From the IMG/VR virus record IMGVR_UViG_3300044718_000101, positions 1 to 57,137 of that record: 57,137 bases of DNA. One strand, 5' to 3'. Source of the stretch: a virus. The position numbers and the translations under genes are program-made. This document shows positions 1 through 57,137 of this stretch, in pieces. The notes beneath the pieces are model-generated. The model saw nothing but the letters and a program-made list of their open reading frames with translations. It was not told the origin of the DNA and searched no databases. How positions within the stretch are numbered: the first letter of the stretch is position 1; each line of letters begins with the position of its first letter.

Positions 1-537
1 GTGCTTACCTTCAAAGCATGCGCCAACTGCAAAGGCCGAGTGCCGGATAGCGTACGTCGCTGCCCTCATTGCGGGCTTGATCCGCACAGTCTGGTAAAGC
101 ACACCGTTATTCCGCCGGCACCCCCGACCCAAGTTGTACAAACCGCGCCGCCGATCCAGGCCGTGCCGGTTTACATCGTCCAACCGCCGCCGCCAAAGGG
201 CCGAACATGGCAAATAATCTCCAGCATCATCGGCGCACTGATCGGGCTCTGGGCGGTCAACTCAGCATTGGAATGCAGCCAACCCCACGGGCACGACGAC
301 ACAATCGTATTACACGCCGCCGAGGAGGCAACGAAAGAGCAGTTTGGGGACGGAATCCACTTCCCATCGTTATCGGATGTGAAGGTTGTAAACACCGGAG
401 ACAAGAACTACGACATCAGCGGAATTTTCACAACCAAATACGAACGCTTATTGCATTTCTCGGTGCACGTCGAGATTCTTCCGCAGGAAGGCAACTTGGA
501 GAAATGGGCCTACAGCAACTACCAAGCATGGGAATAA
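1..537 (+). CDS. Zinc-ribbon, membrane-anchored protein of unknown function (possibly 5'-truncated)
   Basis: 178 aa from a GTG at the first base, so the true start may lie outside the window. The N-terminus has a zinc-ribbon signature (CANC at residues 7-10, CPHC at 21-24), then a proline-rich linker (about 37-65), one hydrophobic segment (about 71-88) and a C-terminal domain of about 85 residues. This layout (cytosolic zinc ribbon, linker, one membrane pass, outer domain) is common in small bacterial envelope proteins of unknown role. It is followed 8 bp later by an acyltransferase gene in the same direction, so the two may be co-transcribed. Phage cargo or host gene cannot be decided. Confidence 0.6.
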   Translation: MLTFKACANCKGRVPDSVRRCPHCGLDPHSLVKHTVIPPAPPTQVVQTAPPIQAVPVYIVQPPPPKGRTWQIISSIIGALIGLWAVNSALECSQPHGHDDTIVLHAAEEATKEQFGDGIHFPSLSDVKVVNTGDKNYDISGIFTTKYERLLHFSVHVEILPQEGNLEKWAYSNYQAWE

Positions 538-544
538 CCTATCT

Positions 545-1558
545 ATGAACGCCACTGCTGATGTATTAGAGGGGAGGAAGAAGCCGCGTAATACTTTCAT
601 AGATTACGTTAGGCTAGGATTGGCTCTGGCTGTTGTAGCGGGGCACCTTCATCCATATTGGACATCCCCTATCCCTTTCTTTTGGCCCAGGTTCGCGGTT
701 CCGGCGTTCTTGGCGATCTCCGGCTATTACGTGTTGCAGAGCTACGAACGTTCATCCTCGTGGTCTGATTTTGCAATCAAACGGGTTCTGAGGGTCGTCC
801 CCGCGTTCGCCATATCTTTGATTATCGTCTGGTTCGCGGGTGGACTTCCGGCGCTTGGCGATTCACTCTTGAGATATGCAACGTTAGATCACGCCGGAAC
901 TTTGAGGGCGTCAGGCATGCCAATCGGGAACTCACCACTTTGGAGCCTGTCGTTAGAGGAGCTGTCTTACGCCGCCCTGGCCGTCCTCTTCACTCTCGGC
1001 ATGTACCGGCGCGTGTGGCCCATCTGGATAGCGTTCGTTATCGCCCTGGGCGTCTCGTTCTATGCCTGGCAATATCAATGGGGCTCACTCGTAGCAGAGC
1101 CGCTTCCGTCTTTCTTTGCGGGCTCCCTCATTTACCTTTATAGGGACAAACTCAAGTCTAGCGTTTGGGTTCTCGGTGTCGCAAGTTTTGTTGCAGGAAT
1201 GATTTTAACCAGACCGTCGTTTACGATGTTCGGGGCTTCGTGCATCGGGTGTGTGCTGGTTGGGGTCGGCTTACTGTTGGCATCCAAGGGGCTGAAGGGG
1301 CTACCGGCTATCCCCGACGTTTCCTATGGCATTTACGTGTACCACATGCCGCTTGCGATTGCGTTCGGCGCTTCGATCAATCCGTTGTTATACGTCCCCC
1401 TCCTCTTTGCACTTTCTATCGGTTCGTGGTATTTGATTGAAAAGCCCGCCCTAAAACTAAAAAACTGGCACCCCCGCCGCAAAGCGAGAGTGCCAGAAGT
1501 AAAGCCCCCGGAGCCCGTAACCTTCCGCACAAAAGGCACTGACTGGTGGATAGCCTAG
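545..1558 (+). CDS. Acyltransferase family 3 (OafA/YrhL-like) integral membrane enzyme
   Basis: 337 aa with about ten hydrophobic segments. Family hallmarks are visible: an early Arg (R23), the membrane-embedded His (GHLHPYW, H34), and WSLSLEELSYAAL near residue 132, which matches the WSLSVEEQ motif of the family. Such enzymes O-acylate surface polysaccharides or peptidoglycan. Phages carry them to modify the receptor and block superinfection, so a lysogenic-conversion role is inferred. The stop codon shares a CTAG with the stop of the convergent tail-fibre gene, a 4-bp overlap. That tight packing against the phage late operon favours phage cargo over host origin. Confidence 0.85.
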   Translation: MNATADVLEGRKKPRNTFIDYVRLGLALAVVAGHLHPYWTSPIPFFWPRFAVPAFLAISGYYVLQSYERSSSWSDFAIKRVLRVVPAFAISLIIVWFAGGLPALGDSLLRYATLDHAGTLRASGMPIGNSPLWSLSLEELSYAALAVLFTLGMYRRVWPIWIAFVIALGVSFYAWQYQWGSLVAEPLPSFFAGSLIYLYRDKLKSSVWVLGVASFVAGMILTRPSFTMFGASCIGCVLVGVGLLLASKGLKGLPAIPDVSYGIYVYHMPLAIAFGASINPLLYVPLLFALSIGSWYLIEKPALKLKNWHPRRKARVPEVKPPEPVTFRTKGTDWWIA

Positions 1559-4278
1559 TTTTTGCTAAGGATGTAATAGTTCGAACCGTCGGAAGTATAA
1601 GTGACGCACCCGCCCTGATTATTGATCGAAACACTCGCCGCTGCCCAAGCGCCCGTACCATTAAAGGTTTCCGAACCGGCGGGTAGGAGCGTTATCGCGC
1701 CCGTCGTCCTTGTGCAAAGGATCGTCATAATGCGGCCCTTACAGAGAGAAGCCGCTACCGCCGTGATCGTTTCAACCCCTGTACCGCCAATCAGCACAAC
1801 ATCATCAGTCGGCAACATCACATAGGTAGCCGAAGCGACTGTTACCTTGCCTCTGAGGATGCTTGACCAGTTGGCCCCGTCGTAGGCCATATCAACGTGA
1901 TCTGTCGAGTTGGTCACATGTCCTGCCGCCGCACCCGTGTACGAGTTCGTCGGAGCCGCAGTGGGGACTCCCGCCATTGAAGGCGGGAACCACTGACCCT
2001 TAGTGGCCGACGTTGCAAGCGCGGAGCCCCTAGCGTTCAACACTACATCGCCACCCTCTCCAACCTCCACATAGGTCACGGTGCTAGCTGTGCCGTTTGG
2101 CGTTAAACGAACCTGCCATTTCGTTCCCAAACTGCCCAATGCTTGACTTTCCGTCGCAATAAATGGCGTAAGCCCGGACGACGTGAACGCCGAAGAATTG
2201 TAGGTTCCCGCGTTGTAGGTGCCGATGATAGCCCCCGAAGTTGGATAGCCAACAATCCCGGTCCTCCAACTTCCAGATGCACCACCGCGCCCGAGGATCA
2301 TTCCAATAGAACTACCACTTGCGATCTGTGCCACCTGAAAGTTAGGCGCGCCAGTGGAGTCCAATCCATTAAAGAAAATCCCCTGATAGGATGCAGGAGC
2401 CGTGAACTGATAGCCGGTGGCAGAAGTGCTTGTAGCTGTTAAAGCTAGCTGCCCAGGCGTGGTGTAAACCATCCCCGAATCCGCCGCCAACGTCCCAGAG
2501 CCGCCGTTGAACTGAACCTGCCCGCTAGAACCAGCCGCCGAAGCCGTCCCCGTAGGCGTAGCCGTCGAAACGCTCGTGATCCTGCCCTTGCTGTCATAGG
2601 TCAGCACAGGAATAGAGGTAGCACCGCCGACCGTTCCACCTGTGACGACGTTGGCAAGAGCCGGTGAAGAAGCGGTACCGGTGAGGTCGCCAGCAAGCTG
2701 AATAGCGCCCTTCTGTGAGGCTCCAGCATCCGCAACGTCAAGCGCGATGCCACCCGCAGAATGGGTAACAGTCAGCTTTGTAGAGCCGGCCGTGACGCTC
2801 TTGTACTCAAGGCCGGATGCAGCGGCATTGACGCCGAGTATCTGATTAGCGGTTCCGATCGAAGATAGGCCAGTGCCACCACGGGCGGTGCCGAAAGTTC
2901 CAGATGTCACATCCGCCGCAGCGTGGGTGTGGTTCCCCGCCGCCGCCTGGGTTGAACCTGTTCCGAGGGTCCGCATCGAAGCGGTTCCCGCTGCTCCGTC
3001 TTTGTTGGCCGCTGCGACTTGTACATCGGTGATCGTAGCCGTGGCAATCTTCGTGGCCGTGATCGCACCGGCACCAATCGTCAGAGCCGGGAAGGTTGTA
3101 GTAGCGTCACCAGTGAACACACCCGCATTAGGCAAGTTTGCAGCGGGCAAGGTGCCGGTCACATCACTTGCCAGGTTCGCTTGATTCCCCCCAGAGATAA
3201 CGCCACCGGACGAGTTCTTGACCAGGCCCGCAGAACTTAACGCACCGAGGGTGAGGTTCTGGGCAGTCAACAATCCAGCGGGAGAACCGCTCATCTTTGA
3301 AGCCCCGGCCACTTGGAAATCAAAGAAGTTCTTAGAAGTCCCCGAAGGCGCGCGAATCCCGAAATAGGTGCCAAAGCTCGAACCACTGAACGAGTCAGAA
3401 CCGAGCTCCATCATGGCGTCAGAGCCAATCGCAAACGGGTCCTTCGTCAGGCTCAAGGTAAACGGAGTCGAGAACGTTGGCGCAAAGCTGAACTGATGGA
3501 AGCTCGACCACGTTGGGGAAAAGCTCTGATCCACTGAAACGGTGCCGGAAGTGGTGATGGTCGTAGGCGAGAGTGAGATTCCCGCGCCGGAGGAGATCGA
3601 CGTAACCGAACCAGTCCCGAACGTGGGAGTAAAGTTAATCCACGCCGAACCATTCCATTTCAGGAAGTCGCCCGACGTAGGAGAGCCCGCACTGACGTTA
3701 GAAAGGTTTCCCAGCGCGATTGCAGGCAAGTCCGCGAGAACCATAGCCCGGAACGTAGGAGCCGCCGCGCTGCCCGTCGTAGGGCCAAAGAAGCCGAAGT
3801 TTGCGGTTTGCGTGGCAAGTGTGGCCGCAAGCGTTCCAGTCGAGGTCACCGGAGAGCCTGAGACATTGAATATCGAAGGCAAACTAAGCCCAACCGATGT
3901 AACCGCCGCCGTCAAATAGTTCGGTGTAAAGTTGACCCAGTTCGAGCCGTTCCACTTTAAGATGTCCCCGCTTGCAAGGCTTGTAAGCGAGACATTCGAA
4001 AGGTTGGCAAGCGCGATCGGTGGCAGATCGGCAAGCACAAGCCCGCGCCAGGTCGGCAGAGCCGCAGAGCCCGAGGTAGGGCCGGCATAAACCTTATTGG
4101 CGCTTTGAGCCGTGATCGATGCCGGCGAGAATGGCACCCAAGCAGTGCCATTCCACTGGATAATTTGGCCCATCGTCGCCCCAGACTGATGCAGCCGGTC
4201 GAGCGGGATCTTCGATTGACAAAAGGCTGAGACGCAGCAAAGCGTCCCCAGCAATAGGGTTAAGAGTTTTAGTTTCAT
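1555..4278 (-). CDS. Repetitive tail-fibre protein with an N-terminal signal peptide
   Basis: 907 aa, last gene of the late operon. The body is Gly/Ser/Thr/Ala-rich with repeated modules of roughly 70 residues containing GPTSGSAA..PT(W/F)R and LADLP.IAL.NLSNVS, near residues 65-100 and 145-190. The C-terminal 150 residues look like a globular tip. This suits a trimeric beta-structured fibre. The first 25 residues are an apparent Sec signal peptide (KLK, then LLTLLLGTLCCVSAF), which is odd for a virion protein assembled in the cytoplasm. A GGAG ribosome site sits 5 nt before the ATG. It could instead be an exported adhesin-like moron, but its position directly after tail genes favours a fibre. 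Confidence 0.7.
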   Translation of the reverse strand: MKLKLLTLLLGTLCCVSAFCQSKIPLDRLHQSGATMGQIIQWNGTAWVPFSPASITAQSANKVYAGPTSGSAALPTWRGLVLADLPPIALANLSNVSLTSLASGDILKWNGSNWVNFTPNYLTAAVTSVGLSLPSIFNVSGSPVTSTGTLAATLATQTANFGFFGPTTGSAAAPTFRAMVLADLPAIALGNLSNVSAGSPTSGDFLKWNGSAWINFTPTFGTGSVTSISSGAGISLSPTTITTSGTVSVDQSFSPTWSSFHQFSFAPTFSTPFTLSLTKDPFAIGSDAMMELGSDSFSGSSFGTYFGIRAPSGTSKNFFDFQVAGASKMSGSPAGLLTAQNLTLGALSSAGLVKNSSGGVISGGNQANLASDVTGTLPAANLPNAGVFTGDATTTFPALTIGAGAITATKIATATITDVQVAAANKDGAAGTASMRTLGTGSTQAAAGNHTHAAADVTSGTFGTARGGTGLSSIGTANQILGVNAAASGLEYKSVTAGSTKLTVTHSAGGIALDVADAGASQKGAIQLAGDLTGTASSPALANVVTGGTVGGATSIPVLTYDSKGRITSVSTATPTGTASAAGSSGQVQFNGGSGTLAADSGMVYTTPGQLALTATSTSATGYQFTAPASYQGIFFNGLDSTGAPNFQVAQIASGSSIGMILGRGGASGSWRTGIVGYPTSGAIIGTYNAGTYNSSAFTSSGLTPFIATESQALGSLGTKWQVRLTPNGTASTVTYVEVGEGGDVVLNARGSALATSATKGQWFPPSMAGVPTAAPTNSYTGAAAGHVTNSTDHVDMAYDGANWSSILRGKVTVASATYVMLPTDDVVLIGGTGVETITAVAASLCKGRIMTILCTRTTGAITLLPAGSETFNGTGAWAAASVSINNQGGCVTYTSDGSNYYILSKN

Positions 4279-4298
4279 GGATTCTCCGAAGTGAAAAG

Positions 4299-4315
4299 GC
4301 CGCTAGAATGGCGGC
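4299..4315 (-). terminator. Short GC hairpin upstream of the fibre gene
   Basis: A 5-bp stem GCCGC/GCGGC with a 7-nt loop, followed on the minus strand by CTTTTC, about 20 nt before the fibre ATG. The sequence closely matches the terminator hairpin at 22262-22282. It may be a weak or attenuating terminator; the U-tract is short. Confidence 0.4.
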
Positions 4316-4335
4316 AAAGCGTCTAAAATGGAGTT

Positions 4336-4653
4336 GTGACTAAGGCCCATCTAATCGGCAGTATCTTGCTTTGCTTCTGCGCTGTGATGGCGGGGTTGAC
4401 GAACCTAAATATGATCCAAACAAACAGCGACCTCACCCAGGAGCTAGTCCGCTTAAATAAGCAAATCGAATTTGATAGTCACGAGAATAGCTATCAGGAG
4501 GCGCGAATCTGCTTAATAGACCCGAACACCGGCAGTAAATGGGAATGGAACGACCCGTGGATCGGCTGGACGGTAACGAAGAACTATTGGCCCGTGCTTA
4601 CTATATCGAGCCATGATCCAGCATTTCCGAACTGGACCGTTCTAGCCCCTTAG
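4336..4653 (+). CDS. Small membrane-anchored protein of unknown function
   Basis: 105 aa from GTG, preceded by TGGAG. One N-terminal hydrophobic segment (about residues 6-24) is followed by a short helical stretch (about 30-50) and a Trp-rich C-terminal part. It is the only plus-strand gene embedded in the minus-strand late operon, and its stop overlaps the convergent tail gene by 4 bp. A gene inserted against the operon direction is typical of a moron expressed from the prophage. No family recognised. Confidence 0.55.
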   Translation: MTKAHLIGSILLCFCAVMAGLTNLNMIQTNSDLTQELVRLNKQIEFDSHENSYQEARICLIDPNTGSKWEWNDPWIGWTVTKNYWPVLTISSHDPAFPNWTVLAP

Positions 4654-5576
4654 TGCATATAGGTAAGCAAAATACAATCCGCCACGTCCCGCTCAGTCCC
4701 GACCGGCTGAGGAGCATCGCCCGTTAAGGTCATCGTCCAAACCCCGCCAGGCGTCGTAATCGCGTAGTCGTCGATCGGTATCAGAACGCCCTTCCCGTTG
4801 TTCATTTGGGCCAGCACGCCGCCCACAGGTGCCGTCGGAGCCGTGAACACCTTATTCGTCCCGTTGACGGTCCCGGAGGCCTTAACGACCACCTGCTGAG
4901 GCACATGCAGCGTCCCACCGCTAGTAATCTGCGTCTCGTTCCCCGCCGAATCCATCGCGAACAGTTCGACAATCCCGCCAACCGTCCTTCCGTAAATCAA
5001 TATCTCGCCCGTCACATGGACAGGTGAAGAGCCTTGATTCACCAGAGCCGCAAACGTCCCGACGTTCGCCTGCCCGTCGAGGAACAAATCAAACGCAGAG
5101 TGGAAAGGATGCGAAGGAGTGCGGCCAATACCTACCCGCTGATTCAAGAGGTCCAGAATCACCAGGCCACCGGCCAAGCTTTCTGTCATCGGGTCGAGCC
5201 ACGTATCCAGGGCCATACGGCCGCTTGTCCCGACCGTCACCGTTGAGCCGGTGGAAGTAAAACTGCCAAGCCGAACATAAGGCGCGCCCAGGTCGGTTAA
5301 GGTGGTCGAGGTCGAAAGGTTGTTATTATCCGGATCGATCCACACATAACCAGAGGAAGATGCAGGAGCATTGATCGAATTGCCCGGCAAGTCAACCGCG
5401 CATTCTCCCATAGCCTTGCCAGAAGAAACCGTTATGTTCAAGCCTCCGGTCGTGGACAAAGTGAGGCCGCTCATAACACCCCGGCCCTGCCAAGCGTGCA
5501 TCAGCTCAAGCGCGTCAAGCCATCCGTTGGCTAGGCCCTGTGTTAAGTAGTCTCCAAGTTGGGTGTATCCAGACAT
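4650..5576 (-). CDS. Phage tail/baseplate-associated structural protein
   Basis: 308 aa. Gly/Thr/Val-rich beta sequence in the middle. The segment around residues 200-220 (AMDSAGNETQITSGG) and the adjoining VPQQVVVKASGTVNG resemble linker regions of phage fibre and distal-tail proteins. The ATG directly follows the stop of the 1055-aa tail protein, so translation is probably coupled. Likely part of the host-recognition apparatus at the tail tip; the exact role is not recognisable. Confidence 0.6.
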   Translation of the reverse strand: MSGYTQLGDYLTQGLANGWLDALELMHAWQGRGVMSGLTLSTTGGLNITVSSGKAMGECAVDLPGNSINAPASSSGYVWIDPDNNNLSTSTTLTDLGAPYVRLGSFTSTGSTVTVGTSGRMALDTWLDPMTESLAGGLVILDLLNQRVGIGRTPSHPFHSAFDLFLDGQANVGTFAALVNQGSSPVHVTGEILIYGRTVGGIVELFAMDSAGNETQITSGGTLHVPQQVVVKASGTVNGTNKVFTAPTAPVGGVLAQMNNGKGVLIPIDDYAITTPGGVWTMTLTGDAPQPVGTERDVADCILLTYMH

Positions 5577-8500
5577 CTATTCTTCACTCCATGTTGTGCC
5601 CATGTCAGGGCTCACAAATCGCCGGTTCGGCGTCCCGCTCAAAAGGAACGTCAATAGCCGCTTCGGACCAGGGTCAATCGAAAGATCGAAAGATGCCTCG
5701 CTGCTGGTCACAATCGGACCAACGTTCACCCAAGTCCCATCCCGCAGCAACCGCCAAAGAACGTAGCGGGTTGTGTCATACACCGCGATGTAGGCCGTCT
5801 GGTTTCGCTTATCCGCACAGGTCCGGCACGATGTCCCGGTAGGCGCTATCGACACGGCCGCATCCCACTTATCGCCCAGCGAAGCCGACTGACAGGCATG
5901 CAAACCGGTCGAATCGATGTAGGCAAGCAGCAAAGAGCCATTGGGCAGATAAGTAATATCAAGGTCCGTAACCACCAACCCCGGAATAACCAACGCATCA
6001 CTCGAATAACCTCCAAGCAAATCAAAGCGCCAAACATGAACCCCGTCATCCCGACCATAGGCAGCCACCATCAACCGGCCCCGCTCCGTCTCGCACAGGC
6101 AAATCCCAGAGAAGATGATCCGCCCGCGTGACTTCTTCCGGTTGAAAGCGGTAAACGGCTGAATCTGCTTCATCGTCAGCCCGCCAGTCGCGCCGGGCTC
6201 AGCTATAAAGTCATAGCTCTGGCCGCTGAAGGCAAACGGGAAACCCGTTCGAAAATAGCCGCCCGCGTCCGGCATTCCAGAGCCGGCATCGCTACTATCC
6301 GAAACCCGCTGAATCCCAACGCTATCGGTCGTATCCGGCTTCCAGTGGCTATCCGTCGCAAGACCATGGCCAGCGCCGCGTAAATACTTCACGAACCGAA
6401 ACACCAGCGGATCGTTGGCCACATAAGCCAAGGTCGAGCCCCATTCCCCCATCCCTGGGTAAGCGTTGATCTGGTCCGCCAGCTCCTGAGCAGGAATCGT
6501 AACCCCCGCCGAGATATCCCGTTCTATCCAATATTCATAAAAAGCAGTATTGAAAGCATAAGTAGCGCCGGCCCCGCCAAGCAAATAGGCCGAGGCACCC
6601 GCATTCAAGGGTGCCGGGCCAGAAGCCGAAAGAGAAGTAGCCGTCCACCCGTCGCACGTGTTGATAAGCTGGCAAACTTCGTTAATATCGTTGCCCAGCC
6701 CCGAAACTCCGCTCAAATCATGGCGAAGCACCTCATCCGGGATCTCAAGACTCTGACGCCCGTCTGTCAAAGCAAGCAAATGGCGCTTGCACATATAGTA
6801 AGCCGAATCCGTCGTCGGGTTGTACGGCATGTAGAAGTCGTAGTGCAGAAACGTCGAAACGATGTCCAGCTTCACCGACCGTTTCACAAACAAATGAATA
6901 TCGGTCACCGTCAAGGTCGAGCCGTTCGGAATGCCGCCAATCGAGAGCGACTTCAGCACGTTCACCCCGGTATCGCGCCCTTCCTGAGTTGGATAACCCG
7001 CAGGATTCCCAAACCCGACCAGCATATGCACGTCGGCAGGATTAGCGATCGGGTAGCGGCTATCCTGAGAGCCGCCCGGCGACGAGCTATCCGGACAGCA
7101 CAAATCGATCTCGTAATCCGCGCTATCGCCAGCCGTCCCGGTCGTAATAGCCCAGGTCTTTCCCCCGATGCCAATCACCAACGGCACGCTATCGCCAATA
7201 TCGATTGAGAGTGAAACCTTCATGTACCGGTGAGATTCCATTCCCACTCTGGGCGAGAAAGCCGCCACAGCACTAGCTCCGTCCGCAGTAGCAGCGCCGA
7301 CCACAACTGTCCCGCCAGGCGTCGTGACCGTGCAACCCGTGCCCGTCCAGCCGGTTAGGTTCGCATGGTGCCCAATATCGCGGGTCGTAGCAAACGCGAG
7401 TCCAATCGCATCCCACTTGCGGCCCATGGATAGTAGGCGCCGATCTCTGGGGTCATCACCCAAGGCAGAGAGAGACGAATCCTTGAGCCAGCAGGACACC
7501 GGCCCCATGGTCTTCAGCACGTCCCCCGAGGAAAGCGAATAGTCGTACTGAGTCCATGAATGATCAGCCTCACCGCCAGAGAAAACGAACTCAGCCGGAG
7601 TAGCTATCCCTACAGCGTCGTAAATCCAATACTGGATTGTCAGATCGCCCTCAAGCCAAACCGCGCCAAAATCCCGAATGGAGCCGAGTATCCGGCAAAG
7701 CTTCGGAGGCCTCCACGTTGCACCGGCAGTCACCTGGCCGGTTCCTTCCAAAACCGCCGTGCAGCCAATTCCGAAGTCCCGCGTTAGTGCAGCCGTCGCG
7801 GGATCGTGAAAGACCAGCGTGTGAAAGGGAGTCGAAACGCCCGCAGTCAGATAGTCGATACGGTTGAACCAAACATTGTTAGCCTGGTGGTCGACCTTGA
7901 CAATATCGACCTTGTAATCTACGCCGTTGATGCTAGGCGTAATGAAACACTCAGAACCCCCCGAGAAGATGCCGGTCATCACCGCTTCAGTGAGCATCTG
8001 GTAGCCATTAAAGTCCGGGATCGGCAGCGCCAGCACCGTGTAGGTGTGCGTCTGGTCGTAGCCAATCGCGGGCACTTCGATGCGCACTGTCAACGATTGC
8101 CCAGGGACGAGCACGAGTTGCACCGCGCGGTTCGTGGCCACCGGCCCCTCAAAGTCAGGAGCAGTAGGCGGAAAGCCCAATGTGTCAGCCGTCAAAGGGT
8201 AGGTAAACAGCGGATCGTCGTAAATCTCGGTGCAGGGGATCGAAACGGTAACCGTGTAATCCAGGGTCAGCTCACCGGGATTAGTGACCTCGCAAGCAAA
8301 CGGACCAAACATTGAACCCGACGAAGGATCAAGATTCAGCGTAATCACCCCAAGCCCATAACCGTTCAGGTTGACGACAAGCTGAAAGAAATAGAACTCG
8401 GTAATCCCGTTTGCATCATTGATCGGACAATCGCTAGCCCGAGGACCGCAGCCACTAATCCCACTACCAGAAACCGGCCCCGACATCTGGTAACCACCGC

Positions 8501-8744
8501 TAGAGCCAACAGCCACCCCCATCCCTGAAGCCGAAAGCGTAGAGTCAAACGACTCGGTAGCAATCTTGTAAGGCTCCGCCCCAGGCACAAACTCGTACTC
8601 GTTGACGACGGCCGTAACCGGCATCCCAAAATCGTTCGCTGCATCGCTGGTAGCCGTAATGGGCGAGAACGTGAAAACCCGCTTACATTCATGGTGCCCA
8701 ATGAACTTAAGCACAAGGGCGCGGTCGTTACCAGAGGTAGGCAT
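5577..8744 (-). CDS. Large tail-tip protein with a C-terminal sialidase-like (Asp-box) propeller segment
   Basis: 1055 aa and beta-rich throughout. The C-terminal part, from about residue 870, reads like a beta-propeller and ends with an Asp-box type motif SPDMGTTW, as in BNR/sialidase repeats. The central region resembles carbohydrate-binding jelly rolls (alternating hydrophobics, several Trp). Many Cys residues (for example CGPRASDC near residue 100) are unusual for a phage virion protein. Inferred to be the adsorption or receptor-binding component, since it lies between the tail-hub-like 889-aa protein and the fibre genes. Confidence 0.55.
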   Translation of the reverse strand: MPTSGNDRALVLKFIGHHECKRVFTFSPITATSDAANDFGMPVTAVVNEYEFVPGAEPYKIATESFDSTLSASGMGVAVGSSGGYQMSGPVSGSGISGCGPRASDCPINDANGITEFYFFQLVVNLNGYGLGVITLNLDPSSGSMFGPFACEVTNPGELTLDYTVTVSIPCTEIYDDPLFTYPLTADTLGFPPTAPDFEGPVATNRAVQLVLVPGQSLTVRIEVPAIGYDQTHTYTVLALPIPDFNGYQMLTEAVMTGIFSGGSECFITPSINGVDYKVDIVKVDHQANNVWFNRIDYLTAGVSTPFHTLVFHDPATAALTRDFGIGCTAVLEGTGQVTAGATWRPPKLCRILGSIRDFGAVWLEGDLTIQYWIYDAVGIATPAEFVFSGGEADHSWTQYDYSLSSGDVLKTMGPVSCWLKDSSLSALGDDPRDRRLLSMGRKWDAIGLAFATTRDIGHHANLTGWTGTGCTVTTPGGTVVVGAATADGASAVAAFSPRVGMESHRYMKVSLSIDIGDSVPLVIGIGGKTWAITTGTAGDSADYEIDLCCPDSSSPGGSQDSRYPIANPADVHMLVGFGNPAGYPTQEGRDTGVNVLKSLSIGGIPNGSTLTVTDIHLFVKRSVKLDIVSTFLHYDFYMPYNPTTDSAYYMCKRHLLALTDGRQSLEIPDEVLRHDLSGVSGLGNDINEVCQLINTCDGWTATSLSASGPAPLNAGASAYLLGGAGATYAFNTAFYEYWIERDISAGVTIPAQELADQINAYPGMGEWGSTLAYVANDPLVFRFVKYLRGAGHGLATDSHWKPDTTDSVGIQRVSDSSDAGSGMPDAGGYFRTGFPFAFSGQSYDFIAEPGATGGLTMKQIQPFTAFNRKKSRGRIIFSGICLCETERGRLMVAAYGRDDGVHVWRFDLLGGYSSDALVIPGLVVTDLDITYLPNGSLLLAYIDSTGLHACQSASLGDKWDAAVSIAPTGTSCRTCADKRNQTAYIAVYDTTRYVLWRLLRDGTWVNVGPIVTSSEASFDLSIDPGPKRLLTFLLSGTPNRRFVSPDMGTTWSEE

Positions 8745-8849
8745 AAGGAAAGCGTTCGAACGGTTCCCTCTTTTGAATGAGGGCTAGGGTGGATGCAAGT
8801 GGTTACGAAACAAGGCAAATGCGGGCCAATCCTAAAATATGGAGCCCGG

Positions 8850-8987
8850 TCACATAAGATGCACGGCAAGCACGGTGAGAAATGCCAGAAGGCATATGTT
8901 CCAAACCAATAAAACGCAGTTCCATCTGATCCTATGATCCAAATCTTGCATTCTCAGCCGATATTCGCAGCGATCAATTTCGGTCAT
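8850..8987 (-). CDS. Tiny one-pass membrane protein (45 aa)
   Basis: ATG at 8987 with AGGAG seven bases upstream, and a stop at 8850. Charged N-terminal half (MTEIDRCEYRLRMQDLDHRI), then one hydrophobic helix from about residue 24 to 45. It sits between a small tail-region gene and the 1055-aa tail protein. The good ribosome site and clear topology argue that it is real. Function unknown. Confidence 0.55.
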   Translation of the reverse strand: MTEIDRCEYRLRMQDLDHRIRWNCVLLVWNICLLAFLTVLAVHLM

Positions 8988-9007
8988 GTGTTTCTCCTGA
9001 CCCACCA

Positions 9008-9265
9008 TCACGTAGGATCAACAATATCAATCCCACCATCGGCAAGCACTTTGCTGTAACCGACGACGAAGCGAAACTTCCCAACGTTGGGCCCATCCAA
9101 AAGCCGCAACTGCCGCGATGACCGGGTGTTCAAGAGCGTCCCGTTGACATCGGCCTCCTGTGACCGTCCGCGAGACAAGACGCCAAGGTTCTGCTCCTGC
9201 AGCTTGCGCTTGACCATCTCGCCAAGCATGAGCTTGTTTAATCTCGCTTCCGGTGTCTGACTCAT
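9008..9265 (-). CDS. Small phage protein of unknown function
   Basis: 85 aa, with GGAGG five bases before the ATG. Basic and helical at the N-terminus (LNKLMLGEMVKRKLQEQ), then a short beta-rich C-terminal half. Lies in the tail-tip cluster with no direct overlap to neighbours. No family recognised; a minor tail or assembly role is inferred only from position. Confidence 0.55.
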   Translation of the reverse strand: MSQTPEARLNKLMLGEMVKRKLQEQNLGVLSRGRSQEADVNGTLLNTRSSRQLRLLDGPNVGKFRFVVGYSKVLADGGIDIVDPT

Positions 9266-9302
9266 AAAATCCTCCGAACGAACTCAAAACTAACAAACAG
9301 AC

Positions 9303-9355
9303 GCGCCTCTCCTTGTGGGAGAGGTCGGTGAGCCTGCGAACCGGGTGAGGGAGTC
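9303..9355 (-). repeat. REP-like palindromic element between tail genes
   Basis: On the minus strand the region reads CCCTCACCCGG...CTCACCGACCTCTCCC and then AAGGAGAGG. CCTCTCC can pair with GGAGAGG around a short loop. This resembles the widespread chromosomal palindromes of the CCCTCACCC...CCTCTCCC type. It lies in the only sizeable non-coding gap (9266-9430) of the tail cluster and may also act as a processing or termination hairpin. Confidence 0.45.
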
Positions 9356-9410
9356 TCCGAATCCATTCCGAAACGTCCCAACCATCAGGCGAAGCCGACC
9401 CCCTGCAAAC

Positions 9411-9434
9411 TGAAAGCAGCGAACCGCCAACTAA
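9411..9434 (-). repeat. Post-stop repeat, copy 1
   Basis: Directly after and including the TAG stop of the 889-aa gene, the minus strand reads TAGTTGGCGGTTCGCTGC then TTTCAGTTTGCAG. A second copy with few mismatches follows the stop of the HK97-gp10-like gene (16466-16494). Confidence 0.5.
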
Positions 9435-12100
9435 GAGGCTCTTCCAATAGCCGGCGTATTCTTCGTAAACATCGGGTAAGCCATGCTCGTCGTTTCGCCC
9501 ACATAAACCGCCGTGAACTTGGCCAGGTTCGCGTAAGACCGGGGATCATCACCCGCAGGCGTTCCGTCCACTGTCGTCTCCCATGCGATCTCATCAATCA
9601 AATAAGCGCCCAAACTCACAGGGTCGCCAAGCTTATAGGTCGCGCCCGAGTCCCATGGAGAATCCTTCGTGGCGATCATCACCAGCATGATAAAGTCGTC
9701 AACCCAGGTCGGCAACTGCCACTCGGCATCAAACAGATATCCACGATAAGCAACGCCGTCACGCGCATATTCGGTCCTAGCCATGATCTCAAGTTCGCCC
9801 GCCGTCGAAGCCATCGCGGTATGAGGCGGCCCAATCGTTTCGGATAGGTAGCCATTCTGGAAGTCAATCGAGCTCGGCAAAAGCGTTGCCGGATCAGGAG
9901 CGATGAAGGCCGTAAAACCATCCGCCCCAGGACCAGAGCCGCTAGCCCCGATCATCTTCAGATTGTTGTACTGCGCCCCGCGCATCGTGGGCTCAAGCTT
10001 GCCCGAGACGTTGTAATAGTAAGTCCCGTCAACCGCGTTCCACCGGTCGTCATCCTGCATCGTAGCCCCGTCGCTCTCACGCTCAGGCACACAAGCATCA
10101 GCCGTGAAGAACACCTTCGTAGGAACCACGGTCGGGTCGTATTCCGGGGTCAAATAGCAGTACCAGCCAACCCCAATATCCGAAATCGCCGCAACGCCGT
10201 TGGGAATCGAATTCCGGCGAACAAGCCGAATAGTGCGCTGGTCCCCGGTCTTCGACTGACAGCCGTAATGCTTAAAAAGCGAACGAAGCACGTCTCCGCA
10301 CTTAACGTCGCTCGCCATGTTCTTCCAGTCGTTGGCAGATTCAAAGCCCTGGATAAACAGGTTCATCAAAACCGGGTCGATAGAAACGGTTCCCGCGGCA
10401 AAGCCCGACCGAGTGATACAGTCCAGAATCACCGCCCCGTAAGCCTTGTTGTTGAGGCTCTGGAAGTGCGCCGCGCTGGTCCGGTTAAGGCAGCGCCACA
10501 GATCCTCAAACTCTGATTCGTCGGTATAGATAACGTTGTGCTTAGGCACCTTCTCGCCGCCTTCTAGCGTCTGAATCACCCCAACAGAGCCATCGTGGTT
10601 CGGGCGCAAGTGCAAAGCGTCACCCTCGAACACCGTAAACCCGTTGCGCTTGACAATGATCGGACCATCCGCCCGAAAAAGGTTGTCAGTATCCCCGCTC
10701 CGGTCCCACATCATTTCGAGCATGCCGACATCGGGCTTGGTCGAAAGCCGCCCGCTGATCTTGCGCCAAAGGCTAGAAATATCCCAGGTAGGCCAAGTAT
10801 CCGGGTCGGGAGTGAATATCTCCGGGGCTATCGCAATCGTGCTTCCCCAAATCTCGGGGGTATATCGTCCGTCGTCCGTAGGCGTCAGGGCGTATTGTAA
10901 AACCAGCTTCGTATCCGTCGCCGGTGTCCATGCGTTCGTTTGATCGTTCGTGAACGAAGGAACAATGCTTGAGCGCGAGCCATCGGGCGATTGACGGTTG
11001 ATCCCGTCCTCCCCGACCTCGGGCGTAGAGTTAGGTTTCGGCTCATCCAGCACTTCAGCGCAAAGCGTGATGTTGCAAGCCTTGTAACGGACCAGGATCG
11101 GGCAGAAATCAACGTTATAAGTCGTCTTCGGAACAGCGATCGCAAGCGCCGCCGCGCCCGTTATCTTGCGCAAATACTCCGGAGAGCCGTCCGGCTGTTG
11201 ACGGCTGAGTTTCGGAGGGTCGAAACCATGCTTACGGCACTCATAATGAAAGTTCCGGTGCATCATCGCTTTGGCCGCTGTCTTGGTCGACGTATCGCCC
11301 TGAGCGGCCTGCGAGAACGCAAACGACATCGCATCCACCCCGTTCGGGATGCAGGACACCATAAACGGCTTTCCCATGTCGATCCCCGCCGCCGTAAGGT
11401 TGAAGGTCTCGCGCTTAACGAAGTTCTGATTGGCCTGGGTGCCGATGTTTTGATACAGTTCGGCAACAGAACTGAGCTTCACGACAATAGCCCAAATCGC
11501 GCCATACATCACGCAGATCAGCGCCGGGTTACCATCCGCAATCGTCCCCGCAGAGTTGACCTGCACCGCCCATCCCTCATTATTGTTAAGTGGGTTTTGC
11601 GTCATCGCAACGGTGACCAGCCCGATTTTGTCAAGGCCAAGACCTGAATATCCAGGAGGCGGAGCAATCCCCGTCAAAGCGGCGTCACCGGGCGGGCGCG
11701 TCGTTATAAAGAGCGAAGGCTCTCCACCAAAGGTATCCGGCGCTTCCAGCAGTTCGAGCTCGGAGGTGTTTACAAACAGGTCCTCAAGGCGAATGAAGCT
11801 GTCGTGCCAATCCGGATTCGTCTTGATATCGTCGCTGAAGATGTTAGGCCGGCACATGACAACGCCGGTATCGGGGTCATGCCACCAGCCCGAACTAGTC
11901 GAAATCCCGTCGTCAAAAGGATGGTCAGGGTCCCAATGGCTAGGGTCCGCAGGCTGAACCGTTACCAGACCGCTGTCCGGATCGGTAACAAACGTGCCAC
12001 CAGTAAACGAGGATGCCACGCGCGACAAAGCCCAACCCTCCCGCCGGAGCGTCGGACGCGGCGGATAAAGGTGAACTTCAATCTCTTGAGTGCTAGCCAT
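9431..12100 (-). CDS. Large tail protein, probably tail-tip/hub
   Basis: 889 aa, encoded immediately after the tape measure gene, the slot normally taken by distal-tail and hub proteins. The sequence is rich in Trp, Asp and Pro at the N-terminus (WDPDHPFDDG, WWHDPDTG) and mixed alpha/beta afterwards, with a segment around residues 545-640 (DLWRCLNRTSAAHFQSL, then DVLRSLFKHYGC) that is helical. I do not recognise a named domain. Start ATG at 12100 overlaps the tape measure stop by one base. Confidence in a tail role is positional. Confidence 0.6.
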   Translation of the reverse strand: MASTQEIEVHLYPPRPTLRREGWALSRVASSFTGGTFVTDPDSGLVTVQPADPSHWDPDHPFDDGISTSSGWWHDPDTGVVMCRPNIFSDDIKTNPDWHDSFIRLEDLFVNTSELELLEAPDTFGGEPSLFITTRPPGDAALTGIAPPPGYSGLGLDKIGLVTVAMTQNPLNNNEGWAVQVNSAGTIADGNPALICVMYGAIWAIVVKLSSVAELYQNIGTQANQNFVKRETFNLTAAGIDMGKPFMVSCIPNGVDAMSFAFSQAAQGDTSTKTAAKAMMHRNFHYECRKHGFDPPKLSRQQPDGSPEYLRKITGAAALAIAVPKTTYNVDFCPILVRYKACNITLCAEVLDEPKPNSTPEVGEDGINRQSPDGSRSSIVPSFTNDQTNAWTPATDTKLVLQYALTPTDDGRYTPEIWGSTIAIAPEIFTPDPDTWPTWDISSLWRKISGRLSTKPDVGMLEMMWDRSGDTDNLFRADGPIIVKRNGFTVFEGDALHLRPNHDGSVGVIQTLEGGEKVPKHNVIYTDESEFEDLWRCLNRTSAAHFQSLNNKAYGAVILDCITRSGFAAGTVSIDPVLMNLFIQGFESANDWKNMASDVKCGDVLRSLFKHYGCQSKTGDQRTIRLVRRNSIPNGVAAISDIGVGWYCYLTPEYDPTVVPTKVFFTADACVPERESDGATMQDDDRWNAVDGTYYYNVSGKLEPTMRGAQYNNLKMIGASGSGPGADGFTAFIAPDPATLLPSSIDFQNGYLSETIGPPHTAMASTAGELEIMARTEYARDGVAYRGYLFDAEWQLPTWVDDFIMLVMIATKDSPWDSGATYKLGDPVSLGAYLIDEIAWETTVDGTPAGDDPRSYANLAKFTAVYVGETTSMAYPMFTKNTPAIGRAS

Positions 12101-14538
12101 TACATTCCTGCCCGAGTGGCACGGGTAGCCGATTCTGCAGCCCGGTTATTCACGCTCGCATCTCGAATCGGAGCGATACCCTCGCCAAAGTAACGCTGAA
12201 GCAACCCTATGAGCTGCTTTGTAGCCGCACTGTCGGGATTCTGGTTATAGGTGGCCAGTGCCATGGTCTCAAGCTGCTTGCGGTCAATCGTTGCGCCGCC
12301 GTAAATGTGCGTCCAGTTCTTTTGGAATGCCTTGAAGTCCTCAGAGCGTCCATGCCATTTCTCAAATGCCGCCTTGCCTTCCTCGTTCTGCGCCGCTTTT
12401 CGTTGCGACCAATCCATTCCAAGTCCACCACCGCCAAGCCATGTCGGCATCTTGGCGAACAAACTTTCATCAGTGCCGAGAGTGTGATCAACCGTCGCTT
12501 CCTTAACCGCAACGGCCAAGAGTCCAACCTCAGCCAAAATAACGCCGATGCCGACCGTAGTGGCCGCAGTCGTCGCAGCCGCAGCGGTGCCAGCCACCGT
12601 AGCTCCACCCGATCCAGCAGCCGCCGCCCCAGCGCGGGCCGCCCATGAGGCCCTAGCAGCCTGAACGCCCCAGCCAACACCTTTCATTCCGACCAGACCA
12701 CCGGCGATACCAGCGCCTTGCTGAATCCAAGGGTTATCCGTAAAGTGTTCGGCTACTTTCTGCCCGACATAATCACCCGCCGCAAATCCCGCGATACCTA
12801 GGCCTGTGCCAACAATCCGACCACCAACACTCAGAACCTTTCCGCCAACGCCGCGAGCGATAGGCCCAAGGACCGGGAAGTTCTTCGCAGCGAAGCCCGT
12901 AGCCGCCACTGTGCCAACCGTAGCACCTGCAGCCTCGGCTTCTGCCACCGTCCTTCCAGCATCCAGTACCTTATTGCGTTCGTCAAGGGATGCGGAGGGA
13001 GTCGCAATGGGCAGTTCTTCTCCGTTAGGACCAAACCGCTTCGGAGACTTCATCACCTGGCCATCGGGGCCAAGCCGTCTGGGAGGTGGATGAACCGCGT
13101 CGGGGCTACCGTCGGCATTTCCAACACCGCCCTCAGCCTTGCCGCCAGATCCAGGAGGCGCACCGGTCAGGCCTGGAGGAGTTTCAGCCGGAGCCTTGCC
13201 GCCGCCATGCACCCCTTCTTCGGAAGGAGGAAATACGGTAGCCCCGCCACCCTTAGAACTGCCCCCAGACCCTCCGGGACCACCGGGCGCACCCTTTCCG
13301 CCCGGACCACCCGCTCCACCAACGCCGCCTGCAGCCCCCGCCGCTCCGCCTTCTTCTTCACCGCCAACAACGCCGCCCGCTCCACCGGACTTAGCCGACA
13401 TAGCAAGCACGTCCAGAGCCGCCGCAGCGTCAAGTGTAGCGACCGTGAACTTCGCAAGGCCAAGCTTTTGGGCAATAACCAGCGCCCCAATGAATATGGC
13501 GATCTGAGGCGCATATTCGACCAGCTTCTCGCCAAAGTCCAAGAGCTCCTGCGTTACTTGCTCGACTTGCTGGGGGTCAATAGACTTAATCCAGTCGGTA
13601 AGCTCTCCCGCAACCTTCGTTACTTCAGGCGCTAACTTTTCACCGATCGCGGGCAAGAGGTCAGTCTCGATAACGTTCTTGAGTCGCTGAATCGAAGCCG
13701 AAGCCTGCCCTGCTTGCTCATCTAAGAACTTCTGGTTCTTCGGGTCCTTTCCATACTCCAGGAGAGCCGCAGCCGCTTCCTTGAATGAAATCTGGGCGTT
13801 ATCGCCAATCCCGGTCGGCTTAGCTGAAAGACGCCTTTCGAACAACTTGATCAAGTTCTCGAATATGGGCTTGAGCTGGACTTGATCGTTAGCAAGCGCC
13901 CGCATTGTCCGCCGGTCCAAATGGCCGATAGATGCCATTTCCGCAAACTCGCGAAATGCCCGTGTGGTCTGCTGACTATCTGCCCCAGACTCAGCCGCAA
14001 CAGCAGAAAACGCCCTGAGCAGCGGCACTAGATCGTCAGCGCCGACCTCTTTCGTTCCTGCGAGCTTGGCCACGCCGGGCCGCATAGCGTTGATGTCGAG
14101 GCCCTGCTTGAAAGCGAAGTCCTCAGTCTGCTTCTCAATGCGCTTAGCGTTGTCTGGTCCAACATTGAACCGAAGCATCCGGTCGAAGGCGCGCTTACGC
14201 TCAAGCGACTCAATCGCCGCCATTCCGAGCTCAGCGCCACCCCGCAACGCAAAAATGCCCGCAGTCACACTCCCAATGGCCGAAACCAAATTGAGCATGT
14301 GACCACGGGCATACACTGCGTCGTCAGCAAGCATCCGGATCGGACGTCTGCCGTAGAGTCTGTTTAGTTGATTGTTTACATTTGAAACACCGCGCGCAAC
14401 CTCTTCCTGGGAAGAAGCCATGCGCTGATTCTCTGTATGAACACCACGGATACCGGCCTTGACCTCTTCAAGCCCGGCCCGCACTCCTCGTACGTCCTGA
14501 AGGGCCACGCGGATTGCGAGTAGTGTTGCTTCATCCAT
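12100..14538 (-). CDS. Tail tape measure protein
   Basis: 812 aa. Helical N-terminal 330 residues contain tape-measure-like sequence (LVSAIGSVTAGIFALRG at about 83-99, then NAQISFKEAAAALLEYG). A hydrophobic helix follows near 345-365, then a Gly-rich linker at about 390-470 (repeats of GGxGGAGGPGG type) and Ala/Gly-rich hydrophobic stretches to about 690. The protein sets tail length. At about 0.15 nm per residue it implies a tail near 120 nm, consistent with a siphovirus. The ATG follows the stop of the frameshifted chaperone extension with no gap. Confidence 0.85.
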   Translation of the reverse strand: MDEATLLAIRVALQDVRGVRAGLEEVKAGIRGVHTENQRMASSQEEVARGVSNVNNQLNRLYGRRPIRMLADDAVYARGHMLNLVSAIGSVTAGIFALRGGAELGMAAIESLERKRAFDRMLRFNVGPDNAKRIEKQTEDFAFKQGLDINAMRPGVAKLAGTKEVGADDLVPLLRAFSAVAAESGADSQQTTRAFREFAEMASIGHLDRRTMRALANDQVQLKPIFENLIKLFERRLSAKPTGIGDNAQISFKEAAAALLEYGKDPKNQKFLDEQAGQASASIQRLKNVIETDLLPAIGEKLAPEVTKVAGELTDWIKSIDPQQVEQVTQELLDFGEKLVEYAPQIAIFIGALVIAQKLGLAKFTVATLDAAAALDVLAMSAKSGGAGGVVGGEEEGGAAGAAGGVGGAGGPGGKGAPGGPGGSGGSSKGGGATVFPPSEEGVHGGGKAPAETPPGLTGAPPGSGGKAEGGVGNADGSPDAVHPPPRRLGPDGQVMKSPKRFGPNGEELPIATPSASLDERNKVLDAGRTVAEAEAAGATVGTVAATGFAAKNFPVLGPIARGVGGKVLSVGGRIVGTGLGIAGFAAGDYVGQKVAEHFTDNPWIQQGAGIAGGLVGMKGVGWGVQAARASWAARAGAAAAGSGGATVAGTAAAATTAATTVGIGVILAEVGLLAVAVKEATVDHTLGTDESLFAKMPTWLGGGGLGMDWSQRKAAQNEEGKAAFEKWHGRSEDFKAFQKNWTHIYGGATIDRKQLETMALATYNQNPDSAATKQLIGLLQRYFGEGIAPIRDASVNNRAAESATRATRAGM

Positions 14539-15356
14539 CTATTTCTTTCCGGCGGTTGCCTTATGCTTGCGCCACACGCGCATCTCTGCCTTATGCTGTT
14601 GATAGGCAATATTTAGTCTTCGAATGATTTCCTGCGGCGTCCATCCATCCCGGTAGAGCTTGCCGGGTGAGTCAATCCCGGCTTTCCAGGCCCAATATTC
14701 TAGGTCTGAGCGTGCTCTTTCGAATGGGCCGCCAAGGAGTTTCCCGCTGCGTTCTCCAGCAGTTCGTCTAGGTCGTCGGGATCGTCTGCCAACGACTCCC
14801 CGCCGTCAAGCTTAAAGTCACGAAGAGCGAGAGCCGTAGCGTTCTTGATACGAACACGAACTTCATTGATTTCTTTAGGGTTCTGCCTTTTGAGCGCCTT
14901 CGTAAGCTCGTGGCAAAGCTGCTCCACGTAAAGCCAAGCGCCCTGCCCGCTATTGCGCGGAACTTCCATAACTCCAAGCACTTCCAGCGCAGCGTTGGTG
15001 AGAAGCTGAAACAGCAAGGGCTCACTGTCATAAATCGCGTAGATCGTTTGACGGCTTAACGGCTCTTGGCCTTCGCCGGGAACGTAAGTCGCTTCAATCG
15101 CGAGGACATTCTCGTAAATGTCAGGATCATAGGGCAGTATCTTGCCGCTCTTATGCTGTCGATTGTTGATTCGTGCATTTTGCGACGAGGCGAGCACCTT
15201 GTCCGTATGCTTGGGAAACATGATCCGAAAGAAGTCGTCGCCATTGGGGATACCCGCAAGCTTGATCTCCTTCCCTTTATAAACGATGGTTTGTTCGCGC
15301 AGTTGTTTAGGCTGCGCGAACTCCATCAGGTCGTTGGGTTGCAAGTCTTTGCTCAT
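14539..15356 (-). CDS. Frameshifted tail assembly chaperone (gpG-T-like fusion)
   Basis: Predicted product of a -1 ribosomal frameshift at 14739-14745. It has 206 residues of the zero-frame chaperone, then 66 residues from the -1 frame, for 272 aa. The extension has no independent start; it contains DLEYWAWKAGIDSPGKLY and GWTPQEIIRRLNIAYQQ and ends in a basic tail. It stops immediately before the tape measure ATG. This gene arrangement matches lambda G and GT, where the T domain recruits the tail tube protein and the G domain coats the tape measure. The extension lies in a frame that would otherwise leave an unexplained 160-bp gap. Confidence 0.8.
14700..15356 (-). CDS. Tail assembly chaperone, zero-frame product (gpG-like)
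   Basis: 218 aa, encoded between the tail tube and tape measure genes. Mostly helical, with an acidic C-terminus (DDPDDLDELLENA) followed by the slippery codons GGA AAC. The dominant product should terminate 12 codons after the slip site. A role in keeping the tape measure soluble during tail assembly follows from the conserved gene order of siphoviruses, not from a recognised domain. Confidence 0.75.
   Translation of the reverse strand: MSKDLQPNDLMEFAQPKQLREQTIVYKGKEIKLAGIPNGDDFFRIMFPKHTDKVLASSQNARINNRQHKSGKILPYDPDIYENVLAIEATYVPGEGQEPLSRQTIYAIYDSEPLLFQLLTNAALEVLGVMEVPRNSGQGAWLYVEQLCHELTKALKRQNPKEINEVRVRIKNATALALRDFKLDGGESLADDPDDLDELLENAAGNSLAAHSKEHAQT
14739..14745 (-). promoter_or_regulatory. 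Programmed -1 frameshift slippery heptamer G GGA AAC
   Basis: In the chaperone reading frame the codons are xxG GGA AAC, an X XXY YYZ heptamer nearly identical to the lambda G/T site (G GGA AAG). Downstream, GGCCCA (14728-14733 region) can pair with TGGGCC about 30 nt further on, with an inner GAGC/GCTC stem, giving a possible stimulatory structure. Confidence 0.8.
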
Positions 15357-15359
15357 AGA

Positions 15360-15920
15360 CTAGGTTCCGTGAGTCGCGATCCGAGCGTCATCAAAAGACG
15401 GATCGGCAAGACCGGTAAAGCTGTTGCCATAGTCGTCCGTGTAGGCATCCGTCGGAACGACGAGCATCGGTACTCGCCCGTAGGCTTCTACCTTCCCATG
15501 AATGACACCGGGCCCCGCGTCAACCAGCAGCTTCACGTCAGGTAGCGCCATGCGCCCCTGAATGAGCCACTGCTGCACGTCGTCGGCATCCGTCTGGTTG
15601 GCCTGCGTGGTGATGAACTGGCAAAGCGGCCCTTCTTTCAGGTACTTGGCCATGAGCCGCGAGGGATGCTCCAGCTTAATGTCAAACTCAAGCTCCGTAG
15701 CCTGCTTGACGAAGCGCATCTTCTTCATGGCTTCCATGCCACCGCTGAAGTCCTTGGTCTCTTCACCGCCTTTGAAGTCCAGATTGTCAAACTTCAAGAC
15801 GTTGATTGCCACGTTGGTCGTCGTGCCGCTCGGCCAAGCGCCGGTATCGGCCCCAACAAACAATAGGGCCACGCTGCACTCTTCGGGGTTTGTAACTACT
15901 ACTCTTCCGCCACTGCTCAA
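15360..15920 (-). CDS. Major tail (tube) protein
   Basis: 186 aa from TTG at 15920, with GGAGG eight bases upstream. The strong ribosome site decides this start and fits a high-copy protein. The sequence is beta-rich with the typical tube-protein feel (LKFDNLDFKGGEETKDFSGG; GKVEAYGRVPMLVVPTDAY). It lies between the terminator-like and chaperone genes, the standard place for the tube protein. No named family motif is certain. Confidence 0.7.
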   Translation of the reverse strand: MSSGGRVVVTNPEECSVALLFVGADTGAWPSGTTTNVAINVLKFDNLDFKGGEETKDFSGGMEAMKKMRFVKQATELEFDIKLEHPSRLMAKYLKEGPLCQFITTQANQTDADDVQQWLIQGRMALPDVKLLVDAGPGVIHGKVEAYGRVPMLVVPTDAYTDDYGNSFTGLADPSFDDARIATHGT

Positions 15921-15951
15921 TGTCTTATCCTCCTAGGAAACAAATGGCCCC

Positions 15952-16419
15952 TCAACGCGGAACCTCAACGACGATTCGATACATGCCACCCGCGCGGCGC
16001 CATTGGTCTTTCCCGATATTTCGAGGCAGACCTGGCACCGTAGAAACCCGCGTGCAGCAAACTGGATAACCACCGACCAAAGCTTTCAGCCCCTGCGGAC
16101 CGCCAAGCGCCTGGTCGATTTGAAGAGCGATGTCGAAAGGGTCGTTCTGGTCCTGAACCCAACCGACAACGCAATAGGTAAAAATCGAGTGATAACGCAT
16201 GCCCTGCGAACCGGGTTCGTTATTGTTCACAAGCTCAAAAACAACGCACCTAAGCTTGTCAACCCCGTTCGGAATCGCCCCGTTAAAAATGCACTTCCCC
16301 GACCCAGCGTCGATGAAGCTAGGCCGGTCATCAATAATCGCGGTAAGAGCCGAAAACCCAGAGAGCGCATTATAAAGGAACCGCTCCGCCGCCTGTTGCT
16401 CAGTGATAGTTGCAGCCAT
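15952..16419 (-). CDS. Putative tail terminator/completion protein
   Basis: 155 aa. N-terminal helix (EQQAAERFLYNAL), then LTAIIDDRPSFID and a mixed alpha/beta body ending YRIVVEVPR. Size and the order gp10-like, this gene, then tube protein match tail-terminator (gpU/DUF3168-like) genes, which cap the tube at the head-proximal end. Recognition is mainly by position and fold-like pattern. Confidence 0.55.
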   Translation of the reverse strand: MAATITEQQAAERFLYNALSGFSALTAIIDDRPSFIDAGSGKCIFNGAIPNGVDKLRCVVFELVNNNEPGSQGMRYHSIFTYCVVGWVQDQNDPFDIALQIDQALGGPQGLKALVGGYPVCCTRVSTVPGLPRNIGKDQWRRAGGMYRIVVEVPR

Positions 16420-16465
16420 AAGAAATCAGGGGAGGAGAACGCGAACAACGAGAATCAAAACACTG

Positions 16466-16494
16466 CAAGCTGAAAGCCGCAAACTGCCAACTAT
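16466..16494 (-). repeat. Post-stop repeat, copy 2
   Basis: Minus strand: TAGTTGGCAGTTTGCGGC then TTTCAGCTTGCAG, beginning at the stop codon of the gp10-like gene. Differs from copy 1 (9411-9434) at only a few of about 31 positions. A weaker relative, CAGTTTGCC, occurs near 26380. Confidence 0.5.
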
Positions 16495-17054
16495 GCAGCA
16501 GCAGCCTTAGCGCGATTAATAGCCCGAGTCCGCTTACTTCGATAGACCCGCAAAGATTCCTTAATCGCCCACTCAACCCGCGCCTTGAAGAACGGCTTAA
16601 GCTCAAGGCCGGTATCGTTCATGTAGTAATAACCGGGCGAGTAAGTAGCGATCTTTCCGGGCTTCAGGCGAACACCGATCCGTCCAGCGCGAGAGCCGAT
16701 CCGCTCCGTATTTCCCCGCGTGTGAAACGACCCGTACTCGATCAGAGTCGAGTAGGAAGCACCGGAAGCAATAATGCCAACCCAGGGGTCATCAGGGGTC
16801 AAAGGAGGCGGCAAGAACCGTGCTTTGGGATTCTTGCCCGCCGCCTCGTTCGTAGCCGCCAAAAAGCCATTGTGACGCTGCGAGACAAAGTAAATGGAAT
16901 CCTGAAGAAAGCCGGTATCCACCGGGACTTTCCCCTTCGCCATCACGACCCCGAAAGCAAGCGTCTCGTCAAGTGCCTGGACAAGACGCTTCTCAAGTTC
17001 CGCCAGCATAAAGTCCAGCGGCTCAAGATCAATCGCGGTCGTAATCTTGACCAT
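16491..17054 (-). CDS. HK97 gp10-like head-tail joining protein
   Basis: 187 aa. Helical N-terminus (ELEKRLVQALDETLAFGVVMAKGK) leads into VPVDTGFLQDSI, the signature of the gp10/neck family. Later LIEYGSFHTRGNT and GYYYMNDTG fit the family's beta region, and the C-terminus is Ala/Lys-rich. It is expected at the head-tail interface. The ATG follows the stop of the 56-aa gene directly. Confidence 0.75.
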   Translation of the reverse strand: MVKITTAIDLEPLDFMLAELEKRLVQALDETLAFGVVMAKGKVPVDTGFLQDSIYFVSQRHNGFLAATNEAAGKNPKARFLPPPLTPDDPWVGIIASGASYSTLIEYGSFHTRGNTERIGSRAGRIGVRLKPGKIATYSPGYYYMNDTGLELKPFFKARVEWAIKESLRVYRSKRTRAINRAKAAAA

Positions 17055-17225
17055 CTACTCAGTCTTGACTTCAGGCTCAATCTTCGGAGCAGACTTAGCC
17101 GCCGGCGTTTTCTTCTTAGCAGCAGGACGATCGCCCCGTGAAGCAGCAGGAGCCGCCGGTACGACTTCGCTAGCATGGCGGTGGATCTTGGTAAAGTCAG
17201 TGATTTGTGTTGTGTGATGTAGCAT
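17055..17225 (-). CDS. Small Ala/Pro/Lys-rich protein (56 aa) in the neck cluster
   Basis: ATG at 17225 with AGGAAG seven bases upstream, and a stop at 17055 directly before the gp10-like ATG. The first 20 residues are His/Thr-rich and the rest is low complexity (PAAPAAS; PAAKKKTPAAK). Packing and ribosome site support expression. The disordered composition recalls the Lys/Pro/Ala-rich C-terminus of the 165-aa neighbour at 18323-18820. Function unknown. Confidence 0.55.
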   Translation of the reverse strand: MLHHTTQITDFTKIHRHASEVVPAAPAASRGDRPAAKKKTPAAKSAPKIEPEVKTE

Positions 17226-17236
17226 GGTGTTTCTTC

Positions 17237-17632
17237 CTATTGGATTTCTAACATGACTGCGGCCCCGCAGGAACCGACATAGGTAGCAAGCTCGATCTCG
17301 GTAGCCTTGAACTCGATTCCGCCGATAAGGAACTTCATAGTCCCGTCGATCACAAGGTCATGCCGAAACTGAATCGTAGCTTCCGTCCGCTGCCGCTCAC
17401 CGCCAGCCTCTGGAGCGATCTCGTCACGAACGCGGCGCTGCAGAATAGGCTTGATCTGGCAAGGTGCATAACCAAGACCCTCGGGGTACAAGTCGGTAGC
17501 CTCGATCCAGCCCTGAACAATGCCGCCTTCGGGAGTGGTTGTATCCAGTGGCTCGAAAATGAGCATCTGGTCCTTCATCCACCCCTCAGCATGGGCTCTC
17601 AAAGCAGCAATATCGGCGTCAGAAAATGGCAT
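17237..17632 (-). CDS. Putative head closure/stopper protein
   Basis: 131 aa. N-terminal helix (ALRAHAEGWMKDQM) followed by a small beta domain (RTEATIQFRHDL, GTMKFLIGGIEFKATEIE). Length and the order adaptor, this gene, gp10-like gene match head-completion (stopper) proteins that seal the portal channel. No strict signature motif; assigned by order and predicted architecture. Confidence 0.55.
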   Translation of the reverse strand: MPFSDADIAALRAHAEGWMKDQMLIFEPLDTTTPEGGIVQGWIEATDLYPEGLGYAPCQIKPILQRRVRDEIAPEAGGERQRTEATIQFRHDLVIDGTMKFLIGGIEFKATEIELATYVGSCGAAVMLEIQ

Positions 17633-17633
17633 G

Positions 17634-18320
17634 CTAAATCCCCAACTCGCGCAACTTGTAATCCTTTATCACGGCATTGGCATCCTTGACCCATCCTGAG
17701 CCAGCGCCTGCGATCGTGGCATAAACCGTTTCCTCATCCTTGGTTTTCATCGACTTGTAAGCCTGGGTATTTCGGCCTTCCATGATCGATGTCATCGCGA
17801 TCGAAGCGCCAAGAGCGAGGCAACACTTCCAGACATCTTCAGGCACCTCGTCGGAATAGCCCCACCGGCCGGTTACCTTCACCGACTGGGTTTGCCGCGC
17901 CGCATAGAGCGGCTGATGCACGATATAGAAAGGCTCTAGAAGCTGTACATATCGCCACGGCTCCCCAATCACGGGAGCATTGGCAGGAGTGAGAACAAAG
18001 TCACGCCCCTGAACGAGCAGAACACCATCCGGATTGTCGTAGGTGACATCCATATAGATGCTGGTCAATGAGAGCAACCCGGCATCAAGATCGATCACTG
18101 CCCCGCTGATCCCGCGACTTCCCTCCATGGCCGGTGGGTTAAAAGAACGCTCGACATCGGAAGCGTCTTTGAGGAACGGTCTGCGGCGGGTACGGCGTTC
18201 GAATTCTCGTTGAGACTTGACGCCGTAACCCACCCAGCTAAAGCCCGAAGGCACAATAACGCCCGCGCCAGTCACAAACGTGGTGATGTCGCTATCTTCG
18301 GGGAATGTCGTATGTGACAT
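17634..18320 (-). CDS. Putative head-tail adaptor (connector) protein
   Basis: 228 aa. A beta-rich first half is followed by a helical second half (VPEDVWKCCLALGASIAMTS and later KTKDEETVYATIAGAG), the pattern of gp6/gp15-like adaptors that form a ring under the portal. The gene ends one base before the stopper-like gene. Function from order and composition. Confidence 0.55.
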   Translation of the reverse strand: MSHTTFPEDSDITTFVTGAGVIVPSGFSWVGYGVKSQREFERRTRRRPFLKDASDVERSFNPPAMEGSRGISGAVIDLDAGLLSLTSIYMDVTYDNPDGVLLVQGRDFVLTPANAPVIGEPWRYVQLLEPFYIVHQPLYAARQTQSVKVTGRWGYSDEVPEDVWKCCLALGASIAMTSIMEGRNTQAYKSMKTKDEETVYATIAGAGSGWVKDANAVIKDYKLRELGI

Positions 18321-18322
18321 GG

Positions 18323-18820
18323 CTATTTCTTAGGCTTGGCCTGTGCCTTTGGCTTGGGTTTCGGCTTGGCGACAGGGGCTTGAGTTGGCGCAGCGGCAGG
18401 AACGGCCGTCTGGACGGGCGATGTTGAATCAGTGCTTTCCTTTACGCCGGTTGCCTCCTCGCTTTTCTGGGCGGATGCGCCTTGAGCATTCGATTCGGAA
18501 TCGACTGGGCCCGTTCCCAAAGTGATCACCTTGTTTTCTTGCTGCACGTCTTCGGTCTGCGCTTCTTCAACCTGGACCGGATCGACAATGCCCAGTTCGA
18601 CAGCACGGCTCATCAAAATTCCGCCCTTTTCGGAGCAAAGAAGGATATGCCGGTTCGGGTCGTTCGCTTCTACAACGCAGCCCTGCTTGTCCAAGTACAA
18701 GCGCCGGCCAGGAAAATATTTCTTATTCATAGCTGAACTCTCAAATAAATCGATAGGCTTACAAGTGGTCGGAGAGCCGCAACTGCAACTCTCCACACCA
18801 CAAATGAAGCATCCGGGCAT
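18323..18820 (-). CDS. Cys-rich N-terminus, disordered Pro/Lys tail; unknown head-region protein
   Basis: 165 aa. Begins with a compact Cys cluster (PGCFICGVESCSCG, C20), has a short globular middle (FPGRRLYLDKQGCVVEAND), then a long low-complexity tail ending in KPKPKPKAQAKPKK. The start overlaps the previous stop as TAATG, supporting 18820 over the internal ATG at about 18730. The tail resembles the 56-aa protein's composition. No family recognised. Confidence 0.5.
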   Translation of the reverse strand: MPGCFICGVESCSCGSPTTCKPIDLFESSAMNKKYFPGRRLYLDKQGCVVEANDPNRHILLCSEKGGILMSRAVELGIVDPVQVEEAQTEDVQQENKVITLGTGPVDSESNAQGASAQKSEEATGVKESTDSTSPVQTAVPAAAPTQAPVAKPKPKPKAQAKPKK

Positions 18821-19227
18821 TAAAGGATAACGCCGGACAATCGAAGCGCGGCGAGGAGTGCGTTAACTTTCGCCTCTAGCCCGTCAAGGCGTGCCTCGAT
18901 ATTGGGAACCATATTGGCCCCAGATAGATAGGTCACAACCGCTGCAAGGTCCGCAAAGGTCCCCGGAACAGCCGTGATATTGGTCGTAGCAGCCAGATTT
19001 GCAACATCTGCCTGCTGAGTCACTACCATAACCAGCGCCCACGTCGGGGATACCTTCGTGTTCGTGTTCTGGTAGAGCTTGGCGTTAGTCGTATCGATCA
19101 TCAGGGCACCGGGCCCTGCAATCCCCGCGAGCGTTCCTGAAGTGCCGTTCACAGGCACGCCCGGGTTCTCGAACAAGGGGGTATCGTTCTGTCGACCGAG
19201 GCCCCTTGCTGGATCGGCGTAAGGCAT
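18820..19227 (-). CDS. Head decoration/fibre-like small protein
   Basis: 135 aa from ATG 19227, coupled by TAATG to the previous stop; an upstream in-frame ATG is less likely. Contains GALMIDTTNAKLYQNTNTK followed by SPTW, a beta segment typical of capsid decoration and fibre proteins, then a C-terminal coiled coil (IEARLDGLEAKVNALLAALRL) suited to trimerisation. Next to the capsid gene cluster, so it is probably on the head surface. Confidence 0.55.
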   Translation of the reverse strand: MPYADPARGLGRQNDTPLFENPGVPVNGTSGTLAGIAGPGALMIDTTNAKLYQNTNTKVSPTWALVMVVTQQADVANLAATTNITAVPGTFADLAAVVTYLSGANMVPNIEARLDGLEAKVNALLAALRLSGVIL

Positions 19228-19601
19228 TAAGCTTCCGCCGTCCACGAACCCGTGTAACCATAGACAGCCCAGTTAGAGCCACCCATGCACGAAAGACGCA
19301 CCGTCTCGCCAACAGCATCGGCCCATAGGTATTTACCGGCAGCACCCGGAACACCATTAGAAGGCAAGCTGATCGTGTCAGTGCCATTGGGATCGACACG
19401 GAGCTGCTGAGCGGTCCGCACGGCAAAGTCGAACCACAAGCCATCCTCTGCAGGGGGCAGCGTCAGCGTCACCGCGCCAGCGGCTCCGAAGTTGTTAAAG
19501 CATGATCCGCACTCACCGGCAAGGATCACATAATCGGCAACGTTGTGCGCAACTCTGCGAGGAGCGTGGCCGTTAGTTGTTCTCAAATCAGGGGTAGGCA
19601 T
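19227..19601 (-). CDS. Putative capsid decoration protein
   Basis: 124 aa with a very strong AAGGAGG site eight bases before the ATG, which implies high expression. Beta-rich sequence (AGAVTLTLPPAEDGLWFDF; VRTAQQLRVDPNGTDTISL) resembles small jelly-roll decoration or fibre-head domains. Three Cys residues are present. It follows the major capsid gene after a stable hairpin. Role inferred from position and strength of the ribosome site. Confidence 0.55.
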   Translation of the reverse strand: MPTPDLRTTNGHAPRRVAHNVADYVILAGECGSCFNNFGAAGAVTLTLPPAEDGLWFDFAVRTAQQLRVDPNGTDTISLPSNGVPGAAGKYLWADAVGETVRLSCMGGSNWAVYGYTGSWTAEA

Positions 19602-19645
19602 TGATCTTCCTCCTTAGGAAGCAGATAAGAAAAATGGAGTCAGGC

Positions 19646-19669
19646 CAGGACGGCTATAACGCCGCCCTG
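19646..19669 (-). terminator. Stable hairpin downstream of the capsid gene
   Basis: A 9-bp stem (CAGGGCGGC with GCCGTCCTG, one G-U pair) and 6-nt loop, followed 11 nt later by TTTTT on the minus strand. Could be a leaky terminator or an mRNA-stabilising hairpin that sets capsid and decoration protein levels. Confidence 0.4.
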
Positions 19670-19692
19670 ACAATCTAGTTGGGAGCCTTTAT

Positions 19693-21006
19693 CTAGGCAG
19701 CGAAGTCGGTCTCAACGAACGCTTGCGGCCTGATCAGGTCGAAAGCTGCCCGCATCTCGGCAAGGATGGCAACCAAGTTGCGGACGAAGAAGTCCTGGTG
19801 GCTGTCGGACGTAAGGATGTTCGACTGCTCGCGGTCCCAAAGGATAGCGAGTCTCCAGTCGGCAACCACACCGGTTCCTTCGTCGAATGCCTCGCACTCA
19901 ACAACCGGCAGACCCCAAAGACGAGGGATACCCAGAACGGACGGACCACCATAGTAGTAGCGGCCTTCGTTGTCCTTCATCAGGTCGAAGGCTTCCCAGT
20001 CGTTGGGATGCATAACGAACGCCGTTGCCTGAGCACGTCCAAGCGTTCGCACTTTGGTTCGCGCCTTCCGGGAAGTCGTGAGCCTATCCGTGTCGAAACT
20101 CTGTGTGCTGATATTGGGCTGATTCAGAACTCCGAGGAAGTTCTCCCCAACTCCATCACCCTTGGCCAGAAGGTCCTCCAGCTTCTCATCAATGCCATAC
20201 ATCAAGATCGTATCGATCAATGTCCGCAGCTGCCCGGCGTCGGCGACGGCGCGACGGGTTGCGGGGATCCAGTGAGCGATTGTCTTGACGTTGGTTTGCA
20301 CGAGTTCCAGAGCCCCGCCCGATTCGGGCTTCGTTCCAGAAACGCCTGCTGTAGCCGAAGCTTCAGGGACCGTATCCGCATTGTTTGTAAATGCAGTCAT
20401 CCGGACGAACTCAACAACATCGCTTTCGGTGTTACCATGGGTGATAACGTCGCGTAGCGTCAGCGGCCGCATAAATGTGCCCATGTCGAAGATTCCAGTT
20501 CGATCGGGAACCACGAACGCACCGGCGGACGTGTCAGAAGCACCGGTAAACAGGGTGCCCATCATCTGGCCACCAAGCTCTACCGCTGGTGAATCCACTC
20601 GCTGCTTCTGTGGAACTCTTGGCAGATTCGACATGAACGCCGCCATTTCCTTATCGGCAACCACCTGCTGGCCGATGGTCATGCGCCGTCCGTTGCGATT
20701 GGTTCCCGGGGCTCTTTGCGTTTCAGAAGGATGGGGAAGCTGGTTTGAAGCCCTGCCCATTTCGCGACCGCGTCGGTCATGAGCCGTGCGCTGCCCTTCC
20801 ATATCGAGCAAATCAGCAGCCTCGTGCTCGTATGCTTCGGTCTGCTTATTGGTGTCTTTGATGAACTTGACATCCTCGGCAGACATCTGCGCGTTGGCGT
20901 CCTTTTCAATCGCTTCGTCGTGTGCGTCGAACTTCTCGGAAACAGCCTTGTGGCCGTTCTCGATCTTTTCGCGCAGTTCTACAATTTTAGGATTCTCTCG
21001 TGGCAT
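19693..21006 (-). CDS. HK97-fold major capsid protein
   Basis: 437 aa. The first ~100 residues are charged and helical (KIVELREKIENGHKAVSEKF), acting as the scaffolding delta domain removed by the protease encoded just upstream. The mature part has recognisable HK97 sequence: AGAFVVPDRTG, then RDVITHGNTESDVVEFVRM, ending EMRAAFDLIRPQAFVETDF. It follows the protease gene with a TAATG overlap. Clear family member by content and order. Confidence 0.9.
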   Translation of the reverse strand: MPRENPKIVELREKIENGHKAVSEKFDAHDEAIEKDANAQMSAEDVKFIKDTNKQTEAYEHEAADLLDMEGQRTAHDRRGREMGRASNQLPHPSETQRAPGTNRNGRRMTIGQQVVADKEMAAFMSNLPRVPQKQRVDSPAVELGGQMMGTLFTGASDTSAGAFVVPDRTGIFDMGTFMRPLTLRDVITHGNTESDVVEFVRMTAFTNNADTVPEASATAGVSGTKPESGGALELVQTNVKTIAHWIPATRRAVADAGQLRTLIDTILMYGIDEKLEDLLAKGDGVGENFLGVLNQPNISTQSFDTDRLTTSRKARTKVRTLGRAQATAFVMHPNDWEAFDLMKDNEGRYYYGGPSVLGIPRLWGLPVVECEAFDEGTGVVADWRLAILWDREQSNILTSDSHQDFFVRNLVAILAEMRAAFDLIRPQAFVETDFAA

Positions 21007-22238
21007 TATTTCACTCCAAGCGCCGACAGTCGCCGTGCGCGGTTCAGATGCTGTTGCCGCAGGTCGTTGACCTCGCGGCCAGTTGAGGGCTCGCGCTCTG
21101 CCTCTTTGGGGTTCTGAGAGAGAAGCCCTTCGAGTTCGTCGCGAATGATGGCCAGTTGTCCGCGCACCTTTTCAGATAGCGGAGAACGGCCTTGGCCCGT
21201 GCGAATGGCTTTAAGGTCATCCACCCGGGCCGTGAGCGTTGTGAGTCCCCGAACGGCAGTAAGCACCGAATCGGAGTGCTCGTCCATCGTAAGCCGAATA
21301 GGCTCGGCTACGGTGGACTGAACATCGTTTGTGTCTAGATGGGCGCGTGCACCCTTGGTCACAGCAATCTTGCCGGACTCAAGCGCCTTTAGCGCATCTT
21401 CAAAGGTTCCAACTTTATCGGCCAGTCCGACTTTTACAGCCTCTGCACCGATATATACCCGGCCATCGGCAAGCTTCTTAGCCTGGTCGAAGGACATCCC
21501 GCGTCCGCGGGCAACCGCTTTAACGAATAGCTCGCCCTTTGCATCTACCGACCTCTGCCACTCGGCGAGTTGGTCGTCGGTGATCGCAGTTCCGTTAGTG
21601 CCTGCCCCTTTGAACTCGCCGTACTTCACGACGTGGACCGTTATGCCCTGGTCGGCTGCCATTTTGCTAAAATCTGGGGCAACGAGGAACACGCCCATTG
21701 CCCCATTTGTGGCAGTCGGGTTGCACCATATTTGAGAAGCGCTTGAGCCGATCCATAGGCCGCAACTCGCACTGCAATCGCTTACATACTGCAGCACAGG
21801 CTTCTTTTGGGCAAGCTTGTACAACAAGTCCGAGAGATCAGCAGATCCCGAAACTTCACCGCCTGGCGTATCGGTCCAAAGCGCTACTTGTTTTGCCTGG
21901 TCGTCATAAAGCAGGTTCGAGACTGCTGACATTAGGTCCCGAGTGCTGGTACCCCCCATGATCCACTGCCAGAACGTCATGTTCTTGGAAAGCGGGCCAA
22001 CCATATTTAGAAGCGCCGTCCCATTCGAGTTCAGCGCATAGCCTTTATCGTCATCGGCCGGGCATGAGAACCCGTATTCGTCCGCCCATGCGTCACCTCG
22101 CCCAGACTCATAGGCAGCTTTGGCAGAAAGGATTTCTTTGAGCGTTGCATCCCGCATACGCGAGTAGTTCGTCCTGAGCCATGTTTCGCTGAGAGCGAGG
22201 AATTCGTCCTGTGGGAAAAGCTGCTGGCGTTTATTCAT
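21006..22238 (-). CDS. Prohead protease, S49/SppA-like
   Basis: 410 aa from ATG 22238; an upstream TTG at 22259 lies inside a terminator U-tract and is disfavoured. The S49 core is visible: TPGGEVSGSADLSDLLYKL, then SDCSASCGLWIGSSASQIW with the expected nucleophile Ser in the SASCG segment, and KYGEFKGAG, where the Lys partner of the Ser/Lys dyad is expected. The C-terminal ~100 residues are charged and helical and may be a scaffolding part. It cleaves the capsid delta domain. No clear Shine-Dalgarno site precedes the ATG. Confidence 0.85.
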   Translation of the reverse strand: MNKRQQLFPQDEFLALSETWLRTNYSRMRDATLKEILSAKAAYESGRGDAWADEYGFSCPADDDKGYALNSNGTALLNMVGPLSKNMTFWQWIMGGTSTRDLMSAVSNLLYDDQAKQVALWTDTPGGEVSGSADLSDLLYKLAQKKPVLQYVSDCSASCGLWIGSSASQIWCNPTATNGAMGVFLVAPDFSKMAADQGITVHVVKYGEFKGAGTNGTAITDDQLAEWQRSVDAKGELFVKAVARGRGMSFDQAKKLADGRVYIGAEAVKVGLADKVGTFEDALKALESGKIAVTKGARAHLDTNDVQSTVAEPIRLTMDEHSDSVLTAVRGLTTLTARVDDLKAIRTGQGRSPLSEKVRGQLAIIRDELEGLLSQNPKEAEREPSTGREVNDLRQQHLNRARRLSALGVK

Positions 22239-22257
22239 GGTGATTTTGGGAGGCAAC

Positions 22258-22282
22258 AAAAAAGCCGCTTGAATGGCGGCTT
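22258..22282 (-). terminator. Intrinsic terminator between portal and protease genes
   Basis: On the minus strand, stem AAGCCGC / GCGGCTT (7 bp) with loop CATTCAA is followed directly by TTTTTT. It stands only 20 nt upstream of the protease ATG and 26 nt after the portal stop. Confidence 0.7.
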
Positions 22283-22307
22283 GAATGACGGTGCTAAAAA
22301 TCTGTGA

Positions 22308-23672
22308 CTAGACTCTAGTCTTTGGCTTAGGCTTGACCTTCGCGGGTACTCCACCTTGAGGGTCTTCCCCATCAATCAGCGAGTCGTCGGGCGGCTCTGG
22401 GGCTGAACCTTTTGGCCAGATGATCGTATCGCCCCCTGGAAGCGGGGGATCGCCGTACATAGCTCTGAGTTCGTTCACGGTCTTGCGAGTGCTAACCATG
22501 ATCTTGTTGCGCGTTTCTTCTTCTGTCTTGTCTTCTTGCAACACTTCTACACCCGTTGTATCGAAACCCGTGGTGTACGATTCGTCAATCGTGAAGTCTG
22601 GCAATACCTGCTGATCGAGCGTCTGAGTGATAACCCTATGAAGCGACATGATGCCGCGCCGGTAGGACTGTCTTTCTTCGAATGTCGCATTGGACATCGT
22701 ATTGCGGTCAAGGCCTGCGCCCGTTTTGGCAACGCCTGGGGCTACGCCAAGTAAAGCAGGGATTCTCTCTTCAGCGGTCTTGCGCTGCTCTCTGGTCAAG
22801 AGCTTGCCCAAATCGGCGCCAACATGGTCAACCTTCATCGGAAGGTTATGAACGACCGTTCCGCCCTGTTTGCCGTGGGTGCTTTGCGCATCGATCTTCT
22901 GTTTAATCGCTTTGCGCTCGTCCTCATCGGGCCCCATGTAATCCGGATCGATCTTGAACATGGCAGGGTCGGGGCTAACCATAGTTCCGATCATCCCCAT
23001 GTTCTCACCAACTGCAGCCGAGAACATTCCCCACGCCTCATCGGTAAATATCTCGGTTCGGCCAGCTTTCAAGCGGGACAGCCCCTTGCGCGTGTTCTTC
23101 GGATCCACTCCGCGCCGGAAATGAACGATATCCTTTGGGTCAATCTCAATCGGCTTCGAAAATCCAGGCGAATACAAATAGTGGTCGATGTAAACGGAAC
23201 CGTCAGGCGGGTAAATCGGCTCCATCAGGTGATGAGGGATGTAGAGATAACCGATAACTGCGTCCAGCCCTCCGCGCAACTTGTACCAGTAAGCGTTCCC
23301 GTCGATATCGAGTCCGATGATCGTTCCTGCCCAAAGAATATCGTCGCCGTAAAGCTCATTGGGACGCTTTAGAATCTGCTGCAACCTGCGCAGCGCCGCG
23401 TTTCCATGACGGATTGGCTGAATAACCGGTTTGTCTTCCGTGGTTTGTCGATAAATCCGAAGAGGAGCCTCAGCCCAGATGTCGAACTTCCACCCGAGGC
23501 AGATCATTACGATGCTATTGCCAAGTGAATCGACAGCAGCAATCAGCGATGCAAGTTGATCGGGGCTAAGCCCGTTAAGCATCCACGAACCGCCGCCAAT
23601 ACTCCCGCGCTCTCTAGGGAATCTGAATACCCCTTTGAGAAAGGCCTTTGCGCGGTCTAAGATGTTTGGCAT
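22308..23672 (-). CDS. Portal protein, HK97 type
   Basis: 454 aa. Family-typical segments: GGSWMLNGLSPDQLASLI near the N-terminus, LKRPNELYGDDILWAGTIIG at about 101-120, DPKDIVHFRRGVDPKNTRKG, then TREQRKTAEERIPALLGVAPG and a Pro/Lys-rich C-terminus. Forms the dodecameric DNA entry ring and terminase docking site. Located directly after large terminase with a 7-bp gap. Confidence 0.9.
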   Translation of the reverse strand: MPNILDRAKAFLKGVFRFPRERGSIGGGSWMLNGLSPDQLASLIAAVDSLGNSIVMICLGWKFDIWAEAPLRIYRQTTEDKPVIQPIRHGNAALRRLQQILKRPNELYGDDILWAGTIIGLDIDGNAYWYKLRGGLDAVIGYLYIPHHLMEPIYPPDGSVYIDHYLYSPGFSKPIEIDPKDIVHFRRGVDPKNTRKGLSRLKAGRTEIFTDEAWGMFSAAVGENMGMIGTMVSPDPAMFKIDPDYMGPDEDERKAIKQKIDAQSTHGKQGGTVVHNLPMKVDHVGADLGKLLTREQRKTAEERIPALLGVAPGVAKTGAGLDRNTMSNATFEERQSYRRGIMSLHRVITQTLDQQVLPDFTIDESYTTGFDTTGVEVLQEDKTEEETRNKIMVSTRKTVNELRAMYGDPPLPGGDTIIWPKGSAPEPPDDSLIDGEDPQGGVPAKVKPKPKTRV

Positions 23673-23679
23673 AGTGGTG

Positions 23680-25215
23680 TTAGCTCATTGCGTGGCGCAA
23701 CTTACGAGTTCTCTTCGGTGGCCTTAACTTAGATATGATATATCTCAAACAATCCGCGAAATGGAACTTTGCCTTGTCCCTAATTTCCTTTGTCGGCTCG
23801 AGCTGATCGTCCAAAACTCTTGAATATCGCGTGATGTTTGCCACTGTCTTCACGCAGGTATCGAAGATGATAAGGTTCCCCGACGTGAACGCCTCGTAAA
23901 CACAACCGATTTGCGTCTCCACGTCATTAACAGGCGGCTCATCGAAGGGGATACCATGCATTCGGTAGGCCTCGCGCCACCCATCTTCCTGATGTGAACC
24001 AGCCGCGCCGGGATTGATGCCATGTGGCCCAATCGCTCTGACTAACGCCTCTCTCATCCCTTGGGCGTGCTCTTTGTAGCTCTTGCTTTTCTGCGTATAC
24101 TCGGCAACGACATAGAGCGTTTCACTTACCGGATCCTTGGCGATCCAGACGCAAGCCGTGTTATTGTTTCCAAAGTCGCCACCGGGAAAGACCTTCCAAT
24201 CGATCGGGATTGCAAATGGCTTACAAATGTGCTTCTTAGTGTCGAAGCATCCGTAAATCAGACCGGCGGGGCGAGTAAAGAGCCCTTTATACATCATGTC
24301 GAACTCCCAGTCCGGCATGCCGTTTTCCTCGCGCTCTAACTCACATTCCTGCTCTGAAATGTTCGGATTGAACCAGCTAGGGAAGTTGAAGAACGCCCAC
24401 CGCTTGTCACCGCGTTTGATTGCGGTTTCGGCTTTATCGTAAACATCCGTCTTGAACCAACCCCACTCATAAGGGGTTGTTCCCCAGAAGCGGCGGCCAA
24501 ACATTCCGCCCGGCCCTTCCGCTTCGTAGTAAGTGTCCTTCCACCACTTCAGCATTTCCCTTTGGGCATCAGTGAGCGCTTCCCATGCCCGCTTGAAAGT
24601 GTAGGACCTAGCGACCTTTAACCGGCGATTGAACGCCCGGTATGAGGCTTGCTTATTCTCCTTTTGCCCCGCCTCATCCCACGCCCCGGCTAAGGCGGTC
24701 ATCGATTCAAGGTTGCTTGAATCCTGGGTATAGGCGAACGTGAATGTAACCGGACAATGATCGAATCCTAAGACCTTTCGCAGCCCCTCTTTACTGAAGA
24801 AGAACTTCGGCTTATTCCCGCCGATCAGCCGGCCAAGCTGCTCCTCTTCTTCGAATAGGTCCTTAAACGCCGGTAAAGCCTGCTCGCCCATCAGCGTGAG
24901 CGTGGGCCCGGCATAGATGAACTTACCCTCGCCGAATAGCAGTATCAGCGGGGCGCATCGCTGGACTTCTCTTAAGAGCCAAGGTGCCTCCGTTGCAGTC
25001 TTGCCTCCTTGCGTTCCTGCAACCGCGACAACCTCCATCGCATGCGAAGCCCACGCCGCACTTTGTCCTTCGTGGAACCACTCCGGAGGGAAAGAAAAAT
25101 CCGAGACTTCTTCGTTCGCCGGAGTCTTTAACTCGGCGAAGTTATCAAGCCGTTCAGCTATTCTGCGTTCGAACTTCTCCGCTAGCGAAAGTGAGCCTGA
25201 CGATTGATAAGGCAA
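23680..25215 (-). CDS. Terminase large subunit
   Basis: 511 aa. ATPase motifs: Walker A AGTQGGKT (about 66-73) and Walker B AGAWDEAG with D180/E181. The C-terminal nuclease has FPGGDFGNNN (D347) and a late acidic residue in KFHFADCLRYII. It cuts and pumps concatemeric DNA through the portal. The first 62 bp overlap the small subunit gene, so expression is coupled. Confidence 0.92.
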   Translation of the reverse strand: MPYQSSGSLSLAEKFERRIAERLDNFAELKTPANEEVSDFSFPPEWFHEGQSAAWASHAMEVVAVAGTQGGKTATEAPWLLREVQRCAPLILLFGEGKFIYAGPTLTLMGEQALPAFKDLFEEEEQLGRLIGGNKPKFFFSKEGLRKVLGFDHCPVTFTFAYTQDSSNLESMTALAGAWDEAGQKENKQASYRAFNRRLKVARSYTFKRAWEALTDAQREMLKWWKDTYYEAEGPGGMFGRRFWGTTPYEWGWFKTDVYDKAETAIKRGDKRWAFFNFPSWFNPNISEQECELEREENGMPDWEFDMMYKGLFTRPAGLIYGCFDTKKHICKPFAIPIDWKVFPGGDFGNNNTACVWIAKDPVSETLYVVAEYTQKSKSYKEHAQGMREALVRAIGPHGINPGAAGSHQEDGWREAYRMHGIPFDEPPVNDVETQIGCVYEAFTSGNLIIFDTCVKTVANITRYSRVLDDQLEPTKEIRDKAKFHFADCLRYIISKLRPPKRTRKLRHAMS

Positions 25216-25819
25216 GGTTCTGTTGTTCCTGGGTCAGCCCTAACTGCGTATTTGTAAAGACATCGATCACAGCATTTGCAACCGCATCGGCCCTTCTTAA
25301 CGCTTCGGCCTCATTAAGCGCCCTAGCCCTATCGTGGAGAATGCTGCTCTCCGCTAATGTGTGACCCTTTAGTTCGTCACCTAATGCTTTCCACTGAGCC
25401 CACAAGGGAGCCAAGCGGTTCATCCTAGTTCTGGTCGGCTTCCCTTCGCAGATGCCAGCGATTTCGGCCCAAACCTCGTTCATCCGAAGTTCAACAACCG
25501 TGATTAAGTTCTTCAGGCTTAACAGTTCTTGCGGTTCGACTAAGGCACAGTTCGGAAAGACGGCCTGGTTATGAAACTTACTAGCCCGCCCATGAATCTG
25601 AGGAGCACCTGTGGACGTGCCGCCATGAGTCCTGCACCGGCCGTTGCAATATCCGCCGAACCAAACATGAGGATCATCTTCGCATCTGGTTCCCGGGAAG
25701 GATTTAGATTCGGCTCCGCAAATCTCGGAACCGTCCTCGCATTTGAACGGCTCCCCTTTCGGCGGATAGCTGTTGTAGGGGATATTGCGCCGGGTTGTGC
25801 CTTTTTGACCTTTCGCCAC
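25154..25819 (-). CDS. Terminase small subunit (putative)
   Basis: 221 aa from GTG 25819. The N-terminal 60 residues have six Cys and two His (CEDGSEICG, GTRCEDDPHVWFGGYCNGRC) and lead into RTHGGTSTGAP, a motif common in phage small terminases of the HGGxxxGAP type. The rest is helical. Recognises packaging DNA and stimulates the large subunit. Confidence rests on the motif plus overlap with the large subunit gene. Confidence 0.7.
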   Translation of the reverse strand: MAKGQKGTTRRNIPYNSYPPKGEPFKCEDGSEICGAESKSFPGTRCEDDPHVWFGGYCNGRCRTHGGTSTGAPQIHGRASKFHNQAVFPNCALVEPQELLSLKNLITVVELRMNEVWAEIAGICEGKPTRTRMNRLAPLWAQWKALGDELKGHTLAESSILHDRARALNEAEALRRADAVANAVIDVFTNTQLGLTQEQQNLALSIVRLTFASGEVRTQNS

Positions 25820-26110
25820 CTAGACACCACTCGTAGAAACTACAGCCGGAGCAAGCGCCGCCGAAGCATGGCCCAAAATCTCATTGGCCACCGTCTCGAC
25901 AAGCGAAACAATCGGAGCCGATACGCCGTGCTCTGCTGCGATCTTCGCGATCTCACCCGGCAGCAACTGGCTTACAAGCGGGATCGCCTCGGCCAGAACC
26001 TCTTTCCCCGTGGCCACAGCCTCAGCGGCAAGCTTTGAGACTTTGGCCTTGACAACCGATTCAGCGACCGAGAAAAAGTGGCCCATCGCTAGGCTTAGGT
26101 GGATATGCAT
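25820..26110 (-). CDS. Small Ala-rich helical protein at the head of the packaging genes
   Basis: 96 aa with AGGAG upstream of ATG 26110. Almost wholly alpha-helical and Ala/Val-rich (KAKVSKLAAEAVATGKEVLAE, then LVETVANEILGHASAALAP), weakly amphipathic. The stop directly abuts the GTG of the small terminase. No family recognised. Confidence 0.5.
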   Translation of the reverse strand: MHIHLSLAMGHFFSVAESVVKAKVSKLAAEAVATGKEVLAEAIPLVSQLLPGEIAKIAAEHGVSAPIVSLVETVANEILGHASAALAPAVVSTSGV

Positions 26111-26474
26111 GAATGTGTTTCTCCTGGGGTTCCTCGTAGATGCCCCGAAATCTGCAATTGTCTAGCCGTAGACGACCATATTGCCGACGTCAGCAAAATG
26201 GTTCTATGTGTAGACAATCCTGGGTGGAACAGTTTTGATTTGAGCCAGAAGATTGTTCCGGTCAGCTTCAAAAATGTGGGCTGGAGATTGTATTTCTCCA
26301 TCTGAGCGGCAAAATATTACAAGGTAGAGGTCGTGCTTAGGTGAGCGGTCTAACTAGACGAACTCGGCATAGATCGGACGGCAAACTGACAACTTAAGAA
26401 AAGCGCTTTATCCTATAAGCGTTAGGTTCAAATCTTTACAATAACCGTGCGAAACAGGCCCGAAATGTTTACTA
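26111..26474. other. Non-coding gap upstream of the packaging operon
   Basis: About 360 bp without a supported gene. It holds an 8-bp inverted repeat (ATTGTCTA at 26157-26164, TAGACAAT at 26211-26218) and, on the minus strand near 26410-26445, a weak promoter-like pair TTGTAA, 18 nt, TATAGG. It is the most likely place for the late promoter, but no consensus promoter is visible. Confidence 0.35.
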
Positions 26475-26861
26475 TTAGGAGTCGTGATATTCGGTGTTGA
26501 TAATGGTCATGTATTCCAGGTCTTCAACACCTACAATGGCTGTTCTCGTGGCGTAGCCAACATTGGCAGCCCAAACCCAGGTTTCGCGATCAATGTCGTA
26601 ACGACCGCCTTTGTAGCCTTCCATCGATTCTCCGATACGGCCTTCCAAATGTGCAATCAGGTCCTTCAGCAAGGCGTCTTCGGCCTGGGGCTCAGTCTCG
26701 TACCCTAGGGCTGCTTGCTCATAAAACCCTCGGTAACTGTCGAGTTTCGTGGGGATGATGCCGCCAAAGTCGAAGCGGACTGCCTTGTCGGGGTATTCGG
26801 GGTTGATCGTGGCTTTCAGCGCGTCGATCAGTTCGCCTAGTTGCAATTTGCTTCTCTTCAT
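26475..26861 (-). CDS. Conserved-looking phage protein of unknown function
   Basis: 128 aa from ATG 26861; a longer frame reaches 27056 but overlaps the upstream gene, so the internal start is preferred. Sequence LGELIDALKAT, FDFGGIIPTKLDSYRG, then ALLKDLIAHLEGRI suggests a small alpha/beta protein. It is the last gene of the lysis cassette before the late-gene gap. Function not recognisable. Confidence 0.55.
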   Translation of the reverse strand: MKRSKLQLGELIDALKATINPEYPDKAVRFDFGGIIPTKLDSYRGFYEQAALGYETEPQAEDALLKDLIAHLEGRIGESMEGYKGGRYDIDRETWVWAANVGYATRTAIVGVEDLEYMTIINTEYHDS

Positions 26862-26869
26862 AACATCGC

Positions 26870-27109
26870 TCACTTCGGCCCATCCGCATTGCTCGTAAGG
26901 CCTGTGCTTACCGGGGCATTCTTGGTTGTGTAATAGGCGTGTCCGTCCACTCCGAGCCCTGCGACGAAGCCCGACAATGCATAATGCGGAATCGTGTCTA
27001 CCCCAATTCCAAATAAGAAGTGCATCCCAACACCTAAGAGGAACCCAGCTAGGCACCCTAACAGACCACGGAAGCCCGCTATCTTAGGATCGTAGGGGAG
27101 TTGGTTCAT
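26870..27109 (-). CDS. Two-pass membrane protein (79 aa), holin-like candidate
   Basis: ATG at 27109 overlaps the previous stop as ATGA. Two hydrophobic stretches (about residues 16-37, LLGCLAGFLLGVGMHFLFGIG, and about 42-58) separated by a short turn. Size, topology and position in the lysis region fit a class II holin or a small membrane accessory protein; the sequence alone cannot prove it. Confidence 0.5.
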   Translation of the reverse strand: MNQLPYDPKIAGFRGLLGCLAGFLLGVGMHFLFGIGVDTIPHYALSGFVAGLGVDGHAYYTTKNAPVSTGLTSNADGPK

Positions 27110-27222
27110 GGGCGTTTGTAAATTCGGAAGATCAGCACCGCTTCTACCAGAACCACTACCAGCGGAAGCCAGGGATGGTGGTCGAAGAAAGAGAGCCATG
27201 ATTGGTTCCAGTGGGTGTACAC
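27106..27222 (-). CDS. Tiny one-pass membrane protein (38 aa)
   Basis: GTG at 27222 to TGA at 27106, with the stop overlapping the next ATG. Aromatic N-terminus (YTHWNQSWLSFFDHHPW) then a hydrophobic helix (LPLVVVLVEAVLIF) and a basic end (RIYKRP). Six bases after the stop of the TM/coiled-coil gene. Topology resembles small lysis accessory proteins. Start codon GTG and short length keep confidence moderate. Confidence 0.45.
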   Translation of the reverse strand: MYTHWNQSWLSFFDHHPWLPLVVVLVEAVLIFRIYKRP

Positions 27223-27227
27223 GGCGG

Positions 27228-27545
27228 TTAGTTGCCCAATTTCCGGTCTATACGCTCCGTTGTCTCTTTGATCGAATGCACGTCGTGTTCAACACCGACC
27301 ATGCGCGCGTCTGAGGCCGCTTGCTTTTGTGTGATATTGTTGATTTGGACACTGTGATCGGTGATCTTCGCCCCGAGGTCATCGATCTTCTGGCTAATAG
27401 CCCCCCACTGAGTAATAATCCCGATCACGAAAATAGCAATCGCAACCAGCGCACCAAGCCAGTCCCATTTCAATATCCACGGGTGCTTATCTGAGGCGCG
27501 TCGTCCCTTGCGTTCCATAACTTGCTCTTCGTGAATGTATGGCAT
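27228..27545 (-). CDS. Membrane protein with C-terminal coiled coil, lysis-associated
   Basis: 105 aa. Basic N-terminus (ERKGRRASDKH), one membrane helix (WLGALVAIAIFVIGIITQW at about 29-47), then a heptad-rich region to the end (ISQKIDDLGAKITDHSVQI). This layout matches i-spanin/Rz-like or hemolysin-XhlA-like phage proteins that act in envelope disruption. An internal ATG ten codons in is an alternative start. Confidence 0.55.
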   Translation of the reverse strand: MPYIHEEQVMERKGRRASDKHPWILKWDWLGALVAIAIFVIGIITQWGAISQKIDDLGAKITDHSVQINNITQKQAASDARMVGVEHDVHSIKETTERIDRKLGN

Positions 27546-27588
27546 AAGCGTCTTTAGGTGTTTGGGCTAAAGGTGCCCGAGGTCGCGG

Positions 27589-27750
27589 TTATCTGAACAA
27601 CTGCATGAGCCAATAACCAATGCAACAAAGATTTGCGATGAAATATGAGTAATACCAAGCCGTATCGAATGCCTTCTTCGCATCCCTGAACTTGACAGCC
27701 GATGCATAAGCACCACACAAGCTAAACAAGGCGGCGAACACGAAGACCAT
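27589..27750 (-). CDS. Small two-helix membrane protein (53 aa), holin candidate
   Basis: ATG 27750 overlaps the previous stop as TAATG; stop at 27589. Helix 1 (MVFVFAALFSLCGAYASAV), a charged turn (FRDAKKAFD), helix 2 (YYSYFIANLCCIGYWLMQLF). Short loop and two hydrophobic helices are holin-like. Lies between the lysis enzyme and the TM/coiled-coil gene. Too short for most automatic gene callers. Confidence 0.5.
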   Translation of the reverse strand: MVFVFAALFSLCGAYASAVKFRDAKKAFDTAWYYSYFIANLCCIGYWLMQLFR

Positions 27751-27986
27751 TACTGGCCCGATTCCGTCCCATCAAACCGCCAAGCCGCAGCAATCGCCCG
27801 CTCAACATCAGCGCCGTAAGCACGCTCCCCGCCGGGCAAGCCAACAACAGCCCACTTCATATCGGGCTGCGAGTAGAACGTCGGGCTGCACGTCGCGCCC
27901 CACGGGTTTACGTCCTTACCGGCCTTGTTGAAGGCTTCGGCCTGGGCGTTCTGTGCATCGTCGTAGTTCTGATCGGTTGTACTCAT
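27750..27986 (-). CDS. Small soluble protein of unknown function
   Basis: 78 aa. Gln/Asn/Ala-rich N-terminus then a compact stretch with MKWAVVGLPGGERAYGADV and EAAIAAAW-like helix. No membrane segment. Encoded between the transpeptidase-like enzyme and the 53-aa holin candidate and coupled to the latter. No family recognised. Confidence 0.5.
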   Translation of the reverse strand: MSTTDQNYDDAQNAQAEAFNKAGKDVNPWGATCSPTFYSQPDMKWAVVGLPGGERAYGADVERAIAAAWRFDGTESGQ

Positions 27987-28002
27987 AACTCACCCTGCGG
28001 TC

Positions 28003-28617
28003 TTAAGCCGCTGTCGAAAACTTGTACAGGTCGTCGCCATCAACGACGACAAGCGAGACCACTTGCTGCCTAGTCGCCGTAATGGCAGCCCAAACCTTCG
28101 TCCATCCAGGCATCGGGCAAACCACGCACCCGGCCGACCACTGGCCGATATTGGCGCTCGATCCGCCGTGGTGGAAGTGAATACCAAACTGGCCGAGGTA
28201 AATCTTTATCTCGTCGTGGTCGATGATGCCGTCGCGGTTGGCGTCCCGCTGAACCTCGAAGTTCTCGGCCTGAACCAGACAAGGGTTCGAAGGATCGCCA
28301 TGGTGGAATCCCGGCTTGAAGTGGTAGACCTTGCCGCCATTGGCAAGTGAAATCAAGTGAGCAGCGCCGGCAGGATTGTCGGGATGCTCCGTCCAATAAG
28401 CGCCTGGGTGAGAAGTGCCCGGAACCATCATCCAAACAGGGCCACAAAGAATAATCGTGTCTTTGTACATATCCTCAGCAAACGGCGCAAGACTGATCTC
28501 GTCGGCGGACCTCGGAACAGCATTGCGGATCGCATAAATGCGAAGGTGCCCGGCGTCGGGCTTCACGCCATGAGCCATAGCGTAGCGGTCGAGCAAATCA
28601 GAAGTGATTTTGTACAT
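28003..28617 (-). CDS. L,D-transpeptidase-like cell-wall enzyme with EF-hand loop (candidate endolysin)
   Basis: 204 aa from ATG 28617; GGAA precedes it. Near residues 145-164 it has GIHFHHGG...IGQWSAGC, the His/Ser/Cys core of YkuD-like L,D-transpeptidase folds, with C164 as likely catalytic Cys. Just before it, DANRDGIIDHDE (125-136) is a textbook EF-hand calcium loop. Phage proteins of this type sit in lysis cassettes, so a peptidoglycan-cleaving role is inferred. The chemistry (transpeptidase or hydrolase) is not settled. No signal peptide, so it would need a holin. Confidence 0.65.
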   Translation of the reverse strand: MYKITSDLLDRYAMAHGVKPDAGHLRIYAIRNAVPRSADEISLAPFAEDMYKDTIILCGPVWMMVPGTSHPGAYWTEHPDNPAGAAHLISLANGGKVYHFKPGFHHGDPSNPCLVQAENFEVQRDANRDGIIDHDEIKIYLGQFGIHFHHGGSSANIGQWSAGCVVCPMPGWTKVWAAITATRQQVVSLVVVDGDDLYKFSTAA

Positions 28618-28618
28618 G

Positions 28619-28732
28619 TCAGTTTCCAAACAGCGACAGGCAGCCCGCGAAGGCGTAGCCAAGAAGAAATATCACCAGGGCGCAGCCCAAAAGCCTCCAG
28701 AACGAATCCATCAAGCGGTCAATCGCTCGCAT
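28619..28732 (-). CDS. Tiny one-pass membrane protein (37 aa) upstream of the lysis enzyme
   Basis: ATG 28732 with AGGAG seven bases upstream, stop TGA at 28619, one base from the enzyme's ATG. N-terminal basic helix (MRAIDRLMDSFWRL) then LGCALVIFLLGYAFAGCLSLF. Small hydrophobic proteins in this slot are often holins or antiholins. Overlaps the preceding 31-aa frame by 14 bp. Confidence 0.5.
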   Translation of the reverse strand: MRAIDRLMDSFWRLLGCALVIFLLGYAFAGCLSLFGN

Positions 28733-28814
28733 CACCCGGCTCCTCATAGTGCATCCCGAAGTCAATAGGCTCAGGAGTTGGCTGGGCGTCGAAGGCTAAA
28801 AGCTCGGGGATCAT
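28719..28814 (-). CDS. Possible 31-aa peptide coupled to the PLD-like gene
   Basis: ATG 28814 overlaps the PLD-like stop as ATGA and the frame ends at 28719. Acidic, Pro-rich sequence (AFDAQPTPEPIDFG, then HYEEPGDASD). Only its coupling geometry supports it; no function can be offered. Confidence 0.35.
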   Translation of the reverse strand: MIPELLAFDAQPTPEPIDFGMHYEEPGDASD

Positions 28815-29377
28815 GCCGCCGTCACCAACTGGTATTGCTTCTCGTTGGCCAAGGCCCAAGCCTTGTTCCGGTTGAAGTCGTCCACGAAATCCTGGCCCCA
28901 GTCGTTCGACCGGAAGTAGCAAGCCGTGTTAGCCTGCGAGAATCCCATGGCCGAGAAGTTCACCGAGCCGGTCCAGCACTCATATTCAAAACCAAGCTCA
29001 GGGGCTACGACAATGGCCTTGTCATGCAGGATATAGCCCGGGTGGTCTGAATCGGGGCCCGCCGTCGAAACGATAAACTCACAGTTCGGGCAAGCCTTAG
29101 CAAGCTCGACAACCGCCGTCTTTTCCGATGGTCCGCATTCCTGGGTGTGGTCAATCAAGGCATGGATCACTACCCCCTCTTTCGAAGCGGCCTCAATCTC
29201 GGCAAAGAGTTCGCCTAACGAAAAGTTAAAAGCCTTGATCCACGTCTCGCGCGGACTGTGCAGCATTTCCAGGATGCGCGCCTTAGCCGCTTGACCTGCC
29301 ACAGGGAGCCGGTACCAGACCTGCGGGCAGTCAGTAGTGAGAATGCCAGGCGTTGCGCCAACTGCGGGTGTGTTCAT
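28811..29377 (-). CDS. Phospholipase D-like (HKD) protein
   Basis: 188 aa from ATG 29377 with AGGGA eight bases upstream. Contains one PLD half-site: HDK at 118-120 followed by GSVNFS at 137-142, as in HxK...GSxN. The first half has the usual PLD pre-domain (IKAFNFSLGELFAEIEAAS, then VVIHALIDH). A single HKD unit implies a homodimer, as in Nuc-type endonucleases. Located at the head of the lysis cassette, so it could attack membranes or nucleic acid. The substrate is not evident. Confidence 0.7.
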   Translation of the reverse strand: MNTPAVGATPGILTTDCPQVWYRLPVAGQAAKARILEMLHSPRETWIKAFNFSLGELFAEIEAASKEGVVIHALIDHTQECGPSEKTAVVELAKACPNCEFIVSTAGPDSDHPGYILHDKAIVVAPELGFEYECWTGSVNFSAMGFSQANTACYFRSNDWGQDFVDDFNRNKAWALANEKQYQLVTAA

Positions 29378-29389
29378 TTTGGTTTTCCC

Positions 29390-29592
29390 TGAGAAAATCT
29401 TCCCGCACCAGGCCCGGCTAACCACGGGAGATGCGGCTTCGGACCAGTGATGCGGAAGACTTGAAATCTAGCCGGGGTTTTGAACCTACGTATTTGCGAT
29501 GCCCACCCCCATCCCTGGGAGATACCCCGGCTACTGTTGAACCCGACTGCACGGCCCGTTGAGGAGCCGAGATCGGGTCAGTCAACTCGTGG
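29390..29592 (-). ncRNA. Highly structured leader upstream of the lysis cassette
   Basis: About 200 nt without a gene. On the minus strand three large stems can form: ACCCGA...TCGGGT (about 29545-29585), an 8-bp AGCCGGGG/CCCCGGCT closing a 50-nt domain (29467-29535), and an imperfect CTTCCGCATCACTGG / CCTGGTGCGGGAAG stem (29399-29460), ending just before the PLD ribosome site. Could be a regulatory leader; no known riboswitch class recognised. Confidence 0.35.
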
Positions 29593-29757
29593 TTACTTGT
29601 TTGGGTTGTATGCGTTAGCTGGCATAACCCAAAGCTTGCCGTCCTCGGTGACGCGCTTCATTTCAATCGGCTTGCGGTTGGTTTGGGACAGCGCGCGGGC
29701 AACGGCAGGCCAAAGAACCTTGCGCATTCCGGCAGGGCGATAAAGTGTGTTTCTCAT
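29593..29757 (-). CDS. Small basic protein (54 aa), doubtful
   Basis: ATG 29757 to 29593, with PAGMRKVLWPAVARALSQTN and VTEDGKLWVMPANAYNP. It lies just after the terminator at 29773-29807 and has no clear ribosome site, so transcription and translation are both uncertain. An internal ATG 11 codons in is another option. No family recognised. Confidence 0.35.
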   Translation of the reverse strand: MRNTLYRPAGMRKVLWPAVARALSQTNRKPIEMKRVTEDGKLWVMPANAYNPNK

Positions 29758-29772
29758 AGTGATTCGGGTATG

Positions 29773-29807
29773 AAAAAGCGCCCCGGCCCATTTCTGGAGC
29801 GGAGCGC
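29773..29807 (-). terminator. Intrinsic terminator ending the early operon
   Basis: Minus strand: GCGCTCCG / CGGGGCGC (8 bp, one G-T pair), a C/C mismatch, TCCA/TGGG (4 bp) closed by a GAAA tetraloop, then TTTTT. Separates replication genes from the lysis and late genes. Confidence 0.8.
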
Positions 29808-29883
29808 ATATTTCGTGGTGTCCTTTCTCGGTTCTGCCGACACCAGTGCAGATTCTTTCCAACCGAATCGGACGACGGTTTCA

Positions 29884-30078
29884 TCAGCTAGATCGTATAG
29901 CCGTCGCCATCCCCAGAGTTAGCATGCTCACCAGCAGGGGATTGAAGCCTTTGAAAAAAGCGAAAACTCCCCGGGTGTTTGGATGACCGTGAGAAGTTTT
30001 CTGGTTGTGTTGGAAAGCCCATTCAGACGCATTGCACCCTGCCAGGTCTTCCGATTTAACTAAACGAGTCAAAGTCAT
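29884..30078 (-). CDS. Small protein with C-terminal hydrophobic segment
   Basis: 64 aa; the ATG overlaps the preceding stop (ATGA). Polar first half, then FAFFKGFNPLLVSMLTLGMA, a likely membrane helix at the C-terminus. Last gene of the early operon before the terminator. No family recognised. Confidence 0.45.
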   Translation of the reverse strand: MTLTRLVKSEDLAGCNASEWAFQHNQKTSHGHPNTRGVFAFFKGFNPLLVSMLTLGMATAIRSS

Positions 30079-30284
30079 AAAAAGTTGCTACGATTTATTT
30101 TCAGGTTCGCGGCGTACAAGATTCGCTCTCTTTCGATGAACGCAGCCAAGTCCACACCCTCCAACCGAACAATCTGAATGCTCGGGTTCGGCTCCGCCCG
30201 CGCGTGCGAAGCGTGTCTTTGTCCATTTGGCACCGTGACCGCGCTAGTCGTGTCACAGGGCACGTAAAACGGGATGGTTCTCAA
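30075..30284 (-). CDS. Small protein of unknown function
   Basis: 69 aa from TTG 30284, which overlaps the upstream stop as TTGA; the stop in turn overlaps the next ATG. Mid-region NPSIQIVRLEGVDLAAFI looks like a small alpha/beta unit. Coupling on both sides supports it. No family recognised. Confidence 0.45.
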   Translation of the reverse strand: MRTIPFYVPCDTTSAVTVPNGQRHASHARAEPNPSIQIVRLEGVDLAAFIERERILYAANLKINRSNFL

Positions 30285-30886
30285 GCCGCGTCCTCCGCCT
30301 TCGCCTCTTCAGCTTCGGCCCGCTTCTCAATCGCCTTCAAAACCAGCTTCCTAACCCGGAAGATCGCATGCTCTATGATGTACTTCTCCGTGTAGCCCAG
30401 CCGCTTCAACTCGGCCGGAAACGAGGGGACCGGCGGTAGCGAGGACTTGGACTCGATGGCCGATTCCCGGTAGCCAAGCCGCTTAACGTCATCCGGCAAA
30501 GATCTGGGCGGCGTTAGCGGCGGCGGCACCTTGAACAGCTTGAACGTCGACGCCGGTTCCCGCTGGTAGTAAACATGAATCAGCAACTCGCGCAGCGCCG
30601 TCGGAACGTTGCCCATCCCGTCCAGAATCCCGTCCACCAGCCGGAAGTCCGCAAGCTCGGCAGTCTGCTTCTGGCACGCCTCAAAGTCCGGTTCGCCGGG
30701 GTTATCAGTGCTCGGAGGAACCGGGTTCTTCAGCGGCATACCGACCACGGCCACCGCCCAGTTCTTAATCGCCCTATCCACCTGCTCGATCCGCTGACGA
30801 CGCAGTTCTCGCCTAAAAATCAGTTGCTTTTCTTGTTCTTGATCCATCCCTGTCTCCCAAACCTCACGCTCTCCCTGCGTTGTCAT
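30281..30886 (-). CDS. Early phage protein of unknown function with internal repeat
   Basis: 201 aa from ATG 30886, coupled to the ParB stop (ATGA). Highly charged N-terminal helix (QEQEKQLIFRRELRRQRI), a middle domain (FRLVDGILDGMGNVPTAL), and two similar segments, SLPDDVKRLGYRESAIE and SFPAELKRLGYTEKYIIE, about 30 residues apart. C-terminus Lys/Glu/Ala-rich. The LGY repeat suggests a duplicated small motif, perhaps for protein contact. Function unknown. Confidence 0.55.
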   Translation of the reverse strand: MTTQGEREVWETGMDQEQEKQLIFRRELRRQRIEQVDRAIKNWAVAVVGMPLKNPVPPSTDNPGEPDFEACQKQTAELADFRLVDGILDGMGNVPTALRELLIHVYYQREPASTFKLFKVPPPLTPPRSLPDDVKRLGYRESAIESKSSLPPVPSFPAELKRLGYTEKYIIEHAIFRVRKLVLKAIEKRAEAEEAKAEDAA

Positions 30887-31653
30887 GCCGATTTCTGCCG
30901 CTCCACAATAGCCGTCAAGTCGTTGAAACACCTGCTAACGATCTCCTGAGCCTCAGATGAGCTATGAAGTTCAGGATTCAAAAGCAACGACCGCAACGCC
31001 ACGAACCGCTGGGGCCGGGAAGTTTCGACAACCGTCAAACTTCGGGAAACAGGTGCTTTCGCCTGCTTGCCTTGGCGGATAGCCTCAGCGATTTGCAAGC
31101 CGGTCTTGCCCGTCAGTTCCTTGGCCCATCTACCCTGGTCCTCAGGCGCAACAGTTGCCAAAAACTTAGCATGCGAGGGCTTCAACTCGCCAGTGGACAA
31201 AGCCGCTTTGAGCTCGGGGGCCAAGTTCAAAAGTATAAGCCTGTGCTTTATCCTGTGAGTCGACACACCGGTCCGCGCGCTAATAACCTCGATCGTGTAC
31301 CCGTACACCTTGCGCAGCCGTTGATAGCACTCGGCTTCCTCAAGCGGCGGAATGTCGTCGTTCTGCAGTTGCGCGACGAGCTGAAGAATCTCGGCTTCGA
31401 TGTAATCGATCTCCCGAATGATGCAAGGCACATCCTGAAGGAGCGCTAGTTTCGCCGCTCGCAGTCGACGGGCACCGGTCACAACCTCAAAACCCGAACC
31501 GCTTAGGCGAACGACGAGTGGCTGCAGTACTCCGTGTAGCTTGACGCTCTCGCAAAGCTCCGCGAGCGTCTCAGGATTAAACGTCTTCCGTGGGTTAGTT
31601 CCCGATTCGCTCAACTTGGCGATCGGTATTTTCTTTATCTGCTCGACTTCCAT
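30883..31653 (-). CDS. ParB/Spo0J-family DNA-binding protein
   Basis: 256 aa. N-terminal ParB domain: NPRKTF (about 20-25), LCESVKLHGVLQPLVVR, then TGARRLRAAKLA, the conserved CTP-binding arginine motif. Middle HTH: YGYTIEVISARTGVSTHRIK. AGGAG precedes the ATG. ParB normally works with ParA in partition, but no ParA is encoded nearby. A solitary phage ParB may regulate transcription or replication instead. Confidence 0.85.
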   Translation of the reverse strand: MEVEQIKKIPIAKLSESGTNPRKTFNPETLAELCESVKLHGVLQPLVVRLSGSGFEVVTGARRLRAAKLALLQDVPCIIREIDYIEAEILQLVAQLQNDDIPPLEEAECYQRLRKVYGYTIEVISARTGVSTHRIKHRLILLNLAPELKAALSTGELKPSHAKFLATVAPEDQGRWAKELTGKTGLQIAEAIRQGKQAKAPVSRSLTVVETSRPQRFVALRSLLLNPELHSSSEAQEIVSRCFNDLTAIVERQKSA

Positions 31654-31739
31654 TTCTCAAACTCCTGTAAAAACTCAAACTCTCCATAGGGTTACTTGCC
31701 TTCCATGGGGTTGCTACTGCCCATGGACTAACCGGTGGC

Positions 31740-32276
31740 TCATGCACTTTCGCGAAGCTTGCGAATAGCCTCTTCACGCAAACGATCCGTCTCAGCAATC
31801 CCCGCTGCGGTAGGCGCACCATCGGGCTTAACCGTAGCTGTTGGCATCCTCACGCGCTTTCCCAACTGGTCGAACTTGGCTCGCAGCTCCGCCGCAAGTT
31901 CACGCCTCTCCCGCATTTCTTCCTCGGTAAGCGGTGGCGCGGGTAGCTGCTTTTGGGGATCGTCGTCAGCCCTAGCGTGGTATGCATCCAACCTGTTTAG
32001 CTTCACGGCGTCGATGATGTGAGCAGGCGCTGGCCAGGTTGCCTCTTTGCCAAGAAGCCTCATCACCCCCGCCTGCAACTCGGTCGGTTTCAGTCCGGCG
32101 CGTAGGAATAGCGATTCCCAAAGGGTCACCATGTCATCCGTGACCGTGGGCGCTTTCATCGGCAGACCCAGGGACAGAACGTACAGGGCGTTCTCCGCTG
32201 CGTCGTGCATCTCGCTTACTGCGCTCGTCGGCAAGTCGCTGTTTGAACTCTGTAGGTGATTCGATCCGTTTTCCAT
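31740..32276 (-). CDS. Putative replicative helicase loader
   Basis: 178 aa, overlapping the initiator gene by 143 bp. The core TLWESLFLRAGLKPTELQA followed by EATWPAPAHIIDAV matches the pattern of phage helicase loaders, where a helical repeat precedes WxPTxxxI. C-terminal half is charged coil (TEEEMRERRELAAELRAKF). Position directly after the initiator parallels lambda O-P. Inferred to load host DnaB at the phage origin; no ATPase motif is present. Confidence 0.6.
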   Translation of the reverse strand: MENGSNHLQSSNSDLPTSAVSEMHDAAENALYVLSLGLPMKAPTVTDDMVTLWESLFLRAGLKPTELQAGVMRLLGKEATWPAPAHIIDAVKLNRLDAYHARADDDPQKQLPAPPLTEEEMRERRELAAELRAKFDQLGKRVRMPTATVKPDGAPTAAGIAETDRLREEAIRKLRESA

Positions 32277-33366
32277 TTGACCTCGTTTGTTGTTTCGGGC
32301 TTATCGCCCAAGGCTTGCGCCACTCCTCGCCTTCGAAGAAGCTCTTCATGCTCATCACGTACCGGGTGCCCGTCGTCTGGGGATTATCTCGTCCGCTAGG
32401 CGTCGAGTCGCAATAAGCCCGGTATCGGTTCACACCATCGCGGATTTCGAGCGCATCTCTGCCACGGTGAAGCGAACGCATAAACTCGGCGTTGCCCTCG
32501 ATCTCCCGCAAGTCTTCGTTTCCGCGAGACGGGTAGGTGGACTTGATCTCATTCCAGATTTCGGGCACCGGTTTAGAACAACCAGGTGGACCAGTCGCGT
32601 TTGCGGCCCCCGGCGAACAAGAAGAGACTGTAGTTTCTAATTGCTTAGAGTTAAGAGTTAAGAGTGAAGAGTATAGAGGGGGGTCGTTTTCGCGTCGATT
32701 TTCGCGATTTTCGTGACGACTTTCGGCTTTTTCGTGACGACTTTCCTTGTTGTCTGTTTGTTGCGCACTTTTCTGAGCCTCGTCAATACCCCCGGTTTCA
32801 TCGCCAGAGTCGTCACGACTTTCGGCTTTTTCGTGACGACTTTTACCGTTTGTCGTCACGTATTCCTCTATTTTCGTGACGAACTCCGCAACGTCGTTAT
32901 ATGTTTCGGGGATGCCCTTTTCAGCCGTGACGCAAATACCCTTTACCGACCTGTATTGCATCGACGGTTCCATGAATCCCGTCACCGGATGGGGGTATTG
33001 CGCCCTGATTCTGAAGTCATATTTGTAGCTCTGGTGCTTGAAGAACTTGGGAAAATACACATATTTCTTTCCACCCTGCATGTACTCTTTGATCAGTGGA
33101 ACGCCGCTATCATCAACCGCACTTTTCAAGAGGGCTATTGCCTGGGCCACTTGGTGATTTGTCGCCCTTCCAGGCACCACTTCGCGGGCCCATTTCGCCG
33201 GGCTTGCGTCATATCTGCCGTAGTGGTCAGCGTGGGACCGGCCATAGGTAAACATGAGCTCAGCGAGCACAGAAACGAACGGATCAACGTTCGTATCGGC
33301 GTCTCCCCAAAGCATCGCGAGTTGCCCGCTTACCGATGATTCGCTACTCGTTATTGTCGATCCCAT
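32134..33366 (-). CDS. Replication initiator protein (origin-binding, lambda O/DnaD-like architecture)
   Basis: 410 aa. N-terminal ~120 residues look like a winged-helix DNA-binding domain (AQAIALLKSAVDDSGVPLI, GGKKYVYFPKFFKHQ). A low-complexity linker at about 165-230 (repeated SRHEKAES) is encoded by direct repeats, and a C-terminal domain (VPEIWNEIKSTYPSRGNEDL; YVMSMKSFFEGEEW) resembles the tail of phage replisome organisers. The linker DNA has the features of an origin. Followed by the loader-like gene in a different frame. Confidence 0.7.
   Translation of the reverse strand: MGSTITSSESSVSGQLAMLWGDADTNVDPFVSVLAELMFTYGRSHADHYGRYDASPAKWAREVVPGRATNHQVAQAIALLKSAVDDSGVPLIKEYMQGGKKYVYFPKFFKHQSYKYDFRIRAQYPHPVTGFMEPSMQYRSVKGICVTAEKGIPETYNDVAEFVTKIEEYVTTNGKSRHEKAESRDDSGDETGGIDEAQKSAQQTDNKESRHEKAESRHENRENRRENDPPLYSSLLTLNSKQLETTVSSCSPGAANATGPPGCSKPVPEIWNEIKSTYPSRGNEDLREIEGNAEFMRSLHRGRDALEIRDGVNRYRAYCDSTPSGRDNPQTTGTRYVMSMKSFFEGEEWRKPWAISPKQQTRSNGKRIESPTEFKQRLADERSKRDARRSGERPVRSVPGSADESAHGHG
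32710..32885 (-). other. Candidate replication origin: ~21-bp iterons within the initiator gene
   Basis: The plus-strand core TCGTGACGACTTT, often followed by CGGCTTTT, recurs at 32711, 32732 and 32831, with CGTCACGACTTTCGGC at 32811 and partial copies at 32852 and 32874. Spacing is 20-22 bp, two helical turns. An adjacent AT/purine-rich stretch at 32625-32680 has three TTAAGAG-type repeats and could be the unwinding element. Confidence 0.6.
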
Positions 33367-33477
33367 CTACTCCCAATCCTTGGGCGCGAGGGTTGGGTTA
33401 AGTGATTCCACCAATCGCACCTCCAATGTGCATAGTCGTCGGGATCTCCCTTCCCTTAGCTAGTGTCGAAATAGCCA

Positions 33478-34038
33478 CTATTTGCGCCTCCTGGCGTCGT
33501 AGGGCGCTAGTGTTTCCATGGTCACAAGCCTCACAGTTGGCTCCCACTTAGACCCGTGGCGGCCAGGCTGCTTCCAGCCGATCACATGGACGAGAAGACC
33601 GCATTTAAGCCAGTCCCGCAGGTTGTCGCACTTGCGGCGCTTGTTGAAAGAAGTCTCGTCGGAGCCGCACATCTTCGTGATGTGATTCCCCATCGCGTCA
33701 TACGCCGTGACCTGGATGCCAACCACTTCGCGATCGGGTTTAATCGCCATCCAGTCGAACAGGCCAAGAAAGTCCACGGTGAAGATGGAGCCGACGTAGC
33801 TGGTCCGCGTCTGGTCGACGCGGAAGACGACGTACCCCTGCCGCTCGTAAAACTCCCGGGTTCGCAGGTTGTGATCTGCCTTCTTTCGCTTCTCGCCCGG
33901 CTTCAAGGGGGCAGAAGACTCCCGCCGGCTCTCGCGAACCTTTTCGTAGTCAATCTCGCGCAGTTCCGTCTTTGGCTTGCCGTCGTCGAATGGATCCCAG
34001 TCGGGGCCGTGTTCTTCTATTAGGAGGGGGTTGTTCAA
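33478..34038 (-). CDS. PD-(D/E)XK-like nuclease/resolvase candidate
   Basis: 186 aa. The sequence YVVFRVDQTRT ... FTVDFLGLFDWMAIKPDREVVG followed by IQVT fits a small restriction-like nuclease core (Asp in VDFLG, then a beta strand with GIQVT in place of ExK). Basic and helical before it. Gene coupled by ATGA to the DUF5131 gene. Such proteins act as Holliday-junction resolvases in phage early operons. The ExK position is Q-V-T, so catalysis is uncertain. Confidence 0.5.
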   Translation of the reverse strand: MNNPLLIEEHGPDWDPFDDGKPKTELREIDYEKVRESRRESSAPLKPGEKRKKADHNLRTREFYERQGYVVFRVDQTRTSYVGSIFTVDFLGLFDWMAIKPDREVVGIQVTAYDAMGNHITKMCGSDETSFNKRRKCDNLRDWLKCGLLVHVIGWKQPGRHGSKWEPTVRLVTMETLAPYDARRRK

Positions 34039-34994
34039 GACAGCACCGCCGGGAACTCATCCCAAGTCCTACCATCCAAATACCGCCCAGCGGCCTTCTT
34101 GCCAACACGGTAAAGGTCCGGCTGATCGTCGCAGTGCCCGTCGGTATGGGCTAGATTCTCGCTATCTAAAATCCAACGACCGCCAAACCATGTAGCGGTC
34201 TGAACGGTCCCACGAACGCGGTCCACATTCTCGCCAGGCGTCCACTCCCCCCACTGCTTGAAGTGGAAAGGGATACGAGCTTCCCGCGCCCTATCTCGTA
34301 GGTTCCGCGCCCAATCCGGATTCATCGGCCTTGCGTCGCGCCCACTTTCTCCGCCGCACAATATCCAGTTCGTCATCGCCAAAAGCGTTGGCCAAGGCGG
34401 CAGAACCTCCGTGATGTCTTCCAGCAACGGTTCGCAGCTCCAGAACTTCACCGGAGCAGGAAGCGCGGCCAAGTGCGAAGCCCTGTCTAAATAGGCTTGC
34501 TTATCCTCGATCGTCGTCCCGACCCATGCATTTTTTGGCCACTCGTCTTCGCGCATCCAGGATTCGGGGACCAACCGTTTGAAGTTCTGTGGCCGCTTCG
34601 TCAGGAACAAGAAAATCAGATAAGGAACGGTCTCAACCTTCTCGAAAATGCGCCGCCGGGCGGCGTCCATCCGCTCCCGATCCGCATGTCCAGCGTGCAA
34701 AATCTCGCAGATATCGCACATGGAACCACAGAAAACAAACCGTGGTTCACCGTCCTTTGCGGCCTCGGCGTTCCACTTGTCGAGCTGGTTCCAGTAGGCC
34801 TCATTCGTGAAGAATCTTGGAGCCTTATGGCCCCAAATATCCCGCCCCCAGCGCTTCGAAAGTGTCAAGGCATAACAGGAATCACAAGCCGCAGAAACCT
34901 TCGTGCAGCCGTGCCAAGGGTTAAAGGTATAGCCTTTGACCTTCGCCCCAGAAGGAAGTCGCCGCCAAGTCCACTCTATAATAGTTTCAGCCAC
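34035..34994 (-). CDS. DUF5131 (phage Gp37/Gp68) family protein
   Basis: 319 aa from GTG 34994 (GGGAGG seven bases upstream), preferred to an ATG five codons earlier. Family signature near the N-terminus: YTFNPWHGCTKVSAACDSCYA, with a Cys trio, then FVFCGSMCDICEILHA, LTKRPQNFKRLV, WVGTTIEDKQ and CEPLLEDI. The Cys motifs recall metal or Fe-S binding. Common in phages; biochemical role not established. Confidence 0.85.
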   Translation of the reverse strand: MAETIIEWTWRRLPSGAKVKGYTFNPWHGCTKVSAACDSCYALTLSKRWGRDIWGHKAPRFFTNEAYWNQLDKWNAEAAKDGEPRFVFCGSMCDICEILHAGHADRERMDAARRRIFEKVETVPYLIFLFLTKRPQNFKRLVPESWMREDEWPKNAWVGTTIEDKQAYLDRASHLAALPAPVKFWSCEPLLEDITEVLPPWPTLLAMTNWILCGGESGRDARPMNPDWARNLRDRAREARIPFHFKQWGEWTPGENVDRVRGTVQTATWFGGRWILDSENLAHTDGHCDDQPDLYRVGKKAAGRYLDGRTWDEFPAVLS

Positions 34995-35214
34995 GAATAT
35001 GCCTCCCATACCGAACGAAGAAGTCCGAATCTCGAAGCCAAACCTTTCGTCCGTTAAACTCGCACAGCGCCCGGCTAGAACCGGGCGCCTTGAAGATCAT
35101 CGTGCCCGCCAGACCCCAAGGCAGGCGGAACTCAAATAGGTCATGCAAGAGCTTCACCGGCACCTCGCAGGAATAGTCGCTGCTCGAAAGAATCGGGGGG
35201 GGGGGGGTAATCAT
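34987..35214 (-). CDS. Small protein with a poly-C tract in its first codons
   Basis: 75 aa from ATG 35214, coupled to the MBL-fold stop as ATGA. Codons 3-7 fall in a run of 13 C, encoding T-P-P-P-P. The rest (VPVKLLHDLFEFRLPWGLAG, then WLRDSDFFVRYGRHI) looks like a normal small domain. Any change in tract length shifts the frame. An 8-bp perfect stem (35067-35088) lies inside the gene. No family recognised. Confidence 0.55.
   Translation of the reverse strand: MITPPPPILSSSDYSCEVPVKLLHDLFEFRLPWGLAGTMIFKAPGSSRALCEFNGRKVWLRDSDFFVRYGRHIRG
35195..35207. repeat. Mononucleotide tract G13 (C13 on coding strand)
   Basis: Thirteen consecutive G on the plus strand, inside the 5' end of the 75-aa minus-strand gene. 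Confidence 0.9.
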
Positions 35215-35930
35215 AGAACGCACCTCTCCTGAGCCACGTAAACAGCCCGGCCCGTAACCTCTTGCACTCGTCGCTTGAAGTCCGCCTCGTCCGAATTCGC
35301 GTTGCTCAAATGGAGCAAGTGAATCTCCTCGACGCTCTCCAAGTTGTTAGCCTTCAGCATTTCGAGAAGGCGCTCAAGCGACATATGCGTTCTTGCCGTC
35401 CGCCGGAACCTCTCCCGGTCGATCTTCCCGCTGGCCACGTTCGATTGCATCAGCTCAGTAGAGTGGTTGCACTCCACCGCCAGAATCGAAACTCCCTCGA
35501 ACCGGTAAGGAGAGTAAAGGGTGTCAGTCAAGTAAACCAACCGCTTGCCGCTAGGGCCAAGCACCATAAAGCCCAAGGTTCCCGCCTGGTCGTGCATCAC
35601 CTCAAAGGGCTTCACGTGCCAGTCGCCGACCGCGAAGTCCTCCAAAGGAATAGCGGTCTTTGCTCTGTGACCCCCAAGGCCCAAGCCCTCCCACGTTTCC
35701 GCCGAAGCATAGCAATCAACGCCGGCGCGCATCATCTCTTTGGCGGCTAGGCAGTGGTCGCCGTGGCCGTGGCTGATAAGGCACCCCTGAAGCGAAGTAA
35801 CGCGGAAGTTCAGCGCCCGTTGGATGTCCCGGTAGCGTATGCCGCACTCAATCGCGAGCACGGCATTCCCATCGCTGGCGGTGTAGAAGTTCCCACCGCT
35901 TCCACTTGCGTGAGAGTGAAACTCAAGCAA
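35211..35930 (-). CDS. Metallo-beta-lactamase-fold hydrolase (probable phage nuclease)
   Basis: 239 aa from TTG 35930, overlapping the preceding stop. Canonical zinc motif SHGHGDH at about 53-59, with further His/Asp ligands in VMHDQAGT and YLTDTLYS and a late HLLHLSN. Family members in phages sit beside RecT and SMC-like ATPases and are thought to be DNA exonucleases. The same neighbours are here, so a role in recombination is inferred. Confidence 0.75.
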   Translation of the reverse strand: MLEFHSHASGSGGNFYTASDGNAVLAIECGIRYRDIQRALNFRVTSLQGCLISHGHGDHCLAAKEMMRAGVDCYASAETWEGLGLGGHRAKTAIPLEDFAVGDWHVKPFEVMHDQAGTLGFMVLGPSGKRLVYLTDTLYSPYRFEGVSILAVECNHSTELMQSNVASGKIDRERFRRTARTHMSLERLLEMLKANNLESVEEIHLLHLSNANSDEADFKRRVQEVTGRAVYVAQERCVL

Positions 35931-36408
35931 AGGGGTCTACCTCAGCTTTTGGAGCAGGTAACGCTTCGACCAGCGTTGCAGACTCTATTTCCCGGGCGCC
36001 TTCGCGTGGATACTCGGCAAATCCTGCCTGACCCCATTCCCTCGCCGCTTCGTCAATCCGGGCAAGCCGCCAGATAGCACCACTGAACAGCGAATCAGAA
36101 TCGTCGGCCACTCGCTGAACAAAGCCGCGAGGGTTTTGCGCAAACATCTTGCCCAGGTCTGGCGCGAACTGGTGGAGCAGCTTCCCGAGCTCGTTCTGAT
36201 ATTTTGCTACCGCCATAGACGTGTGCTGAAGGTAGAACTCGCCATTACCGAAGCAGTCTCCGGGATCTGCTCCAATGCCCGATGGCAAAAGCGCCTCAAC
36301 AGAATCGATGGCGCTCAGAATCTCCGCAGCGCGGTCGGCGTCCTCGCGAGATTCATACTCGCGAGAGCCGACCTTGAACTTATGGATTTCTTGGACGGTA
36401 AAGGCCAT
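35923..36408 (-). CDS. Early protein of unknown function
   Basis: 161 aa; ATG overlaps the RecT stop (TAATG). An N-terminal beta hairpin (TVQEIHKFKVGSREYESRED) precedes a helical body (AVAKYQNELGKLLHQFAP) and an Ala/Glu/Pro-rich end. Sandwiched between RecT and the MBL-fold gene and coupled to both, so it probably belongs to the recombination module. No family recognised. Confidence 0.55.
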   Translation of the reverse strand: MAFTVQEIHKFKVGSREYESREDADRAAEILSAIDSVEALLPSGIGADPGDCFGNGEFYLQHTSMAVAKYQNELGKLLHQFAPDLGKMFAQNPRGFVQRVADDSDSLFSGAIWRLARIDEAAREWGQAGFAEYPREGAREIESATLVEALPAPKAEVDPFA

Positions 36409-37400
36409 TAAATATCGTCTTCCGGCTGTCCTTCCGTCGCTTTGGCTTTAGCCACATCACCAGCGGGCGCGGCACTAGCTACAGCAGTGCCGACATGCTC
36501 CGGTTCCTCAACCGCCTCGTGGTCGATAATCTCGCCGGTCGCCCGATTCAGCGAAAGGATCTGCCCGTTCGCATGTTCGTCAACTTCGTCGGCAATCTCC
36601 GCAAGGAATGCGTCGTCCGCCTGACGTGAAACACTCGAGAGCAACAGCTTGTCGTCAGACATGTTGATAATCGGCTTCGTACGCCGCCGGGCCAACGTGC
36701 GCAGCGCGTATTCATCCGTATAGATGTCATGAGGGCTCGGCTTTTCCTTGGTGGAGTATTTGTAAGTGGGGGACTTGAGCCAACTCTTTCGAATGCGCTC
36801 CATGTCCATGATAATGCAGCCCATGTTTTCGCCCGTATCTGCATTCACGAACCCGCAGTAGCCCCCTATGATCAGGGCGCCCGTTTTTCGGGGGAATGGC
36901 TTCACGTGAGACTGAATCGTGTCAATCAGGCCATATGTGCTCGACCAAATCTTAACGATCTCAACGGGTTCACCGTCGTAAATCACATCCATGTAAGGAA
37001 CGATGTTCCCGGCCACGAGTTGGGCCACGTGGACATCCCCCCAGACCGACCGCTGACAGGTGAGTTGATTGCCGTAAACAATCCAGTAGCACTGCTTCTT
37101 CATGCAGTTGAGGGATTGAATGACGTAATCCAAAAGTGCGTTCGCCACGCTTTCAAGCGTGACTACCGAAGTGTCAATGACGCCGTTCTTCATAATCGGC
37201 TTGCTGTCTTTGTTCACAACGGTTTGCAGTTGAAGATATGCGGAGTTGAGGGCGTTGCCCGCGTCGTAGTTGGGAGGCAAAGTCAAAGCGCCCTTCTTCT
37301 GAAGGGCCTCCACCTGCTCCAAAATGCGGACGGTGATTTTCCCCTCGCTGAGGGGCTTGGTCGATAACGCGTTGTCTTTCTGTACGTTCTGAAGTGCCAT
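36408..37400 (-). CDS. recT: RecT-family single-strand annealing protein
   Basis: 330 aa. Core features: NALNSAYLQLQTVV near residues 50-63, LDYVIQSLNCMKKQCYWIVYGNQL, VDPRxxW-like segment WGDVHVAQLV, and the acidic C-terminal tail (EPEHVGTAVA..., DDI). RecT proteins anneal complementary strands after resection. Its ATG overlaps the SMC-like stop. The pairing with an SMC/Rad50-like ATPase and an MBL-fold enzyme suggests resection by those partners rather than by RecE. Confidence 0.75.
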   Translation of the reverse strand: MALQNVQKDNALSTKPLSEGKITVRILEQVEALQKKGALTLPPNYDAGNALNSAYLQLQTVVNKDSKPIMKNGVIDTSVVTLESVANALLDYVIQSLNCMKKQCYWIVYGNQLTCQRSVWGDVHVAQLVAGNIVPYMDVIYDGEPVEIVKIWSSTYGLIDTIQSHVKPFPRKTGALIIGGYCGFVNADTGENMGCIIMDMERIRKSWLKSPTYKYSTKEKPSPHDIYTDEYALRTLARRRTKPIINMSDDKLLLSSVSRQADDAFLAEIADEVDEHANGQILSLNRATGEIIDHEAVEEPEHVGTAVASAAPAGDVAKAKATEGQPEDDI

Positions 37401-39454
37401 TAAAGTAAAGCCTCCTGGGCCTGTTGTTCGGTTTGGATAACGGTCGGGGCAGGCTTCTTCTCGCCTGCAGGTTGGGTCGATTTCGATGCGAACGTGATGC
37501 GCGCGGCAAGTTCCTTGCCCCGGTCAGTCGGCCTAGGAACGAAGGGCACGCCCTCCTCTGGCTTAGGCCAAGGAGCGACCACAAGCCGAATCTGCTGCGC
37601 GCGCGTCGGCAGAACGTCGGTGACCGACTCGGCGCCGTCGATAAAGATCGGCGGAGAAAAGCCGTAATGCGCGCCTAGAACGTTGATCACGTCCAGCCCC
37701 GCATTGATGCAAGCCGCATTGTTGAGTCCCTGGCCGTAAGGCACACCGCCAACGGTAGCAATGCAGCACTCCTCAATCCCGCCATTCACCAGCTCGTTAA
37801 AGAGCTTCCAGCGAACAAGCGCAAACTTGGAGTTGATGCGGTCGGTAAGAAGCTTCACCTTCTGCCGAAGGAACTCATCAAGCAGGAACAGTTGCCCCTC
37901 GATAACCTCAAACTCTTCGGCAAGCTCTTTCTCGCGGTCGGCAAGCTCTAACTTGCGGTCGATGCTTTGCTTGTTTCGGTTGACTGCCTCGATCGTCGAA
38001 AGCGTCGCCCGGTGAAGCGACCGCTTCTTGGTCAGGTCCTCGTCGAGCGTTGCAGCGGCAGCGGCCGAGTTCTCTTGCAGACCCGTAACCACCTTCTGAG
38101 CTTCAGCCTTTGCCGTGGTTAACCGCTGATACTCGGCATCGTCCGAAGGATGAACATAGCTCTCCTCGGGAATGACCACCGCGTCTAAATCGGTCCGCAG
38201 CTTTTCAAGCGAGATCTTAACCGTTTCGATCTCGGTCGTCTTAGTGGCAAGAGTCGCCGCAACCGCATCCCGCTCCTCCCTGTAGGTTTTGCCCGCAGCA
38301 AGCATCTTTTCCAAGGTGTCCGCTTTGGCCAGGTTGAAACGGGCTCTAGCCTCTTCAACATTCTCAGCGGGCAAGTCCTGTCCACAGGTCGGGCAAGCCG
38401 TCTCGCCGCCGAACTCCTTCTCCCGTTCGGCTGCGACCGCGGCTTTGGTTCTTTCTCGAACCGCGTCCATGTCGGCAACTTGACGCTCAAGGTTCCTGGC
38501 CGAGGCTTCCAAAACATTCAGCTCGATCTCGGCAAGCTTAACTTCCTGGGTTAGCTGCTGCTGACGGCTAAGCGCCTCAGTCCGGGCCGGGTTGACCCCG
38601 CCGCTCTGAAGTTCATTGGCCCGCGCATGCATCTTGCCCTGAAGCTCCAAAAACTTATTCCGCGCCTCAGCAACAGCACCGCCAGAGCTAAGGTTTGCCT
38701 TCTGGCTTTCAAGGTCAGCTATCGCAGCGGCCAACGTTTCCGCGTCCGCCTCATAGTTGCCGGCGGGAATATCGGCCATGCCTCTATCGCACTCGGCAAT
38801 CCGGACCGGAATCTCCTTAAGTTCGCCGTTGATCTTGTCCTTCGTGCCCTTCGCGATCTTCCGGTAGTCGTCGATGCTTCGGTCTTCCAGAAAGTTCCGA
38901 ATAGGCGAAAGCGCCCGGGACGAGGAAATCACGTCCGACTCGGAAACGTCCCCGCAAATCTCAAGCAGCAGCCGGCGACGGTCCTCCCACTTCATCCGGG
39001 AAATCACGTGCGCGGGGTCGGTCAGTTCCTGGAACCGCTTCGCCGAACAAACATTCTCAACCTGCCGGTCAAACTCCAGTTTCTGAACGGGAACGCCGTT
39101 GACGAAGTAATCGGTCGTGTGTTTCGTGAAGGTCTTCGTAGCCTCGCCCTTCTTCCTCTCCCACACCTCCTTGTAAACCTTCTTAAGGGTCAGCGTCCGC
39201 CCGTCAACATCATAAACACCCTCGACGCAGTGCTCAAGGTTGTGAAGGGGCTGATTGTCCTTGTCCAGGGTCTTGATGCCGAACTCGGCAGCGCCAAGCG
39301 AATCCTTACCGGTAAGTAGCCAGAACTCCGAGTCCGCTAACGTTGTTTTGCCGACGCTATTATCAGCAACGACGCAAGCATCAGAGCCGTTGGGCTTGAA
39401 CTCGAAGGATTTGATTCCCTTGAAGTTGGAAAGCGCGAGCGAGAGTAATCTCAT
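37400..39454 (-). CDS. SMC/Rad50-like ATPase
   Basis: 684 aa. Walker A ADNSVGKTT at about 30-38 near the N-terminus, long coiled coils (about 205-345 and 365-560), a zinc-hook-like CPTCGQ at 354-359 at the coil apex, and a C-terminal Walker B-like FIDGAES around 610. This is the Rad50/SbcC layout in short form. It would tether and process DNA ends, probably with the MBL-fold enzyme encoded downstream. Starts with ATGA overlap to the KTSC gene. Confidence 0.85.
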   Translation of the reverse strand: MRLLSLALSNFKGIKSFEFKPNGSDACVVADNSVGKTTLADSEFWLLTGKDSLGAAEFGIKTLDKDNQPLHNLEHCVEGVYDVDGRTLTLKKVYKEVWERKKGEATKTFTKHTTDYFVNGVPVQKLEFDRQVENVCSAKRFQELTDPAHVISRMKWEDRRRLLLEICGDVSESDVISSSRALSPIRNFLEDRSIDDYRKIAKGTKDKINGELKEIPVRIAECDRGMADIPAGNYEADAETLAAAIADLESQKANLSSGGAVAEARNKFLELQGKMHARANELQSGGVNPARTEALSRQQQLTQEVKLAEIELNVLEASARNLERQVADMDAVRERTKAAVAAEREKEFGGETACPTCGQDLPAENVEEARARFNLAKADTLEKMLAAGKTYREERDAVAATLATKTTEIETVKISLEKLRTDLDAVVIPEESYVHPSDDAEYQRLTTAKAEAQKVVTGLQENSAAAAATLDEDLTKKRSLHRATLSTIEAVNRNKQSIDRKLELADREKELAEEFEVIEGQLFLLDEFLRQKVKLLTDRINSKFALVRWKLFNELVNGGIEECCIATVGGVPYGQGLNNAACINAGLDVINVLGAHYGFSPPIFIDGAESVTDVLPTRAQQIRLVVAPWPKPEEGVPFVPRPTDRGKELAARITFASKSTQPAGEKKPAPTVIQTEQQAQEALL

Positions 39455-39702
39455 TCGGACTCCTTCGGGTCAAGCTTCACGCAGTCGTAAAGACCTTTTA
39501 TGAAAGCATTGAAATACTTCCCGGGGCTCTCGGCGAAGATCAGCTTCGCCACATGGTCACCGGGGACGGCGGTGTACTTATAAGTCCCGCCGCCCTTAAA
39601 CTGAATCCGCAACTCCATCGAAGGCTCATCCCAATGGATGCGCAGGATTTGCGTAGAGTGAGGCAGGGGTATCCAAAGCCTGCCAAGTGTTTTTTCCGCC
39701 AA
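39451..39702 (-). CDS. KTSC-domain protein
   Basis: 83 aa. Matches the KTSC pattern almost throughout: STQILRIHWDEPSMELRIQF, GGTYKYTAVPGDHVAKL, ESPGKYFNAFIKGLY. The domain takes its name from its occurrence with lysyl-tRNA synthetases; phages often encode it alone. RNA or nucleotide binding has been suggested, but its function here is unknown. Confidence 0.85.
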   Translation of the reverse strand: MAEKTLGRLWIPLPHSTQILRIHWDEPSMELRIQFKGGGTYKYTAVPGDHVAKLIFAESPGKYFNAFIKGLYDCVKLDPKESE

Positions 39703-39704
39703 AG

Positions 39705-40037
39705 TTAAATAACCTCTCGGGTGTCCGGGCCTTCGCCGGTCGAAGAGGGTATATTGCTTTGTTGTGTAGCAACACTGACCTCTAAACGGGTCGCGGGCTT
39801 GGTCTGTTCAGAGACTGAGCCCTTATTTATTTCCGGCACGGGAAGTCCGTTGTCGATGGCATATTGAATTTCTAGGCCGGGGCGAACTTTGTAAAATCGC
39901 TGCTTAGAAACCCCGTATTTCGAACAGATTTCTTCAACTGAAACCTTTTTTCTTCGGAGGTAGCTTTTGTAGAGGCTCATCCACCGCTTTGAACTTAACT
40001 TCCTGTTCGGTTGCGCGTCGCTGTTGTTCCGTGCCAT
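39705..40037 (-). CDS. HTH regulator, first gene of the leftward early operon
   Basis: 110 aa. Basic N-terminus then an HTH (VSVEEICSKYGVSKQRFYKV, about 33-52) and a polar tail. Position immediately downstream of the early promoter and divergent from the repressor is that of Cro or cII. The ATG lies 8 nt after the -10 box, so the message would be nearly leaderless. Confidence 0.65.
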   Translation of the reverse strand: MARNNSDAQPNRKLSSKRWMSLYKSYLRRKKVSVEEICSKYGVSKQRFYKVRPGLEIQYAIDNGLPVPEINKGSVSEQTKPATRLEVSVATQQSNIPSSTGEGPDTREVI

Positions 40038-40045
40038 GTGTTGAC

Positions 40046-40073
40046 ATTATACACAGAGTAAATACGTTGTCAA
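40046..40073 (-). promoter_or_regulatory. Leftward early promoter
   Basis: TTGACA at 40073-40068, 16-nt spacer, TATAAT at 40051-40046: both hexamers perfect. The start site is expected at or just before the ATG at 40037. Confidence 0.8.
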
Positions 40074-40112
40074 CAAACATTTGTTATAATCGTTGGTATC
40101 ACAACATTTGTG
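40072..40112 (+). promoter_or_regulatory. Repressor promoter and operator region
   Basis: An extended -10 (TGTTATAAT, 40082-40090) serves the repressor. The inverted repeat AACAAA-CA-TTTGTT (40072-40085) overlaps both this -10 and the leftward -35. A second, CACAA-CAT-TTGTG, spans 40100-40112 at the repressor start. Confidence 0.6.
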
Positions 40113-40817
40113 GCTGAATATATTTGGACGGCGGGCCGCAAACTCGTCGCATTGGGGGAGCGCCTCAAACTAACTCAGGAAGAAATTGCCGACGTGATCC
40201 ATGTGGATCGCGGCACCATCGGCGCATATAAAAGCAGACACAACGCCAACCCATCGGTTGACAAGATCATGGAGTTTAAGAAGTGGGTCGAAAAAACCTA
40301 CCAAAAGAAACTTAGCCTTGAATGGTTCTTCGACAAAGCGGAGCCACCCGAGAAAGCCGAAGACATTGGCGAAAGAGACACGACCCCCGAAAGGGCCGTT
40401 TACGATGTGCCCTACTGGGGCGAAGTGCCATGCGGAGACTGGGAAGAGCCTTCTTCAGATACCGGCTTAACCGTGCCAATGCAACTCAGCAAAGAGCAAA
40501 AGAAGCTGCTAGACGAGCGCAAATTGATCGTAGTCAAGTCGATAGGGTTCAGCAACGCGCCCCGGATCGTACCCGGCCAATATCTCCTCGTGAAACGAAC
40601 CTCCCAAAAGCGAGAAGGCTATTTCACGCTTGCCCGCGACCAGGAAAACCGCCTCACGCTAAAGATGTTGAATTGGAATCCAGAACTCAGGGAGCTCGAA
40701 CTTCAGAGCTACAACCCCACCTACGGGGCAGCCCGCGCTGAAGAGGCTACGGTGCTAGGTTATGCCGTTGGGATGAGGGAAGACAACGAAGACGGTATAC
40801 GCGCCTCAGTAGCCTAG
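40110..40817 (+). CDS. LexA/CI-like phage repressor (HTH plus S24 domain)
   Basis: 235 aa from GTG 40110. HTH at about 20-45 (LTQEEIADVIHVDRGTIGAY). A linker leads to YWGEVPCGDW with a C108-G109 bond at the usual self-cleavage position; KSIGFSNAPRIVPGQYLLV places the nucleophile at S148 and RLTLKML offers K185. SOS-induced self-cleavage would trigger prophage induction. Convergent with the lipoprotein gene, sharing a CTAG at the stops. Confidence 0.8.
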   Translation: MAEYIWTAGRKLVALGERLKLTQEEIADVIHVDRGTIGAYKSRHNANPSVDKIMEFKKWVEKTYQKKLSLEWFFDKAEPPEKAEDIGERDTTPERAVYDVPYWGEVPCGDWEEPSSDTGLTVPMQLSKEQKKLLDERKLIVVKSIGFSNAPRIVPGQYLLVKRTSQKREGYFTLARDQENRLTLKMLNWNPELRELELQSYNPTYGAARAEEATVLGYAVGMREDNEDGIRASVA

Positions 40818-41233
40818 CGAGACGCCTTGTTGACCTCATAAACAGAGCAGTCGTCAAGGTTCACGCCGTCCGGTCCTCCGTTTACAACTGTGCCGACCAC
40901 CGTCACGTCATCCTTCGCTGGATCAAGTCCGGTAAGTCGCTGCGCATCCGCGTCATTGCTCATGTGACAAGTAATCTGCCCGCCAACTTCACTCGAAAGG
41001 TATAGCGTAGGCGCGGAGCCGGGCTCGAATCTGCTGAAGGTCCCATCAACCTTCCATTGCTTTCCGACATACTCCGCAGCCGCATTCCCTGCGCTGTCTT
41101 TGAAGTCATCAACAAGCAGTTCAGCCGAAACGTTTTGCGCTGAAGCCGTCCCCGGTGGGGCACCGCCGTCAGACGACTGACTTTGACCGCATCCAACCAA
41201 ACAAAGCACAGCAAGCAACGCAGCATAACGCAT
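40814..41233 (-). CDS. Lipoprotein with OB-fold (tRNA_anti-like) domain
   Basis: 139 aa from ATG 41233. Signal peptide MRYAALLAVLCLVGC with lipobox L12-V-G-C15, a short Ser/Gly linker, then ELLVDDFKDSAGNAAAEYVG and KQWKVDGTFSRFE, the pattern of the tRNA_anti-like OB-fold family (a name from homology, not tRNA binding here). Encoded opposite to the lytic operons between repressor and rightward promoter, where lysogeny-expressed genes sit. A superinfection-exclusion role is inferred. Confidence 0.7.
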   Translation of the reverse strand: MRYAALLAVLCLVGCGQSQSSDGGAPPGTASAQNVSAELLVDDFKDSAGNAAAEYVGKQWKVDGTFSRFEPGSAPTLYLSSEVGGQITCHMSNDADAQRLTGLDPAKDDVTVVGTVVNGGPDGVNLDDCSVYEVNKASR

Positions 41234-41323
41234 GCATCCAATTTCGCTTACATCACCAACTATTTGCTGTTGAAAGTTTTCCCCGGCAATTTTTGTCATT
41301 TTCAACGAAAGGTTTACTAAGTG

Positions 41324-41352
41324 TTGACAAACATTGTTTTATGGTGTACAGT
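41324..41352 (+). promoter_or_regulatory. Rightward operon promoter with operator-like element
   Basis: TTGACA at 41324-41329, 17-nt spacer, TACAGT at 41347-41352. ACAAACATTGTTTT overlaps it and resembles the ACAAACATTTGTT operator at 40073-40085, suggesting repression by the same protein. A GCGTT/AACGC hairpin (41361-41376) lies in the leader. Confidence 0.65.
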
Positions 41353-41393
41353 GTCTACAAGCGTTCTGAACAACGCGATTAGGAGACACGGAA

Positions 41394-41597
41394 ATGCTAC
41401 ACAAAGAAACACAGAACCAGACTTTCACCCGTCCCGCATGGGACTTCGACGATAACTGCGCAATAGCCCACGAGCAAGCGCACCGCGCCCGCCGCCGCAA
41501 ACCCTTCAAGTTCAGCACCATCGAAGGCGAAGCGCTCCGGCAGTACATGGAGGATCGCAACCTCGACAAGTCCGGGCTGACAGGACGGGCCGCGTAA
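41394..41597 (+). CDS. Small protein, first gene of the rightward operon
   Basis: 67 aa; AGGAGA about eight bases before the ATG. Aromatic/acidic start (FTRPAWDFDDN) then a basic patch (AHRARRRKPFKF). No family recognised. Strong promoter and ribosome site imply early abundance, as for antirepressor or host-takeover peptides. Confidence 0.5.
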   Translation: MLHKETQNQTFTRPAWDFDDNCAIAHEQAHRARRRKPFKFSTIEGEALRQYMEDRNLDKSGLTGRAA

Positions 41598-41878
41598 TGG
41601 CCCTATCCCTAGCCGACGTCTACGCCGAAAACGACCGGGCAGAGACAATCACACTCGCCCCCGATGCATGGCAGAACGTCACTGGCAACCCGAACCACGG
41701 GGAGCTACACGTGTCGGCAATGCTGGGCGAAGCCGTCATCCAGTACGACGAGCATTCCGGCAGAGAGTCGTACTTCTTCGAAATCGCCACCGGTGAGAGC
41801 TTCGAAGACTTCAAAGGCCGCTGCGAAGCCAAGTTTTTCGAAAGGGCTCAGGAAGACGACCAGGACGGGTGGGAGTAA
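41597..41878 (+). CDS. Small acidic protein of unknown function
   Basis: 93 aa; ATG overlaps the preceding stop (TAATG). Contains beta strands (ELHVSAMLGEAVIQYDE) and an acidic C-terminus (FERAQEDDQDGWE). Acidic small phage proteins sometimes mimic DNA or inhibit host factors, but nothing specific is seen. No family recognised. Confidence 0.5.
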   Translation: MALSLADVYAENDRAETITLAPDAWQNVTGNPNHGELHVSAMLGEAVIQYDEHSGRESYFFEIATGESFEDFKGRCEAKFFERAQEDDQDGWE

Positions 41879-42243
41879 TGCCCACCATCCTAGAACTCAC
41901 AAAGACCGTTTGCCGCGCCAGGGTTGAAAGCTTTGAATGCAGAAAAGACAGCGACGGCGAGATCATTTCCTACCGGCTGTACCTGAACTGCGAAATCGAT
42001 CAACGCTTTTGCACTTGCCCATCGTTTACAGAGAACGCACTAAAAGGCAACCTCGACTGCAAGCACTGCGAAACCCTTTGGATTCTCGCATTCGGTCCAA
42101 CCATCCCCCAGGCTTCCGCCCAAACCGACACCAAACCCCGCCTGTCGGTCTGGGGAGCCACAGACGAAGCATGCCGACTACTTGGCGTTCCACCGGCTAG
42201 CGAGTTCTCGGTAGCTGAAGAGTTTTGGGAGGAGCGGGCGTGA
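41878..42243 (+). CDS. SWIM zinc-finger-like protein
   Basis: 121 aa from ATG 41878 (TAATG coupling). A CxC...CxHC cluster, RFCTCPSFTE followed by GNLDCKHCETLW, matches the SWIM finger (CxCxnCxH). Preceded by a beta hairpin (IISYRLYLNCEID). SWIM domains bind DNA or proteins. Role in this operon unknown. Confidence 0.65.
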   Translation: MPTILELTKTVCRARVESFECRKDSDGEIISYRLYLNCEIDQRFCTCPSFTENALKGNLDCKHCETLWILAFGPTIPQASAQTDTKPRLSVWGATDEACRLLGVPPASEFSVAEEFWEERA

Positions 42244-42725
42244 GAACATCCTCACAGGCGTTACCGCCCGCAGATCGAGAGGTATGGGTCAATCCTACGA
42301 CAAAGCTCAAGATCATAGGGACCACGTTTTCATTTAGCCACGCTATGCTTGCCAAGCGCCTTGGCGTTGCCCGTACTACCGTGGGAACATATTTCTCAAG
42401 GGGCAACACGGCTCCCAGTGGGGTCAAGGTCACGGCTCTCCTTAACTCTATCAACGAAGAGTTTGGTATAGAAATCCCCTTTGCGTGGGTATATGATGGG
42501 CAGCCCGGTCCCGTGCCAGGCGTCCCAACGCGCGGCGTCACGTCGCAAGCAGCAGAGCGCAAGGCAATAGTTAGCCGTCTCGCCGTAGAGAAATCCCTCG
42601 AATCGCTGGAGGCATCGCGCCAAGCCTCAGGCCTTGGATACACGGCGACGGCGGTTCTGAGACTTCAGGATGCAGTAGGGATTCTGCTCTCCGCGCTGGT
42701 GCTTTCGTCGGCGGTGTCCGAATGA
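42240..42725 (+). CDS. HTH protein with C-terminal hydrophobic helix
   Basis: 161 aa from GTG 42240 (GTGA overlap; GGGAGGAG upstream). HTH FSHAMLAKRLGVARTTVGTY at about 33-52, linker, then a helical end (LQDAVGILLSALVLSSAV) that may be membrane-associating or buried. DNA-binding regulator of the rightward operon is the simplest reading. Confidence 0.6.
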   Translation: MRTSSQALPPADREVWVNPTTKLKIIGTTFSFSHAMLAKRLGVARTTVGTYFSRGNTAPSGVKVTALLNSINEEFGIEIPFAWVYDGQPGPVPGVPTRGVTSQAAERKAIVSRLAVEKSLESLEASRQASGLGYTATAVLRLQDAVGILLSALVLSSAVSE

Positions 42726-43228
42726 TCGACCTCCCTGGCACCGGACTGAATGAGTTCCAGTTACGAAAGCTGGACCGCGCCACAAAAGCAGCCCCGCCCC
42801 TACGCGTCGTCGCAAACAGCGCCCCGCCAACATGGCTGCACCTAATACGCGAAGCCGCCATAACCGTCAAGGCAGGGCGGCTGCCAGCCATCGAAGGCAA
42901 GCCCCACCTAAGCCGGTTCCTGCCGATCGATGAGTGTCACCAAACATTCCGGCTAGAGGGCTGCGTAACCGTGAAGGTCACCGGCCAGTATTGGGCGCAA
43001 GGGACGATCATCAAGGTCGAATACCCCTTTTCACCCTCCGCCGAGGAGCACGTAGTAAGGTGCCTAGAAGAGTTCTTCCCGCACAGCGCCGGAAGAACCG
43101 TAGGCCTCGGCGCTTATGAAGAGCGGGCCTACATCATCAGCCGAAGCGATATAGCTCCAAAAGAGATGGTGGCGGTTCCGAAGTGGGCGGGTTGGTTCAG
43201 TGCCGAGACCGTTAAGGGGGCTTGCTGA
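42722..43228 (+). CDS. Protein of unknown function
   Basis: 168 aa, ATGA-coupled. The middle part has a beta-rich stretch (VTVKVTGQYWAQGTIIKVEY) that could be an OB- or SH3-like fold, followed by a helix and another strand. No catalytic or metal motif. No family recognised. Confidence 0.5.
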   Translation: MIDLPGTGLNEFQLRKLDRATKAAPPLRVVANSAPPTWLHLIREAAITVKAGRLPAIEGKPHLSRFLPIDECHQTFRLEGCVTVKVTGQYWAQGTIIKVEYPFSPSAEEHVVRCLEEFFPHSAGRTVGLGAYEERAYIISRSDIAPKEMVAVPKWAGWFSAETVKGAC

Positions 43229-43440
43229 TGCGGTTCTACTACGGCTACATCGCCGGATGTTGCTCTACCTGCGTTATCACCGTCGCGCTGGCCCAACTCT
43301 CATGGCTTCCTATCGTGTTCGCCTTGATCGGTGCTGCAGGCATCGGATGCGCGATCTTCGGGAACATCGAAATGGTTCAGATCGAAGACGACCCCGCGCC
43401 CGGCGAAACGGGCCACGACCCTTTGAAGGAGGGGGAATAG
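43228..43440 (+). CDS. Two-pass membrane protein (70 aa)
   Basis: ATG 43228 overlaps the preceding stop (TGATG). Two hydrophobic segments (YIAGCCSTCVITVALAQL, then LPIVFALIGAAGIGCAIFG) and an acidic C-terminal tail. GGAGG for the next gene lies in its last codons. Function unknown. Confidence 0.55.
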   Translation: MRFYYGYIAGCCSTCVITVALAQLSWLPIVFALIGAAGIGCAIFGNIEMVQIEDDPAPGETGHDPLKEGE

Positions 43441-43857
43441 TTGGATAACGAACGTCGCTCAGCATTATTCGGGGGGGGGGCTTCAATGGTTACCCTAACC
43501 GATCCCTACACTACCGATCTGGAGGTGTACGAGCAAATGCTTAGTGCAACCACCCGCGAGAACCGAGATCGCTTGATGTCGTTGACTCCAGCAGAGAGAG
43601 AGGCCGAGCTTCGCCTCACTGAAGAAACAGGCCGCTACAACGAAGCCCAGGAAGAGAAGATCGAACGGCTCAGATTGCTAGGCGCTAACTCTGTATGGAA
43701 GATCACCGACCGGGTAGCCGTAGCCGCGATCATGACAGCCGCCGCGAATGGTGTAGACGCCGCGTGCGAAGCCGGAAGGCGTTACGGTGCCACGGTGCCC
43801 CAGGTCCGGGCCCTTCTGAAAGATGAGGGTGTGGCAACTGAAGAGGGATGGCTATGA
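43441..43857 (+). CDS. Protein with a G10 tract near its start
   Basis: 138 aa from TTG 43441, which has AAGGAGGGGG eight bases upstream. Codons 11-14 fall in ten consecutive G. If the TTG is used, slippage switches the frame off; if the ATG at 43486 is used, the tract is in the leader. Body is charged and helical (LMSLTPAEREAELRLTEE, EEKIERLRLLG) with a possible C-terminal HTH (ACEAGRRYGATVPQVRALL). No family recognised. Confidence 0.55.
   Translation: MDNERRSALFGGGASMVTLTDPYTTDLEVYEQMLSATTRENRDRLMSLTPAEREAELRLTEETGRYNEAQEEKIERLRLLGANSVWKITDRVAVAAIMTAAANGVDAACEAGRRYGATVPQVRALLKDEGVATEEGWL
43471..43480. repeat. Mononucleotide tract G10
   Basis: Ten consecutive G within the first codons of the 138-aa gene. 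Confidence 0.9.
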
Positions 43858-44090
43858 ACTATCCCGTCCAAGTCGTCCACTTCGCCTGCGGACACCCTCG
43901 AAGCTACACCAAACGGGACTTCGACCTGCGTTTTGGTGAGAGTGAGTCGCCTTCACTGAAAGAGCCAAATATATGGGAATCGCCCGAGCCTTGTGCATCG
44001 TGCCGGACAGAGGCAAAACGACAGGCTGAGGCAGCGCGAGGGCAGGAGTTGTACTACGGAATGGCCGGTGTCTTTGGAGGTCTGCGATGA
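43854..44090 (+). CDS. Small zinc-binding protein
   Basis: 78 aa from ATG 43854 (ATGA overlap). HFACGHPRS and, 35 residues later, EPCASCRTEA give a CxH..CxxC zinc site. C-terminal helix Ala/Glu-rich. One of several zinc-ribbon genes in this operon; probably nucleic-acid or protein binding. Confidence 0.55.
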   Translation: MNYPVQVVHFACGHPRSYTKRDFDLRFGESESPSLKEPNIWESPEPCASCRTEAKRQAEAARGQELYYGMAGVFGGLR

Positions 44091-44275
44091 CCGCAACAAA
44101 CTTCGGGATTTGCACCCATTGCGGCAACGCCCCAGCGGTCGAAACGAACGCCGAAGGCACAACCAGACTTTGCGCCGAGTGCGCCGCCCTTCGCAAGAAC
44201 GAAGCATGGAACTTGCCAACCGGAACGCACCAGGAAGGCGAGAACTGCGAACGATTTCAAGGAGACGCGGAATGA
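44087..44275 (+). CDS. Small zinc-ribbon protein
   Basis: 62 aa, ATGA-coupled. CTHCGNAP and LCAECAAL form a CxxC...CxxC ribbon in a protein with no other domain. Function unknown. Confidence 0.55.
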   Translation: MTATNFGICTHCGNAPAVETNAEGTTRLCAECAALRKNEAWNLPTGTHQEGENCERFQGDAE

Positions 44276-44559
44276 ACCCCCAAGACCCCAGCTTCACCGC
44301 CCAAATGTCCGACCGCAGCCGGCTTCTGGGCATGGACCTTCCGAAATACATCGGGCTCGAATATGGCTCCAAGACCCGCCCTGAGAAGCAATCTTCGCCG
44401 TTGCTTCCATTACCAGTCAGTAAGCGGGTCTTGAAGCTCTCCACTTTCAGCGTGCTCCTCTTTGGCAGCCTAGGAATCATCTTCTTCATCTGCCTGGACA
44501 CGCCCCTACTCGTCGTTATCGCCCACTTCTGGGACCAACTCAAAGGATTGATTAACTAA
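44272..44559 (+). CDS. Membrane protein with C-terminal TM segments
   Basis: 95 aa from ATG 44272 (ATGA overlap). Polar first half, then LSTFSVLLFGSLGIIFFICL and TPLLVVIAHFWDQL, one long or two short membrane segments. A longer frame from 43993 exists but overlaps two zinc-ribbon genes and is rejected. Confidence 0.5.
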   Translation: MNPQDPSFTAQMSDRSRLLGMDLPKYIGLEYGSKTRPEKQSSPLLPLPVSKRVLKLSTFSVLLFGSLGIIFFICLDTPLLVVIAHFWDQLKGLIN

Positions 44560-44562
44560 CAA

Positions 44563-46068
44563 ATGGCCAAACTTACCATCCAACCCGCATTCATCAAAGC
44601 CACCGGCAACCTACTGGCAGCCGCTATTTTCTCCGACGTCGTTGACCAAATCACGAAGGGCGATACCGGCGCGATAGACATTAACGATGCCGCCACCAGC
44701 TACGGGGCAAGTCCTGACGACGTAGCCGAAGCTCTCGAATGCCTTAGCGAAAAAGGCTTCTTCGCTAAACCCCCGCACCCGTGGGCCATGATCGGCAGCT
44801 TCGCACCGGTCAAGATCGCAGTCGGGCTCAGTTATGGCCAGTTGCGATTGCCAAAAGCTGCACCAGCAACACCAAACGACAACCTAAGAAAAAGGCTATG
44901 CCCCGGCATTGACCCCCTAGCCATCAGAGGCCAAGAATACAAAGCCGAGGTCAAGAACGAAGAAGGGACCATAACCCTGACCGTCACCAGAACCGCCGAT
45001 CAGTTCATCGTGTGCGACGGCATGGAGTTCGAAACCGGTGACGAAGCATGGGAATGGGTCGATGAATGGGAGAAAGCGCAACTAGAACTAGTTGCGATCC
45101 TGGAATGGGCAGAAGGCCTAGGCCACAGCCCCGACCAAGATGTCATCTTCCTCTCGCCAAACTCCTACGAGCTGGTAGTAGACGCCGCCTACAACTTCGG
45201 ATACATCGAGGCGCTGGACGCATCCAACGAAGAACTATGCCAAGACGACCGCAGAGCAAAGGCCTACGAAACAGAAGACTTCCGAATGGGCGGAAGACTG
45301 TATCAGCGCCTTGATGTCGGGGGGAATGAATATCAGCCGGTGGAAGTGGAAGAAACAGAAACCCCCTCAGTGCTGGCCCAAATCCACCAGCTAGTCGTCA
45401 ACAACATCCTCCCACAACAGGAACTAACCCCCCTCGCGCCTCTTTCCCTGAAAGCACTAGCCGCCGAGATAAACGACCTCGACGAACGCAAGGAAACCGA
45501 CGAAGAACTGCACCGCCAATGCCTAGCAGATCGAGGGATCAAAACTCTCTCCTACTCCCTAAGCTATGCCCACGGAGAGACGCAGCCGCAGGTAGTGCAG
45601 CTATGGATCGAGTGGACCGATGGCGTAAAGCTGGAAACCACTTTTGATTTGGATGCTGAGAACGGGTTTCCGTTGGATGGCTACGAAGAGCCCGCCCCAG
45701 CGTTCGAGCGGAAGCCCGAGTACACGATTGGCGAGACAACCTATCAAGTAACGGTCACTCCATACATTCCTTACGACCCGCTAGGAGACGATGGATCGGG
45801 GACACCTGCCAAAGAGCGATTCAAGCTGACCATTATCGAGGGCACCTTAATCGTTCTCGGTGAAGTCGACCTAGAATCAGAAGACGAAGCCTGGTCCGAA
45901 GTCGAGAAGTTCCTCGCCACACGCGAAGACGCCACCCAGGACCTAGCCGCCCAAGCCGAAAGCCTAGAGCCAGAGTCCACCGAGTCCACAACGTCCACCA
46001 ACGGCAAAGCAACCAACGGGCAAACGAAAGGCAAAGCAGCTAGAACTAGAAAGGCGGTCGGGGTCTAA
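44563..46068 (+). CDS. 501-aa protein of unknown function beside the helicase-methyltransferase
   Basis: An N-terminal winged-helix-like segment (DINDAATSYGASPDDVAEAL, then LSEKGFF). Two similar acidic repeats follow: TITLTVTRTADQFIVCDG + DEAWEWVDEWEK (about 145-172) and FKLTIIEGTLIVLGEVD + DEAWSEVEKFLA (about 425-460). The end is a Ser/Thr/Lys-rich tail. The repeated beta-plus-DEAW unit is unfamiliar. Two bases separate it from the helicase-methyltransferase gene, so a shared role (specificity or anti-restriction) is possible. Confidence 0.55.
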   Translation: MAKLTIQPAFIKATGNLLAAAIFSDVVDQITKGDTGAIDINDAATSYGASPDDVAEALECLSEKGFFAKPPHPWAMIGSFAPVKIAVGLSYGQLRLPKAAPATPNDNLRKRLCPGIDPLAIRGQEYKAEVKNEEGTITLTVTRTADQFIVCDGMEFETGDEAWEWVDEWEKAQLELVAILEWAEGLGHSPDQDVIFLSPNSYELVVDAAYNFGYIEALDASNEELCQDDRRAKAYETEDFRMGGRLYQRLDVGGNEYQPVEVEETETPSVLAQIHQLVVNNILPQQELTPLAPLSLKALAAEINDLDERKETDEELHRQCLADRGIKTLSYSLSYAHGETQPQVVQLWIEWTDGVKLETTFDLDAENGFPLDGYEEPAPAFERKPEYTIGETTYQVTVTPYIPYDPLGDDGSGTPAKERFKLTIIEGTLIVLGEVDLESEDEAWSEVEKFLATREDATQDLAAQAESLEPESTESTTSTNGKATNGQTKGKAARTRKAVGV

Positions 46069-46070
46069 CT

Positions 46071-48791
46071 TTGACCCAACCGGCACCAGCAATGAAGGAC
46101 CTCCCAGCTGCGGGGGTCTACGCGTCAGCCGAACTCGCCAGCTATCGAAAGTTCTTGCAGGACAAGGTACAGGTAGCCCCGTCCTTCGGCGTAGAATGCG
46201 ACCTGTCAGACGTCAACCCCCTCATGCGGCCGCATGCGGCCGCACTGTCGGTTTGGTCGACCAGGGGCGGTCGGCGTGGCATCTTCCCGTCTTTCGGACT
46301 TCACAAAACCACGATCCAGCTAGAAACCGTGCGGATCACGCTCGACAAGACTGAGCAGCCGAACGGGCTTATAATCCTTCCCCTCGGCGTCCGGCAAGAG
46401 TTTATTCGTGACGCCCACATGCTCCGCACCGGTGACAACCCATTCATCACCGATCAGCAGCGCGAGTGTCACGAGGAATGGACCGCCGGAAGGCCGGACC
46501 GAACCCCGGCGCCACGCTTTATCAGAACCACCGCCGAGATTGATGAGCCCGGTATCTACCTAACCAACTATGAATCGGTCCGGCTACACAAGATCGATAT
46601 CGGAAGGTTCGCCGCCGTTAGTCTAGATGAAGGAGATATCCTTCGCGGCTGCTTCTCAGGCTCCAAAACCTACGGGGAGTTTAAGGACCTCTTTGAAGGG
46701 ACCAGCATTCACCGCTGGGTAGCAACCGCAACCCCGAGCCCTCAAGAATATCACGAGCTGCTGGTCTACGCCCAGTTCCTTGGCATCATGGACATCGGCG
46801 AAGCGCGGACCCGCTTCTTCCAGCGTAACAGTCAGAAAGCGCACAGCCTCACGCTTCTACCGCATATGGAGGAAGAGTTCTGGATTTGGGTCAACTCATG
46901 GGCCGCGTTCGTGCTCAGGCCTTCAAACCTCGGCTTTTCCGACGATGGTTATATCCTTCCCGATTTGGAAGTCCACTGGCACGAGGTTCCAACCGATCAT
47001 ACCACCGCGGTAGCGAACGAGCGCGGACAAGGCAAGTTGATCAAGGACGTAACCGTCGGCGTCACCAGTGCTGCAAAGGAAAAGCAATCATCCCTAGATA
47101 CGCGCCTCCAAAAGCTGCTGGAGCTTCGAGAACTGGATCCGGATGCACACCGCATCATTTATCACGATCTCGAAAACGAAAGACGAGCCCTTGAGAAATC
47201 AATACCGGGTCTTGCCACCATTTACGGGAGTCAAGACCTTGACGACCGCGAAAAGATCAGTATCGACTTTTCCAATGGCGAAGTAAGCGAACTCGGCGGA
47301 AAGCCTAGCATGGTGGGCGCCGGCTGTAACTATCAAAGGTTCTGCCATTGGGCCATATTCATGGGGGTCGGATTCAAGTTCCGCGACTTCTTCCAGGCCA
47401 TCCACCGCATCCAACGCTTCGGCCAACCCCATCGATGTCGAATCGACATCATCTTTACCGAGGCCGAAGTCTCGATCAAAGAAGAACTCGAAAGGCGTTG
47501 GGCACAGCACACCACCATGGTTGAGCGCATGGCCGGCATTATCGAGCAGTACGGCCTAGATGGCGAAGGAATGCTCGAGCGGCTAACTCAGTCCATAGGA
47601 GTTGAGCGCGAAGAGTGGATCGGCGAGTTTGGCCACCTCGTTTACAACGACACTATCGAAGAAACGATGTCGATGGAAGACGACTCAGTGGACCTCATCG
47701 CCGGTTCCCCTCCATTCTCGAATCAATATCGATACTCGGCCAGCTATAACGACCTAGGCCACAACCCAAACATCAAGCTCTTTTTCGAGCAGCTTGGATA
47801 TCTCACCCGCCATTCGCTCCGCGTCCTTAAACCCGGCCGCTTCATGGCGATCCATATAAAGGACCGAATCCGCCACGGCAACATGACCGGCCTCTCATTC
47901 CCGACAATCGATCCGTTCCACTGCTACTACCTCGAACACGCCAAAGAGTGCGGATTCGAATATTGCGGCATGGTCACTATTGGGACCGACGTTGTTAGAG
48001 AGAACAATCAAACCTACCGGCTCAGCTACTCAAAGATGCTGAAGGACTCGACCACAACCGCGGTCGGCATGCCCGAATACGCAATGCTTTTCCGCAAGCC
48101 ACAAACTGATCTCAGCCGTGGCTTTGCCGATGAAAGGGTTAGGAAGAACGCCGAAGAATATCTCCTTGCCCAATGGCAGATTGACGCAAACGGCGTTTGG
48201 CTATCCAGCGGCGACCGCCTGGCGCTTCCGGAGGAAGCCAAGGGGTTAAGGCGCAAAGATGCTTACCGCCTGTGGAAGAAGTATTGCCTGGCGAACCCCT
48301 ACGACTATGAGAAGCACGTCGCGTTCGCATCGCTCTTGCAGCTAACCAAGACCCCGGGCGGCGGAAGCATCCTCCCCAAAGACTTCGCCCTCTTGCCGGT
48401 CCATGCAAAAAGCCCATGGATTTGGACCGACGTTTTCCGCGCCGGCACCCTTAACTCGGCACTCTCGCAAAAGAGGGTGGAAAAGCATGTCTGCCCCATG
48501 CAGTTCGACATTATCGACCGGCTAATCGAAAAGCTCACCAACCCCGGAGAACTGGTCTTCGATCCCTGGGGCGGAGTCGGCACAACCGTCGTTCGCTCAA
48601 ACAAACTCGGCCGTCGTGGCCGCTCGCACGAACTCAACCACTACTACTGGCGAGAATCCGTCAAGTTCGCCAAAGCCCAGGAAGAAAAGATGCGCGTTCC
48701 ATCGCTATTCGACCTGATCGAACTCGAAGCCCTCGCAGCGCAATCCGACGACTATGAAGCCGACGATGATGCCCTGGAGGAATCCGCCTAA
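46071..48791 (+). CDS. SNF2-like helicase fused to a beta-class DNA methyltransferase
   Basis: 906 aa from TTG 46071. N-terminal half: phage SNF2-type helicase relatives with PSFGLHKTT (74-81, degenerate Walker A, H replacing G), LTNYES, SLDEGDI (DExx box at 186-189), VATATPSP (motif III), LRPSNLGFSDDGYILP and the helicase C-terminal AIHRIQRFGQ. C-terminal half: methyltransferase motif IV AGSPPFSN at about 545 and motif I DPWGGVGTT at about 831-839, a beta-class order giving N4-cytosine or N6-adenine. The fusion suggests translocation-coupled modification. Confidence 0.8.
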   Translation: MTQPAPAMKDLPAAGVYASAELASYRKFLQDKVQVAPSFGVECDLSDVNPLMRPHAAALSVWSTRGGRRGIFPSFGLHKTTIQLETVRITLDKTEQPNGLIILPLGVRQEFIRDAHMLRTGDNPFITDQQRECHEEWTAGRPDRTPAPRFIRTTAEIDEPGIYLTNYESVRLHKIDIGRFAAVSLDEGDILRGCFSGSKTYGEFKDLFEGTSIHRWVATATPSPQEYHELLVYAQFLGIMDIGEARTRFFQRNSQKAHSLTLLPHMEEEFWIWVNSWAAFVLRPSNLGFSDDGYILPDLEVHWHEVPTDHTTAVANERGQGKLIKDVTVGVTSAAKEKQSSLDTRLQKLLELRELDPDAHRIIYHDLENERRALEKSIPGLATIYGSQDLDDREKISIDFSNGEVSELGGKPSMVGAGCNYQRFCHWAIFMGVGFKFRDFFQAIHRIQRFGQPHRCRIDIIFTEAEVSIKEELERRWAQHTTMVERMAGIIEQYGLDGEGMLERLTQSIGVEREEWIGEFGHLVYNDTIEETMSMEDDSVDLIAGSPPFSNQYRYSASYNDLGHNPNIKLFFEQLGYLTRHSLRVLKPGRFMAIHIKDRIRHGNMTGLSFPTIDPFHCYYLEHAKECGFEYCGMVTIGTDVVRENNQTYRLSYSKMLKDSTTTAVGMPEYAMLFRKPQTDLSRGFADERVRKNAEEYLLAQWQIDANGVWLSSGDRLALPEEAKGLRRKDAYRLWKKYCLANPYDYEKHVAFASLLQLTKTPGGGSILPKDFALLPVHAKSPWIWTDVFRAGTLNSALSQKRVEKHVCPMQFDIIDRLIEKLTNPGELVFDPWGGVGTTVVRSNKLGRRGRSHELNHYYWRESVKFAKAQEEKMRVPSLFDLIELEALAAQSDDYEADDDALEESA

Positions 48792-49573
48792 TGCCCCCAA
48801 AACTAGAAACCGGCTACGCCTTGTCGACCGGCGAAATAATCTACGTCGACCTATTCTGCGGAGCGGGATGCTCGTCGGAAGCAGCTCGCAGGGCGGCAAA
48901 GTCGTTAGGCAAACGCGTTCGATGTATAGCCTGTAACCATTGGCAGGTAGCCGTCAACTCGCACGCCGCCAACCACCCAGACGCCAAGCACTATTGCAAG
49001 GCAGTCCAAAAGGTTGACCCCAGGGAAGCAGTCCCGGGCGGCAAAGCCGACCTTCTAATCGCCGCTCCGCCATGCACCCACTTTTCAAGAGCAGCCGGCG
49101 GAAGACCGAAGAACGATCAGATGCGCTCCAACCCTCGCGAGGTCCTGCGATGGCTCGATCAAATCGAAATCCCCCGCCTATGGCTGGAGAATGTCCCCGA
49201 CTTCCTGACATGGGGGCCGCTGGACGATAAAGGCAAAACCATCAAAGAGCGAAAGGGCGAATACTTCCTCAACTTCATCAAGCTGCTCCAGCGACGGGGC
49301 TATCAAGTCGAGTGGCGAACCGTTTGCGCTGCAGACTTCGGCGATCCCACAACGCGTGACCCGCTTCTACCTCCAGGCCCGCAACGACGGCAAAGAGATC
49401 ATCTGGCCCGACCCCACCCACTGCAAAAGGAAGAAGCTCGAAAAGACAAAGACCTTCTACCCGCACGTTTTGCCATGGGCGCCGGCGCGTGGCTGCATCG
49501 ATTTCGGCATACCAAGCAAATCAATCTTCCGCCGCAAAAAGGCGCTAGCCGAGAAGACACTGATCAGAACTGA
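48791..49573 (+). pseudogene. Cytosine-5 DNA methyltransferase, N-terminal fragment (frameshifted)
   Basis: 260-aa frame of which 1-189 are genuine. Motif I VDLFCGAGCSSEA (19-31), IV APPCTHFS with the catalytic Cys, VI WLENVPDFL, VIII AADFGDPTTR. After R189 (49355-49357) the sequence degenerates into a Pro/Arg-rich shadow until 49573. Skipping one base (G49358) continues into the next frame as TRFYLQARNDG, exactly what the family predicts. So this and the next feature are one ~709-aa enzyme split by a single-base insertion. Confidence 0.8.
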
Positions 49574-50921
49574 GCAAGGAATCCTGAAGCACGTCTCAGT
49601 CTTCAAAGAGGTATTCCTCGCCATGGTCCGGCACGAAATGCACGTCCTGACCGCCGCCGTCGAAGAAGCGCAGCACTATCCATTCCTGGTCATCTTAAGA
49701 AACCACGCGGATTCACAGTCGATCGATGATCCAATGCCGACCATAACGGCCAGCGGAACCCACGTAGGGCTAGGTGAAGCATTCCTGATTCCGAATCCGC
49801 TGCTCATCAAATACCACGGAGGAACGGGCACTAAAGCCAATCGTTCGCAGTCGATCGATGATCCGCTCGCCACAATCGATACGGCTAACCGCTTCGCAAT
49901 CGTAGAGCCCTCGATCATCAATATGAAGGGCCAAAGCACCGCCTCCTCAGTCGATGAACCAGCGCCAACCCAATGCACCAATGGGCACCTCTATCTAGCC
50001 GAAGCAAGCTACATCCTGCCGCCAAGAAAGTTCGACCGCATGGACGTGGATGACCTCAGCGAGCCGCTGAGAACGATCGATGCGTCGACCGGGCACAACT
50101 TCGCCCTAATCGAACCGTTCCTAGTTCAGAAGTTCGGAGAGCGAGCGGGCCAAGTGCCCCGCGTGATCTCAATAGGCGAACCCATGCCAACGGTAACAAC
50201 GGTAGGCGCTGGAATGCTAGTAGAGCCGTTCGCGGTCGATATGGCCCACGGGCAAGATCCAAACCAGACCAAGGCAGCAAGCGCAGAAAGGCGCGTTCAG
50301 TCGTTAGATGAACCCCTAGGCACCATCACCGCTAATCCCGGTAACGCCGTTGCTGAGTGCATCACGAAGGAAGCCTTTCTAGTCGACCGTGGCCGCGGCC
50401 ACAAAGAAGGCGAGTCCGGAGCGGCCCGCGTTCACTCGATAGACGAACCGCTCAACACCCTTACCGCGGCAAGAGAGAAAAGCGCGGCCGAGTGCGTCAT
50501 TCAGTACAACGGAACATCGCTTTCCAAAGATATCGATGAACCGCTTCCGACGATCCCCACAAAAGACCGGTTTGCCCTAGTCCAGGTCTTCATCAAAGAA
50601 GCCGATGGCACCATGGCCAGCCACGAATACCCCTGGGCGCTGGTGGACGATGAAGGCAGTATCCGCTATTTCCTGGATGTCCGGCTAAGAATGCTAAAGC
50701 CGCGCGAGCTCCAAGCCGCGCATAGCCTCAAAGACTACATCTTCACCGGCAACGTGTCAGACCAGATCAAGCAGATCGGCAACGGCATCGCACGCTGGAC
50801 CGTGCAGTCCCAAATCACCGCCATGTTCTGGGAAGGAACCCGCGAAGCGCTTAATGTCTTCCTGCTTGATCAGTTCCTAACCGAAACCAACCCCACGCCG
50901 CCAAAGGAGTGTGTCGCCTAG
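49356..50921 (+). CDS. Cytosine-5 DNA methyltransferase, C-terminal fragment with repeat target-recognition region
   Basis: 521 aa if started at GTG 49356; the natural continuation of the upstream fragment. Residues 120-430 hold eight imperfect repeats of ~35 residues (S-I-D-D/E-P-x-x-T-I...A-L-V-E-P-F), for example QSIDDPLATID and HSIDEPLNTLT. The end has motifs IX-X: RMLKPRELQAAHSLKD and QIGNGIA. The repeats probably form the recognition domain. Alone it lacks the catalytic Cys. Confidence 0.8.
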   Translation: MTRFYLQARNDGKEIIWPDPTHCKRKKLEKTKTFYPHVLPWAPARGCIDFGIPSKSIFRRKKALAEKTLIRTEQGILKHVSVFKEVFLAMVRHEMHVLTAAVEEAQHYPFLVILRNHADSQSIDDPMPTITASGTHVGLGEAFLIPNPLLIKYHGGTGTKANRSQSIDDPLATIDTANRFAIVEPSIINMKGQSTASSVDEPAPTQCTNGHLYLAEASYILPPRKFDRMDVDDLSEPLRTIDASTGHNFALIEPFLVQKFGERAGQVPRVISIGEPMPTVTTVGAGMLVEPFAVDMAHGQDPNQTKAASAERRVQSLDEPLGTITANPGNAVAECITKEAFLVDRGRGHKEGESGAARVHSIDEPLNTLTAAREKSAAECVIQYNGTSLSKDIDEPLPTIPTKDRFALVQVFIKEADGTMASHEYPWALVDDEGSIRYFLDVRLRMLKPRELQAAHSLKDYIFTGNVSDQIKQIGNGIARWTVQSQITAMFWEGTREALNVFLLDQFLTETNPTPPKECVA

Positions 50922-51209
50922 ATGAGTAAGACCGGCCCAATGTTCGCCAACTGCCTAATGTGCAACTTCACAACGTGCAACGGTACATGCGACGCCGCAG
51001 AGGCCGACCGGCTAATGGCTGCAAACCGCCAACTAGCCCCCTACCCCCAACAAATCTGCCACGCCTGCGCCACAAACGCGGGCGGCAACCCCCGAGGAAA
51101 CCTAGTGACCATGAACCTAACCACCTGCGACGTGTGCGGCAAAGAAACCGGCTGCTGCGCGCCAAGAGACTACCGGTACCCAGAGTTTGAGGGATTCGAG
51201 AAGCCATGA
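50922..51209 (+). CDS. Cys-rich small protein with zinc ribbons
   Basis: 95 aa directly after the methyltransferase stop. Two Cys groups: NCLMCNFTTCNGTC and CHAC in the first half, then TTCDVCGKETGCC and PRDYRYPEF in the second. The second unit resembles small phage zinc ribbons and could be a separate start at an internal ATG. Function unknown. Confidence 0.55.
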   Translation: MSKTGPMFANCLMCNFTTCNGTCDAAEADRLMAANRQLAPYPQQICHACATNAGGNPRGNLVTMNLTTCDVCGKETGCCAPRDYRYPEFEGFEKP

Positions 51210-51400
51210 CCCAAGAAGAATACGAAGCCATTCCTCTGGTGCCCTGCGTGTCGTGCGGGAGCCCAACAAAGCACAGAGAAACAACGCGATATGGGAACAG
51301 CGAATATGCGGAGTGCCAGGGTTGCTTCAATGAACGCTCTGGGATGATTAAGCAGTTTGTAATCGCCGAATCCACGGACGACGACGGAAGGGTGGCATGA
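51206..51400 (+). CDS. Small zinc-ribbon protein
   Basis: 64 aa, ATGA-coupled. PCVSCGSP and ECQGCFNE form a CxxC...CxxC ribbon. No further domain. Overlaps the following ATG. Confidence 0.55.
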   Translation: MTQEEYEAIPLVPCVSCGSPTKHRETTRYGNSEYAECQGCFNERSGMIKQFVIAESTDDDGRVA

Positions 51401-51678
51401 GCAAGCTACTCCACGCCGAATCCTACGACTATCACCGCTTCACCGAAAGGCTGAGGTCTGGTGCCGTCGTCACGTGGGAATTTTATGGGACTCACCTACC
51501 GAACGACAATGGCGAAGCTCTAATCATCCGCCACTGTCCGCCAGAGCATGCAGAACCTCATTCATTTGAGATAACCGGCCTGGACGGTTGCTCACTGGTG
51601 GACCACGGCTACGCATGCCGCGCGATTGAAGACTGGAAGGCCCGAATCACCAAAGAAGCGAGGAGGAAAGCATCGTGA
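51397..51678 (+). CDS. Small protein of unknown function
   Basis: 93 aa, ATGA-coupled. Mixed alpha/beta with HRFTERLRSGAVVTWEFYG and a C-terminal basic helix (DWKARITKEARRK). No family recognised. Confidence 0.5.
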   Translation: MSKLLHAESYDYHRFTERLRSGAVVTWEFYGTHLPNDNGEALIIRHCPPEHAEPHSFEITGLDGCSLVDHGYACRAIEDWKARITKEARRKAS

Positions 51679-52100
51679 ACGCCGAAATCCTACGACAGGG
51701 CGCTGAAGCGGTCATCGTTGTTGCATGCGCTGAATGCAGGACCACCATTTCTATACAGTGTGAAGACCCCGACGAGTTTACGGTCGAACTACGCTCTAGG
51801 CTCAATCGGAGGCTCGTTCGCGCCGGTTGGACTGAATATTACGACGAAGCTTATTGCCCCAGGTGCCAAAAGCAGTTCAGCTACCAAAGAAAGTTAGAAT
51901 GCCCCCTGTTTAGCTTCTGTAGCAACAAGGCTTGCTTCGGCGATGTCTGCAGCGAACGCGCCAAAGACGAGGACAACCGCAAGCTAGGCGAAAAGAACCG
52001 GGAAATCAGGTTCACAAAGCGCATGGAGAGACTGAAGACCGCGCTATCGTCACCGGTCCAGCGAGTGGAGCCGGTACAGGTTGTGGAGGTTAGGGTTTGA
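51675..52100 (+). CDS. Zinc-ribbon protein with basic C-terminal helix
   Basis: 141 aa from GTG, coupled to the upstream stop. ACAECRTT and YCPRCQKQF make a ribbon; a second Cys group follows in FCSNKACFGDVC. Charged helix and Val-rich end. Likely nucleic-acid binding. Confidence 0.5.
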   Translation: MNAEILRQGAEAVIVVACAECRTTISIQCEDPDEFTVELRSRLNRRLVRAGWTEYYDEAYCPRCQKQFSYQRKLECPLFSFCSNKACFGDVCSERAKDEDNRKLGEKNREIRFTKRMERLKTALSSPVQRVEPVQVVEVRV

Positions 52101-52645
52101 GCGCAGCGCCGAGCATCCAGCACTTGCCACTAATCGATATGCCGATATGTGGCTTCTATCCCATCACAAACGATCACGCGAACGAGCTGCTAGTAAAGTG
52201 GAAACACAAGCTAGGTCCATGCAACAGACCGTTCCGCATGGAGGTCTTCGCGCTAGTCGTGAATGATGAACCGGTCTCGGTCGCAATCAGCGCAAGCATC
52301 GTTCATGGCCCCGTCTACGGCTATCAAGTCCACGAGGTCCTAGAACTTGCCAGGCTTGCTTCATCCAACGGCTGGGCGAACCGTGTAATGCTCCGGGTTT
52401 GGCGGGAATGCCTAGCGCCGACTTATAAATCATGGAAGCCGAAGGCCGTTGTTTCCTACTCGCATAACGCTTTGCACTCAGGAGATATCTACCGCTTCGA
52501 CGGCTGGAAGAAGGTCAAAGACGATTGCGGAACAGACGGTAAAGGCGGCAACTGGGGAAGGCGAGGCGAGGGATACGAGAACGTTGCGCTTCACGGCAAG
52601 AAGTCGCTTTGGGTTTATGAGTACCCGCAGGAGGTTAGGGTTTGA
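52097..52645 (+). CDS. GNAT-fold protein, possibly Mom-like
   Basis: 182 aa from TTG 52097 (TTGA overlap). Central FALVVNDEPVSVAISASIV, LELARLASSNGWANRVMLR and AVVSYSHNALHSGDIYRFDG (then WKKV) match the GNAT pattern seen in phage XF1762-like and Mom-type proteins, where a strand-helix pair and the final GxxYxxxGW are typical. In Mu, Mom modifies adenine. Here the neighbours (methyltransferases, PP-loop protein) make DNA modification plausible. Confidence 0.6.
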   Translation: MSAAPSIQHLPLIDMPICGFYPITNDHANELLVKWKHKLGPCNRPFRMEVFALVVNDEPVSVAISASIVHGPVYGYQVHEVLELARLASSNGWANRVMLRVWRECLAPTYKSWKPKAVVSYSHNALHSGDIYRFDGWKKVKDDCGTDGKGGNWGRRGEGYENVALHGKKSLWVYEYPQEVRV

Positions 52646-53418
52646 AAATCATCAGCCTCGGCGCGGGCGTTCAGTCGTCCGCGATGCTCTTGATGGCATT
52701 AGAGGGAAGGTTTGGAGATAAGCCGGATTGCGCCATATTTGCAGATGCTCAGTGGGAACCGAAGGCAGTCTATGAGTGGCTTAGACGACTTGAGGCCGAA
52801 GTCTCGCCCTTTCCGATCTACCGTGTGACGAACGGCAACATCCGCGAGAAGGCCCGCTACGACACATCGGGTACTCGGTTCATCGTCATCCCAACGTTTG
52901 TAAAGAACGAATCAGGCGGGACCGGAATGTCTCCAAGGCAGTGCACCAAGGAGTTCAAGATCATTCCTATTCAAAGGAAGGTTCGGCAACTGGTAGGGCC
53001 GAAAGGCAGAGCACAATCCTGGATCGGCATAAGCACCGATGAAGCGATGCGGATGAAGCCGTCGCATCTCAAATGGTTGGTGAATCGCTGGCCCTTGATT
53101 GAAGCGAATCTGAGCCGCTACGACTGTGAGCAATACCTCCTGAAGCGGATGGGCGACGTCGCTCCAAAGTCGAGTTGCATTGGGTGCCCGTTCCACGGAG
53201 ACGATCACTGGCAGAGGATGAAATCCCAAGAGCCTGCCGAGTTCGCCGATGCTTGCGAGTTCGATAAGCAGATCCGCACTTTTCCGAACATGCGAGGCGA
53301 GAAGTTTCTACACCGTTCGTGCCGCCCGTTAGACCAGATCGAGTTCCTTCACGAAAAGCAGGGCCGCATGTTTCGTGACGCGTTCGGCAACGAGTGCGAA
53401 GGATTGTGCGGAGTATGA
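52642..53418 (+). CDS. PP-loop ATPase, PAPS-reductase-like, with Cys cluster
   Basis: 258 aa, coupled to the GNAT gene. PP-loop SLGAGVQSS at 5-13 binds ATP in this superfamily, followed by FADAQWEP. Cys residues C101 (RQCTKEFK), C179 and C182 (SSCIGCPFHGDDHW), C227 and C252/C256 could hold an Fe-S cluster, as in DndC-like and thiolation enzymes. Not a canonical sulfate-assimilation reductase. A nucleotide or base-modifying role is inferred. Confidence 0.75.
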   Translation: MKIISLGAGVQSSAMLLMALEGRFGDKPDCAIFADAQWEPKAVYEWLRRLEAEVSPFPIYRVTNGNIREKARYDTSGTRFIVIPTFVKNESGGTGMSPRQCTKEFKIIPIQRKVRQLVGPKGRAQSWIGISTDEAMRMKPSHLKWLVNRWPLIEANLSRYDCEQYLLKRMGDVAPKSSCIGCPFHGDDHWQRMKSQEPAEFADACEFDKQIRTFPNMRGEKFLHRSCRPLDQIEFLHEKQGRMFRDAFGNECEGLCGV

Positions 53419-53963
53419 CCCCCACCGAAACGCAGAGAGCCGTCTTCTCAGACTGCCGCACCTACCGCTACGAACTGTGGCGGGTCTGGGATGAAAGCCT
53501 CCCCTACGTCGCATTCATCGGCCTAAACCCAAGCACCGCAGACGAAACCAAAGATGACCCCACGATCCGCAAGTGCCGCCACTTCGCCAAGGCCTGGGGC
53601 TACGGCGGGTTCGTCATGCTCAACCTATTCCCGTTTCGCGCAACCGATCCGCGAGAGCTGAAGAAGGCAAAGCAACCTTATGGAGAACTGTATATGCCTA
53701 GGGGTGGTGTCTATTGGTGGAGCAACACTAAGCGCATTGTAGAGCACGTAAGAGCGTCGGGCCTCATCGTAGCCGCATGGGGCGTTGATGGCGCGCACAG
53801 AAACAAGGCTTGGAATCTAATGAACTTCTTGACTCAGCATAGTATGGGTCCACGCATCCACTGCCTAGGCACCAACAATGACGGCTCGCCAAAGCACCCG
53901 CTGTACCTAGCGAACGAGACAAAGCCCGTCCCCTATGGTGAGGCTTGGAGGAAAGGGGCGTGA
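53415..53963 (+). CDS. DUF1643 protein
   Basis: 182 aa from ATG 53415 (ATGA overlap). Family hallmark GLNPSTADETKDDPTIRKC followed by FAKAWGYGGFVMLNLFPFRA and a conserved C-terminal KHPLYL. The alpha/beta fold resembles uracil-DNA-glycosylase-like or nucleotide-binding folds; activity not established. Often found beside PP-loop proteins in phages, as here. Confidence 0.85.
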   Translation: MTPTETQRAVFSDCRTYRYELWRVWDESLPYVAFIGLNPSTADETKDDPTIRKCRHFAKAWGYGGFVMLNLFPFRATDPRELKKAKQPYGELYMPRGGVYWWSNTKRIVEHVRASGLIVAAWGVDGAHRNKAWNLMNFLTQHSMGPRIHCLGTNNDGSPKHPLYLANETKPVPYGEAWRKGA

Positions 53964-54145
53964 TTGAACTCACTATTTGCGCCATATACGCAACCATCGG
54001 AGCCTTCCTGTACGGTCGATACGGCCCCTCGACAGACGAAGTTCCCGACAACGACGAAGGGAAAGTTCTGATGTTCTACCTATTCTGCTGGCCCATCATC
54101 ATGGCTTATGCCGTCGGGATGATGTTCAGAGGGAAACGAGGCTAG
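53960..54145 (+). CDS. Two-pass membrane protein (61 aa)
   Basis: GTG 53960 overlaps the preceding stop (GTGA). Helix 1 LTICAIYATIGAFLYG, an acidic loop, helix 2 MFYLFCWPIIMAYAVGMMF, basic end. Function unknown. Confidence 0.5.
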   Translation: MIELTICAIYATIGAFLYGRYGPSTDEVPDNDEGKVLMFYLFCWPIIMAYAVGMMFRGKRG

Positions 54146-54149
54146 AACC

Positions 54150-54506
54150 ATGCAATCCAGGCGCTACACCGATATGGAGCTACTAGCCAAAGCAGTCCTA
54201 GAACTGGCAGTATCGCAGCGACTTCCCGCGGCAACCTCTTTGAGCAGGCAGGACGCCATAAGACATATCGGCTGCTCAGAGCGTGCCTTCAAACATTACG
54301 AAGCAAAGGGCTATATTAAAGAGCTTGAGGGCGGCATATTCTCGGTCGAGCATTTGGACGGGCTAGTCGAGAAACTGAAAAAAGACTCTGAAAAGGTGAT
54401 AGATTTAACAAATGGCCAGATGGCACAAAGCGAGCAGCAGGTACATAGCGGAAAAACGAATCACACTCCCAAACGGGGAGAAGTTGCGTCCGTGCTGCTA
54501 CGGTGA
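54150..54506 (+). CDS. HTH protein next to integrase, excisionase candidate
   Basis: 118 aa. HTH-like DAIRHIGCSERAFKHYEAKG (about 35-54) with a wing (YIKELEGGIFSVEHLD) then a charged helix; the last ~30 residues overlap the integrase frame. MerR-like small HTHs immediately upstream of integrase are frequently recombination directionality factors. Inferred only. Confidence 0.5.
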   Translation: MQSRRYTDMELLAKAVLELAVSQRLPAATSLSRQDAIRHIGCSERAFKHYEAKGYIKELEGGIFSVEHLDGLVEKLKKDSEKVIDLTNGQMAQSEQQVHSGKTNHTPKRGEVASVLLR

Positions 54507-55695
54507 AACCGCAGAAGAAGCCGACCAGCTTCTAGCCGATCACATCGAATCAATCTTCAGGCCTTTTAACGAATACGCCTTCGGAAGCTACGCCGCCCGG
54601 GCCTACATCCCGCTGCATGAAAACGACAGTTTCAAGAACCGAGAGCAAATCGCATGGGCCCTCGACACCCATATCCTTCCCGACTGGGGTTCACGCGATA
54701 TCAGGACCATCGAACGGACCGAGCTCCAACGCTGGGTTAATCGCAAACTAGACGCCGGACGTATCGGCGGAGGCACCCTCTCAAAAGGGAGTGTCACGCA
54801 CCTCAGAAAGGTGATAAGCGCCATCATGGATCTCGCTGAAGAAGATGGCATCATCGACAAAAACCCGGTCCGCAAAGTCAAGGTCATCACCCCCAAGCAA
54901 ACATCATCCCTAATCGCTGGGCCTGTTGCACAAAAGGAAGTCACCTACACGTCGGAGCAGCTTGTCAGGTACCTCGACTTCGCGCTAAGGCAAGAAAAGA
55001 TGATGGGGCTTATGATGGCGCCTATTATCTTCATGGAAGGATGGTGCGGACTTCGAAGGGGGGAAGCCCTAGGAACAAGAAGGCCGTTCATCACCAAAGA
55101 CAACGTGATTCAAGTCTTCTGGCAAGCTCAAAAACAAAAGCGGCCGTGGCCAGAAAAGAAACCGATCGGAAAGCGAAAGAAGAAACCCATCTGGGAATAC
55201 TTCATCGATATTATCGAGGTCAAGAGCACTGCAGGCCGGCGAACGATCCCACTCCCAGAGATCGGGGCAAGGATGCTAAGAGCCGTCGACTGGTGGGCGG
55301 CAAACGTAGAGTCTGACTCGGTGCTATTCTGCCCAAACTCCACCGGAGGCCTCCAAGACCCAGACAACGTAAACCGCGCACTGGAATCGCTAACGCAGCG
55401 CTATAACGACTCGCTAGAGTTCAACAACTCCCTTAGCGAAGCCGAGAGGGAAGAACTAAGGCTCCCAAAGATCGGAACGCACGGCCTAAGACGCAGTTTC
55501 GCCACCAACCTCGCCGAACTGGGATGCCCCGAAGAATTCCGGAATGCGCTACTTGGCCACGGCAAAAAGAACATGGCCCAGGAATACAACAAGATCCGCG
55601 AACTAACAAAGCTCAAATGGCTGGAAGCGCTTCACGAACCATTGAAGGTGCTTGTGGCAAGCGACTCGAAACCAAACGTCGCGAAAGCCGAGTAG
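54412..55695 (+). CDS. int: Tyrosine-recombinase integrase
   Basis: 427 aa. N-terminal arm-binding part, core-binding region at about 60-150, catalytic domain from about 185. Catalytic set: R in GLRRGEAL, HGLR in THGLRRSFAT, LGHGKKN and the nucleophile in AQEYNK. A charged insertion KKPIGKRKKK lies between the first Arg and the HxxR box. Ends 92 bp from the 3' end of tRNA-Ala. Integrates and, with a directionality factor, excises the prophage. Confidence 0.92.
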   Translation: MARWHKASSRYIAEKRITLPNGEKLRPCCYGETAEEADQLLADHIESIFRPFNEYAFGSYAARAYIPLHENDSFKNREQIAWALDTHILPDWGSRDIRTIERTELQRWVNRKLDAGRIGGGTLSKGSVTHLRKVISAIMDLAEEDGIIDKNPVRKVKVITPKQTSSLIAGPVAQKEVTYTSEQLVRYLDFALRQEKMMGLMMAPIIFMEGWCGLRRGEALGTRRPFITKDNVIQVFWQAQKQKRPWPEKKPIGKRKKKPIWEYFIDIIEVKSTAGRRTIPLPEIGARMLRAVDWWAANVESDSVLFCPNSTGGLQDPDNVNRALESLTQRYNDSLEFNNSLSEAEREELRLPKIGTHGLRRSFATNLAELGCPEEFRNALLGHGKKNMAQEYNKIRELTKLKWLEALHEPLKVLVASDSKPNVAKAE

Positions 55696-55705
55696 TAGAC
55701 GCTCA

Positions 55706-55724
55706 ACCGCCGTTCAATGGCGGT
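55706..55724. other. Hairpin downstream of integrase
   Basis: Stem ACCGCC/GGCGGT with a 7-nt loop, no U-tract on either side. Its minus-strand core CCGCCATTG resembles the terminator hairpins at 4299 and 22262. Could be a transcription stop or part of the attachment arm. Confidence 0.4.
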
Positions 55725-55782
55725 AACACTCCAGGGAGTAAACGGGCTTTCAAGCCAAAAAGGCCTGGTTTTGAACCTAAAT

Positions 55783-55805
55783 AAAGTGGTGGAGACAACG
55801 GGGCT
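55783..55805. other. Likely attachment-site core at the tRNA-Ala 3' end
   Basis: The 3' end of the tRNA points toward the integrase, the usual geometry for tRNA-targeting prophages. The reciprocal copy was not found in this window, so core limits are a guess. Confidence 0.45.
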
Positions 55806-55862
55806 CGAACCCGTGACCTCCTGCATGCCATGCAGGCGCTCTCCCAGCTGAGCTATATCCCC
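55787..55862 (-). tRNA. tRNA-Ala(GGC)
   Basis: 76 nt including encoded CCA. Acceptor GGGGATA, D-arm GCTCAGCTGGGAGAGC, anticodon stem CCTGC/GCAGG with loop ATGGCAT (anticodon GGC), T-arm GGGTTCGAGCCCC. A full cloverleaf, so the gene stays functional after integration. Confidence 0.95.
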
Positions 55863-55877
55863 ACTGATCGCGAGGTA

Positions 55878-56147
55878 ATTATACACGTAGCCATCGCTTA
55901 TTTCCTTTATGTCTTGCGAAGCGAGAAAACAGGTCGCTTTTACGTGGGTTCGACGGCGAACCTAACAGACAGGCTCTTGAGACACAACTCTGGCCGAAGC
56001 CTATCAACAAAGGGCGGGATTCCATGGACGCTTTGCTACGAAGAGGAATATGCGACGCGCTCCGAAGCCGTCGTCCGTGAGCTCGAGATCAAGAAATGGA
56101 AAAGCTCAAAGATGATTGAGGACCTTTCTGGGAGAGCGTCCCGATGA
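55878..56147 (+). CDS. GIY-YIG endonuclease-like protein diverging from tRNA-Ala
   Basis: About 89 aa if started at ATT 55878; the only upstream ATG (55830) lies in the antisense of the tRNA. YFLYVLRSEKTGRFYVGST holds the GIY (YVL) and YIG (YVG) elements, then LTDRLLRHN (Arg) and a catalytic Glu in the RSEAVVRELEIKKWKS helix, matching small YhbQ-like nucleases. Its last codons (SGRASR) are encoded by a D-arm-like sequence, part of a tRNA-like remnant. Host-flank gene, not phage. Confidence 0.7.
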   Translation: MIHVAIAYFLYVLRSEKTGRFYVGSTANLTDRLLRHNSGRSLSTKGGIPWTLCYEEEYATRSEAVVRELEIKKWKSSKMIEDLSGRASR

Positions 56148-56207
56148 ATCGGGAAGGTCACGGGGCAGTTTATCCCGACTTGTCGGGAAGCCCCGTTGTC
56201 TCCACCA
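56128..56207 (+). repeat. tRNA-Ala-like remnant, copy 1
   Basis: CTGGGAGAGCG at 56128-56138 equals the tRNA D-arm. A TCCCGATGAATCGGGA hairpin stands where the anticodon arm would be, then AGGTCACGGG as in the tRNA, a 24-nt insert with its own hairpin in the T-arm, and a 23-nt exact match to the tRNA 3' end (56189-56211 against 55783-55805, inverted). Confidence 0.75.
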
Positions 56208-56212
56208 CTTTT

Positions 56213-56290
56213 TGAGAAACGTCCCGGTGATTCGGGAAGGTCAGGGGGCAGCTTGTGCCGATTTATCAGGGAGCCCGATTGTCTCCACCA
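56213..56290 (+). repeat. tRNA-Ala-like remnant, copy 2 (degenerate)
   Basis: Tandem to copy 1: TGAGAAACGTCCCGGTGA, TTCGGGAAGGTCAGGGGGC, and TTGTCTCCACCACT at the end, with more mismatches. A further decayed start (CGAGAGCATCACCGAGG) follows. Confidence 0.65.
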
Positions 56291-56303
56291 CTATTCGAGA
56301 GCA

Positions 56304-57137
56304 TCACCGAGGTGGCTGTAGCGACAGCCTTGGAATCTTAACCCAAGTGTAAGGTCGGGTCTGGAGTTCTATACGCGACAGATTCCTTCCTGATGTGAAA
56401 AGCCCGAGGGTAGAGCATCCATCTCCATACGAGTTCCAGAGCTTTCCATCCTTGTCGTAGCCCACGAAACGAAAGGCTTCACGCTCGGTCATGTCCAAAA
56501 GCCGCTTCGGGATAGTGACTCGGAATTGACCGTATCTGATCTCAGCGGTAGGTTCAGAATCAGTCAAAACGTAGTGACTCTTTGTTGCCTGGGCCTTATA
56601 AACGCAACGCGCCTGCCAGGGGCCTTGCGAGTAACCGAAATATAAGTCCGCAAACCGGACAGTAGGTGCCGTCCTCGCCATCCCTGTCACAAGGGTCGAA
56701 TAGGTCCTGTTGTTTTCATTTTCGTTGATCTCATCGGAGAGGCCGCTGTTTTCCAGCATTGGAATCTCCGCGAAGCGGACCGTCTCGCTCGGATATGACT
56801 CCATCTTGTAGAACTGCCGGTATCGGAAGCCATCCACCTGGATACTGAACTCGCGGTTCGCGTTACCATGGAAACGGCCTTGGTCAACTCTTGACTTGTG
56901 GGTTCGCTTTCCATTTGCCGTCCAAGTACGGCCAGTCTTAACATCTTCAACCAGCACCGTAAGGACTAACCCGTTCCCGATCGAACTATGCAAACCGGAT
57001 ACAGTTAGGCTGGACTGTGGCACAGGCATGAGAGGGTGCAACGCCTGCCCTCGCGCTACGGCTAACACAGTTGCAAACAGCCCTCCAACTGCGATTAAGG
57101 CTCTGGCCTGAATCTCGATCCCTAGGGGTCTACTCAT
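56304..57137 (-). CDS. Exported host protein of unknown function
   Basis: 277 aa, ATG at the last base so upstream context is unseen. Hydrophobic N-terminal segment (ALIAVGGLFATVLAVARGQA) suggests a signal peptide. Remainder is beta-rich (NGLVLTVLVEDVKTG; RYGQFRVTIPKRLLD). No family recognised. Convergent with the GIY-YIG gene across the tRNA-like remnants. Confidence 0.6.
   Translation of the reverse strand: MSRPLGIEIQARALIAVGGLFATVLAVARGQALHPLMPVPQSSLTVSGLHSSIGNGLVLTVLVEDVKTGRTWTANGKRTHKSRVDQGRFHGNANREFSIQVDGFRYRQFYKMESYPSETVRFAEIPMLENSGLSDEINENENNRTYSTLVTGMARTAPTVRFADLYFGYSQGPWQARCVYKAQATKSHYVLTDSEPTAEIRYGQFRVTIPKRLLDMTEREAFRFVGYDKDGKLWNSYGDGCSTLGLFTSGRNLSRIELQTRPYTWVKIPRLSLQPPR

Follow-up and report, generated by a model that had tools for sequence, protein, structure and literature searches.

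The tRNA-Ala locus and its GIY-YIG gene

The window, as the whole stretch of DNA analyzed here is called, is the IMG/VR virus record IMGVR_UViG_3300044718_000101 with a length of 57,137 nt. It contains an intact tRNA-Ala(GGC) gene on the minus strand (55787–55862), which is recognized by ARAGORN and by the Rfam model RF00005 with 62.9 bits. A phage tyrosine integrase gene (54412–55695, plus strand; PF00589, E 2.6e-8), which had escaped the preliminary description of this DNA, has its end at a distance of 90 nt from the tRNA 3' end. As the integrase gene adjoins this 3' end, the tRNA-Ala gene is probably the attachment site of the prophage, and the right part of the window is the probable prophage right end, with host DNA at approximately 55787–57137. 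For the 277-aa flanking protein, a comparison with 20 genomes aimed at the host of the window gave no credible counterpart. Towards the left prophage end, a translation (545–1558) judged by eye resembles an acyltransferase-like membrane protein, possibly encoded by a lysogenic-conversion gene, and at 46071–50921 a methyltransferase/helicase-like protein is followed by two overlapping ORFs that, again by eye, resemble a split cytosine methyltransferase.

Beside the tRNA, the plus strand carries a free-standing ORF for a GIY-YIG endonuclease of about 84 residues (55893–56147; PF01541, E 8e-14), and no Rfam intron is found within the window. The start of this ORF is unusual. The expected start position, 55893, is an ATC in the window and an ATG in a relative (L004/L293), and the only in-frame ATG, GTG or TTG between the tRNA-Ala and the GIY domain is an ATG at 55830 that lies within the antisense tRNA and from which the ORF could alternatively be counted. 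The preliminary description, which let the gene start within or beside the antisense tRNA-Ala, is to be corrected in this respect. A TATAAT -10-like box read from the sequence on the minus strand (55878–55883), beside the ORF start, is assigned to the tRNA-Ala promoter; a complete sigma-70 site was not detected by a scan with the consensus.

The encoded protein possesses all catalytic residues of the family (Tyr, Tyr, Arg, His, Glu), of which Y16, R26, H30 and E62 are invariant among 31 sequences and Y5 is conserved in at least 90% of them. Its AlphaFold2 model reaches a pLDDT of 93.8, and profile and fold comparisons place it nearest to the solved structures of UPF0213 (1zg2, 1ywl) and Slx1, followed by I-TevI and UvrC. 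The ORF stops about six residues past the GIY-YIG domain, without a DNA-binding region beyond the catalytic domain.

The 3' end of the ORF runs into a tRNA-Ala-like sequence, here termed mimic 1 (56128–56208, plus strand), which is oriented opposite to the intact tRNA and encodes the C-terminus of the protein, as had been proposed. Mimic 1 has a fold z of -2.2. Of the D-arm it retains the 3' half (CTGGGAGAGCG, 56128–56138), which is followed by the hairpin TCCCGATGAATCGGGA (56139–56154) that replaces the anticodon arm, has counterparts in relatives, and holds the stop codon of the ORF (56145–56147) in its loop. The variable region and the 5' strand of the T-stem (56155–56165) lead into a T-loop insert (56166–56188) that includes a second hairpin, TCCCGACTTGTCGGGA (56173–56188), and an array in a different genome (L299) has an identical 16-mer in its T-loop. 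The 3' strand of the T-stem, the acceptor strand and CCA complete the mimic (56189–56208), and an exact 23-nt inverted copy of the tRNA-Ala 3' end (55783–55805) spans 56189–56211. This confirms the preliminary description, which had listed the D-arm, the variable region, the 23 exact 3' nucleotides and the hairpins in the anticodon arm and the T-arm. It had also described a degenerate tandem second copy, and this mimic 2 (56220–56300, plus strand) is indeed present as a unit without ORF at a period of 83 nt. The direct repeat comprises 81 nt with 83% identity (56137–56217 and 56220–56300), and the second hairpin is degenerate in mimic 2. Hairpins of the type TCCCGA-N4-TCGGGA are located at 56139–56154 and 56173–56188, and with one mismatch at 56222–56237; three such matches did not occur in any of 100 shuffles of the window (shuffle mean 0.21), and the pattern of the tRNA 3' end occurs three times against 0.24 expected. 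Neither ARAGORN nor Rfam, even at E<=10, recognizes the mimic as a tRNA, and no terminator was found after the window mimics.

One conceivable origin of the repeats is a prophage attachment-site duplication left by the neighboring integrase, the gene of which adjoins the tRNA 3' end, a classic att site. The mimic is, however, inverted, internally altered and tandemly copied, the repeats are one-sided, another att copy is lacking from the window (the left end of which may not reach as far as the other att), and the unit of tRNA, GIY-YIG gene and mimic recurs at many loci in unrelated genomes. We therefore agree with the earlier exclusion of this origin and consider it extremely improbable.

Recurrence of the unit beside bacterial tRNA genes

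Relatives were collected in a first scan of 84,980 species genomes, in which the window protein and three synthetic family-consensus sequences that widened the patterns served as queries and which yielded 80 loci. As these patterns were family-specific, the sampling is non-random with regard to the clade. A broader profile-based sample comprised 148 Bacteroidota genomes and 61 genomes from another phylum; many genomes among the relatives are MAGs. The GIY clade occurs in 91 of the 148 sampled Bacteroidota genomes, and other phyla also carry members. Among viral relatives there were only two matches, both SegA-like proteins of another type without a tRNA; phage records contained no member of the clade, plasmid records one distant match, and viral contigs did not contain the exact mimic pattern.

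At most of the 80 scan loci a tRNA-like sequence directly follows the GIY stop, and at most of them a real tRNA on the same strand lies just upstream. With real tRNAs masked, 75 of 120 clade members had tRNA-like DNA in the 200 nt that follow the ORF, compared with 4 of 212 control windows taken 700–930 nt away and none of 120 shuffles. Of the 111 members that are located away from contig ends, 103 adjoin either a real tRNA or a fragment resembling one. Relatives with the gene but without tRNA similarity at its 3' end, which the preliminary description had named as the finding that would speak against it, were looked for, and these counts leave its proposal standing. The inversion, on the other hand, is not a defining feature: a tRNA within 350 nt is on the same strand in 81 of 111 members and on the opposite strand in a single one (1/111). 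For the low-scoring GIY-YIG families of another phylum, a same-strand tRNA at this distance was present in 5 of 26 cases. The typical order of the unit is an intact tRNA, the terminator of this tRNA, the GIY-YIG ORF and an inactivated copy of the same tRNA. Some related lineages show a mirror layout in which the real tRNA comes last (L174, L255, L292, L294, L296), and at some of these loci the 5' half of the real tRNA codes for the ORF C-terminus. At L174, L255, L248 and L264, the C-terminus of the last GIY ORF overlaps or adjoins an intact tRNA in its 5' half; the tRNAs concerned are Ser, Pro, Arg and Ala.

The number of units varies. Tandem arrays of two to three units occur, with an exact period of 359 nt, and there are arrays that consist of mimics only (L100, L125, L299). 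The conserved Ser-Pro-Arg tRNA locus of Chryseobacterium differs between species, which have a single unit or two, arrays of mimics only, decayed remnants, or no insertion at all. Comparison of the empty locus L127 with the filled locus L126 of the same genus reveals a clean empty site right behind the tRNA terminator; L126 also holds a further insertion past the unit. At L299 (G200:C6:297500-301500), an intact tRNA-Met is preceded on its 5' side by four tRNA-like units of 93 nt, which have hairpins at the acceptor/D junction and in the anticodon loop, and followed on its 3' side by three GIY-mimic units.

The ORF of the clade is under purifying selection, with a median dN/dS of 0.16 in 73 pairs (18 of them non-overlapping) and no pair at or above 1. 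Along a GIY tree of 140 loci, built on 76 columns and with many forks unresolved, the tRNA isotype changes 45 times, in comparison to a mean of 97 and a minimum of 90 when isotypes are shuffled. GIY lineages thus tend to retain their tRNA isotype.

Measured against these relatives, the window copy departs from the usual layout by its opposite-strand tRNA, by the ATC in place of ATG and by the lack of a terminator after the mimics. Its inverted tRNA is an oddity of this copy, given how rare an opposite-strand tRNA is among the relatives. Recombination between the 23-nt inverted repeats was considered as cause of the inversion, but it would not restore the usual layout, since tRNA and GIY-YIG gene are divergent in either orientation. 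The window copy is probably a rearranged, decaying member of the family beside a prophage insertion.

Anatomy of the mimics and the dispersed palindromes

The anatomy was derived from 83 tRNA/mimic pairs covering 20 isoacceptors, in which each mimic was aligned to the tRNA upstream. The direct repeat spans the D-loop, the variable region, the T-arm, the 3' acceptor strand and the terminator, and in some cases it extends as far as the ORF's ATG; only the anticodon arm is swapped for a hairpin. Identity is 94–100% from the T-loop to the 3' end, 59–89% in the D-arm and 35–51% in the 5' acceptor strand; over some 42 nt of terminator it amounts to 56–82%, and further out to 40–58%. The stop of the GIY ORF lies within the D-loop of the mimic or within the hairpin. 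In the relatives a separate terminator, a hairpin plus T-run copied from the terminator of the tRNA itself, follows the mimic. The preliminary view of a small selfish unit around a tRNA sequence is strongly supported, but the mimic does not itself serve as the terminator.

The hairpin in the anticodon arm is usually CCGA/TCGG-cored, and the T-loop is often replaced by a hairpin as well, again recurrently. Variants such as TCCCGA/TCGGGA, CTCCGA/TCGGAG, TTCCGA/TCGGAA, GGCCGA/TCGGCC and TGGCGC/GCGCCA represent compensatory changes, and 86% of the hairpin positions are paired when no complementarity filter is applied, a value that 500 shuffles of the partners did not reach (75% at most). The mimic departs from the tRNA by recurrent replacement of loops with hairpins and not by random decay. 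In a second GIY clade (KSGxGK; L015, L020, L027), the tRNA copies harbor another palindrome, CCTGCC/GGCAGG, which is located within or close to their D- and anticodon loops.

These observations bear on the idea of a passive by-product, in which a tandem tRNA duplication happened to arise beside an ordinary cellular GIY-YIG gene and the spare tRNA decays. tRNA clusters are prone to duplication, and degenerate remnants do exist (L132, L133, L139). The identical anatomy over several phyla and the 20 isoacceptors, the specific hairpin replacement with its compensatory changes, the position of the stop in D-loop or hairpin, the selection on the ORF and the rarity of tRNA neighbors in other GIY-YIG families nevertheless make this explanation highly improbable.

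The mimics could also act as RNA. The target of the GIY-YIG protein would then be the tRNA or the tRNA transcript, and the anticodon-less mimic RNA would be a co-transcribed sponge, comparable to the arrays of type III toxin-antitoxin systems. The match between the isotype of the mimic and that of the adjacent tRNA, the retention of D- and T-arms and the co-oriented arrays with terminators would fit to this. However, the acceptor stem of the mimics has only 3.2 of 7 pairs, where real tRNAs have 6.96 and shifted controls 2.2, and is predicted to be mostly unable to form, which makes a tRNA fold impossible in most loci. In addition, the T-loop hairpins abolish the D–T contact, many mimics have no 5' strand, and the GIY-YIG enzymes of known function have, to our knowledge, DNA as substrate. 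We therefore regard a decoy or toxin-antitoxin function as quite improbable.

A more serious alternative is based on the palindromes themselves. The enzyme could chiefly act on hairpins or single strands and have a cognate palindrome that spreads through the genome, in the manner of the REP/RAYT or Ssn systems. Landing in tRNA copies would be favored, as hairpins are tolerated in the loops of these. Indeed, the same palindrome core is common to the anticodon-arm, T-loop and acceptor/D positions of the mimics, and in some genomes the palindromes disperse to up to 115 copies, compared with 0–5 for a reversed-pattern control. Palindromes also break up GIY ORFs, as at L301 (G153:C44:276900-278900), where each of the tandem ORFs is broken by the same palindrome TCCCGATAGCTATCGGGA, with three copies at a period of 403 nt. 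TCCCGA palindromes are more numerous in genomes with the GIY clade than in those without it (median 11 vs 3, p 5e-9), but this excess is gone after two palindromes are subtracted per GIY copy, so that the dispersed palindromes are not clearly tied to the enzyme. Some Bacteroidota also have palindromes of the TCCCGATAGCTATCGGGA type scattered among their intergenic repeats, where TTCG often precedes them (L101-L119; G005, G006). REP/BIME elements and their RAYT enzymes resemble the present loci in that short palindromes are tied to a small nuclease gene and non-autonomous copies exist. They differ in the enzyme, which is an HUH tyrosine transposase, whereas the protein here is a GIY-YIG nuclease and no HUH/Y1 transposase is present, and they have no tRNA component. 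The Ssn enzymes of Neisseria are site-specific single-strand GIY-YIG nucleases, a small protein with a cognate repeated sequence, for which we know of no tRNA link. As spreading of a palindrome also leaves the duplicated terminator and 3' half unaccounted for, we think that this explanation is rather unlikely.

A tRNA-linked family of putative homing-type elements

The closest precedent is SegB of the T-even phages T4 and T6, a free-standing GIY-YIG homing endonuclease that is encoded beside tRNA-Tyr (PMC13096335). The 3' end of segB shares microhomology with the 5' region of the tRNA, the unit of tRNA and gene undergoes tandem amplification by homologous recombination that depends on uvsX/uvsY, and SegB is enriched near tRNAs of many isotypes (PMC13096335). 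The GIY-YIG gene beside a tRNA, the sequence common to both, the tandem units and the many isotypes are found in the present clade as well. SegB is, however, phage-borne and larger, and no hairpin-bearing tRNA mimics have been reported for it, whereas the clade described here is chromosomal and single-domain, occurs in several bacterial phyla and possesses disabled tRNA copies and mimic-only arrays. Given the SegB precedent, we class the family with the tRNA-linked GIY-YIG homing-type elements, although its members, in which the usual DNA-binding extension is absent and for which we infer cleavage, are not proven homing endonucleases. UPF0213 and Slx1, the closest solved relatives, differ in that their records are silent on tRNA linkage. 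Integrative elements in tRNA genes likewise duplicate the tRNA 3' sequence at one end and leave the tRNA intact; the GIY units differ from these by having no integrase in the unit and by a displaced copy with rebuilt loops. None of the open-access literature searched describes tRNA mimics at GIY-YIG genes, and the arrangement beside many tRNA genes in several bacterial phyla apparently represents an undescribed family of small selfish elements.

We consider it the probable explanation that these loci are widespread, tRNA-linked, homing-endonuclease-like selfish units that presumably act by DNA cleavage, and that the window holds a rearranged and probably decaying copy. This reading is built on the anatomy, the near-identity of tRNA and mimic within a locus, the arrays, the presence/absence pattern, the purifying selection and the isotype fidelity. 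In the proposed mechanism, the GIY-YIG enzyme would nick or break DNA at the tRNA gene or at the hairpin-bearing mimic. It would presumably recognize the hairpins, given that its fold is nearest to structure-selective nucleases of the Slx1 type. Recombination across the approximately 60–90 nt common to tRNA and mimic would then insert, duplicate or delete units, with the mimic serving as homology arm and boundary. Its altered loops would stop it from being a working, and perhaps also a cleavable, tRNA gene. One intact tRNA would remain after every insertion, duplication or deletion, which could explain why the host tolerates the parasite.

Several points speak against the homing-unit model. 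The intact tRNA in an occupied locus keeps any site that the enzyme would cut, which poses a problem of self-immunity. The protein is a single domain of 80–90 residues and lacks the extension by which homing endonucleases usually bind DNA. One-way insertion does not predict the mirror arrangement with the real tRNA downstream, and the window copy has an inverted tRNA and an abnormal start codon. A bolder version of the model, which we put forward tentatively and would sooner doubt than accept, sees the loci as a new class of bacterial mobile element, in which a single-domain GIY-YIG nuclease parasitizes tRNA genes, with one isotype per lineage, the intact tRNA rebuilt, hairpin-scarred tRNA copies left on one or both sides, and non-autonomous mimic-only arrays and dispersed palindromes, REP/RAYT-like but anchored to tRNA.

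If the homing-type explanation is true, many genes annotated as "GIY-YIG nuclease family" in Bacteroidota and other phyla would gain one testable biological role, the odd tRNA-coded C-termini of GIY-YIG proteins would be accounted for, and a chromosomal counterpart to the recently shown tRNA-amplification mechanism of phage SegB would be at hand. The loci supply natural sets of a nuclease, its own tRNA and its own hairpin-bearing mimic, and these sets bear on the question of how a nuclease parasitizes essential genes without host death.
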